This document shows, piece by piece, positions 1 to 64,000 of a stretch of 64,000 nucleotides of DNA; the first letter of the stretch is position 1, and each line of letters opens with the position of its first letter. Where the stretch lies: NCBI GenBank assembly GCA_900317285.1, contig ONGA01000010.1:1-64000 (forward strand). The letters run 5' to 3'. The notes under the pieces were generated by a model. It ran no database searches and was not told the origin of the DNA. It was given only the letters and a program-made list of their open reading frames with translations. A program made the translations under genes and the position numbers. This DNA comes from an uncultured Bacteroidales bacterium (lineage in GTDB: Bacteria; Bacteroidota; Bacteroidia; Bacteroidales; P3).

Positions 1-1
1 C

Positions 2-1609
<1,608 letters not shown>

Positions 1610-1651
1610 TTGGGTTACGCAATAAAAACAGCCGGAGTGCGTTAGAGTAAT

Positions 1652-1861
1652 ATGAACAAGATTCGATATATCAACCTTTGTATCGTGGAGTTCGGCAAGC
1701 GGAATGGTATGCCGCCTACGCTGGCGTTCAACTACCTCAATACCTACAAAGGCTTTTCGTTTCTTGACAGGAATTATGACGCCGAGCACTTGCTGCCGTT
1801 GGAAGACACTTTGGCCGACCTCGCTGAATACTGCAAACGTCATGGAGGGACGATGGCATGA
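1652..1861 (+). CDS. DUF3791 family small protein
   Basis: A 69-residue soluble protein opening MNKIRYINLCIVEFGKRN and ending in a short helical segment around DTLADLAEYCKRHGG. Size and pattern match the DUF3791 family, whose genes commonly lie next to DUF3990 genes. The ATG is the first in the frame, 42 bases after glnS. Its end overlaps the DUF3990 start by 4 bases, so translation is probably coupled. The function of DUF3791 is not established; the neighbourhood suggests a partner or antitoxin for the DUF3990 protein, which is inference. Confidence 0.8.
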   Translation: MNKIRYINLCIVEFGKRNGMPPTLAFNYLNTYKGFSFLDRNYDAEHLLPLEDTLADLAEYCKRHGGTMA

Positions 1862-2331
1862 AGCTCTATCATGGCACAAATATAGATTTTGGTGATATTC
1901 TGCTCTCGTGTTGTCGTCCAAACAAGGACTTTGGGCAAGGCTTTTATTTGACAGATATTCGCAGTCAAGCCGAGGCAATGGCTGTACGCCGCTGCGAGTT
2001 TGAGGAGTCGGGTGTCCCTATTGTGCAAGAGTACGAGTTTGACGAAAGCATGCTTTGCGGTGGCGTTTTTGATGTGCTTAAGTTTGAGGGGGTGAGTGCC
2101 GAATGGGCGGAGTTTATATTGAAGAACCGCATGGCCAAGGGGCAGCGAATGCACAATCACGATATCGTGGTTGGCCCTGTTGCCGACGATGGAGTTGTGT
2201 TTCAGCTGAACCTCTACATGCAGCACCTGATAACGATTGAGACACTGGTGAAAGAATTGACATACAGGCAACTCAACAACCAGTATTTCTTCGGCACCGA
2301 GCGTGCAATACAACAACTTAGAAGGGTATGA
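1858..2331 (+). CDS. DUF3990 protein, putative ADP-ribosyltransferase-fold enzyme
   Basis: 157 residues. It opens MKLYHGTN, followed by KDFGQGFYLTD, and ends NNQYFFGTERA. These are the hallmarks of DUF3990, a family that resembles the ADP-ribosyltransferase fold. By analogy with H-Y-[EDQ] transferases, His5, Tyr30 and Gln142 could form the active-site triad; that assignment is mine and unproven. A GPVADDGVV segment near residues 108-116 is also typical of the family. The gene overlaps both neighbours by 4 bases (DUF3791 before, a second DUF3791-like gene after). A toxin or signalling ADP-ribosyltransferase with flanking accessory proteins is the working hypothesis. Confidence 0.8.
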   Translation: MKLYHGTNIDFGDILLSCCRPNKDFGQGFYLTDIRSQAEAMAVRRCEFEESGVPIVQEYEFDESMLCGGVFDVLKFEGVSAEWAEFILKNRMAKGQRMHNHDIVVGPVADDGVVFQLNLYMQHLITIETLVKELTYRQLNNQYFFGTERAIQQLRRV

Positions 2332-2555
2332 GTATCACACAAGATCAGTTGCAGTTTATCATCAACAGCGATGTGGAGCAGATGGTCAGTCGTCTGCAGA
2401 GCGACAAGGGTATGCCTTTAGACAATGCCTTCAGCTGTGTGTATAATTCCAATATCTACAAGAAGTTGTTGAATGTTGACACCGGGCTGTACTTGCAGAG
2501 TGCCGACTATATCTATGACTACTTAAACGAGGAAATGAACAATGCAAATAATTGA
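2328..2555 (+). CDS. Small DUF3791-like protein
   Basis: 75 residues (MSITQDQLQFIINSDVEQM...), all-alpha in appearance, with the pattern D-YDYLNEEM near its C-terminus. It resembles the second DUF3791-type gene often found after DUF3990. It overlaps the DUF3990 gene by 4 bases and is overlapped by the next gene by 14 bases, so the set is translated as a unit. Its role is unknown; a binding partner of the DUF3990 protein is plausible. Confidence 0.75.
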   Translation: MSITQDQLQFIINSDVEQMVSRLQSDKGMPLDNAFSCVYNSNIYKKLLNVDTGLYLQSADYIYDYLNEEMNNANN

Positions 2556-2883
2556 CCATCCGACAGACAAAAAGATACTGAACGCCATGATGCCGAACTA
2601 TTTTGGCGACATGGTGAAGGCTGTGGTGGATATCGCGCAAAAAAAGATAGGTGTGGATGCAGAATTGCATGCCGACATAGAGCAAGCGTTGCTGGCACAA
2701 GGTTCATCGCAGTACGACCTGTGGGGCATCAACCTGTATCCCGAGATGGACGGTGAGGACTTCATTGAGTTTGACTCGATGATTAACATACGCCCCGGAC
2801 AGGGTAACCGCAGTCGCGATGTGCAGGATGCAGATACGCGACAAAGAATAATAGAAACAGTAAACTATCTGCTGCCATGCTGA
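2542..2883 (+). CDS. DUF5674 family protein
   Basis: 113 residues. The core MVKAVVDI...VDAELHADIEQALL...YDLWGINLYPEMDGEDFIEFDSMINIRPGQGNRSR is characteristic of DUF5674, a small soluble family of unknown function. Its acidic patches and the conserved IRPxQGNRSR stretch are all visible. The ATG lies inside the end of the preceding gene (14-base overlap). The family occurs in varied bacteria and archaea beside TA-like genes. No catalytic function can be assigned from sequence. Confidence 0.8.
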   Translation: MQIIDHPTDKKILNAMMPNYFGDMVKAVVDIAQKKIGVDAELHADIEQALLAQGSSQYDLWGINLYPEMDGEDFIEFDSMINIRPGQGNRSRDVQDADTRQRIIETVNYLLPC

Positions 2884-3233
2884 CAATGGAGTTCCAACAC
2901 AAGGACTTGGCCAATGGCCGGTGGGCACAGATGTCGCTGGCCGAGCAGATGCTGAACATCGGCAGCGAGGTGTCGCGTGCCAACCGCTGGAAGGCCAAAG
3001 GCAACGAAGAACAGTGTCGCCGTGCCGCCGACCGTGCGTTGGAACTGGTGTCGCTAACTATCGATGCCAACAAGAACCGTGCCGGCCTGAAGGAACTGTG
3101 CCGCCTCTACGAAGTGATGGCCGATTACTACTACGGCAAGAACATCTATCAAACAGAGCCAAATACCATGCAGCGGTATTTTGATGTGTTCTACTTGGAT
3201 AAAAATAGAACGGAACAGATAGTCGTTAGATAA
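2877..3233 (+). CDS. Conserved small helical protein of unknown function
   Basis: 118 residues if the ATG at 2877 is used; a second in-frame ATG at 2886 (MEFQHKDLANGRW) is an equally good start. The pattern HKDLANGRW...SLAEQMLNIGSEVSRANRWKAKGN...AADRALELVSLTI is shared by a widespread uncharacterised family of small helical proteins. It overlaps the DUF5674 gene by 7 bases and is the last gene of the cassette. No signal peptide or membrane segment is seen. Confidence 0.75.
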   Translation: MLTMEFQHKDLANGRWAQMSLAEQMLNIGSEVSRANRWKAKGNEEQCRRAADRALELVSLTIDANKNRAGLKELCRLYEVMADYYYGKNIYQTEPNTMQRYFDVFYLDKNRTEQIVVR

Positions 3234-3298
3234 AATTTTGCACCTTGTGTAAGATTTGCAGCAGCATGTGCGATTATATAGGTAAAAGGACATCCATT

Positions 3299-5569
3299 AT
3301 GAAGAGAATTCTTTTTACCCTCGCGCTCGCATTGATGGGAGTGAATGCATTCGCCCAAACCATTACCGGCCGTCTGGTCGATGACGGCGGGCAACCCATC
3401 GTCTTCGCCAACGTGGCCCTCTACGCTGATACGGTGCTTCAGACAGGTACTACTACCGGAGAAGACGGCACTTTCTCTATCGAGTGTGGCAATGGAACAT
3501 ACAACCTTGTGGCATCGTATGTCGGCTATGAGAGGCTCAGCGTCCGCTGCCAGGCGGGTGACCTCGGCACGCTGACGCTGAGCGCCTTGCAGCTCAGCGA
3601 GGTGAAGATAACCGCCAGCCGCGTCACCGAGGAGGTGGACCGCTACGTCGTTCTGCCCAAGCCCGAGGAGGTGGAGGCCGCCGGACGGACGCTGGTGCTG
3701 CTCGACATGCTTGGCCTGCCAGGATTGAAGGTCGATGTGGCCCTGCAGAGCATCACTGTGGATGGCGGGCTGGCCATACTGCAAATCAACAGCAAGGAGG
3801 TGCCCGTGGCACGGCTGGCAAACCTGAGGGCTGACCAAATCAAGCGTGTGGAATACAGCAACAACCCCGGCACCCGCTACCTCGACCGCGGCGCTTCCGG
3901 CATCATTAATATAATACTGAAAGAACGTGAGGACGGTGGCAGTCTCGTCGCACAGGGGCAGTCGGCATTGACCACAGGCTTTGTCAATGGGTACTTATTG
4001 GGTAGTTACCACAAAGGCAAAAGTGAGTTTGCTCTGGAATATACTCTCGGCTATCGCAATTACGACAGCGTGCCTTACGAGCTGGAGGACAGCTACCTCG
4101 ATGCGGCCCGTACCGTCACGCGCAGCCAGCGAACCAATATGCCGTTCTGGTACATCACCCACGAGTTGACAGCCGAATACACCTACCAGCACGACGACAG
4201 CACGATGTTCGTGGCCTCCGTGCAGGATGCCTTCTTCTCCAAGACGCTCGATGCCAACGGCACGATGACCGAGACCGACAACGGCGTCACTACCAACCAG
4301 ACCATGCAGCAGCACAGCTACCAGAAAGACAATCTGCCGAAGTTCGACCTTTTCTACACCCACAAAATGCCTCATGGCCAGAAGGTGGAGCTGAACGTGG
4401 TGGGCGAGTACGCTGTGGATAGGTACGACAACACGCTCACCTACACTAGCGGCACATACGCCACCTCAATCGATGGCCACGGCTACGCCCTCAGTGGCGA
4501 GGGCGTCTACAGCAAACAGTTCGGTAAGACGGAACTGCGCACAGGCTTGCAATACCAGCATAACTTCGCCGAAAACGAGTACACGCTTTACGGTACCACC
4601 ACCAGCATGACCAAGGACAATGCCTACCTATATGCCGAGTTGCAGGGAGCCATCAGCAGCAAGGTGAGCTACTCCGTCGGTACGGGAGCCAAGTTGTTCA
4701 ACGTCACCGACGGTGTGAGCAGCCAGTTTTATCTCCGCAACCTCAGTACCGCCCTCCTGCAATGGCGCATCAACCCCCAGTGGTCGCTCATAGCCTCCTC
4801 ACAGTTCACGCCCACCTTGCCTTCGCTGTCAGCACTTTCGCCCGTGTTCCAGCAGACCGACGATGTGGAAGGGCAGCAAGGGAACCCGGATCTCAAACCG
4901 AGTGAGTACTGGGCCAATCGATTGAGGCTACGGTGGGTGCATCCCAAAGGCTGGTTCATCAACGCCTCTGTTGGCTATGGACGTTGGTTCCTTCCCATGG
5001 TGCAGACCTACTCGTATGATCCATCGCGCGACCTGTTTATCCGTAACCTACAGAACGCCGACCGATGGCAGGCCCTCTTTGCCAATGCAAAGATGGGCGT
5101 ACAGGGACTATGGCAGAGCCTCAACATCTCTGTTTTTTGGGATTATGGACACTACATCTCAGAAGGCGAGAATTTCACACACACCAAAGACAACCTCACT
5201 GCCACCTTTGACGCCCAGTATTATTGGAAAAACCTCGTGGCAGGGGCCTTTTTCACAATTCTGCCGGAGTGGCAACTCTATGGCGAAGATTTTACAATGA
5301 GCGAAATGGCACAGAGCATTTATGTGCAGTATCGTTGGGAAAGCCTCACAGCCATGCTGATGTGGCACTGTCCCTTCAATCCGAAAGGCTACCGCTACGA
5401 GACAGAAGGCCTCAGCACCGTCCATCCCTACCGTCACACGAATTGGACCGCCAACAACGGCAACATGGTCGTCCTAGGCCTCACCTGGCAGATGGACTTC
5501 GGCCGCCAATACCGCAAGAGTGAGAAGACCCTCCGGAACGGCGGCTACGACAACGGCATGGTGCGCTGA
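3299..5569 (+). CDS. TonB-dependent-receptor-like outer-membrane beta-barrel protein
   Basis: 756 residues from the ATG at 3299, preceded by a purine-rich AGGTAAAAGGA; upstream ATGs lack a signal sequence. Residues 1-20 (MKRILFTLALALMGVNAFAQ) are a signal peptide. A carboxypeptidase-regulatory-like domain follows (TITGRLVDDGGQPIVFANVALY, about residues 21-105), then a plug-like region (LPGLKVDV, RVEYSNNPGTRYLDRGASGIINIILK, about 130-205). The rest is a C-terminal barrel rich in alternating aromatic strands, of the outer-membrane beta-barrel family 3 type. The substrate is unknown; no SusD partner is adjacent. A terminator hairpin at 5590 follows. Confidence 0.9.
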   Translation: MKRILFTLALALMGVNAFAQTITGRLVDDGGQPIVFANVALYADTVLQTGTTTGEDGTFSIECGNGTYNLVASYVGYERLSVRCQAGDLGTLTLSALQLSEVKITASRVTEEVDRYVVLPKPEEVEAAGRTLVLLDMLGLPGLKVDVALQSITVDGGLAILQINSKEVPVARLANLRADQIKRVEYSNNPGTRYLDRGASGIINIILKEREDGGSLVAQGQSALTTGFVNGYLLGSYHKGKSEFALEYTLGYRNYDSVPYELEDSYLDAARTVTRSQRTNMPFWYITHELTAEYTYQHDDSTMFVASVQDAFFSKTLDANGTMTETDNGVTTNQTMQQHSYQKDNLPKFDLFYTHKMPHGQKVELNVVGEYAVDRYDNTLTYTSGTYATSIDGHGYALSGEGVYSKQFGKTELRTGLQYQHNFAENEYTLYGTTTSMTKDNAYLYAELQGAISSKVSYSVGTGAKLFNVTDGVSSQFYLRNLSTALLQWRINPQWSLIASSQFTPTLPSLSALSPVFQQTDDVEGQQGNPDLKPSEYWANRLRLRWVHPKGWFINASVGYGRWFLPMVQTYSYDPSRDLFIRNLQNADRWQALFANAKMGVQGLWQSLNISVFWDYGHYISEGENFTHTKDNLTATFDAQYYWKNLVAGAFFTILPEWQLYGEDFTMSEMAQSIYVQYRWESLTAMLMWHCPFNPKGYRYETEGLSTVHPYRHTNWTANNGNMVVLGLTWQMDFGRQYRKSEKTLRNGGYDNGMVR

Positions 5570-5589
5570 ATTAACACGTTTTATTGTTA

Positions 5590-5628
5590 GGGCATATTTT
5601 CAGCACGGGGAATATGCCCTTATTTATG
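5590..5628 (+). terminator. Rho-independent-type terminator after the barrel gene
   Basis: A 9-bp stem GGGCATATT / AATATGCCC with an 11-nt loop (5590-5619), followed by TTATTTATG. It lies 20 bases after the stop codon at 5569. Confidence 0.7.
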
Positions 5629-5745
5629 CTTGTAACCGAAGAACAGAAGAACCCACAGATAACCCACCAAGAAGGAGCGAAGAGCCACCACCGCCGAAAC
5701 ACCGCCGACGGACCACCGACGGATTGTCGATAGAATATGTTGATA

Positions 5746-5812
5746 TTTTTGGAATCAATTCCAAAAAAATTATGATTTTTTGGGAATTGATTCCAAAAAA
5801 GTTGTATATTTG
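5746..5812 (+). promoter_or_regulatory. Promoter of the AAA ATPase gene with a long inverted repeat
   Basis: The -7 box TATATTTG is at 5805-5812, with a TTG at 5780-5782. Arms TTTTTGGAATCAATTCC (5746-5762) and GGAATTGATTCCAAAAA (5783-5799) are perfect reverse complements of 17 bp. Each arm is itself nearly palindromic (GGAATCAATTCC). The right arm fills the space between the two promoter elements, the expected place for an operator. A hairpin in DNA or RNA is the alternative reading. In the 263 bases between the neighbouring genes I see nothing else apart from the terminator at 5590. Confidence 0.7.
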
Positions 5813-5832
5813 CAGTGGTAAATAATAAGGTT

Positions 5833-6960
5833 ATGATAGAGCGGTTGTTGTATAAAAGAATTGAGGATAAGCTGTTTAAAGGCAAGATTGTTGTCCTCGC
5901 AGGTGCCCGTCAGGTGGGTAAAACCACTTTACTGAAGCAAATACTTCGCAATAAAGAGGGTGTTTTGTGGCTGAACGGAGACGAGATGCAGGTGCAAAAT
6001 CTCTTCAACAACGCCTCGGCCGACAGGTTGCTGTCAGAGTTCGGAAACAACAAAATAGTGATACTTGACGAGGCCCAACGTATTAAAGACATCGGCCTAA
6101 GGCTGAAGTTGATTGCAGATGCAGACTGTGATATTCAAATGATAGCCACAGGCAGCTCGGCGTTTGAACTGGCCAACAAGGTAAACGAGCCGTTGACGGG
6201 TCGCAAGTGGGAGTATCAGATGTTCCCGCTGTCGTTTGGCGAGATGGTGGCTCACCATGGAAAAATGAAGGAAATGCGCATGTTGCCAAAACGTATCGTT
6301 TACGGTTACTATCCTGAGGTTGTAACGAACGAGGGCAATGAGATAGAAATACTTAAACTATTGACCGATGCCTATCTTTATAAGGACATCCTTTCGTGGG
6401 AGAACATCAAGCACCCCGACAAACTACAGACACTGCTCCGCGCGTTGGCCTATCAGGTCGGATCACAGGTGTCGTTCAACGAGTTGAGCCAGATGTGCTC
6501 GCTTGACAGCAAGACGGTGGAACGTTATATCACCCTGCTTGAGCAATGCTATATTATTTTTAGACTGCCGTCGTTTTCACGCAATTTGCATCATGAACTC
6601 AAGGCGAGTCGGAAGATATTTTTCTACGACAACGGCATCCGTAATGCGTTGATTGCAGATTACACTGCTCCAGAAATAAGGCAAGACATCGGTGCATTGT
6701 GGGAGAACTTCGTCGTCTCGGAGAGAATAAAGTGTAATGAGTACTATCGTCGTTGGGTGAACCGATATTTTTGGCGTACCACACAGCAACAGGAGATTGA
6801 CTATCTGGAAGAGGGCGGTGGAAAGCTCCATGCATACGAGATAAAATGGAATCCTCGCAAGAAAGCCACTATCACCAAAACGTTTATGGATGCCTACCCT
6901 GACACTGGCTTCAAGGTGATTACTCCCGAGAATATCGCAGAATTCTTATTGCCTGAGTGA
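5833..6960 (+). CDS. AAA-family ATPase with C-terminal DUF4143
   Basis: 375 residues from ATG 5833. A GTG at 5815 is in frame, but it lies only 2 bases after the -7 box, at or before the expected transcription start, so ATG 5833 is chosen. Walker A is GARQVGKTT (about residues 18-26), Walker B is IVILDEAQ (about 73-80), and a sensor-like IATGSSAFEL follows. The C-terminal half is the DUF4143 nuclease-like domain, with YFWRTTQQQEIDYLEE and YEIKWNPRKK reminiscent of the PD-(D/E)XK D-ExK arrangement. These proteins are common single-gene accessory ATPases in Bacteroidota; the biological role is unproven. Confidence 0.9.
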   Translation: MIERLLYKRIEDKLFKGKIVVLAGARQVGKTTLLKQILRNKEGVLWLNGDEMQVQNLFNNASADRLLSEFGNNKIVILDEAQRIKDIGLRLKLIADADCDIQMIATGSSAFELANKVNEPLTGRKWEYQMFPLSFGEMVAHHGKMKEMRMLPKRIVYGYYPEVVTNEGNEIEILKLLTDAYLYKDILSWENIKHPDKLQTLLRALAYQVGSQVSFNELSQMCSLDSKTVERYITLLEQCYIIFRLPSFSRNLHHELKASRKIFFYDNGIRNALIADYTAPEIRQDIGALWENFVVSERIKCNEYYRRWVNRYFWRTTQQQEIDYLEEGGGKLHAYEIKWNPRKKATITKTFMDAYPDTGFKVITPENIAEFLLPE

Positions 6961-6966
6961 TTTTTA

Positions 6967-6999
6967 TTGTTGCGGTTTCGGGAAAAAGTTGTATCTTTG
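6967..6999 (+). promoter_or_regulatory. Promoter of pheT
   Basis: TTG (6970-6972), 19 bases, then TATCTTTG (6992-6999), a full match to the Bacteroidota TTG / TAnnTTTG consensus. It starts only a few bases after the stop of the ATPase gene, and the pheT ATG is about 48 bases downstream. Confidence 0.8.
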
Positions 7000-7047
7000 C
7001 AGAATAATGTAAAGAGTATATGTTATTGATAATAAACTGATACATAT

Positions 7048-9528
7048 ATGAATATTTCTTTTGATTGGCTTAAAGAGTACGTGGATATTGAGGATATGAC
7101 TCCTCAGGAACTGGACGACCTGCTGACTTTCTCCGGCTTGGAGGTGGACAGCATGGAGAAGGTGGAGACCATCAAGGGCGGTCTGGAGCATGTGGTGATT
7201 GCGCAGGTGCTGACCTGCGAGCCGCACCCCGACAGCGACCACCTGCACCTGACCACCGTTGACGTGGGCGGCGAACGTCCGCTGAACATCGTCTGCGGCG
7301 CCCCCAACGTGGCCGCCGGACAGAAGGTGGTGTGCGCCCAGATTGGCACCAAGATCTACACTTCGGACACCGAATACTACGAGATCAAGAAAGGCAAGCT
7401 GCGCGGCGCCGTCAGCGAGGGTATGCTCTGCGCTGCCGACGAGCTGCAGCTCGGCACCGACCACGCAGGCATCATGGTGCTGCCCGACGACGCTCCTGTG
7501 GGAATGCCCGCCAAAGAGTACTTCCACGTGAAGGACGACTGCCTGCTTGAGGTGGCCATCACCGCCAACCGCATGGACGCCATCTCGCATATCGGCGTGG
7601 CCCGCGACGTGGTGGCCGTAAGAAATACCCGCGAGGGGAAGCAGCTGAAGATAAAGTGGCCGGAGGTGGCAACCGATCTTACCCCCAAAGCCACAGGCGA
7701 GGCTATCAAGGTCACCGTCGAGGAGCCCGACCTCTGCCCGCGCTATACCGGCATCACGCTGCGCAATGTGAAGGTAGGGGAGAGCCCCGAGTGGCTGCAG
7801 AACCGCCTGCGCACCGTGGGCCTGCGCCCCATCAACAACGTGGTGGACGTGACCAACTTCGTCATGATGGAGGTGGGCCAGCCGCTGCACGCCTTCGATG
7901 CCGACCAGATTGCCGGCGGCCACGTCATCGTGAAGCGCCTGCCGCAGGGTACCAAGTTCGTCACCCTCGACGGTGTGGAGCGCACCCTCGACGCCCGCGA
8001 CCTGATGATATGCAATGAAAAAGAAGGCATGTGCATCGCTGGTGTCTTCGGCGGCTTGAAGAGCGGCACCACCATGGAGACCAAGAACGTCTTCCTCGAG
8101 AGCGCCTTCTTCAACCCCGTCTCCATCCGCAAGACCAGCCAGCGCCACACGCTGAAGACCGACGCCAGCTACCGCTACGAGCGCACCTGCGACCCCAACA
8201 TCACCGAGTGGGCCCTGCGCCGTGCCGTGAAGCTCATACAGGAACTCGCCGGCGGCGAGATATGCGGCCAGATGGTGGACCTCTACCCGAAGCCCATCGA
8301 AAAGCCCGTCGTGGAGGTGAACTTCCGCCGCATGTTCGACCTCGTGGGGCAGGACATCCCGCTGGAGGCCGTCCGCACCGCCCTCACCTCGCTCGACATC
8401 GAGATTGTCAACGAGACCGCCGAGGGCATGACCCTGAAGGTTCCCACCTGCAAGGCCGACGTCACCCGCGAGTGCGACATCGTTGAGGAAATCATGCGCA
8501 TCTACGGCTACAACAACATCCATATCGGCGAGACCGTCAACAGCTGCCTCTCCTATGGCAAGAAGCCCGACCCGCGCAAGCTGAAGAATGCCGTCAGCGA
8601 CTACCTCACCGACAACGGCTTCAGCGAGATTATGAACAACTCGCTGACCAAGAGCGAATACTACGACGAGAACCCCGACTTCCCGGCAGACCGCTGTATC
8701 CCCATCATCAACCCCCTCTCGAAGGAACTCAACGTCATGCGCCAGACGCTGCTCTACAGTGGCCTCGAGTGCATCGCCCGCAATATCAACTTCCGCATCC
8801 TCGACCAGAAGCTCTATGAGTATGGCCGCAGTTATGTGAAGACCGACGAGGCCGCCAACCAGGAGCTGCCCGTCACCAAGCGCTTCAACGAGACCGAGCA
8901 CGTCAGCATCTTCATGACCGGCAACATGACGCCCGAGAGCTGGAAGATGAAGCCCGCCGAGACCGACTTCTTCTACCTCAAGGCCTACGTCATGGACATC
9001 CTGCACCGCATGCGTGTCAACATGGGCCGCGTGGAGATGGTGCCGACGCAGTACAAGTTCTTCGCCGAAGGACTCGACATCATCCAGCGCGACAGCAAGA
9101 AGCTGCTGGGTACCCTCGGCCGCATCGGCCGCGAGACGCTGAAGAAGATGGACATCAAGCAGCCCGTCTTCTATGCCGACCTCAACTGGACGCTGCTCCT
9201 CAAGCAGTACCCCACCAAGGAGGTACTGTATCAGGAGGTAGCCAAGTTCCCCGAGGTGCGCCGCGACCTGGCCCTCGTGCTGCGCAAGGACGTCACCTTC
9301 GCCCAGGTCGAGCAGGCCGCACTGCAGTGCGAGAAGAAGCTGCTCAAGAGCGTCAGCCTCTTCGACGTCTATGAGGGCAAAGGCATCACCGAGGGCTTCA
9401 AGTCCTACGCCGTCAGCTTCATCCTGCAGGACAAGGACAAGACCCTCAACGACAAACAGATTGAGTCCACCATGGCCAAGATCCAGAAGACCCTCGAGAC
9501 CCAGCTGGGTGCGAAGATCCGCGGATAG
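7048..9528 (+). CDS. pheT: Phenylalanyl-tRNA synthetase beta subunit
   Basis: 826 residues, the usual length. It forms the alpha2beta2 enzyme that charges tRNA-Phe. In order: N-terminal residues MNISFDWLKEYVDI; the EMAP/OB tRNA-binding fold (about 40-150, AQVLTCEPHPDSDHLHLTTVDVG); the B3/B4 editing region (about 210-400, RPINNVVDVTNFVM); B5 (about 415-490); the catalytic-like core (about 500-720); and the C-terminal ferredoxin-fold anticodon-binding domain (KFPEVRRDLALVL, about 730-826). pheS is not in the window, so the two subunits are encoded apart. No terminator is obvious; the transcript runs into palindromic repeats. Confidence 0.97.
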   Translation: MNISFDWLKEYVDIEDMTPQELDDLLTFSGLEVDSMEKVETIKGGLEHVVIAQVLTCEPHPDSDHLHLTTVDVGGERPLNIVCGAPNVAAGQKVVCAQIGTKIYTSDTEYYEIKKGKLRGAVSEGMLCAADELQLGTDHAGIMVLPDDAPVGMPAKEYFHVKDDCLLEVAITANRMDAISHIGVARDVVAVRNTREGKQLKIKWPEVATDLTPKATGEAIKVTVEEPDLCPRYTGITLRNVKVGESPEWLQNRLRTVGLRPINNVVDVTNFVMMEVGQPLHAFDADQIAGGHVIVKRLPQGTKFVTLDGVERTLDARDLMICNEKEGMCIAGVFGGLKSGTTMETKNVFLESAFFNPVSIRKTSQRHTLKTDASYRYERTCDPNITEWALRRAVKLIQELAGGEICGQMVDLYPKPIEKPVVEVNFRRMFDLVGQDIPLEAVRTALTSLDIEIVNETAEGMTLKVPTCKADVTRECDIVEEIMRIYGYNNIHIGETVNSCLSYGKKPDPRKLKNAVSDYLTDNGFSEIMNNSLTKSEYYDENPDFPADRCIPIINPLSKELNVMRQTLLYSGLECIARNINFRILDQKLYEYGRSYVKTDEAANQELPVTKRFNETEHVSIFMTGNMTPESWKMKPAETDFFYLKAYVMDILHRMRVNMGRVEMVPTQYKFFAEGLDIIQRDSKKLLGTLGRIGRETLKKMDIKQPVFYADLNWTLLLKQYPTKEVLYQEVAKFPEVRRDLALVLRKDVTFAQVEQAALQCEKKLLKSVSLFDVYEGKGITEGFKSYAVSFILQDKDKTLNDKQIESTMAKIQKTLETQLGAKIRG

Positions 9529-9532
9529 CGTA

Positions 9533-9727
9533 GAGCCCCGTTGGGGCGACAGATGTTAGCCGTGGGCGTGAGCCCACGGTAGACAATAAACCAAACAGCC
9601 GAGCCCCGTAGGGGCGACACAATGACCATCGTTGGAATGTGCCGCCCCTACGGGGCTCAAAGTGTTTTCTCGATTTCATTCCGTGGGCTTACGCCCACGG
9701 CTAAATAATGTCGCCCCTACGGGGCTC
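9533..9727. repeat. Mirrored array of REP-like palindromes
   Basis: Two hairpin types alternate. Type A (GAGCCCCGTAGGGGCGACA or close) is at 9533-9551, 9601-9619, 9640-9658 (inverted) and 9709-9727 (inverted). Type B (CCGTGGGC-4 nt-GCCCACGG) is at 9560-9579 and 9681-9700. The order A-B-A / A'-B'-A' makes the whole block an imperfect inverted repeat. It starts 5 bases after the pheT stop codon. Confidence 0.9.
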
Positions 9728-9771
9728 CTGTCGCAAGTTGCGAAACCGTGTTTTAATTTTGAAACAGCCTG

Positions 9772-10017
9772 GCGACACTCATTTTTGGCGTTTTCAAAAT
9801 CGATTGGGCCTGGCGACACTCATTTTTTCCATTTTTAAAATCATTTGGGCCTAGCGACACTCTTTTTGGCCATTTTCAAAATCGATTGGGCCTTGCGACA
9901 CTCATTTTAGTCGTTTATAAAATCATTTGGGCTTTGCGACACTCATTTTTGCCATTTTCAAAATCATTTTGGCCTCGCGACAACCATTTGGGCCATTTTC
10001 AAACAGTTTGGGCTTTG
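9772..10017. repeat. 41-bp tandem repeat, six units
   Basis: The motif GCGACAC recurs at 9772, 9813, 9854, 9895, 9936 and 9977 (last copy GCGACAA), exactly 41 bp apart. Each unit continues with a CTCATTTTT-like run, ATTTTCAAAATC and TTGGGCC. Copies differ at several positions, so the array is not very recent. The period is not a multiple of three, which argues against coding. It ends 3 bases before the stop codon of the minus-strand gene at 10021, so it lies in that gene's 3' flank. Confidence 0.92.
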
Positions 10018-10020
10018 ATT

Positions 10021-10482
10021 CTAATGTGGCATATATCGCGAATAATCGGTTGTTGGTGTTTTCATCCAATCATTTTCCGCACATGGTTTTTCCTTTGCAT
10101 CTTCTTCTATTTTTTCTTGCTTGTCTGCCAATTCCTGCATGGTTTTATATAATCCAGATTTATATGTGTTAGCTTTTGCGAGTTCCCTTTTTTTTTTCAA
10201 TTGTTGTTTCATTTCAAATTTCTCGCGTTTTGCTTTTGCCTTTGCTTCAATCACTCTTCTCTCTGCTGCATATTTTTCCTTTATTTTTTCTTGCTGGATA
10301 ATATCCCTCTCCCATTTATGTTTTGAATCTCCAAGAACAAGTAGAAAGAAACCTGCAGTTATTGGGGTGGTAAATAGTGCAAAGAAAAACCAAAGAATCC
10401 CACTGCGACTTCTATTTTTGGCTGCTTTTGCGATTAACAATGGAAAAAGCAGAATAAGTAGCACTATCAGCAGAACTATCAA
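10021..10482 (-). CDS. Small membrane protein with a charged coiled-coil tail
   Basis: 153 residues. Two hydrophobic segments (about residues 1-18, and 29-50: ILWFFFALFTTPITAGFFLLVL) are followed by a long Lys/Glu/Ala-rich helix with coiled-coil character (about 58-135). The only start available after the upstream stop is a TTG at 10482, or the N-terminus has been eroded; a rare start is a caution. I do not recognise the family. Nothing overlaps it on the other strand and the composition looks coding. A good promoter lies about 300 bases upstream on the same strand. Confidence 0.6.
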   Translation of the reverse strand: MIVLLIVLLILLFPLLIAKAAKNRSRSGILWFFFALFTTPITAGFFLLVLGDSKHKWERDIIQQEKIKEKYAAERRVIEAKAKAKREKFEMKQQLKKKRELAKANTYKSGLYKTMQELADKQEKIEEDAKEKPCAENDWMKTPTTDYSRYMPH

Positions 10483-10786
10483 AACAAGTACGACAACATG
10501 CCCAATTTGTTCAAGCTAGAATCCGGTTTCTTCAGGTATCATTTTTGTCAATATTATTTGCCTACTCTATAATGCAGTTTTCGGCACCTCTGCGGAAAAA
10601 AAAGCGTGGAGCCATGCCCCAAATCCTTGATAGAGGTCCTGAGAAATACCTTGAAAAGAAGATATGGATTATGGCCCACGCAATACACGCAAACCATTAC
10701 ACCATTCTTGCTTTTCGTAATAGAAGTTTCTCAGGTTTCTATCACAAGAACGTATAACGCTTCACGATTTCCTTTGAAATCGAGTG
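10483..10786 (-). other. Long untranslated leader or decayed sequence
   Basis: Between the promoter at 10787-10817 and the gene starting at 10482 are about 300 bases with no convincing gene on either strand. A short plus-strand reading frame here (10545-10757) has no recognisable protein features. The stretch could be a regulatory leader or the remains of a lost gene; I see no known riboswitch fold. Confidence 0.35.
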
Positions 10787-10817
10787 CAAGGATACGACAT
10801 TTCTGCGAGGTGGCAAA
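10787..10817 (-). promoter_or_regulatory. Minus-strand promoter upstream of the small membrane protein
   Basis: On the minus strand TTTG (10817-10814), 19 bases, then TATCCTTG (10794-10787). It faces the gene ending at 10021 and lies just past the terminator of the RsmI-like operon. Confidence 0.6.
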
Positions 10818-10843
10818 ATTTATTTTCTTCCGGGGATGTGAAA

Positions 10844-10877
10844 GAAGAGAGCCTCCCAATCCTTTGGGAGACTCTTC
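10844..10877. terminator. Hairpin terminator at the end of the RsmI-like operon
   Basis: AAGAG-A-GCCTCCCAA ... TTTGGGAG-A-CTCTT, a stem of about 12 bp with one internal mismatch, 30 bases beyond the stop codon at 10907. The T-run on the minus strand is short. It separates two minus-strand transcription units. Confidence 0.6.
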
Positions 10878-10906
10878 AATCTTTCTGATTGTCGTCTGCT
10901 GTGGTT

Positions 10907-11620
10907 TTATTCGCCGATGAGGAATACGGTGTTCCGCTTGTGGAGGTTCACCTTTTCGCGCTCTTTTTGCCATTTGGCGGCGGTGAGCGAGCGGATGTAT
11001 TGCGTGGGCAGCGTGAGGTCACAGGCGACGCAGATCATGGTGTTGGACTGTAGCACAGTGCTCAATGCTTCGAGCATCTGGTTGTTACGGTAGGGGGCTT
11101 CGATGAAGAGCTGTGTCTGGTGTTCGCGGTGCAGGCGTTCTTCCAGATGCTTGATAGCAGCGGCGCGACGGCTTTTGTCGACAGGCAGGTAGCCGTTGAA
11201 GGCAAACGACTGGCCATTGAAACCGCTAGCCATCAGCGCCAGCATCAGCGACGAAGGCCCGACGAGCGGCACCACCTCGATGCCGCGCCGTTGCGCCACC
11301 TTGGTTATCATCGCCCCCGGGTCAGCCACGCACGGAAGACCGGCCTCACTCAAAAGACCGATATTCTCGCCACGCTCGATGGCGTCCAGGTAGTTGCCAA
11401 TCTCGTCGTGCGTGGTGTGCTCATTCAATTCGAAAAACACTGTGTCGTCGATAGGGAAGGGGTAGCCTGCCTTTTTCAGGAAACGGCGCGCCGTGCGCAA
11501 CTCCTCGACGATGAAGGTGCGGCATGTTGCCAGCAACTCAAGGTTCGCTGCGGGCAACGACGTTCCAATCTCTTCCGCCCCGATGGGAACGGGAAACAAT
11601 ATCAGTCTTCCTCTTTCCAT
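10907..11620 (-). CDS. RsmI-like SAM-dependent methyltransferase (tetrapyrrole methylase fold)
   Basis: 237 residues. The RsmI group methylates the 2'-O of a 16S rRNA cytidine. The tetrapyrrole-methylase pattern is visible: LILFPVPIGA at the start, GENIGLLSEAGLPCVADPGAMI (about residues 84-105), VVPLVGPSSLMLALMASGF (about 116-134), FNGYLP, then IEAPYRNNQML. The start LFPVPIG differs from the LVxTPIGNLxD of typical RsmI, so this may be a Bacteroidota paralogue whose target is unconfirmed. It lies 9 bases after the M20 dipeptidase gene and is the last gene of the run, followed by a hairpin terminator. Confidence 0.85.
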   Translation of the reverse strand: MERGRLILFPVPIGAEEIGTSLPAANLELLATCRTFIVEELRTARRFLKKAGYPFPIDDTVFFELNEHTTHDEIGNYLDAIERGENIGLLSEAGLPCVADPGAMITKVAQRRGIEVVPLVGPSSLMLALMASGFNGQSFAFNGYLPVDKSRRAAAIKHLEERLHREHQTQLFIEAPYRNNQMLEALSTVLQSNTMICVACDLTLPTQYIRSLTAAKWQKEREKVNLHKRNTVFLIGE

Positions 11621-11629
11621 GTGTGTTTT

Positions 11630-12982
11630 TTATTCGGCGAAATATTTGTAGAACAGCGGGATGGTCTCGATGCCTTTGAAGAACTGGGCGAGAGGATAGT
11701 TCTCGTTGGGGGCATGGATATCGTCGCTGGCGAGACCGAAGCCCATGAGGATGCTCTTGAGGCCGAGGATTTTCTCGAAGCCAGCCACGATGGGGATGCT
11801 TCCGCCGCTGCGGGTGGGGATGGGGCGACGGCCGAAGGTGTCGGTCATTGCACGCTCGGCAGCCTTGTAGGCTTTGAGCTCCAGCGGGCTGACATAGGCG
11901 GCGCCACCGTGGCAGGGTGTGACCTTGACGGTGACATAGTCGGGAGCCACGCTCTCGAAGTAGTTTTTGAACATCTCGCTTATTTTCTCGAAGTCCTGGT
12001 TGGCGACGAGACGGGTGCTGATTTTGGCGTAAGCTTTGGAGGGGAGGACGGTCTTGGTGCCCTCGCCGGTGTGGCCGCCCCAGATGCCGCAGACATCGAG
12101 GCAGGGACGGATGCCGGTGCGTTCCTTGGTGGAGTAGCCTTTTTCGCCTTTGAGTGCACGGACGCCGAGGTCGCGCTTGTATTGTTCCTCATCGAAAGGA
12201 GCCTGTGCCATCAGGGCGCGTTCCTCGTCGCTGAGGACGAGCACGTCGTCGTAGAAGCCGGGGATGGTGATGTGGCCGTCGGCGTCGTGGAGGTCGGCAA
12301 TCATCTTGCAGAGCACATTGATGGGGTTGGCGACAGCGCCGCCGAAGATGCCGCTGTGCAAGTCGTGGTTGGCACCTGTCACTTCCACCTCCCAGTAGCA
12401 GAGGCCACGGAGGCCACTGGTGATGCTGGGCACGTCAGGGGCTATCATCGAGGTGTCGGAGACGAGGATGATGTCGGCCTTGAGCAGTTCCTTGTTTTTC
12501 TCGCAGAAGCCGTAGAGGCTGCCGGAACCGATTTCTTCCTCGCCCTCGAGCATGAATTTGACATTGCAGGGCAGGGTGCCGGTCTTGACCATGTATTCAA
12601 AGGCTTTGGCGTGCATGAAGCTCTGCCCCTTGTCGTCGTCGGCGCCGCGAGCCCAGATGTAACCGTCTTTCACCACGGGCTCGAAGGGTTGGGTGCGCCA
12701 GAGTTCGAGCGGTGCCACGGGCATCACGTCGTAGTGACCGTAGACGAGCACGGTGGGTTTGGCGGGGTCGATGGTCTTCTCGCCGTAGACCACGGGGTTG
12801 CCGTCGGTGGGCATCACTTCGGCCTTGTCGGCACCGGCTGCGAGCAGCAGCTCTTTCCAGCGCTCGGCGCAGCGCACCATGTCGGGCTTGTGCTCCTGCT
12901 CAGAGCTGATGCTGGGGATGCGAATCAACGAGAAAAGTTCTTCAAGAAAACGATCTTTGTTCTGTTCAATGTATTGTTTCAT
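11630..12982 (-). CDS. M20 family dipeptidase
   Basis: 450 residues. Zinc-dependent exopeptidase of the M20/M25/M40 family, cytoplasmic since no signal peptide is seen. Metal-site motifs are all present: VLVYGHYDVMP (His and catalytic Asp, about residues 81-91), WARGADDDKGQ (bridging Asp, about 113-123), FMLEGEEEIGS (catalytic Glu-Glu, about 147-157), and a late His near the C-terminus (DDIHAPNENY). The dimerisation lid domain follows HDLHSG. It probably cleaves dipeptides; exact substrate unknown. Long open frames on the opposite strand are shadows of this gene's biased codon use. Confidence 0.93.
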   Translation of the reverse strand: MKQYIEQNKDRFLEELFSLIRIPSISSEQEHKPDMVRCAERWKELLLAAGADKAEVMPTDGNPVVYGEKTIDPAKPTVLVYGHYDVMPVAPLELWRTQPFEPVVKDGYIWARGADDDKGQSFMHAKAFEYMVKTGTLPCNVKFMLEGEEEIGSGSLYGFCEKNKELLKADIILVSDTSMIAPDVPSITSGLRGLCYWEVEVTGANHDLHSGIFGGAVANPINVLCKMIADLHDADGHITIPGFYDDVLVLSDEERALMAQAPFDEEQYKRDLGVRALKGEKGYSTKERTGIRPCLDVCGIWGGHTGEGTKTVLPSKAYAKISTRLVANQDFEKISEMFKNYFESVAPDYVTVKVTPCHGGAAYVSPLELKAYKAAERAMTDTFGRRPIPTRSGGSIPIVAGFEKILGLKSILMGFGLASDDIHAPNENYPLAQFFKGIETIPLFYKYFAE

Positions 12983-13004
12983 AATATATTTTATTTTTAA
13001 TTTT

Positions 13005-13673
13005 CTATTTTACAATGATTTTTATATTCTTCTCCTTTTCTTCGAACATCTTCGGCGTTTCGGTGGAGATGGATTGACGGGCGGGAGTGCCGTTGTCTTT
13101 GTTGAACTCTATCTGTAGGGAATCTTGGGTTTCTTTGTCTTTAGGAACGGGAATTTTACGTCGAGTGGTACCATTAGTTACTTTGACAGCACGACCTTCA
13201 CCGCGAAGCGTGCTTGTTTTCTCTTCCTGCACTTTGTAAGCTTCCACATCTGTGCTTTGTGCTGGCGGTAGGAATTCCATTTTTGGGACGGGCAACACTG
13301 TCGGTAGGGTATCCACTGGGATGTATTCTAGTTTTTTGGGATCTTCCGAAATGATCCCCATAGAATAACTTGCTGAAATATCAATGATTGGAATGACTTT
13401 TGCATTCTGTGTACTGACGGTGTCCTGCGCCGTGGCGGCACCCGGTGCGGCCAACCCCAACGCCAGTCCGGCGACGGTGGCTACCTTACCCAACTTTATC
13501 CTCTCTGCTAGAGAGTTTTCCAGATATTGCACCTCTGCCTCGCACCTCGGACACGTCCCACTGCACTCGCCCTTGTAGGTGCACTCCTCAATTTCCAGAG
13601 GGATGTCATTTTCCAAGGCGATGTGTCTCCGCACCTCCTTCAACTGCTTGCATATGTTCTTCCCGTGGTTCAT
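13005..13673 (-). CDS. Bacteroidales membrane protein with an N-terminal Cys motif
   Basis: 222 residues. The N-terminal domain (about 1-55) has a CTYKGECSGTCPRCEAEV segment with four cysteines that could bind a metal, followed by a hydrophobic segment KVATVAGLALGLAAPGAATA (about 63-82). The rest is low-complexity and probably extracytoplasmic, rich in Pro, Thr and Lys. Proteins with this N-terminus recur in Bacteroidales with different C-terminal regions. There is no signal peptide at the extreme N-terminus, so the Cys motif should be cytoplasmic and the tail periplasmic. Function unknown. It lies between a hydrolase and a dipeptidase gene in one run. Confidence 0.8.
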   Translation of the reverse strand: MNHGKNICKQLKEVRRHIALENDIPLEIEECTYKGECSGTCPRCEAEVQYLENSLAERIKLGKVATVAGLALGLAAPGAATAQDTVSTQNAKVIPIIDISASYSMGIISEDPKKLEYIPVDTLPTVLPVPKMEFLPPAQSTDVEAYKVQEEKTSTLRGEGRAVKVTNGTTRRKIPVPKDKETQDSLQIEFNKDNGTPARQSISTETPKMFEEKEKNIKIIVK

Positions 13674-13688
13674 TTCTTTTAAAAATCT

Positions 13689-14306
13689 TTAGCTGCCCAA
13701 AAGGATTTTGGAGAGCAGTTTGGCGGCGGGCTGGTTGAGGCGGTGCCCAAATTTGTCGCACCAATGGATCTCGTAGCCGAGACGCTGCAGGGCGGCGGCA
13801 TTCTGCTTGGCGGGTTCGCGACCCACCAGTTCGTCGTCGGTGGAGAAGAGCGCCACCATGCGTGCCGAGGGCTTGGGAGTGCGCTGGTCGCGGATGGACA
13901 TGTAGCGTTTAACCAGCGGCTCGTCGATGGTGTACTCTGTGGCGCCGTCCTCACGTTCGCAGTGGAAGGGGTGCTTGCCGTAGCCGATGCGGCGCAAAGT
14001 GGTCTCGATGTTATAAGTGGGGTTGATTGCCACCTTGGTGGCGTTGGGCGCATCAAGGTAGAGCAGGTAGAGCCCACCGAGCGAGGTGCCGGCGATGAGG
14101 GCAGGGGAGAACACATTCACGTAGTCTTCCAGTATTGTCATTGCCTCTTCTGGCTCCACGGGTAATTCCGGCGAAAGCCATTCGTAGCCGTCGAGGTAAT
14201 GCCCGAGCGACGACTTGGTGCCCGACTTTGCCCCGCTGCCCATGCCGTGGATGTAGAGCGCATAGGGCTTCTCCTGTGGCAGAAAACTATAGGGGTCGTA
14301 ACTCAT
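13689..14306 (-). CDS. YqiA/UPF0227-type alpha/beta hydrolase
   Basis: 205 residues. The fold is shown by YALYIHGMGSGAKSGTKSS (oxyanion region, about residues 15-33), the nucleophile elbow GTSLGGLYLLYL (about 72-83), an acidic residue in LFSTDDELVG (about 149-158), and HRLNQPA near the end as the catalytic-His region. The nearest families are YqiA/YcfP esterase-like proteins (UPF0227). The substrate is unknown. The start overlaps the DUF58 stop by 4 bases, so the two are co-translated. Confidence 0.82.
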   Translation of the reverse strand: MSYDPYSFLPQEKPYALYIHGMGSGAKSGTKSSLGHYLDGYEWLSPELPVEPEEAMTILEDYVNVFSPALIAGTSLGGLYLLYLDAPNATKVAINPTYNIETTLRRIGYGKHPFHCEREDGATEYTIDEPLVKRYMSIRDQRTPKPSARMVALFSTDDELVGREPAKQNAAALQRLGYEIHWCDKFGHRLNQPAAKLLSKILLGS

Positions 14307-15232
14307 AGTTTGCTGCGTTTCAAAAGGAAGGGGAGGAGAATTTGGTGGAATCCTTTCGCGATATCTACGGGGACGTAATCGATGCGGTACTGCATGGCAC
14401 GCTGCTTGAGGTTGGCAAAAAGTTCCGTCATTTGCCGACGGTATGCTTCGGCCACCTCGTTTGGCTGGAGTTTCAACTGGCGACCACTTTCGAGGTCGAT
14501 GAAGAGGTGGGGCCGGGCATCGTAGTCGAGGTTCACCTCGTGGGCGAAATCATAGGTATGGAACAGGATAACCTCATGTTTGTTGTGCCGCAGATGCCGC
14601 AAGGCATCGAAAAGGAGTTCCTCTTCGTCGGGATGGACAAAAGCGTCGGTGAAAACAACCACCAGGGAACGTTTGTGGAGCTGTTCGGCGGTGAGGTGAA
14701 GGGTCTCGGCGATGGATGTTTCGCGAAGTACCCGTTTGTCGGCTTTCACAGGCTGCAGCAACTCGTCGAGGAGTCCCAGCAGATACTGCTGGTGGACACT
14801 GCTGCTGCGACAGGGGGTCAGCAAATCGACCTGTCCGCTGAACAGTGACAGGCCGAAGGCGTCACGCTGGCGGTGCAGCAATTCGATGAGCACGGCAGCG
14901 GCATAGATGGCGAAGGTGAGCTTGTTGGGATTGTCGATGTCTCCGTGATGCTCAATGGGGAAGAGCATGGACGAGCTCTGGTCGATGAGCATCTGGCACC
15001 GCAGGTTGGTCTCCTCTTCAAACTGTTTGACATACAGGCGGTCGGTACGTCCGTAGAGGTGCCAGTCGATATTCTTGGTGCTTTCGCCGGTGTTGTATTG
15101 CCGGTAGTCGGAGAATTCGGCCGAGAAACCATGAAAAGGACTTTTATGCCTGCCGGTGATGAATCCTTCCACTACCTGGCGGGCATAAAAGTCCAGCGAT
15201 TTGTAGCGCGAGATGTGCTCAGAGGAGAGCAT
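14303..15232 (-). CDS. DUF58 domain protein (VWA-like)
   Basis: 309 residues. The DUF58 core begins SPFHGFSAEFSDYRQYNTGESTKNIDWHLYGRTDRLYVKQFEEE (about 32-75). It leads into a von Willebrand A-like fold with the metal-site pattern DQSSSM (about 87-92) and a later VVVFTDAF strand. DUF58 proteins usually accompany MoxR AAA ATPases; no moxR gene is in the window, so the partner is elsewhere or absent. It overlaps trxA by 14 bases at its start and the hydrolase by 4 at its end. Confidence 0.9.
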   Translation of the reverse strand: MLSSEHISRYKSLDFYARQVVEGFITGRHKSPFHGFSAEFSDYRQYNTGESTKNIDWHLYGRTDRLYVKQFEEETNLRCQMLIDQSSSMLFPIEHHGDIDNPNKLTFAIYAAAVLIELLHRQRDAFGLSLFSGQVDLLTPCRSSSVHQQYLLGLLDELLQPVKADKRVLRETSIAETLHLTAEQLHKRSLVVVFTDAFVHPDEEELLFDALRHLRHNKHEVILFHTYDFAHEVNLDYDARPHLFIDLESGRQLKLQPNEVAEAYRRQMTELFANLKQRAMQYRIDYVPVDIAKGFHQILLPFLLKRSKL

Positions 15233-15533
15233 TTAATTTCTCGGTGAGAGTTTCTTTTGCCACGAGACCCACGCTCTTGTCGACGGGCTGGTCGCTGCCG
15301 CCTTTGAAGAAGAGGACGGTGGGAACATTGCGGATGCGGAATTTGGCGGCGAGGTCGCTGCACTCGTCCACGTCGGCGGTACCGACGATGGCTTTGCCGT
15401 CGTATTCTTTTTCAATTTCCTCGATGCGGGGGGCGAGGGCCTTGCAGGGACCGCACCAGGTGGCACCGAAATCAACCATCACGGGCTTGCCCGTGTTAAT
15501 CATTGCGCTGAAGTTTTCTTCTGTTACTTTCAT
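15219..15533 (-). CDS. trxA: Thioredoxin
   Basis: 104 residues, the classic single-domain length, cytoplasmic. The redox site WCGPCK is at about residues 27-32, in MVDFGATWCGPCKALAPRIEE. The cis-proline loop is RNVPTVLFFKGG (about 69-80). It reduces disulfides with electrons from thioredoxin reductase. It lies 15 bases after der and overlaps the DUF58 gene. Confidence 0.95.
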   Translation of the reverse strand: MKVTEENFSAMINTGKPVMVDFGATWCGPCKALAPRIEEIEKEYDGKAIVGTADVDECSDLAAKFRIRNVPTVLFFKGGSDQPVDKSVGLVAKETLTEKLNALL

Positions 15534-15548
15534 TGTTATAATGTTTTA

Positions 15549-16853
15549 TTATTTGGCACGGAAATAGATGGTCATGGGGACGCCGTGGAAGTCCCATAGT
15601 TCGCGCATGCGGTTCTCGACGAAGCGTTTGTAGGGGTCGCGGACGTACTGCGGCAGGTTGCAGAAGAACACGAACTGGGGATAGGGGGTCGGGAGTTGGG
15701 TGATGTATTTGATCTTCACCCATTTTCCTTTCACTGAAGGTGGCGGGTTCTGTTCCTTCACAATCGGCAGCATGGTGTCGTTGAGTTCGGCGGTGGAGAT
15801 GCGGCGGCTGCGGGCCTCGTAGACCTGCTTGGCGGTCTCCAGCACCTTGAAGATGCGCTGCTTGTTGATGACCGAGGTGAACACTATCGGCACGTCGTCG
15901 AAGGGGGCGATGCGCTCCTTGATCAGGTTTTCGTAGTCGCGGTGAGTGTTCGTTTCCTTCTCGACGAGGTCCCACTTGTTGACCACGACGACCACTCCCT
16001 TGTGGTTGCGCTGGATGAGCGAGAAGATGTTGAGGTCCTGCTGTTCGAGACCCTGGCTGGCGTCGAGCATCAGGATGCAGACATCGGCAGCCTCGATGGC
16101 GCGGATGGAGCGCATGACGGAATAGAACTCGAGGTCTTCGCTTACTTTGGCCTTGCGGCGCAGTCCGGCAGTGTCGACAAAATTGAAGTCGAAGCCGAAC
16201 ATGTTGTAGTGGGAGTAGACCGAATCGCGCGTGGTGCCGGCGATGGGGGTCACCACGGAGCGGTGCTCGCCGGTAATCATGTTGATGAAGGAGGACTTGC
16301 CCACATTGGGGCGTCCGACGACGGCGATGCGGGGAAGACCGTCGGTGGGGTCATCCTCACCTTCGGAGAAGTCTTTCACCAGTTCGTCCAGGAGGTCGCC
16401 CGTGCCGCTGCCGGTGATGCCGGCGATGGGGTAGGGGTCGCCCAAACCGAGGCTGTAGAACTCGGCGAGGCCGTCCATCTGGGCGGAGTTGTCGACCTTG
16501 TTGGCCGCCAAAACAACGGGTTTCGGACATTTGCGCAGCATCTCTGCCACATCTTCGTCCATGGGAGTGAGCCCTTCGCGGGCATCGACGACAAAGAGGA
16601 TGACATCGGCTTCGTCGATGGCCAAAGCCACCTGTTTGCGGATTTCGACTTCGAATTCGTCGTCGCCGCCCATCACATAGCCGCCGGTGTCAATTACTGA
16701 GAAACGTTTGCCGTTCCAGTCGGAGTGGCCGTACTGCCGGTCGCGGGTGACGCCAGCGGTCTCGTCCACGATGGCGTTGCGGCTTTCCGTCAGACGGTTG
16801 AAGAGAGTGGATTTGCCCACATTGGGGCGTCCTACAATAGCAACAATATTCAT
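15549..16853 (-). CDS. der: Ribosome biogenesis GTPase Der (EngA)
   Basis: 434 residues with the two tandem GTPase domains that define Der. Domain 1: P-loop GRPNVGKST (about 8-16), DTGG, NKVD (about 116-119). Domain 2: P-loop GRPNVGKSS (about 180-188), DTAG, NKWD (about 294-297). The C-terminal KH-like domain follows (about 350-434, [27 protein letters not shown]). It acts in 50S subunit assembly. Its start codon is 15 bases after the DUF5723 gene. Confidence 0.97.
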
Positions 16854-16868
16854 TAGTTACACATGCGT

Positions 16869-18323
16869 TTAGTTTGCAGTCAGGAAGTCTCTTCCGCCAG
16901 TGCCGAAGAGGAGGTTGAGACCGACTTTGATGTTGAAGGCTTTGGCCTCGGTGAGGTAGAAACTGCTGACATAGTCGGTCATCAGATACACCTGCATCAC
17001 GGTGAAGGGGGTCAGGATGATGCCCAGACCGGGGTTGAAGAAGTCCATGCTCTTTCCGTCGTAGATGATGGAGGAGCCAATCACCACTTCGGCCCAGTTG
17101 TAGAGGTTGGCGCCGAGGGAGAGGGTGGTGTTGAAGCGGAAGGTGTTCTCCACATCGCCGTCGCCGTCGTTTCTCTTGCAGAGCAGGCCGCGGTCGAACT
17201 GGCCGTGGAAGAGGATGCCGGCACGCAGCATCTTGGCGAAGTTGTAGCTGGCGCCGAGGTTGATCTTGGTCGGGATGGCGAACCAGTAGTCGCCGGAGTC
17301 GGTCTTCACGGGTTTCATGCCGTCAAGGCGGTTCTGCAGGTATTGCGAGAGCGAGTCGGAGTTGAGGGTACCGTTATTCAGCAGCGCGTTGATGTCCATG
17401 CCGCTGAACTCGATGTAGCCCTGACCGTTCTCCGGACGCCAGGTGGTGACGTTGTTCTTCCAGTGGATACCGGCAGAGAGGTCGTTGAGGGCGAGGGAGA
17501 AGGAGAAGGGACCCCAGTCGTATTTGGCACCCAGGTCGAACGCCAAGCCTGTGTTGGCTTTCATGGGATTGAGGATGTCGCCTATGTTGCTGAAGTCGAA
17601 CTGCTTCTTGACGGTGTCGTAGGGGGCAAAGGTGGCCGACTGGATTTCGTAGTACATGCGGGCGGTCATGTCGTTCATCGCGGCATCGGTCTCCAGGGTG
17701 ACGTGCGTTTTGTCGGACTGGATGTTGGCTATGCCGTAGAGCAGTTTGGCACGTGCACCCACGGTGAGGTGGATGGGCTCGAAGGTGTAGCCCACGCCGA
17801 GAGCTGTCTCGAGGTAGGACTGGACGTTCACGAGGTCGCCGCGGAACATTTCCACCTCGGCGATGGGTGTGCCGCTGGCGTCGATGTTACCGATGCGGAG
17901 GGCGTTGATGGTGGAAATGGGGAATCCCGCCGAGAGACTGTTGACCAGCTGCATGTTGAAGGTCACGAAGGTTTTCTTCAGCTTGATGCCGAATCCCAGG
18001 AGCTCGACATTGGCGCCCAGACGGAACCTGTTGTCGTTGCTCAGCTGGTTGAACATGCTGTCGAGGTTGATGATTGTGCGGCCCTGGGCCTTGTCATAGT
18101 ACATGAACTCGCTGAGGGAGAGGGGACCGCCCATCTGGATTTCGGTGCCCGGGAGCGAGAGGTAGAAGGTGGTGTTTGTCGGGAAGAACGCCGGATTGTA
18201 GAGCGTCGACTGCGGGGTGCGCTGGGTGTGGTAGAAGAGGTTGTTAGTCTCGTCGTACTGGGCTCGCACTGTGCTGCACAGGACCATTGCCGCCAGCATC
18301 ATGTATATCTTCGAATTTTTCAT
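16869..18323 (-). CDS. DUF5723 family outer-membrane protein
   Basis: 484 residues. A signal peptide MKNSKIYMMLAAMVLCSTVRA is followed by YDETNNLFYHTQRTPQSTLYNPAFFPTN, the usual opening of DUF5723 proteins. Alternating amphipathic strands follow throughout, consistent with a PorV/FadL-like outer-membrane barrel. The predicted location is the outer membrane; the substrate is unknown. It lies 51 bases after a lipoprotein gene on the same strand, so the two may form one envelope module. Confidence 0.85.
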   Translation of the reverse strand: MKNSKIYMMLAAMVLCSTVRAQYDETNNLFYHTQRTPQSTLYNPAFFPTNTTFYLSLPGTEIQMGGPLSLSEFMYYDKAQGRTIINLDSMFNQLSNDNRFRLGANVELLGFGIKLKKTFVTFNMQLVNSLSAGFPISTINALRIGNIDASGTPIAEVEMFRGDLVNVQSYLETALGVGYTFEPIHLTVGARAKLLYGIANIQSDKTHVTLETDAAMNDMTARMYYEIQSATFAPYDTVKKQFDFSNIGDILNPMKANTGLAFDLGAKYDWGPFSFSLALNDLSAGIHWKNNVTTWRPENGQGYIEFSGMDINALLNNGTLNSDSLSQYLQNRLDGMKPVKTDSGDYWFAIPTKINLGASYNFAKMLRAGILFHGQFDRGLLCKRNDGDGDVENTFRFNTTLSLGANLYNWAEVVIGSSIIYDGKSMDFFNPGLGIILTPFTVMQVYLMTDYVSSFYLTEAKAFNIKVGLNLLFGTGGRDFLTAN

Positions 18324-18374
18324 AACATTTTCAATTTAAGATTCATGGATATAGTTTGACTAGAGGCTTGACGG

Positions 18375-19751
18375 TTATTTGAGCAATGGTTCGGTGACGA
18401 TGGGGATGTCAATCACGATCTTCGGGTGGAACTTGATGTAGGCGCGAAGCTTCAGCATGTCGCTGCGTTTGATGGCGACAATCTTGCCGGCGGAGGTGTT
18501 CATGCGGAAGGAGACCTTCAGACCCTTGGTCTCTTTCAGCTGCTCAATCTTGCGTTGGCTCAGCGTTGCCGTCAGTTCCTTCACGGGCGAGAAGCCGGAG
18601 GACTCGTAGATGGTGTCGATCTGGCGGATGGAGTTGTCGAGGTTGCGGATGGTGTCAATCTCGAGGATGCGTGTCGGTGCCGGCGCGATGTTGGTGTCGC
18701 CGTTGAAGAGTTTGAACAGCAGGTTGTTGTTTGCGTCGAGGAAGCGCGCCTGCAACGACAGTTCGAGCGGGATGCCGTTTTCAGTGACGAGGGTGAAGGT
18801 GGCGTTTTTCACGTCCACGCTGGACTCCTCGCTGATCTGGCTGATGATGGAGTCGAGGTTGATGGAGCTCAGACCTTCGCCGATATCCAGGGTGTAGTCA
18901 TAGACCATGTTGGTGATGGAGACCTCGAAGGGCATGCGCACTTTGATTTTGGCCTTGTAGTCGAGCTGCATCATCTGCACGTTTCTGATAATCTGGCCGA
19001 TGGTGGAGTCGTTGACGGAGGTGGAACCGCCGATGATGGCCGAAGCCTTGATGCCGAGCATCAGGTGGAAGCTGACTCTCACCTGCTGGGGCTTGTCGTT
19101 GATGATGCTGGCCATGTCGAGTTCGTCGTACTGGGTCATGTGCCAGTTGGTCATGTCGTCGAATCCGATGGAGTCGACGATGGGGCGGTCGGGCGGGAAG
19201 AAGGGGCGCTCGGTGCCGCCGGCGTCGGTGTAGAACACCTGCGCGTTTTTGAAAGCTACCTTCAGGTCGTCGTTGGTAGTGGGGGTGTAGCCCGCCTGGT
19301 AGGTGCCTTTCACGCCCACGGAGAGGTCGACCCAGAGGTGGCCAATCCTGATGTGGTCGAGCATCTCGAGCTGGGAGAAGAAGTTGATGGGCACGGTCTG
19401 CGAGATGACGGTGTCTTTCCAGAGCCAGACGTCGGCGTCCTTGCGGGCGGGACGGTGGCGGAGGGCTTTTTTGGAGCCTGTGGCAGAGGAAGAGCCGCTG
19501 ATGGAGTCTTCGTAGACGAAGGTGATGACATCCGCGGTGTCGTCGATGTTGCCCTCGAAGGTGGTGCTCATTTTCGACAGGACGTCGTTGAGGTTCATCT
19601 GGCCGCTTGCCAGGGGGACGCCGAACTGCGGGTCGATTTCAGTTCTTACGTGGATGGGGTGCTTCAGCATCTCCAGGTCGTCGTCTTTGACGCACGACAC
19701 TGTGGCGAGCAACGCCGCACACATGGCGGCAAATAGTACCGTCTTTTTCAT
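18375..19751 (-). CDS. Putative lipoprotein of unknown function
   Basis: 458 residues. The N-terminus MKKTVLFAAMCAALLATVSC is a lipoprotein signal with lipobox TVSC, Cys20 being the lipidated residue; the acidic run VKDDD after it fits the lipoprotein export signal of Bacteroidota. The mature part is beta-rich, with repeated segments of the form VSxxxMLxI and NLDSIISQISEESSVDV, and no recognised catalytic motif. It is the first gene after the promoter at 19819 and is followed by the DUF5723 gene, suggesting joint work at the outer membrane. I do not recognise the family. Confidence 0.8.
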   Translation of the reverse strand: MKKTVLFAAMCAALLATVSCVKDDDLEMLKHPIHVRTEIDPQFGVPLASGQMNLNDVLSKMSTTFEGNIDDTADVITFVYEDSISGSSSATGSKKALRHRPARKDADVWLWKDTVISQTVPINFFSQLEMLDHIRIGHLWVDLSVGVKGTYQAGYTPTTNDDLKVAFKNAQVFYTDAGGTERPFFPPDRPIVDSIGFDDMTNWHMTQYDELDMASIINDKPQQVRVSFHLMLGIKASAIIGGSTSVNDSTIGQIIRNVQMMQLDYKAKIKVRMPFEVSITNMVYDYTLDIGEGLSSINLDSIISQISEESSVDVKNATFTLVTENGIPLELSLQARFLDANNNLLFKLFNGDTNIAPAPTRILEIDTIRNLDNSIRQIDTIYESSGFSPVKELTATLSQRKIEQLKETKGLKVSFRMNTSAGKIVAIKRSDMLKLRAYIKFHPKIVIDIPIVTEPLLK

Positions 19752-19818
19752 GGGTGTCTTATTTTTTTTCGTTTATATTCAATTGTTTATATATATATAT
19801 GGCGATATGTGCCAATTG

Positions 19819-19849
19819 CAAATATACGCTTTTTTTTGAACTGGCGCAA
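19819..19849 (-). promoter_or_regulatory. Promoter of the lipoprotein-DUF5723-der run
   Basis: On the minus strand TTG (19849-19847), 20 bases, then TATATTTG (19826-19819). The lipoprotein ATG is about 68 bases downstream. Genes from 19751 to 10907 are closely spaced on this strand, so the promoter may serve up to nine genes. Confidence 0.75.
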
Positions 19850-19946
19850 AAAAAAATGTGGTTTGGGGTTGTTTTGGGGTAAGTGGCTGGGTGTGTGGAG
19901 GGATGGGATGAAGGGTAGGAGAAAGTGGGACGAAATCCGTAAAAAA

Positions 19947-20034
19947 CGCCTCCTATGCTTGTACTACCATTCTCCTATACTTCTCCTTGGGTTCTCCTAT
20001 GATGCGTATATGATGCTTCTTAGTTGCTCCTATG
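19947..20034. repeat. 11-bp-period repeat array
   Basis: Eight consecutive 11-base units with loose consensus NNTCTCCTATG. Strong units end at 19957, 19979, 20001 and 20034; the units between are diverged but keep the period. It lies between the stop codon at 20053 and the promoter at 19849. Apart from these, I see nothing in the 301-base gap 19752-20052. Confidence 0.7.
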
Positions 20035-20052
20035 TCGGGGGTCGGGGCGGTT

Positions 20053-20826
20053 TCAGTCGCAGAGGACGTAGAGGTCGTCGCGGCGGTTGAGGAGGAGAAG
20101 GGGTTTGCCGGAGAGCAGCAGGCGCCGCTCGGGAGGGGGGAGGAGGAGGCTGGCGAGGTCGCGTTCGCGAGGGTCGGAGGTCTGTGCCAGGAAGAGGTCG
20201 GCGGGGAGGGTGACGGCATGGAGGTCGGGGTTGGAGAGCTGGTGTGTGCCTTCCATGGGGCAGGGGGTGTAGGGGATGTGCTGGGCGGTGAAGATTTTGT
20301 CGAGGTAGCGCATGTTGTTGCGGAAGCGTGAGAGGAGCGCCTGGTCGGTGTAGCGGTGGTGGAGGATGCGCACCTGTGTGCCCAGGAAGCGGGCGAAGTA
20401 GGAGGCCCAGATGAGTTTTTCTTTGCTTTCGCGCGAGTGGTCGAGGGTGAGCGAGAGGGAGGCGGTGGCCAGGGGGGAAGAGGGGCGGGAGGGCAGGACG
20501 AGGTAGGCGATGCGGCAGTCGCGGAAGGTGCGCAGGAGTGTCTTGGGTCGGGTGATGGAGGTGCGTGGCGCCGAGGGGTTGCAGAGTGCGAGTGCGAGGA
20601 TGCCGCCGAAGACCGTGGGGAGGCCGTCGATGGCTGTCTTCCAGTCGCCTTTCAGCGCCACGTAGGGCACGCCGTAGCTTCCTATCCAGCTGTCGGCACC
20701 GTCGCTGCAGGAGAGGAGTATGATTCCCTTGTGGAATCCCTCGGCAAGGGTTTTCGCTGCCGGAAGCAGTGTTTCGGCATCTTGCGGGGTTTCGGCGCAA
20801 AGTATGATGTGCTGGTCTTTTTTCAA
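20053..20826 (-). CDS. Hypothetical cytoplasmic protein, weakly UspA-like
   Basis: 257 residues, no signal peptide. It opens MKKDQHIILCAETPQDAETLLPAAKTLAEGF, a beta-alpha start like universal stress proteins. A central RESKEKLIWASYFARFLGTQVRILHHRYTD looks like the start of a second alpha/beta unit, so a two-domain UspA-like fold is possible. The ATP-binding G-xx-G-9x-G pattern is not clear, so the assignment is weak. The gene starts 10 bases after the T9SS cargo gene and is probably co-transcribed with it. Confidence 0.65.
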   Translation of the reverse strand: MKKDQHIILCAETPQDAETLLPAAKTLAEGFHKGIILLSCSDGADSWIGSYGVPYVALKGDWKTAIDGLPTVFGGILALALCNPSAPRTSITRPKTLLRTFRDCRIAYLVLPSRPSSPLATASLSLTLDHSRESKEKLIWASYFARFLGTQVRILHHRYTDQALLSRFRNNMRYLDKIFTAQHIPYTPCPMEGTHQLSNPDLHAVTLPADLFLAQTSDPRERDLASLLLPPPERRLLLSGKPLLLLNRRDDLYVLCD

Positions 20827-20836
20827 GTGGAGGTGT

Positions 20837-23800
20837 TTATCGGATGAGTGTTATGTCGCCTTTGAGGTCGTTTTCGACACCGTTGTGGCATCGGAGATGG
20901 CAGGTGTAGGTGTAGACGCCCGGGAGGCAGGGCTGGTTGCGGAAGGTGCCGTCCCAGCGGCAGCCTGAGGGGTCGGAGGAGGAGAATACGCATTCGCCCC
21001 AGCGGTTGAAGATGCTGATTTCCAATTCGGAGAGGATGTCGTTGGTGAGGTCGAGGAAGTCGTTGATGCCGTCGCCGTTGGGGGTGAAGGCGTTGGGGAT
21101 GACGAAGTCGGGTTCGCCGCAGTGGATGACTTTGGTGCTGATAAGGAGCGAGTCGGCGGCGGTGCATCCGTCGGAGGGCGAGGAGGCGACGACGCGGTAG
21201 AGGGTCAGGGTGTCGGCGGGAGTGGCGACGGGGGCCTGGCTGGCGGGGTTGTCGAGATCGGCGGCGGGGCTCCAGAGGTAGGTGATGCCGTCCACCTCAC
21301 GTTCGAGGTCGGCATGGAGGCGCACGCTCTCGCCCAGGTAGATGTGGTAGCTTTCGGCCCAGGCATGGAGGCTGTCGAGGAGGTGGTTGCGGAGGATGCG
21401 GGTGGTGTCGCTCTGCGGGCAGCCGAGGTTGACGAAGTGAGTGATGTGGATGCCCTCGCAGAGGCTGTCGACGATGGTGTCGCGAGGCGGCACTTCGGGT
21501 ATGGCGCTGAGATTGTAGGTGATATGCACCCATCCCAGACAACTGTCGGAGCAGAGCGGGGAGGAGACCTGCTTGGTGTAGAGCGGCAGCGGCGGGTCGT
21601 CGAACAACACTTCCTGCTCGGTGGAGCAGCCGTAGCCGGAGAATGTGACGAGGTAGCGGGTGTCGGGGCCGAGGCTGTCGAAGGTGACGGTGCGTCCTGT
21701 GCGTGTCATGGGTGCCGGCGGGACGATGGAAACGCTCACGCTGTCAGGGTCGCTGTCGGCATTGATGAGGAAGGTGGCACTGCCGTCGTGGTAGCCCCTG
21801 CAGGAAATGGAGGTGGGCTGCCAGGAGTCTATCAGCTGGTAGCTGAAGAGCTTGAAGGTGTCGACTTCGCTGCATCCTGTGGCGGAGATGCGGAGGAGAT
21901 AGGTGCCCGGCTGGTCGACCCAGGGGTTTGCCAGAGAGGGGTCGCTGACGCCGGGGGTGAGCCACTGGTAGGTGGCGCCAATCTGGGGCTGGAGCCCTAT
22001 CTGCACGCTGTTGCCGTTGCAGACGGAGTAGGAGAAGCCGCCGGGGTTGCCGATGACATGCAGGGTGTGCTGCTGGGTGTCGGAGGCGGCGCAACCGTAG
22101 TCCATATAGGCGACGAGGGTGACGGTGTAGATGCCGCCGACGGCATAGGTGTGGGAGGGGTTGGCGAGGGTGGAGGTGGTGCCGTCGCCGAAGTCCCAGA
22201 AGAAGGAGGTGCCGCGTCCGGTGTTCTGGAACTGGACGTTATAGGGGGCGCATCCCGCCGTGGGAGGGATGAATTCCGCCACGGGGAAGTCGTTGGTGAC
22301 GTTGAATCGGAAGAGGGCGTTGTTGCAGTTGCTGGAGCGGTTGCTGTTGCTCCATGCCTCGGCGGTGGTGGGGAAGCCGTTGTAGCCGCCACAGGAGGCG
22401 CAGACCGACTGGTAGAGTGTGCCCAGGCGGTCGAAGCGCGAGGTGCCGCCGTCGACATGGTCGCCGCCGCCGCGGGAGTTGGCGTTGTCGTGCATTTCGC
22501 CGAAGAAGGTGGCATAGTCGAGGTTGTTGGCGTCGCGGTCGATGCTGATGATGTAGAAGTCCTGTCCGTCGGTGGTGTCGCTATAGGCGTTGGCGGAGGT
22601 CTCCATGCCGGTGGTACCGAGGGTGTTCCACGTTGTCATGTAGGGCACGAAATCGCGACCCCAGCCGGCAGCATAGACGCGGTTGCAGATGTCGGCGGCA
22701 AAGGCGGTGGGGGAGAGGTTGACGCGTCCCGGGGTGCCAAAGAGGGTGCTCCACACCCGCGAGGAGAGGTCGGGGGCGAGGCGCGCCAGCAGCATGCCGC
22801 TGTTGAAGACACTGTATCCGGCATTGTAAATCATGCTGTTGCCGCTGAGGCTCTGTCCGAAAAGGAAGACCTCGTCGTGGCGGCCGGTGCGGACGAAGTA
22901 GAGTTGGTCGTAGGCGTCGCCACCCATGTAGGTGGAGGCCAGGAGCCGGTTGCCGGAATAGGAGATTTTGCAGACGAAGCCGTCGGCGGAGCCGCCGCCA
23001 TAGGAACGTTGGAAGCCGCTGCCGGTGACAGGGAAGTCCCCGCTGTTGGTGCCGCCGCAGACAAGGAGGTTGTAGGCGGAATCTACGTCGATGGAATAGA
23101 CGGCATCGTCGTGGCTGCCCCCCAGATAGGTGCTCCAGAGGAGGTTGCGGAGGTTGTGGTCGAGCTTGAAGACCACGCCGTCCTGCCTGCCGCCGTTAGT
23201 GGACTGCACGCAGCCGCCGGTGACGGGGAAGTCGGCGCTCATGGTGGTGGTGCCGACGTAGATGTTGTTGATGTTGTCGGTGATAATCTCGCCGCGGGCG
23301 CCGTCGCCATAATTATAGTAAAGGGAGTCGTTGCCGCCCATGAGTACGAGGAGGTCGTTGTTGTATTCGTTGCGGAAGTTGAGGCCGTCGTTGCCCGCAC
23401 CGCCGATGTAGGTGGATGCAAGGAGCTGTGCGCCGTCGGCGGAGAGGCGCGAGACGAAGAGGTCGCTGCCGTTGCCGTAGCCGATATCGGGGGACTCATA
23501 GTAGAGTACAGGTCCTCCGGCATGTGCGGTCTGGTAAGCTCCCGCGGTGACGGGGAAGTTCTGCGAGCCTGTGGTGCCGAGGATGATGAGCTCGTCGAAA
23601 CTGTTGACGAAGAGGCTGTGGGGCATGTCGGCGGAGGTGCCGCCGAGGTAGGTGGCGTAGAGGCGGTTCTGCCCGATGGTGTCGAACTTGAAGATGCCTA
23701 TGTCCACGCTGCCGCCGATGGTCGGCTGGTAGGCGCCTGTGGAGACGGGATAGCCGATGTTGAACACCAGGCCTGCGGTGTAGGCGTTCTTGTGCGAGTC

Positions 23801-24589
23801 GTAGGCGGCGGTGGTGCCCCAGTTGTCGGCAGTGGAACCGGTGTAGGTGGAGAAGATGAGCACGGGGTCGATGACAAGCTCACGACCATGATCGTAGTCG
23901 TCAAGATGGATGGTGACGGTGTTGCCGGAGAGTTGCCAGCGGCTGCCGACCTCCACTTCTTTTCCGTCAACCATTTGGAAGACATAGGGTTTCATCTCCA
24001 TGACGGTGCGGACGGAGGTGTGCACCTGAAGGCTTCCGTCACGGGAGATGTTGAGCTTGTCGGCACCTTCATAGTGGATGGCTATCTGCGAGGCATCGGC
24101 ATTGGGGCTTACGATGAAGTTGTACTTCATGGCGAGGGTGCCACCATAGATTTCGAGGGCGATGCCGGGATAGAGGTTGTCGTAACGCACAGAGCCGTAG
24201 GAGTGTACGTTTGATTTCCAACGGGCTGGATTGTTGCCGAGAAAAAAGTTGTTGTAGCCAGGCAGGAGGTTGTCGCCAGAGGGGGTGACGGGAGTGGCAC
24301 CGCTGAAGGTCATGCGGTAGGCGTGGTATCGGGGCTGCGAGAGGAACGGTGCGGGATGGGGTATGGGGTCGCGCAATGCCACGGTGATGGCGTCGGACTC
24401 GAGAAAAATCGCCGCGTTGTGCAGCTGTGCCTCGAAACGTACCTGCATATCCCACTGCCCGAGATTCTCAATAAACGCCACCTGCGTGCCAGCCCCGAGG
24501 GTGTCACGCTGCTCCTTGGCTGTTGCATAGAGGTTGAAAAACAGCACGGTAAGGAGTATGACGAATGGTTTTGCCCACTGACGCGTCAT
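20837..24589 (-). CDS. Large T9SS type B secreted protein (SBBP and PKD domains, gliding-motility CTD)
   Basis: 1250 residues from ATG 24589. A TTG further up (24616) falls in the promoter -7 box, so it cannot be the start. Order: signal peptide (about 1-24); a DUF7948-like domain opening FIENLGQWDMQVRFEA (about 40-255); beta-propeller SBBP-type repeats with YLGGTS, YIGGAG, YLGGSHDDAVYS and YMGGDAYD (about 270-700); a PKD domain (FFWDFGDGTTS, about 780-860); Ig-like segments; and a C-terminal type B sorting domain (IPNAFTPNGDGINDFL...IFNRWGECVF...WDGTF...GVYTY, last 85 residues). Probably exported by type IX secretion and displayed on the cell surface. Confidence 0.93.
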   Translation of the reverse strand: MTRQWAKPFVILLTVLFFNLYATAKEQRDTLGAGTQVAFIENLGQWDMQVRFEAQLHNAAIFLESDAITVALRDPIPHPAPFLSQPRYHAYRMTFSGATPVTPSGDNLLPGYNNFFLGNNPARWKSNVHSYGSVRYDNLYPGIALEIYGGTLAMKYNFIVSPNADASQIAIHYEGADKLNISRDGSLQVHTSVRTVMEMKPYVFQMVDGKEVEVGSRWQLSGNTVTIHLDDYDHGRELVIDPVLIFSTYTGSTADNWGTTAAYDSHKNAYTAGLVFNIGYPVSTGAYQPTIGGSVDIGIFKFDTIGQNRLYATYLGGTSADMPHSLFVNSFDELIILGTTGSQNFPVTAGAYQTAHAGGPVLYYESPDIGYGNGSDLFVSRLSADGAQLLASTYIGGAGNDGLNFRNEYNNDLLVLMGGNDSLYYNYGDGARGEIITDNINNIYVGTTTMSADFPVTGGCVQSTNGGRQDGVVFKLDHNLRNLLWSTYLGGSHDDAVYSIDVDSAYNLLVCGGTNSGDFPVTGSGFQRSYGGGSADGFVCKISYSGNRLLASTYMGGDAYDQLYFVRTGRHDEVFLFGQSLSGNSMIYNAGYSVFNSGMLLARLAPDLSSRVWSTLFGTPGRVNLSPTAFAADICNRVYAAGWGRDFVPYMTTWNTLGTTGMETSANAYSDTTDGQDFYIISIDRDANNLDYATFFGEMHDNANSRGGGDHVDGGTSRFDRLGTLYQSVCASCGGYNGFPTTAEAWSNSNRSSNCNNALFRFNVTNDFPVAEFIPPTAGCAPYNVQFQNTGRGTSFFWDFGDGTTSTLANPSHTYAVGGIYTVTLVAYMDYGCAASDTQQHTLHVIGNPGGFSYSVCNGNSVQIGLQPQIGATYQWLTPGVSDPSLANPWVDQPGTYLLRISATGCSEVDTFKLFSYQLIDSWQPTSISCRGYHDGSATFLINADSDPDSVSVSIVPPAPMTRTGRTVTFDSLGPDTRYLVTFSGYGCSTEQEVLFDDPPLPLYTKQVSSPLCSDSCLGWVHITYNLSAIPEVPPRDTIVDSLCEGIHITHFVNLGCPQSDTTRILRNHLLDSLHAWAESYHIYLGESVRLHADLEREVDGITYLWSPAADLDNPASQAPVATPADTLTLYRVVASSPSDGCTAADSLLISTKVIHCGEPDFVIPNAFTPNGDGINDFLDLTNDILSELEISIFNRWGECVFSSSDPSGCRWDGTFRNQPCLPGVYTYTCHLRCHNGVENDLKGDITLIR

Positions 24590-24613
24590 GAGAACAGTCT
24601 TCTTTTCCGAATG

Positions 24614-24621
24614 CAAAAATA
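24614..24621 (-). promoter_or_regulatory. -7 box upstream of the T9SS cargo gene
   Basis: TATTTTTG on the minus strand (24621-24614), 24 bases before ATG 24589. The -33 region has no clear TTG. It fixes the start of the gene because it overlaps an upstream in-frame TTG. Confidence 0.6.
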
Positions 24622-24653
24622 CGCTTTTTTTTTGAATTGGAGAAATAATAATG

Positions 24654-24682
24654 AAAAGAGAGGGCTGATTATCAGTCCTCTC
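24654..24682 (-). terminator. Terminator of the tRNA-Arg transcript
   Basis: On the minus strand a stem GAGAGGACTGAT / ATCAGCCCTCTC (24682-24658, one G-T pair), followed by TTTTCATTATTATT. It begins 8 bases beyond the 3' end of the tRNA. Confidence 0.7.
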
Positions 24683-24689
24683 TTCTGTG

Positions 24690-24763
24690 TGACTCCTGCA
24701 GGATTCAAACCTGCAACCTTCTGATCCGTAGTCAGATGCTCTATTCAGTTGAGCTAAGGAGCC
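24690..24763 (-). tRNA. tRNA-Arg (anticodon ACG)
   Basis: 74 bases on the minus strand. The acceptor stem GGCTCCT / AGGAGTC pairs fully with one G-T, with discriminator A. D arm AGCTCAACTGAATAGAGC. Anticodon stem TCTGA / TCAGA with the 7-base loop CTACGGA, anticodon ACG (read as ICG). T arm GCAGG-TTTGAAT-CCTGC. CCA is not encoded. The promoter is at 24808-24839 and a terminator follows. Confidence 0.96.
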
Positions 24764-24807
24764 ATCCTAACCTTAAAATCACATGCTTTTCTCTCTGAAA
24801 GCGGGTG

Positions 24808-24839
24808 CAAAAGTACGCACTTTTTGGATACTGACCAAA
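24808..24839 (-). promoter_or_regulatory. Promoter of tRNA-Arg
   Basis: Minus strand TTTG (24839-24836), 20 bases, then TACTTTTG (24815-24808); the tRNA 5' end is 45 bases downstream. In the rest of the 24764-24927 stretch I see only AT-rich sequence. Confidence 0.7.
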
Positions 24840-24927
24840 TTTTTTTTTACCAAAATTTCAAGTATCTTTACTTGTGTTTGATTTGCAGATTATTAGGCGT
24901 TGAATTTTTTTGAATATTTTTTCCAGA

Positions 24928-25449
24928 TTATTGAATAATGCCGTATACTTCGCGGTAAAGAAGGTCGCGAATTTCGGAAAATTCGTCATCGTCGAGCTCA
25001 TATTTCGACATGATAATCATTGGAACTTCGAGGCCGCCTTTGCGGTAGGGGGGCTGGATGTAGTTTTGCGGGTTGCAGAAAAGGCCCATGCTGGCGTAGA
25101 ACTCGATGCGGTGTTCAGCCTCTTCGTTGACCGGGGTCTCCACCTCGAGCACGACCTGCTCGGTCTGCTGGGAGAGGAAGTTGAGGAAGGCTGCTTTGCC
25201 GAGGCCCTGGTTGCGGAGTTCTTCGTCGATGGCGAAGTGCTCGATGTAGACGAGGTCGTTGAATGTCCAGTAGGTGAGGATGCCTACCGGTTCGTCGCCA
25301 TTTTCGGCCACGAGGAAATGGAATTTGCCGGCATCTCTGTGCCGGAGACTAGAGAAGGGGGGGCGCTCCTCTTCGGGGAACGCCTCTTCGAACAGGCTTT
25401 GAGCAAAGTGCGGATGGTCGCTTTCTGCTAATGTTTTAAATGTAATCAT
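24928..25449 (-). CDS. GNAT family N-acetyltransferase
   Basis: 173 residues, cytoplasmic. The acetyl-CoA-binding signature is DEELRNQGLGKAAFLNFL (about residues 75-92), a Q/R-x-x-G-x-G/A variant; the preceding strand VYIEHFAIDEEL and the C-terminal HRIEFYASMGLF also fit the fold. The acceptor substrate is unknown. It is the last gene of a four-gene minus-strand run (glycosyltransferase, sigma factor, barrel protein, this gene), with 3 bases to the gene before. Confidence 0.88.
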   Translation of the reverse strand: MITFKTLAESDHPHFAQSLFEEAFPEEERPPFSSLRHRDAGKFHFLVAENGDEPVGILTYWTFNDLVYIEHFAIDEELRNQGLGKAAFLNFLSQQTEQVVLEVETPVNEEAEHRIEFYASMGLFCNPQNYIQPPYRKGGLEVPMIIMSKYELDDDEFSEIRDLLYREVYGIIQ

Positions 25450-25452
25450 TTA

Positions 25453-26346
25453 TTATAAAAAGCTAAAATTGTTGATTTCCAAACGGAGGTCGAGACAGTG
25501 GTGCCACCCCATGGCGGAGTAGCCTTTGAGGGTGGTTTGGGAGTGGTAGCAAGTGTAGCCGAGTTTGACGGCGCCGACGCCGCTGACGCGATAGCCGAGG
25601 TAGCCCGACATGAAGACGCCGCAGCCTATGCCGCCCTGGTTTACGTAGTCGTATTCAGCAATGCCGTGATAGGGTTGCTGCCCGTTCCAAACGTCGAGGA
25701 TGGACCAGGTTGCGCCCTTGATGTCCATCAAGTTCTTGGTTACTTTGGTGTTGTTGACGCTGGCGCCCAGGTTGAGTTCGAGGCAGAGCAAGTCGCTGAG
25801 GTCGACGGTTTTGCTGATGGCGAAGTCGATGTTGATACGGCTTTCTGTGCCGAGCATGCCGCAGCGGATGTAGCGGTCCTGTGTGAGGACGACGGCAGAG
25901 TTGTCGCTGTAGAGATTGAATGCGCCTACGGCCTGCAGCTTGGCGATGTTGAAGCGGAGCAGCCAGCCGAAGCCGCTGGCATACTCGTAGCGTATGCCGA
26001 GCCCCACCTGGTAGGTTGCCTTGTAGTACATGTCGGGATATTCCGCCACCTTGAGGTCGTTGTAGGTGCCGATGGAGGAGCTGATGCAGCCCTCGTTCTT
26101 GAGGTGATCCCATATGGCTTGACCGTCGCGTGGACTGTGGAGGACACGCTCGATGGTGTTGGCGTTGCCGTCGCGGCCGGAATAGAAGTTGGCAGAATAG
26201 TCGTCGGCCCAGAGGGCGCCGATGTTTACGAAGACGGACAATCCGGTGTTGTCGGATGCCGTCGTGCGCCTTGGAACGCCGTCGTCGTCGGCCATAGCCG
26301 ATGCGGCGAGCATCAACAGTGCCACCAGGGCGCTGATGTGCTTCAT
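25453..26346 (-). CDS. Predicted outer-membrane or periplasmic beta-rich protein
   Basis: 297 residues from ATG 26346; the frame stays open further up, but that part is a shadow of the sigma factor gene. A signal peptide MKHISALVALLMLAASAMA is followed by an acidic linker and strands with alternating aromatic residues (YYKATYQVGLGIRYEYASGFGWLLRF). It ends in HHCLDLRLEINNFSFL with a terminal aromatic-hydrophobic pattern, as in PorT- or OmpA-like small barrels. The ATG overlaps the sigma factor stop (ATGA), so production is coupled to it. Function unknown; possibly sensed by or a target of that sigma factor. Confidence 0.8.
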   Translation of the reverse strand: MKHISALVALLMLAASAMADDDGVPRRTTASDNTGLSVFVNIGALWADDYSANFYSGRDGNANTIERVLHSPRDGQAIWDHLKNEGCISSSIGTYNDLKVAEYPDMYYKATYQVGLGIRYEYASGFGWLLRFNIAKLQAVGAFNLYSDNSAVVLTQDRYIRCGMLGTESRINIDFAISKTVDLSDLLCLELNLGASVNNTKVTKNLMDIKGATWSILDVWNGQQPYHGIAEYDYVNQGGIGCGVFMSGYLGYRVSGVGAVKLGYTCYHSQTTLKGYSAMGWHHCLDLRLEINNFSFL

Positions 26347-26951
26347 ACGATGCCTCCTTTCTCCTTCACGATGGCGGCAAGCAGGGCTTTGGCGCGCATG
26401 AGGCGCACTTTGACGGTGCCCATGGGGATGTGCATGCGCTCGGCGATTTCCTCGTAGGAGAGGTCGTCGTAGTAGCGCATTTCTATCATCTGCCGGTAGG
26501 GTTCTTTCAGCTGCATGACCACCTGTTTCAGAGCCTCGTCGCGCTGACGGCGGATGAGAGTCTCTTCGGGGTTGGGCTGGTTGGAGGGGATTTGGTATTC
26601 GATGAAGTCGTTGTCCGAGGTGCGCTGTATGTCGCTGAGCGACACGGTGTCGACCTTGCGTTTGCGGAGGTGGTCGATGTAGGTGTTGACGCCGATGCTG
26701 AAGAGCCAGGAGCTGAAGGTGCCTGTGGGGGCGTAGCGGTGGAGTTGGAGGAAGGCCTTGCTGAAGGTTTCGATGGTGAGGTCGGCAGCCGTGGTGGTGT
26801 TGCGTGTCATGCGCAGAAGCAAGAGGTAGAGTGGCTCGCGGTACGACGCCATGAGGTCGGCATAGGCCTTGTGGCTGCCGTTGTCGCGGGCGTCGCACAC
26901 CAGCTTGTAGTCAAGCTGTGTCCGCTCGTTTTTTGCCGTGCTTGCTTCCAT
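26343..26951 (-). CDS. ECF-type RNA polymerase sigma factor
   Basis: 202 residues. Region 2 spans about 30-100 (YADLMASYREPLYLLLLRMTRN...LTIETFSKAFLQL...FSSWLFSIGVNTYIDHLRKRK), where the aromatic and basic residues engage the -10 region. Region 4 is at about 140-198 (LKQVVMQLKEPYRQMIEMRYYDDLSYEEIAERMHIPMGTVKVRLMRAKALL), a helix-turn-helix. The length is slightly above typical ECF because of a longer linker. No anti-sigma gene is adjacent; instead it is coupled to a beta-rich exported protein (4-base overlap). It lies 9 bases after the glycosyltransferase gene. Confidence 0.93.
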   Translation of the reverse strand: MEASTAKNERTQLDYKLVCDARDNGSHKAYADLMASYREPLYLLLLRMTRNTTTAADLTIETFSKAFLQLHRYAPTGTFSSWLFSIGVNTYIDHLRKRKVDTVSLSDIQRTSDNDFIEYQIPSNQPNPEETLIRRQRDEALKQVVMQLKEPYRQMIEMRYYDDLSYEEIAERMHIPMGTVKVRLMRAKALLAAIVKEKGGIV

Positions 26952-26960
26952 TTTACAGCG

Positions 26961-28124
26961 TTACTTTTTGAATTTTCTATTGCTATGTAACGGAATAAGA
27001 ATCAAAATAGTATTTGCGATGATAAAATAAATTTCGAGCAGGGGGGCGGCGAGGTATACCAGACCGCCCTCGAAACGCTTTGCCAGCTTGGCGAAGGAGA
27101 CGATTTGCCAGGCCCATTTCAGTGCCACTGCCAGCGCGACGGCGCCCCAGGGGGTACCGGGACGGAGGAGCAGGAGAATGGCGGCGGCGTAGAACAGGAT
27201 GTTGGCTGCGGGGAGGATTTCCTCCATCAGGCGGCCGCGCCAGGAGTGCCAGTTGCGTGTCGCCACGCGGTCGAGGCGCACTCGGTGCCATTGGGCGAAG
27301 GTTTTCCTGGGCTCTGTGGAGAGGCAGGCGTCGCTGTTGATGCAAACGGCCGTGTTCTGTTTGTTGGCGTTGTGGTAGACGAAGAGGTCGTCGGAGCCTC
27401 CGGCGACGTTGTAGTGGCGGATGAAGGCGCCTTGTTTGAAGAAGAAGTTGCGGCGGTAGCTGAGGTTGCGGCCCGAGCCGGTGTAGGGGTGGCCCAGGAT
27501 GGCGCAGCCGAGGTAGTGGGCGCTGTAGGCGAGGTTGTCGTACTGCTGCATGATACCGAGGAGGGTTTTGGTGCGCTTCAGTCCGCAGAATCCGAGCACG
27601 ATCTGGGTATCCTTGTTCTGGTAGCCTTTCACGATGCCGCGGAGCCACTGGAGGTTCTTCGGGGTGCAGTCGGGGTCGGCGAGCATCAGGATGTCGTTCT
27701 TGGCGCTCTTGATGCCGATGGAGAGGGGGTATTTCTTGCCCTGGAAGAGGTTGACGTCCTCCTTGAAGGGGACGACTTTCAAGTGGGGGTAGTAGTCCTT
27801 GAGGAGTTTGAGGACGAACTGGGTGTCGTCGTGGCTGAGGTAGTCGACCACAACAACCTCGAAATCAGGGTAGTCCTGCTCGAGCAGGTAGACGAGGTTT
27901 TCCTTGAGCCAAGCGGCGTCGTTGCGGGCGGTGAGCACCACGGAGACGGGCGGGAGCTTGGTGTCGGAGCTGCTACCCTCGTCGACGATGCCTTTGCGGT
28001 GCCAAATACCGAGGCGGAAATGGAAAAATCCGTAGTAGAGGCAAAGAACGGCAAGCGCGGCGATGAGCGCCAATGCCAACATAATTGCGTGACTGTCAGT
28101 CAGAAAAAATGTAAAGTCAAACAT
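26961..28124 (-). CDS. Membrane-anchored family 2 glycosyltransferase
   Basis: 387 residues. An N-terminal membrane helix (about 14-34) is followed by a GT-A domain: PPVSVVLTARNDAAWLKENL (about 57-76), FEVVVVDYLSHDDTQ, ILMLADPDCTP (the D-x-D-like metal site, about 145-155), and an acceptor-side GGSDDLFVYH. Two or three C-terminal membrane helices (about 305-380) end in a basic tail. It transfers a sugar to a lipid or surface glycan on the cytoplasmic face; donor and acceptor unknown. First gene of the four-gene run with a sigma factor, so it may belong to an envelope regulon. Confidence 0.9.
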   Translation of the reverse strand: MFDFTFFLTDSHAIMLALALIAALAVLCLYYGFFHFRLGIWHRKGIVDEGSSSDTKLPPVSVVLTARNDAAWLKENLVYLLEQDYPDFEVVVVDYLSHDDTQFVLKLLKDYYPHLKVVPFKEDVNLFQGKKYPLSIGIKSAKNDILMLADPDCTPKNLQWLRGIVKGYQNKDTQIVLGFCGLKRTKTLLGIMQQYDNLAYSAHYLGCAILGHPYTGSGRNLSYRRNFFFKQGAFIRHYNVAGGSDDLFVYHNANKQNTAVCINSDACLSTEPRKTFAQWHRVRLDRVATRNWHSWRGRLMEEILPAANILFYAAAILLLLRPGTPWGAVALAVALKWAWQIVSFAKLAKRFEGGLVYLAAPLLEIYFIIANTILILIPLHSNRKFKK

Positions 28125-28147
28125 ATGTACACATCTGTTTCAGTGTA

Positions 28148-28155
28148 CAAAAATA
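28148..28155 (-). promoter_or_regulatory. -7 box upstream of the glycosyltransferase-sigma operon
   Basis: TATTTTTG on the minus strand (28155-28148), 24 bases before the start codon at 28124. No clear -33 TTG. Confidence 0.5.
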
Positions 28156-28220
28156 CATATAATATGAATTCCTGCGCTCACGCGCGGAGGTAAAATATCA
28201 ACAAGAATTCAACACTCTGG

Positions 28221-29348
<1,128 letters not shown>

Positions 29349-29371
29349 GTTTATTGTTCAAAAAGAGTTTG

Positions 29372-29379
29372 CAAAAATA
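29372..29379 (-). promoter_or_regulatory. -7 box upstream of tgt
   Basis: TATTTTTG on the minus strand (29379-29372), 24 bases before the tgt ATG. It is divergent from the -7 box of the repeated element at 29423, about 43 bases away. Confidence 0.55.
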
Positions 29380-29422
29380 CAAAAAAAATTCCAAAAGGCC
29401 GGAAAATGTCAAAAAAAGTGTG

Positions 29423-29602
29423 TATTTTTGCAGTTGCAAAACGGGATGAAGAATCTAGACGAAAATCAAAATAGAGGCTGGTTATCAGATAGATAAGTAT
29501 TTGTAGCCTTGATTTTCAAAACAATACATTGCTTTAATTCACAAATAACTATGGTCGGTAGGTCTATGCTAGGTCTATGGTACCTCTATTGTAACTCTAT
29601 GG
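29423..29602 (+). ncRNA. Repeated 180-bp element, copy A: putative structured RNA with its own promoter box
   Basis: Starts with TATTTTTG (29423-29430). Arms GAAAATCAA (29461-29469) and TTGATTTTC (29509-29517) pair; after a 6-base bulge GGCT (29476-29479) pairs with AGCC (29505-29508); inside, TTATC (29482-29486) and GATAA (29492-29496) close an AGATA loop. From 29504 to 29602 it is identical to copy B (49325-49423). The end (29550-29602) is an 11-bp-period array with core GGTCTATGGTA. An 11-bp terminator hairpin follows at 29623. Expression is inferred, not shown; a MITE-like repeat is the alternative. Confidence 0.6.
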
Positions 29603-29622
29603 AAGTGGCTGGTTTGAATAAG

Positions 29623-29651
29623 AAATGCCTCCCGGAAGTGGGAGGCATTTT
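29623..29651. terminator. Strong bidirectional terminator hairpin
   Basis: AAATGCCTCCC (29623-29633) pairs perfectly with GGGAGGCATTT (29640-29650) around a 6-base loop, with a T-run on the plus strand. It lies 45 bases beyond the alaS stop (minus strand) and 21 bases beyond the repeated element (plus strand), so it can end both transcripts. Confidence 0.8.
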
Positions 29652-29695
29652 GTGTGGTGTGGTGAGGGGGCGGCGGTGTGTGCGCCCCGTGGGTG

Positions 29696-32290
29696 TTATC
29701 CGATGAGTTGTTTGGCGAGCTCGAGGGCACGGTCGATACCGTCGGGGTTTTTGCCGCCCGCGGTGGCGAAGAAGGGCTGACCGCCGCCGCCGCCCTGGAT
29801 TTCCTTGCCGAGGGTACGAACCATCTGTCCGGCGTTGAGTCCGGCGTCGACGCGCTGCTGTCCGAGGACGATGAGCAGGGCGGGTTTGTTGTCGGTGACG
29901 GAGGCGAGGACGACTGCCATGTCGGGGTTCTGGTTGCGCAGGGCGATGAGGGGGTCCTTGAGGGTGTTGACGTCGGTGTCGAGTCGCTGGATGAGGACGG
30001 GGTTGGCGCCGAGCTGTGCGGCGAGGCTGTTGACGATGCCTGCGGCTTTTTCCTTGCGGAGCTGTTCGACGGCGGCCTTGAGGGCGTTGTTGTCGTCCTG
30101 GAGTTTGGCGATGGAGGCGCTGAGGTCTTTGGTGCCTTTGAAGAGGTCGTTGAGTGCCGCGAGCTGGTCCTGCTGCTGGTCGGCGAAGTCGGTGGCTGCC
30201 TGGGCGGTGACGGCTTCGATGCGTCGCATGCCGGCTGCCACGGCGCCTTCGCTGACGATGCGGAAGGAGCCGATCATGCCTGTGTTGGCGACGTGCGTGC
30301 CGCCGCAGAATTCGACGCTGGGGCCGTATTTAACGACGCGGACGTGGTCGCCGTATTTCTCGCCGAAGAGTGCCATGGCGCCGAGTTTCTGTGCTTCGGC
30401 GATGGGCATGGCGCGGTGTTCCTCGAGGGGTATGCAGGCGCGTATCATGTTGTTGACGCGGTGTTCGACGTCGCGTATTTCTTCGTGGCTGAGTTTGGCG
30501 AAGTGGCTGAAGTCGAAGCGGAGGCGCTGGTCGTCGACGCTGGAGCCTTTCTGCTCGACGTGGTTGCCGAGGACCTGGCGGAGGGCGTAGTGCATGAGGT
30601 GTGTGGCGGTGTGGTTGTTGCCGATGGCCTGGCGGCGAGCGGCATCCACGCTGGCGTGGAAGGTGGCCGTCAAATCTTCAGGCAGGGCATCCACTATATG
30701 CACGATAAGTCCGTTTTCCTTCTTTGTGTTCGTTATGCGTGTTGCAACGCTGTTGCAGCATACTGAACCGGTGTCGCCAGTCTGGCCGCCGCTTTCGCCG
30801 TAGAAGGGAGTGCGGTCGAAGACGAGCTGGAAGAATTCTTTGTCTTTTGCTTTCACGCGGCGGTAGCGGGCGATGTGGACGTCGGCCTCAAGGGTGTCGT
30901 AGCCGACGAATTCCTGCTCGACGCCGGGCATGAGTTCCTGCCAGTCGTCGCTTTCCACCTTGGCGGCGCCACGGCTGCGCTCTTTCTGTTCGGCGAGGCC
31001 GCGGTTGAAGCCGTCCATGTCGACGGTGAGGCCTTTCTCGGAGGCCATGAGCTGGGTGAGGTCGATGGGGAAGCCGTAGGTGTCGAAGAGTTCGAAGGCG
31101 AAGGCACCGTCGACCACTTTGCCGTTGCATTTGGCGGCGTAGTCGTCGAAGCGGCGGATGCCGCCGGCGAGGGTGCGGAGGAAGGCCTGCTCCTCTTCGA
31201 GGATGATGCGCTGGATGAGTTCCTGCTGTTTCTGGAGCTCGGGGAACTGGTGACCCATCTGCGCCACGAGGGTGGGGACGAGGGTGTTGATGAAGGGCTC
31301 GTTGAAGCCGAGGAAGGTGTAGCCGTAGCGGACGGCACGGCGGAGGATGCGACGGATGACGTATCCGGCCTTGACGTTGGAGGGCAGCTGACCGTCGGCA
31401 ATGGAGAAGCTGACGGCGCGGAGGTGGTCGGCGCAGACGCGCATGGCGATGTCGGCCTGCTCATTGTCGCCGTAGCGTTTGCCGCATTTGGCAGCGATTT
31501 CCTGAATGAGGGGCTGGAAGACGTCGGTGTCGTAGTTGGAGCGTTTGCCCTGCATGACCATGCAGAGGCGCTCGAAGCCCATGCCGGTATCGATGTGCTT
31601 GGCTTTCAGGGGCTCAAGGGTTCCGTCGGCTTTACGGTTGAACTGCATGAAGACGAGGTTCCAGATTTCGATGACCTGGGGATTGTCCTTGTTGACGAGG
31701 TCTTTGCCGGGCACTTTGGCTTTTTCCTCGTCGGGACGAATGTCGACATGGATTTCGGAGCAGGGACCGCAGGGACCCTGGTCGCCCATTTCCCAGAAGT
31801 TGTCTTTTTTGGAGCCGCGGAGGATACGGTCCTCGCTGATGTGCTCTTTCCAGAAGTTGTAGGCTTCCATGTCCATTTCGAGGCCTTCCTTCTCGTCGCC
31901 GCCGAAGACGGTGACATAGAGCCAGTCCTTGTTTATCTTCATCACCTCGGTGAGGAATTCCCAGCCGTAGGCGATGGCTTCTTTCTTGAAATAATCGCCG
32001 AAGGACCAGTTGCCGAGCATCTCGAACATGGTGTGGTGGTAGGTGTCGTGGCCCACCTCCTCGAGGTCGTTGTGCTTGCCGCTGACGCGGAGGCACTTCT
32101 GGCTGTCGGTGGCGCGGGGCCATTGCGGCTGCCGGTTGCCGAGGAAGATGTCCTTGAACTGGTTCATGCCCGCGTTGGTGAACATCAGGGTCGGGTCGTT
32201 CTTGATGACCATGGGTGCGCTGGGCACCACCTGGTGTTGCTTGCTCTCGAAAAAGTCGAGGAATGCTTTGCGTATTTCGTTGCTTGTCAT
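29696..32290 (-). CDS. alaS: Alanyl-tRNA synthetase
   Basis: 864 residues from ATG 32290 (MTSNEIRKAFLDFFESKQH); an ATG two codons earlier is possible. Class II catalytic domain about 1-250 (SAPMVIKNDPTLMFTNAGMNQFKDIFLG; GNWSFGDYFKKEAI). The tRNA-recognition region follows (to about 450). The editing domain carries zinc ligands in HTATHLMHYAL (about 555-565) and FCGGTHVANTG (about 660-670), and the C-terminal oligomerisation domain (C-Ala, about 710-864) contains a coiled coil. The long frame upstream of ATG 32290 on this strand is a shadow of the GroES-like gene. Confidence 0.97.
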   Translation of the reverse strand: MTSNEIRKAFLDFFESKQHQVVPSAPMVIKNDPTLMFTNAGMNQFKDIFLGNRQPQWPRATDSQKCLRVSGKHNDLEEVGHDTYHHTMFEMLGNWSFGDYFKKEAIAYGWEFLTEVMKINKDWLYVTVFGGDEKEGLEMDMEAYNFWKEHISEDRILRGSKKDNFWEMGDQGPCGPCSEIHVDIRPDEEKAKVPGKDLVNKDNPQVIEIWNLVFMQFNRKADGTLEPLKAKHIDTGMGFERLCMVMQGKRSNYDTDVFQPLIQEIAAKCGKRYGDNEQADIAMRVCADHLRAVSFSIADGQLPSNVKAGYVIRRILRRAVRYGYTFLGFNEPFINTLVPTLVAQMGHQFPELQKQQELIQRIILEEEQAFLRTLAGGIRRFDDYAAKCNGKVVDGAFAFELFDTYGFPIDLTQLMASEKGLTVDMDGFNRGLAEQKERSRGAAKVESDDWQELMPGVEQEFVGYDTLEADVHIARYRRVKAKDKEFFQLVFDRTPFYGESGGQTGDTGSVCCNSVATRITNTKKENGLIVHIVDALPEDLTATFHASVDAARRQAIGNNHTATHLMHYALRQVLGNHVEQKGSSVDDQRLRFDFSHFAKLSHEEIRDVEHRVNNMIRACIPLEEHRAMPIAEAQKLGAMALFGEKYGDHVRVVKYGPSVEFCGGTHVANTGMIGSFRIVSEGAVAAGMRRIEAVTAQAATDFADQQQDQLAALNDLFKGTKDLSASIAKLQDDNNALKAAVEQLRKEKAAGIVNSLAAQLGANPVLIQRLDTDVNTLKDPLIALRNQNPDMAVVLASVTDNKPALLIVLGQQRVDAGLNAGQMVRTLGKEIQGGGGGQPFFATAGGKNPDGIDRALELAKQLIG

Positions 32291-32303
32291 AATCATTTGT
32301 TTA

Positions 32304-32660
32304 TCAAAATTCGTCGCGCTCGACCATGAGGATGCCGCTTTGCGGGACGATGAAGAATTTTTCTCCGTTGTATTTGATTTCGACGGCGTTTTTGAGCAGG
32401 AAAATTGCCATGTCGCCCGGACGTACCTGAAGGGGCAGGTAGCGGGGTTCGCGGTCGCCGGGGCGCCAGTCGTCGTCGGCCTCGCCGGGGAGGGGGTAGC
32501 CTGGGCCGCACTTGAGGATGTAGCCAGTCTGGATTTCCTCTTTTTCCTGATAGCCGGCAGGGAGCAGAAGGCCGCCCTTGGTCTTCTTGACGGCAGCTCC
32601 GGGCTGGATGAGCACGCGGTCGCCAATCACTATCAGATTGTCTATGTTGGGTTTCTGCAT
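32304..32660 (-). CDS. GroES-like co-chaperonin family protein
   Basis: 118 residues from ATG 32660. The Cpn10 pattern IVIGDRVLIQPGAAVKKTKGGLLLPAGYQEKEEIQTGYILKCGPG is clear at about 9-53. Beyond it an insertion EADDDWRPGDREPRYLPLQVRPGDMAIFLLKNAVEIKYNGEKFFIVPQSGIL makes it longer than the 95-residue GroES. No groEL is adjacent, and most Bacteroidota have a separate groES-groEL pair, so this is probably a paralogue. It lies 13 bases before alaS on the same strand, with its own promoter at 32684. Confidence 0.85.
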   Translation of the reverse strand: MQKPNIDNLIVIGDRVLIQPGAAVKKTKGGLLLPAGYQEKEEIQTGYILKCGPGYPLPGEADDDWRPGDREPRYLPLQVRPGDMAIFLLKNAVEIKYNGEKFFIVPQSGILMVERDEF

Positions 32661-32683
32661 TTTGTGCCTCAATTTTTGAAGTG

Positions 32684-32691
32684 CAAAAATA
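32684..32691 (-). promoter_or_regulatory. -7 box of the GroES-like/alaS unit
   Basis: TATTTTTG on the minus strand (32691-32684), 24 bases before ATG 32660. It faces away from the dnaB promoter. Confidence 0.6.
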
Positions 32692-32785
32692 ACAAAAAAA
32701 AATGACATGTGGCAAAAAAGTTGTTCGTACGCCCATGAGAGAGGGTGTGTTGAAAAAATAATGTGCGTGGAATGGGATTTTTTTG

Positions 32786-32793
32786 TATCTTTG
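32786..32793 (+). promoter_or_regulatory. -7 box of dnaB
   Basis: TATCTTTG on the plus strand, 24 bases before the dnaB ATG at 32818. The 157-base divergent region 32661-32817 holds this and the opposite promoter. Confidence 0.65.
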
Positions 32794-32817
32794 CACTTCA
32801 AATATTGTGAGTAAAAG

Positions 32818-34350
32818 ATGCCTGAGACCGCTAAAAGACGCAAAGAAAGAATCAGTTACACGCAAGCCTTCGACATGAACGGCAACACTCCGCCGCAGGC
32901 TGTGTCGCTTGAGGAGTCGGTGCTGGGAGCCCTGATGCTCGACCAGACGGCGCTCATCAATGCCATAGAGACGCTGCACGTGGAATATTTCTACAAGCCT
33001 GAGCATCAGGTTGTCTACCGTGCCATCCGCAAGCTTTTCGAACAGAGCCAGCCAGTGGACCTGCTGACGGTGGTGGAGCGCCTGCGCCGCGACGGTGACC
33101 TGGAGGCTGCCGGCGGTGCCTATGCCGTGTCGAAACTGACAGAGAACGTGGTCAGTGCGGCACACTTGGAATACCATATCCGAGTGCTGAGCGAGAAATT
33201 CATCCAGCGCGAGATGATACGCATCTCGACGGAGACCATCACCCAGGCCTATGATGAGACCACCGATGTGGTGGATCTGCTGGACCGCACCGAGCAGCAC
33301 TTGATGGACATCAACGACAAGAATTTCCGCTCGGACTACCATCCCATGGGCGACTTTGTGACCATGGCGATGGACCAGATCAAGGAGGCCGGCGCCAAGG
33401 AAGACGGACTGAGCGGCCTGGAGAGCGGCTTCATAGGGCTTGACCGTATGACGGCGGGATTCCAGCCCGGCACCCTCATCATCCTTGCCGCACGTCCTGC
33501 CATGGGTAAGACGGCCTGTGCCCTCAGCATGGCACGCAACATGGCGGTGGATTTCAACAAGGCAGTGGCATTCTTCTCGCTTGAAATGACGGGTCAGGAA
33601 CTTGCCATGCGCCTCATTTCCAGCGAAGCAAAACTCCCCGGCGACAAGCTGAAGAAAGGTCACCTAGAGCCCTACGAGCAGGAACAGCTCAAGCGCGGTG
33701 CGCAGCCGCTGAGCAGCGCCCCCATCTACATCGACGACACGCCGCAGCTCACCATCTTCGAGCTCCGCGCAAAAGCCCGTCGCCTGAAGCAGCGCTACGA
33801 CATACAGATGATATTCATCGACTACCTGCAGCTGATGTCGAGTGGCAGCAGCGACAACCGCAACGGCAACCGTGAGCAGGAAATCAGCATGATATCGCGC
33901 CAACTGAAGGCACTGTCGAAGGAGCTCGGCATTCCCGTGCTGGCCATGTCACAGTTGAGCCGTGCCGTGGAGAACCGCGTGGGCAACAAGCCGCAGCTGA
34001 GCGACTTGCGTGAGTCGGGCGCTATTGAGCAGGATGCCGACATCGTGATGTTTATCTACCGTCCGGAATACTACGGCATACAGGAGGACGACCACGGCAG
34101 CACGCTGGGCATGGCCGACCTCATAGTGGCGAAGCACCGTAGCGGTGGCACCGGAGATGTGCGCCTGCGCTTTGTCAAGGAGTTCGCCCGCTTCGAGAAC
34201 CCGCCGCAACTGGGACTTGAAGGTTTTGGAGGCGGCATGCCGCAAAACAGCAACTTCGACCAAGGTGGCAGCATGATAGTGGACTCAAAAATGAACGACG
34301 ACAGCAGCATCGAACCGCCCATGGGTCCTGATAGCGAAGTACCGTTTTGA
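32818..34350 (+). CDS. dnaB: Replicative DNA helicase DnaB
   Basis: 510 residues. Hexameric 5'-3' helicase of the replication fork. N-terminal helical domain about 20-130 (PPQAVSLEESVLGALMLDQTALINAIETL). The RecA-like core carries Walker A ARPAMGKTA (about residues 224-232), Walker B IFIDYLQLM (about 330-338), the H4 region and the late motif RESGAIEQDADIVMFIYRPEYY. It ends in a short acidic disordered tail. The gene reads divergently from alaS and is followed 21 bases later by the CyuA-like gene. Confidence 0.97.
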   Translation: MPETAKRRKERISYTQAFDMNGNTPPQAVSLEESVLGALMLDQTALINAIETLHVEYFYKPEHQVVYRAIRKLFEQSQPVDLLTVVERLRRDGDLEAAGGAYAVSKLTENVVSAAHLEYHIRVLSEKFIQREMIRISTETITQAYDETTDVVDLLDRTEQHLMDINDKNFRSDYHPMGDFVTMAMDQIKEAGAKEDGLSGLESGFIGLDRMTAGFQPGTLIILAARPAMGKTACALSMARNMAVDFNKAVAFFSLEMTGQELAMRLISSEAKLPGDKLKKGHLEPYEQEQLKRGAQPLSSAPIYIDDTPQLTIFELRAKARRLKQRYDIQMIFIDYLQLMSSGSSDNRNGNREQEISMISRQLKALSKELGIPVLAMSQLSRAVENRVGNKPQLSDLRESGAIEQDADIVMFIYRPEYYGIQEDDHGSTLGMADLIVAKHRSGGTGDVRLRFVKEFARFENPPQLGLEGFGGGMPQNSNFDQGGSMIVDSKMNDDSSIEPPMGPDSEVPF

Positions 34351-34371
34351 TAAATATAAATAAAGATATAT

Positions 34372-35664
34372 ATGGAAGAGCGATTAAGAAGTGAGTTGAA
34401 AAGCATTCTGCAGCAGGAGGTGGTGCTTGCCACGGGCTGTACCGAACCCGGTGCCGTGGCGCTGTGTGTGGCGAAGGCCTGCGAAGCCCTTGGCGCCGAA
34501 CCCGAGAGCATTCGCCTGCGCTTGAGCAAGAATGTGTACAAGAATGCCATGGGCGTGGGAATTCCCGGCACAGGCATGATAGGACTTCCGATAGCGGTGG
34601 CGATGGCTGTCAGACACGGCGATTCGAGCCGCGGACTGGAAGTGCTGACTTTGCCAGACGAACAGGTGCAAGACGCCAAACAGTGGCTTGCCAACAACGG
34701 CGACCGTATCGATATCGGGGTGAAGGAGACGAGCGACAAGCTGTACATCGAGTGCGCGGTAGAAGGTGCTTCGCATTGCGCCACTGCCGTGATTGCCAAA
34801 CGCCATACAAACTTCGTCTTCGTGAAGAGAGATGACAAGGTGTTGCTTGACCACAAGCAAGGACTCTTCCAGCAGCAGGACAATGACGACAACCCGTCGG
34901 AAGACAACAAGCAGCGCCTGGAACTGACGGCGCGCATGGTGTATGACTACGCCACCACGGCACCTCTGGAAGAACTGGAATGGCTTCGCGACACGGTGGA
35001 GTACAATGCCGCTGCATCGGACTGCGGTCTGGAAGGCATGGGACTCCACACAGGACAGATACTGATGGAGCAGGCGAGGGGAGACATGGTGCACACCGTT
35101 GTGGCGCGCACCGTTGCCGCCAGCGACGCCCGCATGGACGGCTGCACCAAGCCCGTCTACTCCAATTCGGGTTCCGGCAACCAAGGAATCACCTGCACGC
35201 TGCCGTCCTATTACTACGGCAAGATGAAAGGATGCAGCGACGAGCAGATACTCCGTGCCCTCACGATGAACCACCTGATGAGCGTCTATATCAAGCGCGG
35301 CATCGGACGCCTCAGTGCCCTTTGCGGCATTGTCAACGCCACCATGGGCGCCGCCGCGGCGCTCACCTACCTTGAAGGGGGCGGTTACGAAGAGGTGTGC
35401 TACTCCATGAAGAACATGATCAATACCATTGCCGGCATGGTATGTGACGGTGCCAAACCCAGTTGTGCATTGAAGATGAGCGTGGGACTTTACAGCGCCT
35501 TTGTCTGCGCCGAACTGGCGGTGCATGGACATGTGGTCGACAAAACCGACGGCCTGAGCGAGAGTGACATCGACTGCTCCATCCGCAACCTGGGCCGCCT
35601 CGGCAAAGAGGGTATGAATGAAACCGACGACATGATACTTGACATCATGACCCACAAGAAATAA
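34372..35664 (+). CDS. UPF0597/CyuA-type Fe-S enzyme (L-cysteine desulfidase or L-serine dehydratase like)
   Basis: 430 residues. Family landmarks: ATGCTEPGAVAL (Cys, about 21-32), VGIPGTGMIGLPIAVAM (about 62-78), YSNSGSGNQGITCTLP (about 263-278), and MVCDGAKPSCALKMSVG near the C-terminus, whose cysteines together form the likely Fe-S site. Related proteins (CyuA, YhaM) remove sulfide from L-cysteine. The reaction here is inferred from family. Cytoplasmic, no signal peptide. Probably co-transcribed with dnaB given the 21-base spacing. Confidence 0.88.
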   Translation: MEERLRSELKSILQQEVVLATGCTEPGAVALCVAKACEALGAEPESIRLRLSKNVYKNAMGVGIPGTGMIGLPIAVAMAVRHGDSSRGLEVLTLPDEQVQDAKQWLANNGDRIDIGVKETSDKLYIECAVEGASHCATAVIAKRHTNFVFVKRDDKVLLDHKQGLFQQQDNDDNPSEDNKQRLELTARMVYDYATTAPLEELEWLRDTVEYNAAASDCGLEGMGLHTGQILMEQARGDMVHTVVARTVAASDARMDGCTKPVYSNSGSGNQGITCTLPSYYYGKMKGCSDEQILRALTMNHLMSVYIKRGIGRLSALCGIVNATMGAAAALTYLEGGGYEEVCYSMKNMINTIAGMVCDGAKPSCALKMSVGLYSAFVCAELAVHGHVVDKTDGLSESDIDCSIRNLGRLGKEGMNETDDMILDIMTHKK

Positions 35665-35752
35665 TGAGCTATTTCATTGTGCGTTAAGGAAATTAAATCA
35701 AGGGTGTTGATAACTTTATGATAGCGCAACATCCTGTTTGTGAAAAAATAAC

Positions 35753-35760
35753 TATTTTTG
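35753..35760 (+). promoter_or_regulatory. -7 box of the PUR-family gene
   Basis: TATTTTTG at 35753-35760, 24 bases before ATG 35784. It rules out upstream in-frame ATG codons (first at 35718) as starts. Confidence 0.6.
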
Positions 35761-35783
35761 CAGCCGAAAACAAAGTAAAAAAA

Positions 35784-36131
35784 ATGAGAGACATGGATAA
35801 CAAAGAGCAAAGAAAAGAAGAACTGTACAGCCAGGCTATCCCTGCCGGCAAGCGCAGATATTTCTTCGATGTGAAAGAGACCCGCGGGGGTGACAAGTTC
35901 ATCACCATCACCGAGAGCCGTAAGATGTTCGACAACAACAGCGGTGATTTCTACTTCGAGAAAAACAAGATGTTCCTTTACAAAGAGGACTTCGATAAAT
36001 TCCGTCAAGGTCTTGAGAACGCCTTCTCGTTTATCGAGACTGGCATTGTGCCGCCACCTGTTGTGGTGGAGGAAAACTGGCACGGCGACCATGTGGACAG
36101 CAAACTTGACGAGATAGACTTCAAGTTCTAA
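35784..36131 (+). CDS. PUR-alpha-like DUF3276 single-stranded nucleic-acid-binding protein
   Basis: 115 residues from ATG 35784 (MRDMDNKEQRKEELYS); ATG 35793 is a close alternative. The PUR repeat is seen as AGKRRYFFDVKETRGGDKFITITESRK followed by FYFEKNKMFLYKEDFDKFRQGLENAFSFIE, a beta-beta-beta-beta-alpha unit. A short acidic C-terminal tail follows. Small PUR proteins in Bacteroidota bind single-stranded DNA or RNA, and some spirochaete homologues act as regulators. No partner is evident. Confidence 0.88.
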   Translation: MRDMDNKEQRKEELYSQAIPAGKRRYFFDVKETRGGDKFITITESRKMFDNNSGDFYFEKNKMFLYKEDFDKFRQGLENAFSFIETGIVPPPVVVEENWHGDHVDSKLDEIDFKF

Positions 36132-36141
36132 ATTTTGACGT

Positions 36142-36204
36142 TTAAAGGTTAGAGATGCTGCCGCGAAAAGTTGATGTGCAAGTATTTTAACCGTTAACCT
36201 TTAA
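36142..36204. repeat. Inverted repeat upstream of parA
   Basis: TTAAAGGTTA (36142-36151) and TAACCTTTAA (36195-36204) are exact reverse complements separated by 43 bases; a second TTAACC copy overlaps the right arm. It ends 10 bases before the parA ATG and could be a regulatory site or an RNA stem. Confidence 0.5.
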
Positions 36205-36214
36205 CCTTTACAAA

Positions 36215-36985
36215 ATGGCAAAGATTATTTCCATAGCCAACCAGAAGGGCGGCGTCGGCAAGACCACGACGGCGGTGAATCTCAGCGCTTCGCTGGCGGT
36301 GCTTGAGAAAAAAGTGCTGCTGGTGGACTGTGACCCGCAGGCAAACGCCACATCTGGTCTCGGCATCAACCCCGACGAACTGGAGAAGAGCGTCTATGAC
36401 TGCATTCTTGGTCAGGTCGACGTGGAGGATGTCATCATAGAGACTGATACGCCGAATCTAGACCTGCTTCCGACACGTATCGACCTGGTAGGTGCGGAGG
36501 TGGAACTTATCAACGAGAAGGGTAGGGAACAGTTCCTGGCGCGTGCTATCGAGCCCGTGAAAGAAAACTATGACTTCATCATCATTGACTGCTCCCCTTC
36601 GCTGGGTCTGACAACCATCAATGCCCTGACGGCTTCCGACTCGGTAATCATCCCCATCCAGAGCGAGTATTTCGCCTTGGAAGGTCTCGGCAAGTTGTTG
36701 AACACTATCCGTATTGTGCAAACGCGCCTGAACCCGAAACTCTCCATCGAAGGACTGCTGATTACGATGTACGACAATCGTCTTCGCTTGGCACGGCAGG
36801 TGGTGGAAGATGTCCGTGGACATTTCAAACAGATGGTTTTCAATACCTTGATCTACCGCAATACGAAGTTGGCAGAGGCTCCGAGTTATGGAAAATCCAT
36901 CATCATGCACGATGCCTCGTCGACGGGCGCGGTGAATTATCTGAACCTTGCGCAGGAGATTCTGGAGCGCAACAAAATGCAATAA
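36215..36985 (+). CDS. parA: Chromosome-partitioning ATPase ParA/Soj
   Basis: 256 residues. A deviant Walker A, NQKGGVGKTTTAVNLS (about 8-23), then VDCDPQANATSGLG, Walker B DFIIIDCSPSLGLTT (about 113-127), and SEYFALEGLGKLL. Short N-terminus, as in chromosomal Soj rather than plasmid ParA with an extra DNA-binding domain. It forms an ATP-dependent sliding system with ParB. parB follows after 3 bases. Confidence 0.96.
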   Translation: MAKIISIANQKGGVGKTTTAVNLSASLAVLEKKVLLVDCDPQANATSGLGINPDELEKSVYDCILGQVDVEDVIIETDTPNLDLLPTRIDLVGAEVELINEKGREQFLARAIEPVKENYDFIIIDCSPSLGLTTINALTASDSVIIPIQSEYFALEGLGKLLNTIRIVQTRLNPKLSIEGLLITMYDNRLRLARQVVEDVRGHFKQMVFNTLIYRNTKLAEAPSYGKSIIMHDASSTGAVNYLNLAQEILERNKMQ

Positions 36986-36988
36986 GAT

Positions 36989-37879
36989 ATGGCTATTAAG
37001 AAAAGCGGAGGACTGGGACGCGGACTAGGCTCGATATTGCCTGATATCGACTTGGAGGTGGCGCAGAAAGGCAACACTGTCGCTGCAAGCATCAGTACCA
37101 TTCCCCTTGACAAGATAACGGCGAACCCTTTCCAACCTCGTAAGGAATTCTCTGACGAGGCGTTGGAGGAATTGGCCCAGTCGATACGGCAGCAAGGAGT
37201 CATCACTCCGGTGACTGTGCGCAAAATGCCTGACGATACCTATCAGCTCATTGCCGGTGAACGTCGTACCCGTGCGTCGCAGCTAGCTGGGCTGAAGGAA
37301 ATCCCTGCCTATGTGAGAGTTGCCACTGACACCCAGATGATGGAGATGGCACTGGTGGAAAACATCCAGCGCGAAAATCTCAATGCCATGGAGGTGGCGT
37401 TGGCATACAAAGCCCTTATCGAAGAATGCCGCCTGACGCATGATCAGCTCAGCGAGAAAGTGGGCAAGAACCGCAGCACGATTACCAACTACTTGCGCCT
37501 GTTGAACCTGCCGGCGGAAACGCAGCTGGCTCTGAACGAGGAAAAAATCAGCATGGCGCATGCGCGTGCACTGGTGAACGTGGAGGATATCGACCTGCAT
37601 TTGGAGATCCTGCACAGCATCATTGAACGCCATCTCTCTGTACACCAGACCGAAGAGCTGGTTAAGAAAGCCAAGAAGAAACCTGCTGCAGTCGCTACAA
37701 AAAAACGTGGAGAACTCCCCTCACATCATGCCGAAGTGGCGGGTCGATTGAAAGACTATCTACAGTCGGCGGTGGAAATCAAACGTTCACAGCGCGGTAA
37801 GGGCTCCTTGACGATTCATTTCAACTCCGACAACGATTTCGACCGTATCATTACATTGCTCGACGGGAAAAGAAAATGA
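36989..37879 (+). CDS. parB: ParB/Spo0J centromere-binding CTPase
   Basis: 296 residues. N-terminal CTPase region: ITANPFQPRKEF (box I) and LIAGERRTRASQLAG (box II, about 86-100), then ENIQRENLNAMEVALAYKALIEECRLTHDQLSEKVGKNRSTITNYLRLL, the helix-turn-helix that reads parS. A basic linker and a C-terminal dimerisation domain complete it. No consensus parS site was noticed in the window. The end overlaps the DUF5683 gene by 4 bases. Confidence 0.96.
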   Translation: MAIKKSGGLGRGLGSILPDIDLEVAQKGNTVAASISTIPLDKITANPFQPRKEFSDEALEELAQSIRQQGVITPVTVRKMPDDTYQLIAGERRTRASQLAGLKEIPAYVRVATDTQMMEMALVENIQRENLNAMEVALAYKALIEECRLTHDQLSEKVGKNRSTITNYLRLLNLPAETQLALNEEKISMAHARALVNVEDIDLHLEILHSIIERHLSVHQTEELVKKAKKKPAAVATKKRGELPSHHAEVAGRLKDYLQSAVEIKRSQRGKGSLTIHFNSDNDFDRIITLLDGKRK

Positions 37880-38478
37880 AAAGCGTTGTGGCGTGTCTGA
37901 TGGTGCTTATGCTGGCGGGAGCCTCGATGAAAGGCATCGCTCAGGAAGTGCGTAAGGTTCCTCGCCATCCAGTTACAATTACGACCGAGGATAAGAAGTC
38001 ACCCTCGACACAGGCAACCGAAATCAGCCCCCTCTCTCACTCAGCCACCAAGGCACTTTATTGGTCGTTCATCCCCGGAGGTGGTCAAATTTACAACGGA
38101 CAGGCATGGAAGGTGCCAATCATCTACGGTATTTTTGCCGGTTTGGGCTATTTTATCTATTATAACTATGACCGCATGGCAATGTACCGCGACGAGTATC
38201 TCTACCGCGTGAATCACAACAACACCCCTAACCTGTCGGATTATTCAAATTACCCCACATCCAATATCTACAGCCTTTACAACTCGTATAACCGAGATTT
38301 TCAGCTGATGTGCGTCATCGCTGCGGGTGTTTATCTGCTCAACCTCGTTGATGCCTACGTTTTTGGACATCTCTACGACTTTCAGATTGACGACAACATC
38401 AGCCTTAATGTCACCCCAAGCGTGCAGCCTACCATGATGGGTATGCAGCCTACGATAGGATTGACGTTGAAATTTTAG
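37876..38478 (+). CDS. DUF5683 membrane protein
   Basis: 200 residues. An N-terminal signal-like helix (MKSVVACLMVLMLAGASMKGIAQ), a polar linker, then the DUF5683 core KALYWSFIPGGGQIYNGQAWKVPIIYGIFAGLGYFIYYNYDRM (about 55-97). A further membrane helix follows near FQLMCVIAAGVYLLNLVDAYVFGHL (about 140-164). Genes of this family often follow parAB in Bacteroidota. The function is unknown. It overlaps parB by 4 bases. Confidence 0.85.
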   Translation: MKSVVACLMVLMLAGASMKGIAQEVRKVPRHPVTITTEDKKSPSTQATEISPLSHSATKALYWSFIPGGGQIYNGQAWKVPIIYGIFAGLGYFIYYNYDRMAMYRDEYLYRVNHNNTPNLSDYSNYPTSNIYSLYNSYNRDFQLMCVIAAGVYLLNLVDAYVFGHLYDFQIDDNISLNVTPSVQPTMMGMQPTIGLTLKF

Positions 38479-38509
38479 AAAAAACAAATCACGAAAAAAA
38501 AAATAGAAA

Positions 38510-39220
38510 ATGATGAAATCTCTTCTTCTCATTCAGAGCGACGCTGTCCAGACAGCTATCGAGACCGCCGACGCTGCTGCCGGCACAGGGGTTGAACGTA
38601 TCACCCTGTGGAACATGGCCATGAACGGTGGATGGATTATGATAATCCTTGCACTGCTTCTCATCCTCGCCCTTTATATTTTCATTGAACGTTACCTTAC
38701 TCTCAGTGCCGCCTTGAAAGGTCAGGAGGACAATGTGTTTATGGACAATATTCGCGGCTATGTCCATGAGGGTAACCTCGACGAGGCCCGCAACCTTGCC
38801 AAACAGACCGACACCCCGCTGGGCCGCATGATCAACAAAGGCTTCTCACGTTTGGGTCGTCCGCTGCCCGACATCCAGGCAGCCATCGAAAACGAGGGCA
38901 AGTTGGAAGTTGCTAACCTGGAGAAGCGTGTCTCCCTTGTGGCTACCGTTGCCTCTCTAGGACCCATGCTGGGTTTCCTCGGCACAGTCACCGGTATGAT
39001 TACCGCCTTCCAAGACATGGCACACGCAGGCAACAATATCAGCATCCAGACACTCTCCGGTGGTATCTCCACAGCTATGGTTACCACTGTCGGCGGTCTC
39101 ATCGTGGGTATCATCTGCTATTTCCTCTACAACCTGCTGGTCACCCGTGTCAATAAAGTCGTTTTTGAACTCGAGGTTCGCGCCAATGAATTCATGGACC
39201 TCCTGCATGAACCCGCATAA
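38510..39220 (+). CDS. exbB: MotA/TolQ/ExbB proton channel protein
   Basis: 236 residues. One membrane helix near 43-63 (GWIMIILALLLILALYIFIERY), a cytoplasmic loop, then two helices at about 142-168 (VATVASLGPMLGFLGTVTGMITAF) and 185-208 (GISTAMVTTVGGLIVGIICYFLY), the standard three-helix ExbB layout with the small-residue-rich channel face. Works with the ExbD and TonB proteins encoded next to couple the proton gradient to the outer membrane. TolQ is the alternative name; the following TonB-type gene favours ExbB. Confidence 0.93.
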   Translation: MMKSLLLIQSDAVQTAIETADAAAGTGVERITLWNMAMNGGWIMIILALLLILALYIFIERYLTLSAALKGQEDNVFMDNIRGYVHEGNLDEARNLAKQTDTPLGRMINKGFSRLGRPLPDIQAAIENEGKLEVANLEKRVSLVATVASLGPMLGFLGTVTGMITAFQDMAHAGNNISIQTLSGGISTAMVTTVGGLIVGIICYFLYNLLVTRVNKVVFELEVRANEFMDLLHEPA

Positions 39221-39241
39221 TAACGTTAAAGGATTACCAAA

Positions 39242-39667
39242 ATGATTAATCTTCAAAATAAGATTAGAGTTGAAACGTCGTCGTCGAGTATGAGCGATTT
39301 GGTTTTCCTGTTGCTCATATTCTTCATGATTACTTCGACGCTTATCAGTCCCAACGCCATACCGCTCAATCTGCCGGAAAGCAGCAGCGATACGCGTGTC
39401 AAGCAAGACCTCTCCGTCTACATCACTTACAATGATGCTCAGGCAGCCTACTATCTTGGAGAAACTCCCATTGAGCGAGAGAATCTGCAGGCTGAACTCC
39501 AGCAGGCATTGGAGGGCAGTGCTCCCGATGCCGCTGTGGTGGTGCGAGCCGACAAGAGTTTGCCGGTGGAAGAGGTGGTCTATACACTTGATGCCGTGGA
39601 ACAGATTAATTCTGCCGACAATGAGAATCACAAGCATAAGGTGACCCTTGCCACCAAGGGACAATGA
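39242..39667 (+). CDS. exbD: ExbD/TolR family biopolymer transport protein
   Basis: 141 residues. A short cytoplasmic N-terminus, one membrane helix SDLVFLLLIFFMITSTLI (about 20-37) with the conserved Asp that carries protons (Asp21, in MSDLVFLLL), then a periplasmic domain with the V-VRADKSLPVEEVVYTLDA pattern. 21 bases after exbB and 17 before the TonB gene. Confidence 0.93.
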   Translation: MINLQNKIRVETSSSSMSDLVFLLLIFFMITSTLISPNAIPLNLPESSSDTRVKQDLSVYITYNDAQAAYYLGETPIERENLQAELQQALEGSAPDAAVVVRADKSLPVEEVVYTLDAVEQINSADNENHKHKVTLATKGQ

Positions 39668-39684
39668 GCAAAGACATTTAAACC

Positions 39685-40446
39685 ATGACGACAAAGATAA
39701 AATCAGGTGCCATTACGGCGGTGTTGGTAGCCCTCATCATCGTCCTGCTCACCTCTTTTGCCTACACCTTCAATCCAGAGGAGTACAAGAAAGAGAATCC
39801 GCCCAAAGATCCGCCTGAAGGGTTCGAGGTCAGTTTGGGTCATTCACGTAACGCCGTGGGTGACAATGCAGATGCATCTGCCGCGCAGACCTCTCCCAGC
39901 ACCAAGAGCAACCCTCCAGAGAAAGTGGTTACTCAGAACACCCACAAAACTGCGTCTGTTCCGACCAGTCCTGAACATACTCCTCAAGCAACCCCCAAAC
40001 AGGAGGTGGTTCCCCAGGAACCTGCCATTAACCAGAATGCCCTTTTCTCCCGTAACAAGGTGCGGAAAAATGGCGACGGTGGCAAAGGGGTGACACAGGG
40101 CACGGGTACCCAAGGCGACCCCAACGGGAATCCCAACAGTAACAACTTCAAAGGTACAAGTGGACATGGTGGGAACGGTGGCAGCTATTCTCTTGCCGGA
40201 CGTACTGCTGTGACATTGCCCAAACCAGAATACAACTCGAACCAGCAGGGTACCGTGGTTGTTCGTATTTGGGTTGACCAAAACGGCAAAGTGACACGCG
40301 CCGAATATGAGCCCAAAGGATCTAATACACAAGACGGAACCCTTGTGTCGCAGGCTATTGCTGCCGCTCGTAAAGCCCGATTCAATAAGGATCCCAAGGC
40401 TCAAGAAGAACAGCGTGGCACCATCACCTATATATTTAGGATTTAG
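39685..40446 (+). CDS. TonB-like energy transducer
   Basis: 253 residues. One N-terminal membrane helix (about 10-30, ITAVLVALIIVLLTSFAYTF) and a long Pro/Lys/Gly/Asn-rich periplasmic spacer (about 35-165). A C-terminal TonB-type domain (about 175-253) shows GTVVVRIWVDQNGKVTRAEYEPKGSNTQDGTLVSQAIAAARKARFN. It likely contacts the TonB box of outer-membrane receptors; which receptors are served is unknown. Last member of the exbB-exbD-tonB set. Confidence 0.9.
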   Translation: MTTKIKSGAITAVLVALIIVLLTSFAYTFNPEEYKKENPPKDPPEGFEVSLGHSRNAVGDNADASAAQTSPSTKSNPPEKVVTQNTHKTASVPTSPEHTPQATPKQEVVPQEPAINQNALFSRNKVRKNGDGGKGVTQGTGTQGDPNGNPNSNNFKGTSGHGGNGGSYSLAGRTAVTLPKPEYNSNQQGTVVVRIWVDQNGKVTRAEYEPKGSNTQDGTLVSQAIAAARKARFNKDPKAQEEQRGTITYIFRI

Positions 40447-40458
40447 TCTGACCACAAA

Positions 40459-40830
40459 ATGAGACTCGACAAATACCTCTGGGCTGTACGCCTTTACAAA
40501 ACGCGCTCCCTCGCAGCCGACGCCTGTCAAAACGGCAGGGTGAAAATGACTTCTGACGGACGCGAACTCAAGCCTTCCCACGACGTGAAAATAGGGGAGA
40601 GGTACAGTCTCAATATCGACCAATTGCACAAGGAAATCGAGGTGTTGTCACTGCCGCCCAATCGCGTTGGAGCCCCATTGGTTCAGGGATTCATGATTGA
40701 CCGTACCCCTCAGGAGGAATATGAGCGCATACAGATGGCCCGACAGTACGCTTTCGAAAAACGCGACCGCGGTGTCGGTCGTCCTACCAAACACGACCGT
40801 CGTGAAATTGAGCGTTTTAAATATGAATAA
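40459..40830 (+). CDS. S4-domain RNA-binding protein (Hsp15-like)
   Basis: 123 residues. The S4 domain occupies the N-terminus: MRLDKYLWAVRLYKTRSLAADACQNGRVKM (about 1-30), then GERYSLNIDQLHKEIEVLSLP. A basic C-terminal tail follows (KRDRGVGRPTKHDRREIERFKYE). Hsp15 rescues stalled 50S subunits in E. coli; the same role here is inference. It starts 12 bases after the TonB gene but is not related to it in function. Confidence 0.9.
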   Translation: MRLDKYLWAVRLYKTRSLAADACQNGRVKMTSDGRELKPSHDVKIGERYSLNIDQLHKEIEVLSLPPNRVGAPLVQGFMIDRTPQEEYERIQMARQYAFEKRDRGVGRPTKHDRREIERFKYE

Positions 40831-40916
40831 TAGGAAAAATAGAAATAAAAACATATTTTTCCTAAGATAATTGCAAGAAAACAAAAACAAGCAGTACATA
40901 ATAACGATTCGAGCCT

Positions 40917-41453
40917 GTGGAAGACAAGGAAATAGTACAGCGAATACTTGCAGGTGAGACCGAACTGTATGCTGAGATTGTGCGTCGCTATCAGCAGAAT
41001 GTCGCCAACCTTACCTACAAACTCTGTGGCTCCCGCCTCGAAATCGAAGAAGTGACACAGCAGGTATTCGTCGAATTGTACTCCTCCCTCCCTCGCTTCC
41101 GTTTCGACTCGAAACTGAGTTCTTTCATCTACCGTATCACTGTTAATACCGTCTGCAAAATGCTGGGTAAAGCCAAACGCTTCATCAGTGCTGATGCCGA
41201 CGACAACTACCACCCTGAGACGCCCTCAGCAGAGCGCAACATCGAGCAACAAATAATCCATGAAGAACAACTCGACCAGCTCCGTACCGCTATCGGGCAT
41301 CTCAAAGAAGAACAACGTACCGCCCTTGTGCTCTATACTTTCGAGGACTTCTCCTACAATCAGATTGCCGAAGTGATGCAATGCTCTCTCAGTAAGGTGG
41401 AATCGCTCATCTTCCGGGCGAAAAAGAACCTCGCAAAAGAACTAAAGAAATAA
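40917..41453 (+). CDS. ECF-type RNA polymerase sigma factor
   Basis: 178 residues, GTG start at 40917 (MEDKEIVQRILAGETELYAEIVRRYQ). Region 2 at about 18-85 (VTQQVFVELYSSLPRFRFDSKLSSFIYRITVNTVCKMLGK), region 4 at about 120-172 (LRTAIGHLKEEQRTALVLYTFEDFSYNQIAEVMQCSLSKVESLIFRAKKNLAKELKK). The next gene encodes a small single-helix membrane protein and the one after a Spy-like periplasmic protein, a layout matching sigma/anti-sigma/sensor units that respond to envelope or metal stress. Confidence 0.94.
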   Translation: MEDKEIVQRILAGETELYAEIVRRYQQNVANLTYKLCGSRLEIEEVTQQVFVELYSSLPRFRFDSKLSSFIYRITVNTVCKMLGKAKRFISADADDNYHPETPSAERNIEQQIIHEEQLDQLRTAIGHLKEEQRTALVLYTFEDFSYNQIAEVMQCSLSKVESLIFRAKKNLAKELKK

Positions 41454-41466
41454 GAAATAAATATTA

Positions 41467-41799
41467 ATGACTATCGAAAAACAATTACAAGAACTTGCCC
41501 AGCAAACCTGCCCCAAACAGGTCGACGTGGTCGATGCTGTGATGGCGGAAGTGCGTCAGCGTCCTTACCTGCAACCTGCAAGCCATGCTCCCTATGCCTG
41601 GCTACGCAGACCTGCAACCTGGGCTCTCACTGCTGCTGCCGCAGTAGCTGCCATAGTCATCATCAATATTAGCTCTCCCACTTGCGACGAACAGCAGCTC
41701 TCCACCATGATAGCTCGTGTTTCCGACTACAATTACTACTCTTCAGTAGAAGCGGCTGCCGAAAATCCCATCGAATTCCTTTATGACACCGATGAATAA
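41467..41799 (+). CDS. Small single-helix membrane protein, putative anti-sigma factor
   Basis: 110 residues. A cytoplasmic segment of about 55 residues (TIEKQLQELAQQTCPKQVDVVDAVMAEVRQRP) is followed by one membrane helix (about 56-71, WALTAAAAVAAIVIIN) and a short outer tail. It sits 13 bases after the ECF sigma gene, the usual position of an anti-sigma factor. No ZAS Cys-His motif is seen (His-x3-Cys-x2-Cys absent), so the assignment rests on position and topology only. Confidence 0.7.
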   Translation: MTIEKQLQELAQQTCPKQVDVVDAVMAEVRQRPYLQPASHAPYAWLRRPATWALTAAAAVAAIVIINISSPTCDEQQLSTMIARVSDYNYYSSVEAAAENPIEFLYDTDE

Positions 41800-41813
41800 A
41801 AAATAAAACAACC

Positions 41814-42230
41814 ATGAAAAAAATAGCCCTCATCCTTTTTGCCGTTCTTATCTCCTCTGTTGCTTACGGGCAACATCATGGCGGAAAACATTGCGACAAA
41901 GAGCTCGACAAGCATCCCGACATCAGCAAAATTGTCAGTGACCTTTCTGCAACCCAGAAACGCAAACTTGATGCCGTTACCAAGGAATCGCGTGCCCGTG
42001 TTGACGAACTGCGCAAACAACAGCAATCCATTCATGACAGCATTCACCTGTTTATGGACCGTGAAGGCGACCAGTCACGAATTCTTTTCCCACTCTTCGA
42101 CCGTGAAACTCGCCTGCAGAATGCCATTTCACGCGAGATGTACACCACAAAAGTGCGTATTGATAAGATACTCACCAAGGAACAGCGCCAGCAACTTCGT
42201 CAGGCCAAACGGAATCCTAACAAGCGCTAA
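41814..42230 (+). CDS. Spy/CpxP-like periplasmic protein
   Basis: 138 residues. Signal peptide MKKIALILFAVLISSVAYG, then a His/Lys-rich start (QHHGGKHCDKELDKH) and an all-helical LTxxQ-like domain with charged repeats (ISKIVSDLSATQKRKLDAVTKESRARVDELRKQQ; RIDKILTKEQRQQLRQ). These features match the Spy/CpxP/ZraP group of periplasmic chaperones and metal sensors. Fifteen bases after the putative anti-sigma gene. It may sense misfolded protein or metal and act on that membrane protein; this is inference. The stop overlaps the opposite gene's end. Confidence 0.78.
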   Translation: MKKIALILFAVLISSVAYGQHHGGKHCDKELDKHPDISKIVSDLSATQKRKLDAVTKESRARVDELRKQQQSIHDSIHLFMDREGDQSRILFPLFDRETRLQNAISREMYTTKVRIDKILTKEQRQQLRQAKRNPNKR

Positions 42231-42802
42231 AAACCATAGACAACCAACCCAGCCAAACCCGCTCCTGCAAACAGCAGCAGCGGGTTTGTTTTATAGCGGT
42301 ATTCCATCCAGAACACTGCGCAAAATATTATAGCCGATGTGACGAAATGTCTGTTCAATCCCACAAAGCCAAAACATTCGCTATTCATCAGACCCAAGGC
42401 GGCGGCGGCAATAAGACCCACCACTGACAGGCGTACCACCTTCAGCACTTGAGCCACACGCCTATCGTTGCTATGCCGTTTCAGCCATCCACTCAGCAAC
42501 AACAACAGCGCCACAGGAATCAGAATGACCGCCACACTCGCCAGCAGAGCACCGCCTACAGCAGCTATTGTAGGGAGACCGCTGTTGGCTACAGCAGTGT
42601 AACCCGCATAAGTGGCTGTGTTGATGCCAATGGGGCCTGGCGTCATTTGGCTCACCGCCAGCAAGTCGGCAAACTCCTGACCTGTCATCCACCCGTGTTT
42701 CAGCACCACTTCGTCTTGAATCAGTGCCACCATTGAATATCCGCCGCCAAACGTGAACGCCCCGATAATCAGGAACGTGAAAAACAACTCGACAAAAATC
42801 AT
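42227..42802 (-). CDS. Chromate transporter family protein, half 2
   Basis: 191 residues. A single chromate-transporter (CHR) domain: FLIIGAFTFGGGYSMVALIQDEVVLKHGWMTGQEFADLLAVSQMTPGPIGINTATYAGY near the N-terminus and four to six membrane helices. Half-size CHR proteins come in pairs, and the partner gene at 42799 overlaps by 4 bases. The two probably form a heterodimeric anion transporter; chromate is not proven as substrate. The 3' end overlaps the Spy-like gene on the other strand and contains a plus-strand terminator. Confidence 0.9.
   Translation of the reverse strand: MIFVELFFTFLIIGAFTFGGGYSMVALIQDEVVLKHGWMTGQEFADLLAVSQMTPGPIGINTATYAGYTAVANSGLPTIAAVGGALLASVAVILIPVALLLLLSGWLKRHSNDRRVAQVLKVVRLSVVGLIAAAALGLMNSECFGFVGLNRHFVTSAIIFCAVFWMEYRYKTNPLLLFAGAGLAGLVVYGF
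42255..42294 (+). terminator. Terminator of the sigma/Spy operon, inside the chromate transporter gene
   Basis: AAACCCGCTCCTGC (42255-42268) pairs with GCAGCAGCGGGTTT (42274-42287) with one mismatch and a 5-base loop, followed by GTTTTAT on the plus strand. It lies 25 bases after the Spy-like stop codon and within codons of the opposite gene. Confidence 0.75.
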
Positions 42803-43335
42803 TTTTCACCTCCTTTCAATATCAGACCAAGCACCACGGCTCCTAGCACCACCCACACAGGGCTCACGCCCAACAGCCATATCAGCCCTCCACTCACCAC
42901 AGGTATCCAGCAGTTACTCCACGTCACTTTCGCACCCTTTGCCAGCGTCACCACAGGAACGGCAATCAGCGCCACCACAGCTGGACGCAAACCCATGAAT
43001 ACACTCTCTACCACTTTATTCTCACGGAACACACGGAAGAAAATTGCAAAAAGAACAATGCACAGAATAGGTATCAGCACATTTCCCACCACACATACGG
43101 CGCTACCGCGCACCCCGCGTAGCCTGTAACCTGTCATTGTCGCCATGTTCACCGCAAAAACTCCGGGCATAGCTTGCGAGATGCCCACCATGTCGAGAAA
43201 CTCACCTTCGTCGACCCAACGGTGCCGTCCTACAACCTCGCGTTGCATCAGGGGAATCATTGCATAGCCACCTCCGATGGTGAAAAGTCCCACCTTCAAA
43301 AAAACAGAGAACAGATCACTATATTTCGCCATCAT
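42799..43335 (-). CDS. Chromate transporter family protein, half 1
   Basis: 178 residues with the CHR signature FSVFLKVGLFTIGGGYAMIPLMQREVVGRHRWVDEGEFLDMVGISQAMPGVFAVNMATMTGYRLRG (about 7-72) and further membrane helices. Together with the overlapping second half it makes a full transporter. It is immediately next to the terC gene (no gap) and belongs to the tolC-hlyD-ABC-terC operon. Confidence 0.9.
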   Translation of the reverse strand: MMAKYSDLFSVFLKVGLFTIGGGYAMIPLMQREVVGRHRWVDEGEFLDMVGISQAMPGVFAVNMATMTGYRLRGVRGSAVCVVGNVLIPILCIVLFAIFFRVFRENKVVESVFMGLRPAVVALIAVPVVTLAKGAKVTWSNCWIPVVSGGLIWLLGVSPVWVVLGAVVLGLILKGGEK

Positions 43336-44286
43336 CTATCGTTTCTCTCGACGGGGAATTGCCAGTGAGAGCAGGATACTTGCCGCCAGGATGCCCAGAA
43401 TGATAAACAACGATCCCTGTGTCGAAATATGGAAATCGAAAAATTCCCCGGCAATCATCTTGAAACCGATGAACGACAACAATGTACCGAGACCGTAATG
43501 CAGCAGCCAAAAGCGGTCGGCCAGATTGCTGATGAGGAAAAACAGCGACCGCAGACCCATGATGGCGAAAATATTCGAGGTGTAGACAATAATGGGATCT
43601 TGCGTCACCGAGAAAACGGCAGGAATCGAATCCACAGCAAAAATGATATCCGAGAACTCAATCACCAGCAACACCACAAACAGGGGAGTGAAGAAAAACT
43701 TCCCATTCTCACGGTGCGTAAAATTATGACCGTAAGTCCGCGATGTCACGGGGAAATACTTCGATGCAAAGCGCACCACCGGGTGATTTGCCGTGTCGAT
43801 ATTTTCTTCGCCCTTCTCGAAAAACATCTTCACGCCGCTGTACACCAGCCATACCCCGAACACTGCAAGCACCCACGAGAACTCTGCCACTGCAGCGCTC
43901 AAGCCGAAAATAAAAATAAACCTCAGCACAATGGCACCGAAAATACCCCAGAAAAGAATCCGGTGATAAAACTCCTTCTGGATGCCGAACGAACTGAAGA
44001 TCATTATCATCACGAAAATATTGTCAATTGAAAGAGACTCCTCCAGGAAATAACCAGCCAGGAACTGTGACGCCATCTCGCCGGCATTCTCCACGGCATG
44101 CCCATGCACCCACTTCGGCTTCAAATACAACAGCAACGCAAACAGCATTGCCATACCTACCCAAACACCGGTCCATATTGCCGCTTCACGTACCGATACC
44201 ACATGGTCTTTCTTGTGGAACACACCCAAATCCAGCACCAGCATCACCACAACAAAAACCAGAAACAAAACAAAGAACAAGTTCAT
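43336..44286 (-). CDS. TerC family membrane protein
   Basis: 316 residues, nine or so membrane helices. TerC landmarks: AAIWTGVWVGMAMLFALLLYL, then SLSIDNIFVMIMIFSSFGI (acidic residue and Asp-Asn of the metal-binding face, about 84-102), WLVYSGVKMFFEKGEE, and VLLVIEFSDIIFAVDSIPAVFSVTQDP (about 206-232). TerC/Alx proteins export or handle metal ions (manganese in characterised cases). The start overlaps the ABC-2 permease stop by 4 bases. Confidence 0.9.
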   Translation of the reverse strand: MNLFFVLFLVFVVVMLVLDLGVFHKKDHVVSVREAAIWTGVWVGMAMLFALLLYLKPKWVHGHAVENAGEMASQFLAGYFLEESLSIDNIFVMIMIFSSFGIQKEFYHRILFWGIFGAIVLRFIFIFGLSAAVAEFSWVLAVFGVWLVYSGVKMFFEKGEENIDTANHPVVRFASKYFPVTSRTYGHNFTHRENGKFFFTPLFVVLLVIEFSDIIFAVDSIPAVFSVTQDPIIVYTSNIFAIMGLRSLFFLISNLADRFWLLHYGLGTLLSFIGFKMIAGEFFDFHISTQGSLFIILGILAASILLSLAIPRREKR

Positions 44287-45485
44287 ATCTTCAAAGTATT
44301 AATAGCGTTATACAACTTGTAGCGCTTGATGAACCACAGCGAGAACGTCGCTGTGATGAAATAGACGCCTGCCTGAATCCACAGTGCGAGATACTCCATG
44401 CGCACCTCCGCCAACTCCGCACCCATTGACGACAGCTTGATGAAGCCCTGGATGCCTGGCGTCGAGGGGAAAATATAGGCAAAAGCATACCAAAAGCGAG
44501 GCATTGCCGCGTGAGGCCACACCATACCGCTCAGGAAAAACAGTATCACGCTGAAAAACACAAAACACAGCATCGGCGTAATCTTGCGACGCACAAAAAT
44601 ATTACCTATCGTCATTCCGAAGAAAATCACCGACAACAGGAACGGCAGCATGAAAACAAGGATGTTGTACAAATTTCCCAGCTGTGGCAGATGGAACCAC
44701 CGCGGAATAAACCACAAGTCCACAAGCGTGATGGGTACATACAGCACCATATATGCCAGCGCGCGGCCCAACGTCACGTGTCGGAACGAGCGGTTTCTCA
44801 ATCGAGGTGGTATCAGTACCAGGCTCTTGCGGTTTTCGTTGGCGTCGCCAGCCAGGATGCAGATACCCAGAAACAACGTCTGGTGAATCACCAGCAGCAT
44901 CAGCGCCGGCAGGAAGAAACTGCCGTAACCGCCAGTAGTGTTGAAAAGGGTTACATTCTCATACGAAATCGGCTGCAGCTGCTCGCGGGCCTGCTCACCT
45001 GTCAGACCCTCGCCACCCAGGCGCTCCAACTGGATAGTGTGCATCTCGTCGATCAGCACATTGTTGCCGCCCAACAGTGCCGCCTTGTAGAAATAGAACG
45101 ACGACATGTCACAGAAAACACCGATATGTGCCGTCCGCTCACTTGTCAGCAGCGTTGAGAAATCCTTGGGGAAATAAAAAATCGCATGCACCTTGCGGCT
45201 TCTCATCAGTTTTTCCGCCTCTGCCATCGAGCAACACTTGTAGTCCACACTCAACTCGGGAGTGGCGTCGAGCTTATGGATGAAACGCCGCGAAGCATCG
45301 CACACCGCCTCGTCCACCACCGCTATGGGGAGGCTCTCCACATTCTCGTTGAAATATATGCCGCAGAAAATGAGCGGATAGAGAAGCGTGGCAATGAAAA
45401 AGATGAGAATCACCATCTTGTCGTGAAACACACGCTTCATCTCAATCAGCAGCACATCCAATATGTCGACAAACACCTGTTTCAT
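44283..45485 (-). CDS. ABC-2 type permease subunit, second
   Basis: 400 residues. One N-terminal membrane helix, a large periplasmic domain (about 45-175, ENVESLPIAVVDEAVCDASRRFIHKLDA), then five C-terminal helices. This matches the YhbS/YbhR group of ABC-2 permeases paired with HlyD adaptors. It follows a similar permease gene with a 4-base overlap. The C-terminal part has FPSTPGIQGFIKLSSMGAEL, a typical end of this group. No ATPase gene is present in the operon. Confidence 0.88.
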   Translation of the reverse strand: MKQVFVDILDVLLIEMKRVFHDKMVILIFFIATLLYPLIFCGIYFNENVESLPIAVVDEAVCDASRRFIHKLDATPELSVDYKCCSMAEAEKLMRSRKVHAIFYFPKDFSTLLTSERTAHIGVFCDMSSFYFYKAALLGGNNVLIDEMHTIQLERLGGEGLTGEQAREQLQPISYENVTLFNTTGGYGSFFLPALMLLVIHQTLFLGICILAGDANENRKSLVLIPPRLRNRSFRHVTLGRALAYMVLYVPITLVDLWFIPRWFHLPQLGNLYNILVFMLPFLLSVIFFGMTIGNIFVRRKITPMLCFVFFSVILFFLSGMVWPHAAMPRFWYAFAYIFPSTPGIQGFIKLSSMGAELAEVRMEYLALWIQAGVYFITATFSLWFIKRYKLYNAINTLKI

Positions 45486-46642
45486 TCGCTCACAATCAAA
45501 TAATTCTTTTTAAGTACCACGGCACCCACAACCGGCAGCAGTCCGAATGCCGCCAGCATCGCAAACTGCGGCCAGCAGGCAGCGAAACCGTTGCCGTAAA
45601 TGGCGATATTCGTGTAGTTGAGGAAATAATGGCGGATAGGGTAGAGCAGCGAGAATGCGTGGAAGAAGTCCGGCATGCTCTCCGCAGGGAACGAAAAACC
45701 GCTCAAGGAGAACGACATCGCGCTGTAGATGGTGCTCACGCCCATCGTCAGCGGCGGGTCGGGCAGACAGGCTGCTATCAGCAGTCCCGCACTCTGCATG
45801 GCAAAAATCAGCAGGAACGAGTTCAGCACCATCAGCCACCAGCTGCCTTCCAGCGGGAAATCCATGAAAGCGAACATCACTAGGTTGGCGACAATACACA
45901 ACAGCGTGTACCACAGCGTATAGGGAATCATCTTGCCCACCAGCGCATAGTAGGCACTTCCGCCCGCTTTGCGCAACCATCGCTTTGTGGTCCGTTCCTG
46001 ACGCTCTGTCGCCACCGAATACGCCACATGCAGCAGCGAAAGGAATGCGATGATCGCCGGCAGCAGCGTTGTCATCAGATACACACCGTAGTTAATCCAG
46101 GGGTTGCTGATATTGTGTGTGTCGTACGTCACAGGCTGTATCAGACCCATGATGTGATCCTCGTCGTAGCCTTTCTTCCTGAACACCTCGCGCTGCACGG
46201 CACCTGTCGCCAGCATGCCCATGGTCGCCAGCTGCTTGTAGCTCAACGTGCCCGCCAGGATATATGCCGAATTCACATACAGCGTGAACTTCGGTCCCTT
46301 GAATTGCAGCACTTGGTTGTATGTACCGTGGGGAATTTCGTAGAAAGCGAAAATCTTTCCCCGCTGCATAGCCTTGCGAGCTTCCGCATGGTTGTTGTAC
46401 ACGGCATACACCTTCACCCCCGGCGTGGCATCCAGCTCGTGGCAGATGCGGCGCGACAGGTAGCTGTGGTCCAAGTCCACCACACCGATGGGCAACCTCT
46501 GCGGCTGACCTTCACGTGTCACAGTGGCAAAAAAGCCGAACGTGAAAATCACACCCGCCGTCAGAATCAACAGATAGCGGGGATGTGCCACCAGGCGGCG
46601 CATCTCGCGTATCGCAACCCTGTATATCGGAGGAGTCTTCAC
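45482..46642 (-). CDS. ABC-2 type permease subunit, first
   Basis: 386 residues. Same layout as its neighbour: a membrane helix at about 25-45, a periplasmic loop with RLPIGVVDLDHSYLSRRICHELDATPGVKVY, then a C-terminal five-helix domain. The two permeases are about the same length and may form a heterodimer. It overlaps the hlyD gene by 4 bases at its start and the second permease by 4 at its end. Confidence 0.88.
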   Translation of the reverse strand: MKTPPIYRVAIREMRRLVAHPRYLLILTAGVIFTFGFFATVTREGQPQRLPIGVVDLDHSYLSRRICHELDATPGVKVYAVYNNHAEARKAMQRGKIFAFYEIPHGTYNQVLQFKGPKFTLYVNSAYILAGTLSYKQLATMGMLATGAVQREVFRKKGYDEDHIMGLIQPVTYDTHNISNPWINYGVYLMTTLLPAIIAFLSLLHVAYSVATERQERTTKRWLRKAGGSAYYALVGKMIPYTLWYTLLCIVANLVMFAFMDFPLEGSWWLMVLNSFLLIFAMQSAGLLIAACLPDPPLTMGVSTIYSAMSFSLSGFSFPAESMPDFFHAFSLLYPIRHYFLNYTNIAIYGNGFAACWPQFAMLAAFGLLPVVGAVVLKKNYLIVSE

Positions 46643-47622
46643 TGCTCAACAATCGCTGTCATACCGGGACGCAAGTCCTCAATCTTTTCTTCGGGAACCA
46701 TCTTCACATCGAAACTCTTCACGTCATACTGCCCGTTCGTCTTGGTGGCGCGCCACGTGGCATAGCTTGCCATCGCCTGCACCCGGGTCACACGGCATTT
46801 GTGAGTCTCTTTGCCCAGAGCGGGAATGCGCACATTTACCTCTGCGCCGGGCTTCATGTCCTTCAGCAGGTCTTCGCGGACACTGAAGAAAAGCCAGCTG
46901 TCGCGCATGTCCAGAATCGACATCACGGGGCTGCCAGTACCAATTAGGTCGCCGCGCTTGACAAAAATCTCCACCACTTCGCCGTCGCTCGGCGCAATGA
47001 GATAGCTGTCGTCCAGATAGCTCTGCACTTCCGCCACAGCGCCACCGGCCTGGTTCACCAGTGCCGCTGCTGCTGCGATATCCTCCTGTCGGGCGCCTTC
47101 CTTCGCCATCAGGTACTGCTGCTCGGCAGCGGCACAGTCGGCTTGTGCTGCCTTGTACTGAGCATCCACTTCGTCGAATTTCTGTGCACTCAACACGCCT
47201 TTCTCGTGCAGACCTTTCACACGCTCGTAGCTCTTGCGATACACCTCGACGGCGGCTTGGGCTTTCTGCCACACCTGGTAGGCCATCTGCACCTGCTGCT
47301 CGCGGGCACCGGTCTTCGCCTTGCGGCTCTGCGCACTCGCGGCACTCTTGGCGGCGCTTGCCTGCATCATCTTCGCATCCACCTGCGGACTGAAGATATG
47401 GGCCAGTGTGTCGCCGGCTTTCACCATCTGCCCCTCCTTCACATAGAGGGAGTCAATGCGGCCGGGCACCTTGTTGCTCACGCGGTACTCCGTGGCATCC
47501 ACCTCACCCATCACCAGCTCTTCCTGCGGACGGATGGCAAACATGCCCACCAGCGCCACAAGCACCACGACAAAAATAATCACCGTCAAACCGCTGATTA
47601 ACGACTTATTACTCTCTTTCAT
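46639..47622 (-). CDS. HlyD-family membrane fusion adaptor
   Basis: 327 residues. An N-terminal membrane helix (about 10-27, GLTVIIFVVVLVALVGMF), then a lipoyl-like half motif (VPGRIDSLYVKEGQMVKAGDTLAHI). A long coiled-coil hairpin of helices follows (about 80-190), then the second half (VNQAGGAVAEVQSYLDDSYLIAPSDGEVVEIFVKRGDLIGTGSPVMSILD) and a beta-barrel domain. It bridges the inner-membrane permeases and the TolC channel encoded on either side. Confidence 0.93.
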   Translation of the reverse strand: MKESNKSLISGLTVIIFVVVLVALVGMFAIRPQEELVMGEVDATEYRVSNKVPGRIDSLYVKEGQMVKAGDTLAHIFSPQVDAKMMQASAAKSAASAQSRKAKTGAREQQVQMAYQVWQKAQAAVEVYRKSYERVKGLHEKGVLSAQKFDEVDAQYKAAQADCAAAEQQYLMAKEGARQEDIAAAAALVNQAGGAVAEVQSYLDDSYLIAPSDGEVVEIFVKRGDLIGTGSPVMSILDMRDSWLFFSVREDLLKDMKPGAEVNVRIPALGKETHKCRVTRVQAMASYATWRATKTNGQYDVKSFDVKMVPEEKIEDLRPGMTAIVEQ

Positions 47623-47654
47623 GATTCTATACTTTGTTTTTTAGTTTCATTTAT

Positions 47655-49124
47655 TTATTCACCCAGCGCCTGCTTCAGGTACAGACGGTCCATCTCGATC
47701 TCGATGCGTGCGTCAAGGATGTCGCCCTTTGCCGAGAACCATGCCGTCTGCGCCGCCATCAGGTCGCTGCTGCTCGCTGCGCCAGCCTTGAAGCTCTCGT
47801 CGGCAAGTTTCAGGTTCTCCTCGGCATTTGCCAGGTTGCTTTGAGCCTGCGCCAGTTTCTTGTATGCCAGCTCAAGCTCGTAATTCAGCTTGTTCACCTG
47901 CAGCTCCACCATCTCCTGCGCCTCGGCCAGCTGGTACTCAACCTCCTTGCGCTTGTGCTTTGCCGCCTTCAGCGAATAAAACGAGCCCGGATGCAGGATG
48001 GGCACATTCACTACCACGCCGGCAGTGAACGTCCCGGCAAACTCGCGCTCGAAACCGTTGAACAGGTTGGGGTTCGTCACCAGATAGCCGCCCGTTACCG
48101 CCACATTCGGCAGCAGCGTCGAGCGCGCCATTCTCACACCCTCGCGGGCGATGCTGTCGCCAATGCGCAACATGCGCAACTCGCGGCGGTTCGCCATCAC
48201 ACTCTCCATATTTATACTCAGGGGTTCGTGGTCTGTAATCAGGGAGCTGTCGGCAGCATCGATGCCCTGCACGTCGAACTCCGAATTCAGCGGCATGCCG
48301 CAACGCTGCGCCAGCAGCATCTTCGCCAAAGCCAGACCGTTCGTCGCCTTCGTCAGGCTCATCTGCGCCTCGTTCAGCTTCACTCTCACCTTCGTCAGGT
48401 CGCCGCGCGTGGCCACCTCGGCCGCCACCATCTCCTCCACGTCGTGGTTCAGCGTGTCGAGCAATGCGGCATACTGCTCCGCCAGCTCTTTCTTGTGCTT
48501 CACGCTCACCACCTGCCAGTACGCCTCGTCGACGCCGATAAGCATCGCCTCGCGCTCCTTGTCGCATTCGATGCCCGCCAGGCGGTTCAGCAGACTCGCC
48601 GTGCGGTAGAGGCCCACCAGCTTGCCACCCATGTAGATGGGTTGCGTCACGGTCACCATTCCCGCCGTCACATTCCGCGAATCCGTCTCCAAAGCCTCCA
48701 CGATTCCCGCTCCCATGCCGTTCAGCGTCGCGGGAATGGAGCCGTTGGCTATCAGGTTCGAGATCGCCGTCTGGATATTCGTCGGCAGACCCATATTCTG
48801 AAGGTCCTGGTTGATGGCCGAGCTGATGGCCTGGTGGCTGTTCGTGCCCAGGTTGTTCAGGCGCTCCTTCTGCTCGTCGCTCAAGAGGTTCACACTCTTT
48901 TCTGTCCACATATAAGTGCCGTTGGCGCTCACCTTCGGCAACATCTGCCACAGCGCCACATTCTTCGTCGCACGCGTCTCCTCCACCTTCTCCTCGGCAC
49001 GCTTCAGCGCGTTGTTCGACTCCAGCGCCCGGCTTCTCAATTCCTCCAACGTCAGCACCTCCTGCCCGCGTGCACACACACACCCGAGAAGCGCCAACAC
49101 CGTGATTGACAATCCCTTTCTCAT
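47655..49124 (-). CDS. TolC family outer-membrane efflux protein
   Basis: 489 residues. Signal peptide MRKGLSITVLALLGCVCARG, then two tandem outer-membrane efflux repeats with long heptad helices (LTLEELRSRALESNNALKRAEEKVEETRATK; and KEVEYQLAEAQEMVELQVNKLNYELELAYKKLAQAQSNLANAEENLKLADESFKAG). Forms the trimeric exit duct. First gene of the operon, 33 bases before hlyD, with a promoter region at 49161-49220 that bears direct repeats. Confidence 0.92.
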   Translation of the reverse strand: MRKGLSITVLALLGCVCARGQEVLTLEELRSRALESNNALKRAEEKVEETRATKNVALWQMLPKVSANGTYMWTEKSVNLLSDEQKERLNNLGTNSHQAISSAINQDLQNMGLPTNIQTAISNLIANGSIPATLNGMGAGIVEALETDSRNVTAGMVTVTQPIYMGGKLVGLYRTASLLNRLAGIECDKEREAMLIGVDEAYWQVVSVKHKKELAEQYAALLDTLNHDVEEMVAAEVATRGDLTKVRVKLNEAQMSLTKATNGLALAKMLLAQRCGMPLNSEFDVQGIDAADSSLITDHEPLSINMESVMANRRELRMLRIGDSIAREGVRMARSTLLPNVAVTGGYLVTNPNLFNGFEREFAGTFTAGVVVNVPILHPGSFYSLKAAKHKRKEVEYQLAEAQEMVELQVNKLNYELELAYKKLAQAQSNLANAEENLKLADESFKAGAASSSDLMAAQTAWFSAKGDILDARIEIEMDRLYLKQALGE

Positions 49125-49160
49125 ATTATATAGACTTCTTAATTCTTACGAAAACGGATG

Positions 49161-49220
49161 CAAAGATACAACTTTTTCCAGTAGTTAATGTAGTTAAATG
49201 AAGTTAAAAGTAGTTAAAGG
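49161..49220 (-). promoter_or_regulatory. tolC operon promoter with 10-bp direct repeats
   Basis: TATCTTTG on the minus strand (49168-49161), 37 bases before the tolC ATG at 49124. No TTG lies at the -33 position. Instead four copies of (T/A)AGTTAA on the plus strand, at 49182, 49191, 49201 and 49211, fall there and upstream. The spacing (9-10 bp) puts them on one face of the helix, as expected of an activator binding as a dimer or tetramer. Confidence 0.65.
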
Positions 49221-49243
49221 GCAAATGAATCGGAAAAACTTCG

Positions 49244-49423
49244 TATCTTTGCAGATGCAAAACGGGATGAAGAATCCATGCGAAAATCAAAAAATTGGCT
49301 GATTATCAGATAGATAATTAAAAATAGCCTTGATTTTCAAAACAATACATTGCTTTAATTCACAAATAACTATGGTCGGTAGGTCTATGCTAGGTCTATG
49401 GTACCTCTATTGTAACTCTATGG
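49244..49423 (+). ncRNA. Repeated 180-bp element, copy B: putative structured RNA upstream of argS
   Basis: Same length and orientation as copy A. TATCTTTG at 49244-49251; arms GAAAATCAA (49282-49290) and TTGATTTTC (49330-49338) with the same bulge and GGCT/AGCC stack; the inner hairpin is extended by one pair (ATTATC/GATAAT). Bases 49325-49423 match copy A without a difference. The array of 11-base units is at 49371-49423. No strong terminator follows, so the transcript may read into argS, which also has its own promoter at 49501. RNA status is inferred. Confidence 0.6.
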
Positions 49424-49500
49424 ATTCACCATAGTCACGGGAGAAGGATGGGAGGGCTGTTTGTGGGGATGTTTTTTCCACTAATTTTGTTTTATTTTCC

Positions 49501-49527
49501 ACGACTCAAAAAAAAGTCGTAATTTTG
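49501..49527 (+). promoter_or_regulatory. argS promoter with inverted repeat
   Basis: TAATTTTG at 49520-49527, 34 bases before ATG 49561. ACGACT (49501-49506) and AGTCGT (49515-49520) form an inverted repeat that touches the -7 box, a possible operator. No TTG at -33. Bases 49424-49500 hold nothing I recognise. Confidence 0.55.
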
Positions 49528-49560
49528 CAATTCGTTTTTATATATAATATAGTATCAATT

Positions 49561-51387
49561 ATGGATATCACACTCTCTCTTTCACAGGCAGTTGCGCAAG
49601 TATTAAAATCCCTTTACGGCATCGAGGCCGAGGCCGAAAGTGTCGTGCTTCAGGACACCCGCAAGGAATTCAAGGGCGACTACACGCTGGTCGTGTTCCC
49701 GTATGTCAAGCAGGCCCGCAAGAGCCCGGAGGCGGTCGCCAACGAAATCGGTGCCGCCGTCAAGGAGCTTCTCCCCGAGGTTGCAGGCTACAATGTCATC
49801 AAAGGTTTCCTCAACTTTGAGATTGCCGACTCCTACTGGTCCCGCTTCGTCGGCGAGAACGCTGAAGACAGCCGCTTCGGTCTTGCCAAGACCAATCCTG
49901 CGGAAGCTCCAGTAGTGGTTGAATATTCGTCACCTAACACCAATAAACCCTTGCACTTAGGTCATATCAGAAATAACCTATTGGGTTGGTCGGTGAGCTG
50001 CCTGCTCGAGGCTGCCGGTGCCAATGTGAAGAAGGTGAACCTGGTGAACGACCGCGGCATTCACATCTGCAAAAGCATGTTGGCGTGGAAGCTCTACGGC
50101 AACGGCGAGACCCCCGAAAGCAGCGGCATGAAGGGAGACCACCTCGTGGGCAAATACTACGTGGAGTACGACAAACATTACAAAGAAGAGGTCAAGAAAC
50201 TGATGGAGAGTGGGGTAGAGGAGGAGCAAGCGAAGAAGGATGCCCCCCTGATGGTGGAAGCCCAGAGCATGCTCAAGCGTTGGGAAGAGGGTGACAAGGA
50301 GGTGCGCGACCTGTGGGAGAAGATGAATGGCTGGGTGTATGCCGGCTTCGACGAGACCTACCGCCGCCTGGGTGTAGGTTTCGACAAAGTGTACTACGAA
50401 TCGAACACCTATCTGCTCGGCAAAGAGCTCGTGCAGAAGGGTTTGGATATGGGCGTGCTGTTCCGCAAGGAAGACGGCTCGGTGTGGTGCGACCTCACGG
50501 GCGACGGTCTCGACCAGAAGCTGTTGCTCCGCAAGGACGGCACCAGCGTCTACATGACGCAGGACCTCGGCACCGCCCTGCTGCGCCACAACGACTTCGG
50601 CGCCGAAAGGCTGATTTATGTTGTTGGCAATGAGCAGGATTACCATTTCAAAGTGTTGAAACTCATCCTTGGAAAACTGGGCTTCGAGTGGGCCGACAAG
50701 GTTTACCACCTCAGCTACGGCATGGTGGAACTGCCCAACGGCAAGATGAAAAGCCGCGAGGGCACCGTCGTCGATGCCGACGACCTGATGGACGAGATGG
50801 AGAAGACCGCCGAGGAGATGAGCCGCGAGCACGGCAAGAACGACGAACTCCCCGCCGAGGAGCAGCAGCACCTCTACCATATACTGGCCCTGGGAGCACT
50901 CAAATACTTCATTCTCAAGGTCGACCCCACCAAGAACATGCTCTTCAACCCCGCCGAAAGCATCGACTTCAACGGCAATACCGGCCCCTTCATCCAGTAT
51001 ACCCATGCCCGTATCCGCAGCATTGTACGCAAAGCAGAGAATTCGGAATTCGGGATTCTGAATTCGGAATTAGCTGACGCAAAAAATAACTCTGAATTCC
51101 GAATTCCGAATTCCGAACTTACAGAGAAGGAGAGGGGAGTGGTGAAGGCGCTGCACGCGCTGCCGCAGACCATCAAGGCTGCCGCCGCTGCCTACAGCCC
51201 CGCCATGGTGGCAAACTACGCCTACGACCTGGCCAAAGCCTTCAACAGTTTCTACCAAGACACGCCCATCCTGCGCGAGAGCAATCCCGAAGTGAAGCAG
51301 TTCCGCGTGCAGCTGTGCGCTTTTGTTGCCAATGCACTGAAAAACACGATGAATATCCTTGGCATCGAGGTGCCGGAGAGGATGTAA
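49561..51387 (+). CDS. argS: Arginyl-tRNA synthetase with an in-frame palindromic insertion
   Basis: 608 residues from ATG 49561; earlier ATGs lie at or just after the -7 box. N-terminal additional domain (about 1-110), HIGH-type KPLHLGH (about 136-142), catalytic core (YVVGNEQDYHF, YGMVELPNGKMKSREGTVVDADDL with the KMSKS equivalent at about 395-401), then the DALR anticodon-binding domain at the C-terminus (about 530-608). At residues 493-520 an extra stretch, NSEFGILNSELADAKNNSEF..., is encoded by a long EcoRI-site-rich palindrome (51039-51120). It lies in the hinge between catalytic and anticodon domains, where an insertion is likely tolerated. Confidence 0.96.
   Translation: MDITLSLSQAVAQVLKSLYGIEAEAESVVLQDTRKEFKGDYTLVVFPYVKQARKSPEAVANEIGAAVKELLPEVAGYNVIKGFLNFEIADSYWSRFVGENAEDSRFGLAKTNPAEAPVVVEYSSPNTNKPLHLGHIRNNLLGWSVSCLLEAAGANVKKVNLVNDRGIHICKSMLAWKLYGNGETPESSGMKGDHLVGKYYVEYDKHYKEEVKKLMESGVEEEQAKKDAPLMVEAQSMLKRWEEGDKEVRDLWEKMNGWVYAGFDETYRRLGVGFDKVYYESNTYLLGKELVQKGLDMGVLFRKEDGSVWCDLTGDGLDQKLLLRKDGTSVYMTQDLGTALLRHNDFGAERLIYVVGNEQDYHFKVLKLILGKLGFEWADKVYHLSYGMVELPNGKMKSREGTVVDADDLMDEMEKTAEEMSREHGKNDELPAEEQQHLYHILALGALKYFILKVDPTKNMLFNPAESIDFNGNTGPFIQYTHARIRSIVRKAENSEFGILNSELADAKNNSEFRIPNSELTEKERGVVKALHALPQTIKAAAAAYSPAMVANYAYDLAKAFNSFYQDTPILRESNPEVKQFRVQLCAFVANALKNTMNILGIEVPERM
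51039..51120. repeat. Palindromic GAATTCGG repeat inserted in argS
   Basis: The left block 51039-51071 is built of GAATTCGG units and the right block 51094-51120 of CCGAATTC units; they are imperfect reverse complements separated by about 22 bases. The whole keeps the argS frame and adds about 27 residues. The 13-mer GAATTCGGAATTC and its relatives do not occur elsewhere in the window. Confidence 0.85.
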
Positions 51388-51414
51388 GTTGAATTGAAAA
51401 TCGATATTTGAAAA

Positions 51415-52146
51415 TTGAAAATTTTTAATTGGGAACTGGAGACACCGGCGTATCTCTGCGACCGCAGGGACAAGCTCCATCCATGGGCTGCCGTACGCCT
51501 GTGCCAGGAAGTGTCGGAATTCCACAGCAAGACTACCGGCATCGGATATGAAGAGTTGCTGCGCCAGAACCGCATCTGGATTATCTCACGCGCGTACTAT
51601 ATTATATATAGGCGTCCGATGGCCTTCGAGAAGATTATGTTAAGTACATGGTCGCGTGGCAACGACGGACTGTTTGCATTCCGCGACTACCGCATGACCA
51701 ACGCGGAAGGTGAGACCCTCATGACCGGCACGACCTACTGGCCCATGATTGACTACACAACCCGCAGACCTATACGCCTGAAAGAGGCTATGGCGACCTA
51801 TGAATACCATCAAGAGGAAGCTACAAACCACAGCGTGCTTGACCGCCTGAGATTGCCCGACATGAGCAATCCCGACGGACAATTCGAACAGCCTGCGTTA
51901 TATTCGCTGATTGACCACGCACAGCACGTCAATAACTCGGAATATGTTCGACTGGTTTTCGACAGCCTGATGCAAACTGAATTTGATATTGACAAACCGT
52001 TCAGTCTCGAGATAAACTATCAGCACGAAACACAACCCAACGACATGCTCTCAGTTTTGCGTAAACAAGACAATGGTGCTACATTTGTCCAAATATCGAA
52101 TTCTCATGGACTTAGCGTAGCTGCGAAAATAGCCCTATTTGATTAA
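51415..52146 (+). CDS. Acyl-ACP thioesterase-like protein (double hot-dog)
   Basis: 243 residues from a TTG at 51415, the only start after an in-frame stop at 51408. Two hot-dog halves: N-terminal with HPWAAVRLCQEVSEFHSKTTGIGYEELLRQNRIWIISRAYYII (about 22-64), C-terminal with SLIDHAQHVNNSEYVRLVFD. It should release fatty acids from acyl carrier protein. In this family the second half carries N-x-H-V-N; here the first Asn is Ala (A-Q-H-V-N-N), so the proposed catalytic Asn is missing. The segment before the start is an AT-rich repeat (TTGAAAAT...), which may have replaced the original 5' end. Confidence 0.85.
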   Translation: MKIFNWELETPAYLCDRRDKLHPWAAVRLCQEVSEFHSKTTGIGYEELLRQNRIWIISRAYYIIYRRPMAFEKIMLSTWSRGNDGLFAFRDYRMTNAEGETLMTGTTYWPMIDYTTRRPIRLKEAMATYEYHQEEATNHSVLDRLRLPDMSNPDGQFEQPALYSLIDHAQHVNNSEYVRLVFDSLMQTEFDIDKPFSLEINYQHETQPNDMLSVLRKQDNGATFVQISNSHGLSVAAKIALFD

Positions 52147-52190
52147 TATCAGGGTTATGTTAAGTAGTAATAAGTGGAAAGCATTAAGAT

Positions 52191-52222
52191 AAAGCCCCTA
52201 TTTCTTCGGGGCTTTTCTTTTT
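52191..52222. terminator. Terminator between the thioesterase gene and dxs
   Basis: AAAGCCCC (52191-52198) and GGGGCTTT (52208-52215) form an 8-bp stem with a 9-base loop and a T-rich tail (TTTTCTTTTT). It serves the plus-strand gene and, read backwards, the end of dxs, whose stop codon is at 52221. Confidence 0.8.
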
Positions 52223-54095
52223 ATGATTCGTGAGCGGCGGAGATGAGCGCCTGTTTGTCGATGTGACAATCGGACTTGAGCTGCGCGACGGAGCCGTGGG
52301 TAATGAAACTGTCGGGTATGGCAAGAATGCGAGTCAGAGAAATTTGTTCGGGATGATGCTCGGCGAAATATTCCATCACCGATTCGCCAAATCCTCCAAG
52401 TTGAACGCCATCCTCGACAGTGATGATACGCCTGTATCCTTGCTGTGCGATGGTGTCGAGCAAACCGGTATCGAGCGGTTTGAGGAAGCGCATGTCGTAG
52501 ACGGCTGCAGAGATGTTATCCCTTTGGAGATCGGCAGCCGCCGCAAGAGCGTCGTTGACGGAATGGCCGAGTGCCAAAAACGCCACATCGCTCCCCTCTT
52601 TTACGCGATGCCCCTTGCCTATCTCCAATTCCACCATCGGATTCTGCCAGTCGGCATTGACGCTGGCGCCACGTGGATAGCGAATTACGAAGGGACCGTG
52701 ACCAGGCAACTGTGCAGTATACATCATGTTGCGGAGCTCATGCTCGTTGGAAGGCGCGCAGATGGTGATTCCCGGCACAGGCCTCAATGCCGCCAGGTCG
52801 AAGACTCCGTGGTGTGTGGGACCGTCATCGCCGACGAGACCTGCCCTATCGAGACAGAGCACGACAGGAAGTCCCTGGAGCGCCACGTCGTGAATAATCT
52901 GGTCATAGGCGCGCTGGGCGAAAGAAGAATAGATGTTGCAGAACGGCACCATGCCTTGTGCCGCCAAACCGGCGGCGAAGGTGACGGCATGCTGCTCGGA
53001 GATACCCACATCGAAAACGCGATGAGGCATGCAATCCATCATGAGGTTGAGAGAGCACCCTGTCGCCATAGCGGGTGTGATGCCGACGATGGCAGGATTC
53101 TGCTCTGCCAATTCGATAATGGTACGTCCAAAAACCTCTTGATATTTGAGAGGCTGAGCTCCGGAGCTTGGTGCTTGAATCTGCCTGCCGGTTTCCGCAT
53201 CGAAAAAACCCGGTGCATGATAGGCGATGGGGTTTTGCTCAGCTTGGCGAAGCCCCCTACCCTTTCGTGTAACGACATGTAGCAGCGTGGGACCGTTGAT
53301 GTCCTTGAGACGCTGCAGGGTGTTCACGAGTTGTTCGATGTTGTGTCCGTCGACGGGTCCAAAATAACGTATGCCGAGAGATTCAAAAAGATTGTTGCTG
53401 CCGAGAGCAATGGCTTTTGCCACACTTGTCAGGCGGCGGAAGAACGACTTGGAACTTTCACGGTTATCGAGTTTTTGCCACACCTGTTCCTTGAGCTTGT
53501 TGTAGCGTGGCGAGGAGGTGATTTTCAGGAGGTAGCCGTTGAGTCCGCCGACAGCCTTGTCGATGGAGATGCCGTTGTCGTTGAGGATGACGATGATGTT
53601 CGATTTGGAAGTGCCGACATTGTTGAGTGCCTCGAAAGCCTCACCGCCAGTGAGCGATCCGTCGCCGATGACGGCAATATGCTTGCGCTGGGTATTGCCT
53701 TGCAGTTTGGAGGCGATGGCCATGCCGAGAGCCGCTGAGATGGATGTCGAGCTATGACCAGTACCGAAGGCATCATAGGGGCTTTCGCTGCGTTTGGGGA
53801 AGCCGCTGATGCCGCCGTAGGTGCGGATGGTCTGGAAAGCGTCGCGTCGACCGGTGAGAATCTTATGGCCATAGGCCTGGTGACCCACATCCCAGATAAG
53901 CTTGTCGTCAGGGGTGTTGAAGACATAATGCAGGGCCACAGTGAGTTCAACGGTCCCAAGACTGGAGGCGAGGTGACCGGGATGGGTGGAAAGAGTATTG
54001 ATAATATAGGAGCGCAACTCGTCGGCGACGGGTTGCAACTCGCCAACAGAGAGTTTCTTTAAATCGGCAGGGCTATTTATATCGTTGAGGGTCAT
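52221..54095 (-). CDS. dxs: 1-deoxy-D-xylulose-5-phosphate synthase
   Basis: 624 residues. First enzyme of the MEP isoprenoid pathway: pyruvate plus glyceraldehyde 3-phosphate, thiamine diphosphate dependent. Seen: GHLASSLGTVELTVALHYVF, DVGHQAYGHKILTGR (about 71-85), ThDP motif VIGDGSLTGGEAFEALNN...NIIVILNDN (about 143-175), FGPVDGHN, and the transketolase pyrimidine-binding domain with GITPAMATG and EQHAVTFAAGLA (about 370-390). Its start overlaps the preceding hypothetical gene by 4 bases; it is the last gene of a long minus-strand run. Confidence 0.97.
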   Translation of the reverse strand: MTLNDINSPADLKKLSVGELQPVADELRSYIINTLSTHPGHLASSLGTVELTVALHYVFNTPDDKLIWDVGHQAYGHKILTGRRDAFQTIRTYGGISGFPKRSESPYDAFGTGHSSTSISAALGMAIASKLQGNTQRKHIAVIGDGSLTGGEAFEALNNVGTSKSNIIVILNDNGISIDKAVGGLNGYLLKITSSPRYNKLKEQVWQKLDNRESSKSFFRRLTSVAKAIALGSNNLFESLGIRYFGPVDGHNIEQLVNTLQRLKDINGPTLLHVVTRKGRGLRQAEQNPIAYHAPGFFDAETGRQIQAPSSGAQPLKYQEVFGRTIIELAEQNPAIVGITPAMATGCSLNLMMDCMPHRVFDVGISEQHAVTFAAGLAAQGMVPFCNIYSSFAQRAYDQIIHDVALQGLPVVLCLDRAGLVGDDGPTHHGVFDLAALRPVPGITICAPSNEHELRNMMYTAQLPGHGPFVIRYPRGASVNADWQNPMVELEIGKGHRVKEGSDVAFLALGHSVNDALAAAADLQRDNISAAVYDMRFLKPLDTGLLDTIAQQGYRRIITVEDGVQLGGFGESVMEYFAEHHPEQISLTRILAIPDSFITHGSVAQLKSDCHIDKQALISAAHES

Positions 54096-55084
54096 TTAGA
54101 TTCGTTTTTTGTACCGAATTGGTAGCTTGGAGCTGATTTGGGAAGGGGCTCGAAGTTTTTGTTGAGCTTCTTGTCGGTCAGACGGCCTTGGGCGCCCTTG
54201 CGGCGTTCCCATTTGCCGTCAACAAAGGAATAGGCAACTTCCACTCCGGAGGGAGAGTAGTACTGGAAGAGGCCTTCCATTCCAGGCACTTGGGGCTCCA
54301 CCTCGTCGAAGATAATCATCTTTTCCTGATGCTCCTTTGTTTTCTCCACAGTGTGGTAACGATTGGTGCCCTTCACTTTCTCGCGTTTGCGTTCCACTTC
54401 TTGCACATACTGCGTCTCGAAGGAGAGATTGACGGCGGCAGCATTGCTGTATTCCAAAATGATACGGCGCAGATTGCGTTCACGGCGGAAAAGCGGGGCT
54501 CCGAACTGCAGCCTGCCGTTTCGTATGGTTACGGGCTCGATGATTTTGCGGTCGGTGATATTGTCGACACCATTCCAGCCGAGGAGCGTATAATAAGTGT
54601 GGCCGCCGGCCGAGGTTTGGATAAGTTCCTGATATACGGCACCCATCCATTTGTCGGCAGAAAGTACCGATTCCTCGCGGTTCATGATGTCCTCGGATTT
54701 GTCGTTGAGGACCAGGTGAATGAATTCCTCTTCTTTTTCGTCGTAGAACTGTACGGCACCGAAACATTCGAACTCGCCGTTGTCACGTACCACTGCCCAT
54801 GTGAAAATGCGGAAAAGACCATCGGGAGAAGTCAGTACAGAGGCATAGTCGGGCAATTTCCAGCGCCATTTCTCCGACTCCTCCTCGTCCAAGGCAGAAC
54901 TCAGAAGTTGCACGGCTTGTTCGGAGGCAAGGTAGCGCTCATTATCGGTAGGAGCTTCCGCCACCTTTACAATCAAATCTGTGAGGCGCGACTCAAAATC
55001 CTGCATGCGCAGTTTGTTCTGACCATTCGCCATGATGCCGACGAACAGCAGAAAAATAATGAGCATTGACCTTTTTATATTCAT
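54092..55084 (-). CDS. Secreted hypothetical protein of Bacteroidales
   Basis: 330 residues. Signal peptide MNIKRSMLIIFLLFVGIMANG, then a mixed alpha/beta mature domain: an N-terminal helical part (residues 25-70), a beta-rich region with YASVLTSPDGLFRIFTWAVVRDNGEFECFGAVQFYDEKEEEFIHLVL, and a Lys/Glu-rich loop (VERKREKVKGTNRYHTVEKT). No catalytic motif is recognised. It is translationally coupled to dxs (4-base overlap), though no functional link is known. Confidence 0.8.
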   Translation of the reverse strand: MNIKRSMLIIFLLFVGIMANGQNKLRMQDFESRLTDLIVKVAEAPTDNERYLASEQAVQLLSSALDEEESEKWRWKLPDYASVLTSPDGLFRIFTWAVVRDNGEFECFGAVQFYDEKEEEFIHLVLNDKSEDIMNREESVLSADKWMGAVYQELIQTSAGGHTYYTLLGWNGVDNITDRKIIEPVTIRNGRLQFGAPLFRRERNLRRIILEYSNAAAVNLSFETQYVQEVERKREKVKGTNRYHTVEKTKEHQEKMIIFDEVEPQVPGMEGLFQYYSPSGVEVAYSFVDGKWERRKGAQGRLTDKKLNKNFEPLPKSAPSYQFGTKNESK

Positions 55085-55150
55085 ACCTTTTCAAAAACGC
55101 AACAAAAGTCCATTTATTGTTTGGACAACCATTTTTTGATTGTTGAAGAG

Positions 55151-56557
55151 TCAGAAACCCGGCAATTCTAGCCATAGAGTGGGCAGCATGAGAAGGAATC
55201 CAATGGCGATGAGAGCGAGGATGAACTTCCAAACCCATTTGAGCCATGTACCGTAAGGGATACGCGCAACACCAAGCACACCGATGAGAACGCCGCTGGT
55301 AGGTGTCAGCATGTTGGTGAAACCGTCACCGAACTGGAAAGCAAGAACGGTGGTTTGCCTAGAAACATCGATAAGATCAGCGAACTGCGCCATGATGGGC
55401 ATGGTGAGGGCTGCTTTTGCAGAGCCGCTGGGCATGACAATGTTAAGCAAAGTCTGGAAGATATACATTACTCCGAGAGAGACCACTTCGCCAGTTTGCG
55501 TCAGGCCACGTGTCAAAGCATAGAGCAGGGTGTCGATAATTTTTCCGTCCCGCAGAATGAAGATGATGCCTGATGCCAGACCCACGACGAGAGCAGCGGA
55601 GAGGATATCCTTGCAACCTGCGAGAAAAAGTTTGGCAATGTCGTCGGCCGACTGACGGTCGATGATACCCGCAATGATACCCATGGCGAGGAAGAGTGCC
55701 GATATTTCTGCGATATACCAGTCAAATGCGAGCACACCGACAACTAGTGCAACGATGGTTAGAAAAAGCAGAATCAGAATGCAGGTGTGGCGAATGGAGA
55801 GTGATGTGTTTTCGGTTGCTTCCGCCCTTTCGCGCCAATAGTCATCGAGTTTATGAACCGGCGAACGTTCCGGCTTGGCTTTGACGCGGTGAGCATACCA
55901 TAAAACAAATGCAATACCGATAATTGTCAGCACAATCCAACAAAAGAAACGATATTCAAGACCGGAGAAGAGCGGCAAATCGGCGATACCTTGTGCAATA
56001 CCGATGGTGAAAGGATTGAGCATGGCACCAGCAAAACCTATGTGGGCAGCCACATAGCACATGCAAACACCCACAATTGAGTCGTACCCCATTTGTATGG
56101 CAAGAGGGATGAAGACCACCACGAAGGCAATGGTTTCCTCGCTCATGCCAAAGATGGCACCAAAAAGGCTGAACAAAATCATTACCAGAGAAATAATGAT
56201 GTTGTCCACCCCTACCCTTCTGATGAGTTTGTAGCGGCTCAATCGTTGCACGCGGCGAAGGAACGCCATTACACCGACGTCGATTGCATGGCTGTTGTTG
56301 AGAATCCAGAATGCACCGCCCACCATAAGGATAAAAATGATGATGTCGGCCTTGTCGACAAAACCATTGAAGAAAGCCGAAAACACTTGCCATGTCTGTG
56401 GAGCGCTGTCAACAAAATGGAAGGAGCCATCCACCACCACTTCACGACCATCTATTGATTCTCGCAGGAACTCACCTGCAGGAACAAGCCACGTGAGCAC
56501 AGCCGAAAACAAGATAAGCGCAAAAACAATTGTAAAGGTGTGTGGTATTTTCTTCAT
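55151..56557 (-). CDS. YfcC-type basic amino acid/carboxylate antiporter
   Basis: 468 residues, about 12 membrane helices. Typical segments are IPHTFTIVFALILFSAVLTWLVPAGEF at the start, GAIFGMSEETIAFVVVFIPLAIQMGYD (about 134-160), a central cytoplasmic loop (KAKPERSPVHKLDDYWRERAEA), and NIVMPSGSAKAALTMPIMAQFADLIDVSRQTTVLAFQFGDGFTNMLTPTSGVLIGVLGVA. It belongs to the YfcC/ArcD-like group within the DcuC/AbgT-related transporters. Substrate unproven. It lies 3 bases after the glycosyltransferase gene. Confidence 0.88.
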   Translation of the reverse strand: MKKIPHTFTIVFALILFSAVLTWLVPAGEFLRESIDGREVVVDGSFHFVDSAPQTWQVFSAFFNGFVDKADIIIFILMVGGAFWILNNSHAIDVGVMAFLRRVQRLSRYKLIRRVGVDNIIISLVMILFSLFGAIFGMSEETIAFVVVFIPLAIQMGYDSIVGVCMCYVAAHIGFAGAMLNPFTIGIAQGIADLPLFSGLEYRFFCWIVLTIIGIAFVLWYAHRVKAKPERSPVHKLDDYWRERAEATENTSLSIRHTCILILLFLTIVALVVGVLAFDWYIAEISALFLAMGIIAGIIDRQSADDIAKLFLAGCKDILSAALVVGLASGIIFILRDGKIIDTLLYALTRGLTQTGEVVSLGVMYIFQTLLNIVMPSGSAKAALTMPIMAQFADLIDVSRQTTVLAFQFGDGFTNMLTPTSGVLIGVLGVARIPYGTWLKWVWKFILALIAIGFLLMLPTLWLELPGF

Positions 56558-56560
56558 ATT

Positions 56561-57682
56561 TTATTTGTCAAGTAAATTGAGAATGGGTTGTATCGCATGA
56601 CTTGTGGTGAAAGAAGCCAGTACCGCTTCACGCTGTTGCCGTTGGGAAACATCGAATTCGCGCTGCATCAGCATGTGAAGACATTCACGCAGGGTTTCCG
56701 GGGTATCAGCTATCTTACAGAGATTCTCCAGACCTGTACCCCGTACCATATCGCTGTTTACCAAACAATGTCGTCCAGCGAAAAGTGAATTCAAGAGTTT
56801 TATTTTCAGACCTGTCGGCTGATTGGTTACCAAGAGATTCACTTGAGCGTCAGCAATCAGTTGATTCATTTGTGCGTCGTCTGGATTTTCCACCAGAGTC
56901 ACATTCTTCATCTTTTCCACTTTCTTTTTAAGGCGAGTGGAAGGATGATTGCCTGCAATGACAAGTGGGTATTCCTCATCGAAGAATACATTATCCAACA
57001 AATAATCAACGGCATTGCGATTTTCTGTCACAGCAAGGTTGCCGTGATAGAGTGCATAGGTACCTAATCCGGATTGGGAACTGACGTCATTGAAGGGATG
57101 TGAACCGCTGACGAGCAGTACCTTCGGACATCCCATCCTCTCAAATGCCATTTTGTCGTTGGGAGAAATGGCAAACACTGCTGATGCACGGGAAAGAATA
57201 GACTCGTAGCGGCGTATCTTTACAGCATCGAGGCAAAGGTAAACCTTGCGGAATGGGTTGTGTTCCCCTGCCGCAAGGCGCGAGTAGTAGTTGGCCTCTA
57301 CATTGTGTGCGCGGACCATCACAATTCTATCCTTCAGAAAGTTTTCGTCCTCAAGCAGAGAACAACAATGGAGTCCCTCTAGGAGTATAGGATACTTGTC
57401 TGCCATAAGTCGGCGTCGAAGGTCGTCGTTATCGCGCGAACAAACAATAAATGGCCGGCGAGAGAAATGCAATAGCGGAGACATGTTCCGCCGATAGTAA
57501 AAAACTTCTACACAATACTTTTTCAGTTCATCCACTTGCGGGCGTCCATAGGTGAAGCTGTGGAGGTGTACTTTCACTCCTGCCTCAAACAAAGATTTGA
57601 GACGGTAGAACACGTCGATAACACCGCCGTAGTTTGCAGGCAAGGGAACATTAAACGAAACTATGTGCAGATGCTTATCCAT
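56561..57682 (-). CDS. Family 4/1-type glycosyltransferase
   Basis: 373 residues from ATG 57682 (MDKHLHIVSFNVPLPANYGGVIDVFYRLKSL). Two Rossmann-like halves of a GT-B enzyme: the N-terminal acceptor half with NYGGV, and a C-terminal nucleotide-sugar half with LYHGNLAVTENRNAVDYLL and PLVIAGNHPS. The usual E-x7-E is seen only loosely (VNLLVTNQPTGLKIKLLNSLFAGRHCLVNSDM). Likely adds a sugar to a surface glycan. It overlaps the CYTH gene by 8 bases and belongs to the run with purC. Confidence 0.86.
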   Translation of the reverse strand: MDKHLHIVSFNVPLPANYGGVIDVFYRLKSLFEAGVKVHLHSFTYGRPQVDELKKYCVEVFYYRRNMSPLLHFSRRPFIVCSRDNDDLRRRLMADKYPILLEGLHCCSLLEDENFLKDRIVMVRAHNVEANYYSRLAAGEHNPFRKVYLCLDAVKIRRYESILSRASAVFAISPNDKMAFERMGCPKVLLVSGSHPFNDVSSQSGLGTYALYHGNLAVTENRNAVDYLLDNVFFDEEYPLVIAGNHPSTRLKKKVEKMKNVTLVENPDDAQMNQLIADAQVNLLVTNQPTGLKIKLLNSLFAGRHCLVNSDMVRGTGLENLCKIADTPETLRECLHMLMQREFDVSQRQQREAVLASFTTSHAIQPILNLLDK

Positions 57683-58133
57683 TGAAAGCCATATAGCTGT
57701 TCCGGTAGCGGGGATCGGTGGAGACATCTACCCCAAACCATGCAGGTGGCTGGAAGGTGTCGGCAGCATTAGTGTCGGGAAATTCTACCTCAACAAGATG
57801 CAATCCCTCATGGACTCCATGGAAGACATCGAGCTCCGCAGTATAATCGCCAAGGGGTATCTTATAGCGAGTCTTTAAAACAGAATTGCCGTTACATTTG
57901 GATTTGAGAGCATTATAGGTATCTTTTGAAAGGATGAATTCTTCTTCGCGGTTATGGATGGCCGATGAGGCGGTAGATATCTTCTCCTTGACAGTAAGAA
58001 TATGCACATCGCCCATTCTGCGAATACGCAGGGTGGGCGATGTGCAGAGGTATGCTTGTTCAATCTCTACATGAGGATATCTATTCAAATCATCTGGTAG
58101 AGAGGCAACAAGATATTTGCGTTCGATTTCCAT
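57675..58133 (-). CDS. CYTH domain protein
   Basis: 152 residues. The E-x-E-x-K signature MEIERKY is at the very N-terminus, followed by QAYLCTSPTLRIRRMG and EEFILSK; the Arg/Lys/Glu residues of the tunnel-shaped fold are all visible (TRYKIPLGDYTAELDVFHG, LVEVEFP). CYTH enzymes act on triphosphates (thiamine triphosphatase, inorganic triphosphatase) with Mg. The last residue of the purC stop is shared with this start (TAATG). Confidence 0.92.
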   Translation of the reverse strand: MEIERKYLVASLPDDLNRYPHVEIEQAYLCTSPTLRIRRMGDVHILTVKEKISTASSAIHNREEEFILSKDTYNALKSKCNGNSVLKTRYKIPLGDYTAELDVFHGVHEGLHLVEVEFPDTNAADTFQPPAWFGVDVSTDPRYRNSYMAFNG

Positions 58134-59089
58134 TAAAGGGTTGCAAGATAATCTGTGACGTTTTTCTCAATGCGTGCTGCAACGTCAGCACAGTCGTCTG
58201 CTTTCTGGAATTTTTCGCCGGTGATGTGTTCGTAGAGCTCGATATAGCGGTCGGAGATGGAGTTGACGATTTCTTCCGTCATTTCAGGCACTTTTTGGCC
58301 TTCCTTTCCCTGGAAACCGTTGTCCATAAGCCATTCGCGGACGAACTCTTTGCTCAGCTGGCGCTGGTGCTCCCCTTTTGCAAGGCGCTCCTCATAGCCT
58401 TCAGCATAAAAATAACGACTGCTGTCTGGAGTGTGGATTTCGTCGATGAGGTATATTTTGCCATCACGTTTGCCAAACTCATACTTGGTGTCAACCAAGA
58501 TGAGTCCTTTGCTGGCAGCCATCTCTGTGCCGCGCTGGAAGAGGGCAAGAGCATATTTCTCAAGCTGATCGTAGTCCTCCTTGCTGACGAGACCTGTACG
58601 GATAATCTCCTCACGGCTGATGTTCTCGTCGTGACCTTCATCGGCTTTAGTTGTAGGGGTAACGATGGGTGTGGGGAATTTTTGGTTTTCCACCATTCCT
58701 TCGGGAAGCTGGACACCACAGAGAGTGCGGGCACCTGCTTTGTACTCACGCCAAGCGCTACCTGCCAGATATCCACGGACAATCATTTCGACGCGGAAGC
58801 CCTCGCACTTAAGGCCCACGGTGACCATAGGATCAGGGGTGGCAAGTTTCCAGTTGGGCAGAATATCTGCAGTGGCATCAAGAAACTTGGCAGCAATCTG
58901 GTTCAGCACCTGACCTTTGTAAGGAATACCCTTGGGAAGTACCACATCGAAAGCCGAGATACGGTCACTGACCACCATGGCCATGTATTTGTCGTCGATG
59001 TTGTACACATCGCGGACTTTGCCCACATAGAGGCTTTTCTGTTTTGGAAAACTGAAGTTGGTTTTTACGATAGCATTCATATTATTCAT
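58133..59089 (-). CDS. purC: SAICAR synthase
   Basis: 318 residues. Joins CAIR and aspartate in purine biosynthesis, ATP dependent. Start ATG 59089 overlaps the rsmD stop; ATG 59080 is an alternative. Motifs: [44 protein letters not shown] (about 16-59), [37 protein letters not shown]-like, and [24 protein letters not shown] (about 209-232). It is longer than the 240-residue bacterial enzymes, like other Bacteroidota/eukaryote-type forms. The stop/start overlap TAATG couples it to the CYTH gene. Confidence 0.95.
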
Positions 59090-59627
59090 CTAATTTGTTT
59101 GCAAAAAATGTGAAATTGACTTTACCGTAATTTCGATGCTGCCAGAAATGGGGATGGTCTTCAAAAGAATAGTCGCGAGGATGTTCGAGGATAAAGATAC
59201 CGTCATCGGTAAGAAGATTATTAGAGAAGATGAGGTCTGGCAGTGTTTCGAGACCGTTGATGGCATAGGGTGGGTCGGCAAAAATGATATCAAACTTTCT
59301 GGTGGCACGTTTCAAAAGGTCAAAGACATCCGCACGAACCACATGCATATTATTGATGGAAAGCCGAGAAACCTCCGTTTTAATATAATCGGTACAGGCG
59401 TTACTGATATCTATAGAGGTTACTTCGCGCACTCCTCTAGAGATAAATTCAAGAGAAACAGCTCCGGTGCCAGCGAAAAGGTCCATGACAGAGCACTCTT
59501 CAAAATCGACATAATTATTGAGGATATTGAAAAGACTCTCGCGAGCCATGTCCGTGGTTGGGCGGACAGGCAGGTTGACCGGCGGATTAAGACGTCTGCC
59601 TCGGAGATTTCCTGCAATGATTCTCAT
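59082..59627 (-). CDS. rsmD: 16S rRNA (guanine-N2)-methyltransferase RsmD
   Basis: 181 residues. Methylates a guanine of 16S rRNA (G966 in E. coli). Motifs: [13 protein letters not shown] at the N-terminus, [14 protein letters not shown] (about 23-36), SAM-site [17 protein letters not shown] (about 49-65), and the catalytic FADPPY (about 116-121). It overlaps purC by 8 bases and the DUF3822 gene by 4. Confidence 0.95.
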
Positions 59628-60439
59628 AAGATAAGCGCGTTTCGATAAGTATGAAGCGACTTGAAAGAGGGATTGAGATAGGAGGAGTGGGTACCTGTAA
59701 AGAGTGTCGTTTGAGGGGCGTAAGGACGAAGGAGAGAGAATCGGTTCCGGTCAATGTCCCCACAGAGAAGGAGTTCTAACCCGGGTGTATCGAGATTATA
59801 GGTTTTTATGAGTTCTACTGTATGAAAGAGGACCTCATTGTCGTTGCTACAAACAATGGTATTGCCACAGAGATAGCGTCCGTCGCGATAGGCTGCAAAA
59901 TCGATGGCGGTTTCTCTCCAATGAACAAGAAGCATCGGGTGCTCTTGACTGCGAGCGCAAATGGCGGGCGCGGTCAATCGTAAGTGTTGATTAACCACAG
60001 AAAGACCCGGCAAAGCGACCTTGAAAGCGGTGGTGAGTGCATCGTCGGCTGCAAAAACAGCTGTGGATGCGAGTTCTTTGCAAGGGGCTGCCAGAATTGA
60101 AGTGGTGTCGCAACCGACAAATTTAAGATACTGCCGATTGGCGGCGGCGGAATAGAGCTCGTTGGGTACCCAGGTGCTGGCATCGCTGATGACAACCAAC
60201 TGCATGGAAGCATATCCGAGAGGTCGGATAGAAATGGAAGCGAAGAAAGCTTTCAGTGAATTCATCGTTTCCGTCATGGAACTGGAATGCTCGCCTTCAG
60301 CTTCACCAAAGGTGAGCAGGATGCCCGATGAGGTTATTTCTGAAAAAGAAAATCCATTTGACCGGAGGCAAATGGATAGTCTTTTTTCGTTAGCTGCAAC
60401 CTCGTTCTCAGTGGTTATGAGCGATTTGCAAGAATACAT
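59624..60439 (-). CDS. DUF3822 family protein
   Basis: 271 residues, no signal peptide. A conserved Bacteroidota family that usually precedes rsmD, as here (4-base overlap). The fold looks like the actin/Hsp70-type ATPase: LSICLRSNGFSFSEI near the N-terminus, and a second half starting with HPMLLVHWRETAIDFAAYRDGRYLCGNTIVCSNDNEVLFHTVELIKTYNL. No clear phosphate-binding GTG loop is seen, so it may be degenerate. The role is unknown; the constant neighbour suggests ribosome-related work. Confidence 0.83.
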   Translation of the reverse strand: MYSCKSLITTENEVAANEKRLSICLRSNGFSFSEITSSGILLTFGEAEGEHSSSMTETMNSLKAFFASISIRPLGYASMQLVVISDASTWVPNELYSAAANRQYLKFVGCDTTSILAAPCKELASTAVFAADDALTTAFKVALPGLSVVNQHLRLTAPAICARSQEHPMLLVHWRETAIDFAAYRDGRYLCGNTIVCSNDNEVLFHTVELIKTYNLDTPGLELLLCGDIDRNRFSLLRPYAPQTTLFTGTHSSYLNPSFKSLHTYRNALIL

Positions 60440-60450
60440 AATTTTAATGA

Positions 60451-61149
60451 TTATTCAAAGTTACCATCGGTGACAGCCTGTGTCATGTCACCCACTTTCC
60501 AACCAGCATAGCGACCAGGAACCTCGGTGACCTCAGCAATTTTGTTGACGACAAGTTGGTGATCCATGTCAGACAGGAGGGTTTGGAGAGAGACCTGGCA
60601 TTCAAAGACGGGGACAAAGAATCCGCTCTTTTCAAGCATGCCAGCACGAAGTTCGAACTCGTTCTCTTCGCCTTTGGGATAGGGCACATAACGGAGATTC
60701 TTGATTTCCTCGTCATTAAGTTGACGTTTGTGGCCATTGGCATCAATCATGGGGAGTTTGCCATCCTCACGGAGTTTGGCAATGGGATTGACCAACATCT
60801 CCACACGGGAGATATAGCCAAGTTTCACAGCCTCATTTTCAGGCATTTCATTGATATCGACATCGGCAGGAATCTTGTCGTGGTTGACGACTTTGCTAAC
60901 GACGCGCATGCTGTCTTCGGACATGAGGCGACCGATCAGGGTGTCGAAACTGCCGCAGTAGGAGCCGTAGGTGACTTTATAGGCTTCCTCAAGGGTGCGA
61001 ATGGATTTAAGTTTCTCGGCACAAGCATCACGGCGCTTGGTATACTCCGTGTCAAAACGGACAGGCTTCATAATGCTGTCGTACAGGACGTAAGCAAGGC
61101 CCACGATGAGTACGGCAAGGAGAATCTGAATGATTGTTTTAGCTTTCAT
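60451..61149 (-). CDS. Hypothetical membrane-anchored protein of Bacteroidales
   Basis: 232 residues. One N-terminal membrane helix (about 5-25, TIIQILLAVLIVGLAYVLYDSI), then a soluble periplasmic part with a helical start (FDTEYTKRRDACAEKLKSIRTLEEAYKVTYGSYCGSFDTLIGRL), two nearby cysteines (Cys43 and Cys65), and a beta-rich end (FVPVFECQVSLQTLLSDMDHQLV). The repeated aromatic helix resembles pilin-like N-termini but no prepilin site is seen. First gene of the nine-gene run, with a promoter -7 box at 61191-61198. Confidence 0.8.
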   Translation of the reverse strand: MKAKTIIQILLAVLIVGLAYVLYDSIMKPVRFDTEYTKRRDACAEKLKSIRTLEEAYKVTYGSYCGSFDTLIGRLMSEDSMRVVSKVVNHDKIPADVDINEMPENEAVKLGYISRVEMLVNPIAKLREDGKLPMIDANGHKRQLNDEEIKNLRYVPYPKGEENEFELRAGMLEKSGFFVPVFECQVSLQTLLSDMDHQLVVNKIAEVTEVPGRYAGWKVGDMTQAVTDGNFE

Positions 61150-61190
61150 ATTGATATTCTGTTTTATTTTTTCGTAATTGAAATCGGGTG

Positions 61191-61198
61191 CAAAGATA
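61191..61198 (-). promoter_or_regulatory. -7 box upstream of the purC/dxs run
   Basis: TATCTTTG on the minus strand, 42 bases before ATG 61149. A poly-A stretch lies upstream instead of a clear TTG. The genes from here to 52221 are spaced by at most 66 bases and share overlaps, so this could be the main promoter. Confidence 0.6.
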
Positions 61199-61241
61199 CG
61201 AAGAAAATGTGAAATGGTAAAAAAAAAATGAATTTTATTTT

Positions 61242-62693
61242 TTATTTTAGATTCTCACAAGGTTCTTGGGCGATGTGACGGAGGCAAATATTAATGGATG
61301 GGTATTGTTTAGAGAGTCGCTTGGCAAGTTGTTCTGCACAATAAACAGAACGGTGCTGTCCCCCAGTGCACCCAAAGGCAACCTGAAGATGAGTGAAGTT
61401 ACGTTCAAGGTATTTGTCGACAGATTGCGCAACAAGAGCAAATGCATGGGAAAGAAATTGGTCAACAGGTTGTTGTTGCTGAAGGAATTGAATGACAGGC
61501 AGGTCTTTCCCTGTGTAGTTTTTGTATTGAATATAGCGTCCAGGATTTGGAAGTGCGCGGCAGTCAAAAATGAATCCGCCGCCATTGCCGGAAGGGTCGG
61601 TGGGAAGATTATTTTTATAGGAAAATGAGCATACAGAGACGGTCAAAGTTTGGGAAGGGAGAACTGCGTTAGAAACTGAGGTTGATGACACAATGGGAGA
61701 ATATTCAATACCTTCTATTACTTTGCGGAGCTCAGGGAGTTGGGAAAGGAGTTGGGGGTGATTTTGTATGAGTTGCTGTAGGTTGTTGAGGGCAAGCGGA
61801 ATTGATTGGAGGAAATACTCCTTGTGCTCAAAGAGTCCGCGGTAGCCATAAGCACCGAGCGTCTGGAGAATGCGTACGAGGACGTAAGACCAGAAATGAC
61901 GGATCCATTGTTGGCGGTTATCACCCTCAAGCTGTCTGCTGTCGAGGTAATGATTGAGAAGATGTTGGCGAATGGGTTCCGGAAGGTCACTTTTGGCACT
62001 ATAAAGAAGTGAAGCGACATCGTACTGGGCCGCGCCTCTCCTACCCCCTTGAAAGTCTATATAGTATAATTCGGAATTCAATCCAACCATGATGTTTCGC
62101 GGATTGAAATCGCGATAGAGGAAGTAATTGGTGTCAGCGGAAAGAAGAGTGTCTGCAAGAGTGTTGAAGTCGTCCTCGAGATGTTGTTCGTGGAAGGGGG
62201 TGTGCGTCAGTTTGAGAAAATGGTATTTAAAGTAGTTTAGATCCCAAAGGATAGATTGTCGGTCGAATTCTGGACGTGGGTAGGCATGCGAAAAATCGGC
62301 GTCAGCACCGGCAATCTGGATAGATGCGAGGTCCGAAAGGGCTTGCTCATAGAGGAGAAGCATCTGTCGGTCAAATCCCCCACCCTTTTGCTTTTTCTGA
62401 CGTAGAATGTCGTAGAGCGTCGTGTCGCCAAGGTCTTGCTGAAGGTAAGTACGCCTGTCGGCGCTAATAGCATAGACCTCAGGGACATTGATTCCGCGCG
62501 AACGCAGGTGCTGAGCGTAAGAAAAGAATGCTTCGTTTTCTTGTATGTCATCGTTGATACAACCTATGGCTGTACGTTCGGAGTTTTCCAAACTACAGGA
62601 GAGACGGTAGTATCGCCGGGAGGAACCGTTCGCACCGAGGGAGAGGCACTGAGAGGGAGCGGTGCCTGCCCATTGTCGGAAGAGTTCTTTCAT
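61242..62693 (-). CDS. Kinase-RapZ fusion: APH-type sugar kinase with RapZ C-terminal domain
   Basis: 483 residues. N-terminal half (about 1-330) is an aminoglycoside-phosphotransferase fold: SLGANGSSRRYYRL (nucleotide loop), YLQQDLGD, FLYRDFNPRNIMV (catalytic loop with Asp, about 191-203) and YYIDFQGGRRGAAQYDVASLL (metal-binding region). This resembles AmgK, which phosphorylates MurNAc/GlcNAc at carbon 1. The C-terminal part (about 348-483) is the RapZ C-terminal domain: SFSYKNNLP, FIFDCRALPNPG, VAFGCTGGQHRSVYCAEQL. In E. coli that domain senses glucosamine-6-phosphate. The RapZ ATP-binding N-terminal half is absent. Overlaps the bactofilin gene by 4 bases. Confidence 0.9.
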   Translation of the reverse strand: MKELFRQWAGTAPSQCLSLGANGSSRRYYRLSCSLENSERTAIGCINDDIQENEAFFSYAQHLRSRGINVPEVYAISADRRTYLQQDLGDTTLYDILRQKKQKGGGFDRQMLLLYEQALSDLASIQIAGADADFSHAYPRPEFDRQSILWDLNYFKYHFLKLTHTPFHEQHLEDDFNTLADTLLSADTNYFLYRDFNPRNIMVGLNSELYYIDFQGGRRGAAQYDVASLLYSAKSDLPEPIRQHLLNHYLDSRQLEGDNRQQWIRHFWSYVLVRILQTLGAYGYRGLFEHKEYFLQSIPLALNNLQQLIQNHPQLLSQLPELRKVIEGIEYSPIVSSTSVSNAVLPSQTLTVSVCSFSYKNNLPTDPSGNGGGFIFDCRALPNPGRYIQYKNYTGKDLPVIQFLQQQQPVDQFLSHAFALVAQSVDKYLERNFTHLQVAFGCTGGQHRSVYCAEQLAKRLSKQYPSINICLRHIAQEPCENLK

Positions 62694-63079
62694 TGTTGTT
62701 CTTCGGTGGCTTCTTCCTGCTGGTGGGCTGCACGGACCTCATCGAGCATACGGCACTTACCTGTGAATACGGCACCGGGTTCGATGGAGAGTTTGTTGAT
62801 GAGAATATCTCCTTTGACGCGCGCGGTGGCGTGGAGAGAGAGAAGCTCCTTAACTGAGAGGTTGCCGTTGACTGTGCCAATGACGTTGGCGTTCTGACAC
62901 AAGATGTTGCCGTTAACGACGCCAGTGTCACCGATGACGAGTTTTCCGTTCAGCTGGATGTTGCCTTCAAGGGTACCGTCGAGGCGGAAGTCGCCGGTGG
63001 CGGTGATGTCACCTTTGATAAGGGTGCCGTTGTTGATGATGTTGATGGGGCTGTTTTCAGTTTCCATTGTTCTTGCCAT
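62690..63079 (-). CDS. Bactofilin (polymer-forming cytoskeletal protein)
   Basis: 129 residues. The right-handed beta-helix repeat of bactofilins is seen at about 13-110: NNGTLIKGDITATGDFRLDGTLEGNIQLNGKLVIGDTGVVNGNILCQNANVIGTVNGNLSVKELLSLHATARVKGDILINKLSIEPGAVFTGKC. A short Glu/Gln-rich disordered C-terminus follows. Forms non-polar filaments linked to cell shape or cell-wall enzymes. It overlaps the kinase-RapZ gene by 4 bases and lies 21 bases after the PorW-like gene. Confidence 0.94.
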   Translation of the reverse strand: MARTMETENSPINIINNGTLIKGDITATGDFRLDGTLEGNIQLNGKLVIGDTGVVNGNILCQNANVIGTVNGNLSVKELLSLHATARVKGDILINKLSIEPGAVFTGKCRMLDEVRAAHQQEEATEEQQ

Positions 63080-63100
63080 TTTATTAAGGTTTAAGGTTAT

Positions 63101-64000
63101 TTATTTATTCTTTAGATGATATTTTCGGAAGAAAGGTAGGTAAGCATCAAGTTTCTTTCGGTTGTAGAAAGTGGCATAGTTTTGGGTGGAGATAAAGAAG
63201 GATTGTACATCGTTGTCGGAATAGGCGCGCAAAGGACTGTCGTCCTGGGTAAGGTGACTCCAGTAGTTGCGGGCCTGTTCTTCGTTTTCAAACCGGTGGA
63301 TTGTAATGAGTTGCGTGGTGTCGGTGAAGAGTGTTGCATTGACCTTGTAACCCGCATTGGAGTAGTATTTCATGTTGAAGTCAGCAATGCGGTATTGAAG
63401 TTCGGTGGCACGTACGGTGCGGTCGTTGACGAGAACAAGAACGTAGTACTGCTGGTTGGGTCGGTAGCGATAAACTTGGGACTCGGCAGGGAGTTGGTCG
63501 TTGGAAGGTTGGGAATTTGTCGTCGGGCGTTGGGTAGAGGCTGCCACATTGACAGTTTTGTTGTTTTGAGTTGTTGGTTTCTCGTCTTCGGAGATATCTT
63601 CGGAGTGGAGATAGGCGGAGTCGTTACGGAGGAAGTTCAGTTGTGCGAGTGCAATAGGATGTATGGAATCGTTGTCGGTTGTGGAGTTGACAAGTGAGTC
63701 GAGGATAGCGATTGCATCGTGGCGGTTTCCGGTCTGTGCAAGAGCAAGTGCATGCCAGAAACGGAAACGGTGGAGTGCGGGATTGCCGGGGTATGTCTCT
63801 TCGGCTTCGGAGGCAAGTTGGATGACGGAACGGTAGTGGTGACTGGTGTAGTGGTCGTAGAGCTGTTGGTAGTCTTCGGTAATGCGGCGGTCGCGGCGAA
63901 TGAGCTCCCGGTAGTACTCGTTGTCGCGTATAAGGTTGGCAAAATCAGAGTCGGGAAATCCCATGAGAACCATGTCGCGATAGTAATTTGCCTGAGGAGT
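63101..64000 (-). CDS. PorW/SprE-like T9SS-associated TPR protein, C-terminal part
   Basis: The C-terminal 299 residues; the frame is open through the window edge, so the start lies outside. It begins TPQANYYRDMVLMGFPDSDFANLI, a motif seen near the end of TPR-containing PorW/SprE proteins. A TPR-like pair follows (YRSVIQLASEAEETYPGNPALHRFRFWHALALAQTGNRHDAIAIL), then a low-complexity linker and a final alpha/beta domain (YYVLVLVNDRTVRATELQYRIADFNMKYYSNAGYKVNATLF). PorW is a periplasmic lipoprotein of the type IX secretion system. The assignment rests on pattern recall; a general TPR protein is the alternative. Confidence 0.7.
   Translation of the reverse strand, partial: TPQANYYRDMVLMGFPDSDFANLIRDNEYYRELIRRDRRITEDYQQLYDHYTSHHYRSVIQLASEAEETYPGNPALHRFRFWHALALAQTGNRHDAIAILDSLVNSTTDNDSIHPIALAQLNFLRNDSAYLHSEDISEDEKPTTQNNKTVNVAASTQRPTTNSQPSNDQLPAESQVYRYRPNQQYYVLVLVNDRTVRATELQYRIADFNMKYYSNAGYKVNATLFTDTTQLITIHRFENEEQARNYWSHLTQDDSPLRAYSDNDVQSFFISTQNYATFYNRKKLDAYLPFFRKYHLKNK

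Follow-up and report, generated by a model that had tools for sequence, protein, structure and literature searches.

The intergenic region between tgt (queuine tRNA-ribosyltransferase; 28221–29348, minus strand; Pfam TGT, E 2.5e-154) and alaS (29696–32626, minus strand; Pfam tRNA-synt_2c, tRNA_SAD and DHHA1) of the 64-kb stretch of DNA analysed, referred to here as the window, contains an element at 29423–29602 (copy A). On the plus strand, an A/T-rich promoter region (29390–29422) precedes a TAnnTTTG box (TATTTTTG, 29423–29430), a 5′ leader (29431–29460) which is partly common to copies with other bodies, a hairpin region (29461–29517), a stretch conserved in alignment A1 on the 3′ side of the stem (AAAACAATACATTGCTTTAATTCAC..., 29518–29549) and an 11-bp tandem array with a shortened 3′ end (29550–29606; lag-11 identity 0.68). 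The hairpin region is made up of an outer stem (29461–29468/29510–29517), an inner stem (29477–29480/29504–29507) and a small stem (29482–29486/29492–29496). Further 3′ lies a terminator-like hairpin, not assigned to a strand, with a perfect 11-bp stem, an A run on its 5′ side and a T run on its 3′ side (29623–29650).

A second copy (copy B, 49244–49423) lies between a gene for an outer membrane efflux protein (47655–49124, minus strand; Pfam OEP) and argS (49561–51387, plus strand; Pfam tRNA-synt_1d and Arg_tRNA_synt_N). It has an AGTTAAA-rich upstream stretch common to 10 other copies (49169–49243), a box (TATCTTTG, 49244–49251), a hairpin region (49282–49338) and an array with some units missing (49373–49436), all on the plus strand; the end of this array, ATTCACCATAGTCA, looks by eye like that of copy L014. 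A gap-free alignment bore out to the base what the first-pass annotation had described, namely two copies of equal length and orientation with 14 differences, the last at 29503, and 99 identical final bases; the similarity is far beyond chance (BLAST E 9.5e-65). The stem strings named in that annotation, which in copy A are a 9-bp stem (GAAAATCAA, 29461–29469, with TTGATTTTC, 29509–29517), a 4-bp stem (GGCT from 29476 with AGCC from 29505) and an inner hairpin (TTATC from 29482 with GATAA from 29492), were found in both copies, and none of the 14 differences falls within their arms. When the window was scanned at lags of 7 to 15, only lag 11 passed, at copies A and B.

Elsewhere in the window, the Rfam model Acido-Lenti-1 (cut-off 37) was matched at 9534–9579 (minus strand, 50.9 bits) and 9681–9726 (plus strand, 56.8 bits). 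This opposite-strand pair lies amid GAGCCCCGTAGGGGCGACA repeats in both orientations, and behind it, at 9760–10010, about five direct repeats of approximately 58 bp (GGCGACACTCATTTTTGGC...) are visible by eye.

The element proved not to be a two-copy feature, with 32 further tail places in the host genome beyond copies A and B. In this genome (2.07 Mb across 28 contigs), BLAST returned 35 matches, two of them representing the halves of a single element. With only the tail as query, 34 strong places were obtained, followed by six weak ones with E > 0.01, and a covariance model trained on 22 class I bodies matched 24 bodies. Of the 34 tail places, 33 were read, C13 being left out as it is cut by a contig end. 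All 33 carry a TAnnTTTG box within the 150 bases searched, against a background for this motif of 0.29 per kb and strand over the entire window, genes included. Measured to a fixed tail position, the box lies 152 bp away in 18 of the 33 copies, or in 19 with L021 represented by its second box; in the other 15 the distance ranges, with the nearest box taken, from 74 bp (L027, a deletion copy) to 174 bp. Bodies other than class I are combined with a box and tail in L025, L026 and L028, L029, L030, L059, L060 and L078, with the 152-bp spacing kept in L025 and L078, while L027 retains box and tail with most of the body gone. An AGTTAAA-rich upstream stretch of up to approximately 75 bp is common to 11 copies; the other 22 have nothing in common at 41–60 bases 5′ of the box (mean 0.11 bit). 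There are promoters of at least two makes, with the box as the constant part.

The element had no match at cut-off in an Rfam scan of the window, and no match for 29380–29680 reached cut-off in a scan at a relaxed threshold either, by which identity with a known Rfam family was rejected. Identity with phage or plasmid sequences was likewise rejected, with no match among 50,697 and 72,556 records, and the array pattern was found in no viral contig stretch. A literature search of titles and abstract openings, covering few subscription journals, gave nothing on the element or on 11-bp intergenic arrays in Bacteroidales.

The body was examined in an alignment of 22 class I sequences (A1), from which the deletion copies L023, L024 and L027 were excluded. 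The outer stem (columns 32–39 with 81–88) is paired in all 22 sequences, and five of its eight pairs are invariant. The first-pass annotation had held the paired arms to be conserved, and for these eight pairs the claim extends to the 20 class I copies it had not seen, where 160 of 160 cells are intact and the six changed cells are all G-U. It does not extend to the 18 pairs as originally written, which hold in 86.1% of cells: of those 20 copies, 14 have a broken ninth outer pair and 16 a broken first pair in GGCT/AGCC. In the inner stem (columns 48–51 with 75–78), 7 of 88 cells lack pairing and many one-sided G-U changes are seen; in the TTATC/GATAA stem, 14 of 110 cells lack pairing. Among the deletion copies, L023 has a shortened 3′ arm and L024 and L027 have none, and all three retain box and tail despite the loss.

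Compensatory changes are few. Double-sided pair changes number three against a shuffle mean of 2.1, and RNAalifold credited the body with little covariation (−0.41 kcal/mol, one compensated pair). A 12-pair core, picked by a folding rule which permits G-U after the alignment had been viewed, contains 235 Watson-Crick pairs, 22 G-U, one A-C and six mismatches. Mapped onto a tree, the changes in the core columns include 17 of the kinds A>G and C>T against 5 of the kinds G>A and T>C, compared with 59 to 64 elsewhere (Fisher p 0.019), the copies not being independent of one another. With the full 18 pairs the excess of G-U is gone (22 G-U against 21 A-C, 14 of the latter counts coming from one helix-end pair), and the asymmetry of G-U over A-C is thus weakened, as it hinges on the omission of two of these pairs. 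On this evidence, it is likely that a hairpin is formed by an RNA of the promoter strand.

A coding role was also considered. Many copies have an ATG in the leader, as would be expected of a gene for a short peptide, but neither the start codon nor the frame is conserved: L003 has a one-base gap and no ATG, and the leaders of L006 and L012 also lack one. The unit is therefore regarded as noncoding, as had been argued from copies A and B, and a peptide gene as extremely improbable.

About ten imperfect 11-bp units, arranged as a direct array, make up the tail; within them the core TCTATGGTA is nearly invariant and two positions are free (GG, AC, CC and others). In the four copies measured (L003, L012, L029 and L060), identity over 136 bp was 0.53–0.59 at lag 11 and did not exceed 0.36 at any other lag between 3 and 16. 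The array extends past the 3′ end of the window copies in 31 of the 33 copies, and most of the longer arrays reach, by eye, a stretch like CCTATGTCA. In seven copies (L003, L004, L006 and L009–L012) the convergent gene has its stop codon no more than 7 bases from the nominal end of the array. A transcript of about 220 nt ended by the hairpin at 29623–29650 had been proposed for copy A. The hairpin and its T run are present; a scan requiring a perfect stem found an intrinsic terminator behind only three of the 33 copies. Since the terminator is not a feature of the family, such a transcript would be peculiar to copy A and the hairpin was rejected as part of the unit. Its flanking A and T runs suggest that it is possibly shared with alaS.

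The copies show an orientation bias relative to the neighboring genes. Genes were called by script to the left of 31 copies (L004 and L078 being without a left call) and to the right of all 33, with some of the called genes hundreds of bases distant (L006, L007, L018 and L019). The left gene is divergent in 26 of 31 copies by script and in 27 after hand reading of L023 (p 3.4e-5 for 27), and among the 33 right-hand genes 23 are convergent. Among the 40 of 64 flanking proteins run through Pfam, 38 of which were matched, the neighbors are diverse and mainly the products of core genes; names read from their domains include tgt, alaS, argS, recA, Clp ATPase, mnmA, ffh, priA, recJ, pgk, pfk, clpX and topA.

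Outside the host genome the body was not recovered. The body model, run with stricter filters under which weak matches may be lost, had no match among a capped number of scored candidates in 118 other genomes of the genus or in 189 other genomes of the family (12 genera), so that among these candidates the body is present in one of 190 family genomes. A match to tgt was obtained in 29 of 31 genomes, and in all seven relatives with alaS directly upstream there is no element in between. This empty site suggests that copy A was either gained in the host lineage or lost in all seven syntenic relatives. In five relatives (G002, G008, G009, G021 and G022) an apparent small ORF of 80–90 codons is visible by eye between alaS and tgt; it is absent from the species of the window, where copy A occupies the site.

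Both the restricted spread and the seven empty sites fit an element that has moved. One explanation is that the unit is a non-autonomous mobile repeat which happens to carry a promoter, with the hairpin and array serving its movement or being carried as baggage and with an RNA that has no job. The upstream stretch common to 11 copies, the shortened tail and 99 identical bases common to copies A and B, and the persistence of deletion copies are all consistent with this. The marks of a MITE, which the first-pass annotation had named as the alternative, were however not consistently present. No word recurs as a terminal inverted repeat in more than two of the 33 copies within the 125-base flanks of either end, a distance beyond which more remote ends would be missed. 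The longest exact inverted matches between these flanks are of 5–12 bases compared with 5–9 in one shuffle per copy, with three copies exceeding the shuffled range. Direct matches between the flanks are of 5–10 bases, with ragged element ends and no shuffled control, and show no consistent target-site duplication. The retention of the box in every copy and the orientation bias relative to neighboring genes also argue against a mobile repeat, the principal competitor of the preferred reading and an explanation that we regard as possible although on the whole unlikely.

Arrays of the same period were also found outside the host genome. The core of the array pattern occurs in two of 120 genomes of the genus, with 64 matches in G000 (the genome of the window) and seven in G040. 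A scan of one genome per species across 84,980 species gave 17 stretches, 16 of which are in Bacteroidetes records, and several of the matched records bear RUG or RUI names, which we take to denote rumen MAGs. The remaining stretch (L127), on a contig titled as a Thermoplasmatota MAG, consists of drifting 11-bp arrays and may reflect a binning error or convergence.

In sister species the arrays are built from other units. G024 has 45 exact places of TGTACNNNTACTGTACNNNTAC, a word that had no match when three other genomes were searched, and its arrays are inverted, with TGTACAAGTAC-like units (e.g. L206, L207 and L212). Of 20 loci read in this genome, none has a box directed at the array on its left and two have one on its right; arrays of period 11 thus need no promoter box there. 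The flanks of these 20 loci are partly conserved on one side. Seven arrays were found in 100 kb of G028, all at lag 11 among lags 7 to 16, and in five of the seven TGTTCTTCGAT lies in inverted arms, forming hairpins of approximately four 11-bp units per arm (L235–L237). G002 has six arrays at lag 11 in 200 kb, mainly of CAACACCGTAC. In the same 200 kb (L224–L233), imperfect arrays at other lags were also seen, namely 35 at lag 7, ten at lag 8, nine at lag 9 and six at lag 10. The 60 kb of G014 scanned contain a single lag-11 array alongside seven of lag 8, and no lag-11 array was found in 40 kb of G026. No arrays arose when the 400 kb scanned were shuffled once. An RNA polymerase pause consensus was considered for the units and rejected; by eye, it fits G000 and some relatives and not G024 or G028.

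Arrays also recur at particular loci. Upstream of argS, the site of copy B, a lag-11 array passes the threshold in six of 13 relatives, with differing units, those of G021 and G008 being visible by eye as well. A lag-11 array lies behind pgk in four of 13 relatives (G004 covered for 136 bases only) and before recA in one of 11 (G023 covered for 187 bases only); because arrays occur at these sites too, they may simply be common, rather than orthologously kept at argS. A second kind of unit is found in both G024 and G028, and G023 and G024 have one in common behind pgk, so that species do not strictly keep to one word each. The motif YTGANNNHCAG was found within 170 bp of the array in 29 of 33 cases in G000, 5 of 18 in G024 (two of the 20 loci having no array at the threshold), 4 of 7 in G028, 2 of 6 in G002, 0 of 2 in G014, 1 of 4 in G040 and 1 of 14 elsewhere, against a background of 0.07–0.19 per 400 bp. 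The association of this motif with the arrays is suggestive only.

These findings bear on a second explanation, in which the unit acts at the level of DNA as a helically phased row of 11-bp sites for a protein of chromosome or transcription boundaries, with the promoter and body secondary. The recurrence of period-11 arrays with differing units in relatives (the seven in 100 kb of G028 and six in 200 kb of G002), the 45 exact places in G024 and the arrays upstream of argS in six of 13 relatives would all be accommodated by it. Against it, every array in G000 (33 of 33) is preceded by a promoter box, other periods outnumber 11 in G002 and period 8 does so in G014, the 40 kb of G026 has no period-11 array, and the inverted arrays of G024 and G028 are equally explained by a hairpin RNA or a cruciform. 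We consider a DNA-level element distinctly doubtful. A broader proposal is that the species of the genus keep their own 11-bp words in tens of intergenic elements, with a dominant word that differs genome-wide between species and, in one of them, is joined to a promoter and a structured RNA; this would imply a fast-evolving trans-acting reader. The proposal is put forward tentatively and seems rather unlikely; if true, the reader, whether protein or RNA, would provide the arrays with a genuine function, for example in bounding or ending transcription.

The reading preferred here, with a probability of roughly 0.5, is that copy A is one of approximately 34 intergenic copies of a lineage-specific, promoter-driven noncoding RNA unit that resembles the BrickBuilt and PINSR elements in its setting. 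The small RNA suggested at first is partly supported, by the box in 33 of 33 copies, the kept outer eight pairs, the lack of a conserved reading frame and the absence of an Rfam match at cut-off; counting against it are the two failing pairs, the three arm deletions, double changes no more frequent than in shuffles and a terminator in only three of 33 copies. Gene conversion or recent spread could account for the near-identical tails behind unlike bodies, a point which also counts against the preferred reading. The element is real, and it is more interesting than an inert two-copy repeat and less certain than an established small RNA.

Under the preferred reading, the promoter would make an RNA of 200–250 nt, leading away from the divergent left neighbor and toward, and often antisense to, the right neighbor. 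The folded body would be the acting part, and the 11-nt units, each TCTATGGTA plus two free positions, may serve as successive sites to which a protein binds, on RNA or DNA. It is suspected that the array also ends or holds up transcription, because an intrinsic terminator lies behind only three of the 33 copies. The unit would have spread as DNA with its own promoter, as at least the 11 copies with common upstream sequence suggest. If transcribed, it would constitute a large paralogous RNA family within one Bacteroidales genome. The 11-bp arrays with differing units in sister species offer a ready natural experiment on their reader.

Several known systems share parts of this anatomy. REP elements also occur as many short intergenic copies, some of them transcribed, but they are palindromes of 20–40 bp, many with GTAG or CGTC ends, rather than a direct 11-bp array (PMC3733652, PMC12306157). 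PINSR is a 188-bp noncoding intergenic repeat, limited to a lineage, with 177 and 184 copies in two strains. By description, the element reported here is similarly noncoding, intergenic, high in copy number, lineage-limited and without terminal inverted repeats, whereas the PINSR description, as far as available, reports no promoter, RNA fold or 11-bp array.

The FopS/GibS family of Bacteroides thetaiotaomicron comprises 14 paralogous sRNAs of approximately 65–70 nt (PMC11697453). These too are dispersed, paralogous and promoter-driven RNA genes, with sigma-ABfr promoters in their case and a promoter predicted from sequence in ours. Their anatomy differs in having a single-stranded 5′ part and an intrinsic terminator (PMC11697453), the latter found here in three of 33 copies by the perfect-stem scan. 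The Rfam model of GibS scored 18.2 bits against a cut-off of 115 in 29380–29680, and FopS, whose model may be absent from the library, had no match in the Rfam scans of the window or of 29380–29680.

The closest parallel is BrickBuilt, a species-limited MITE-minisatellite of Porphyromonas gingivalis with 19 copies in one strain, for which promoter activity in E. coli, transcripts in RNA-seq and a suggested role as mobile promoter have been reported (PMC4596501). Both elements are intergenic and restricted in distribution and consist of a leader, a run of tandem repeats and a tail, both carry an internal promoter, predicted in our case from the box in 33 of 33 copies, and one BrickBuilt copy lies upstream of argS, as does copy B (PMC4596501). 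BrickBuilt differs in its units of 23 nt, compared with a period of 11 here, in a copy as long as 991 nt, in 4-bp duplications at two sites and in bidirectional promoters; it has terminal inverted repeats, which do not recur here within 125 bases of the ends, and the account available to us describes no conserved RNA body of the kind predicted here (PMC4596501). Membership in BrickBuilt thus appears to fail on unit length and inverted ends. BrickBuilt is the best guide to how the unit may work. If transcribed, the unit would unite dispersed sRNA families such as FopS with repeat-bearing intergenic elements such as BrickBuilt and PINSR, which have so far been described apart.
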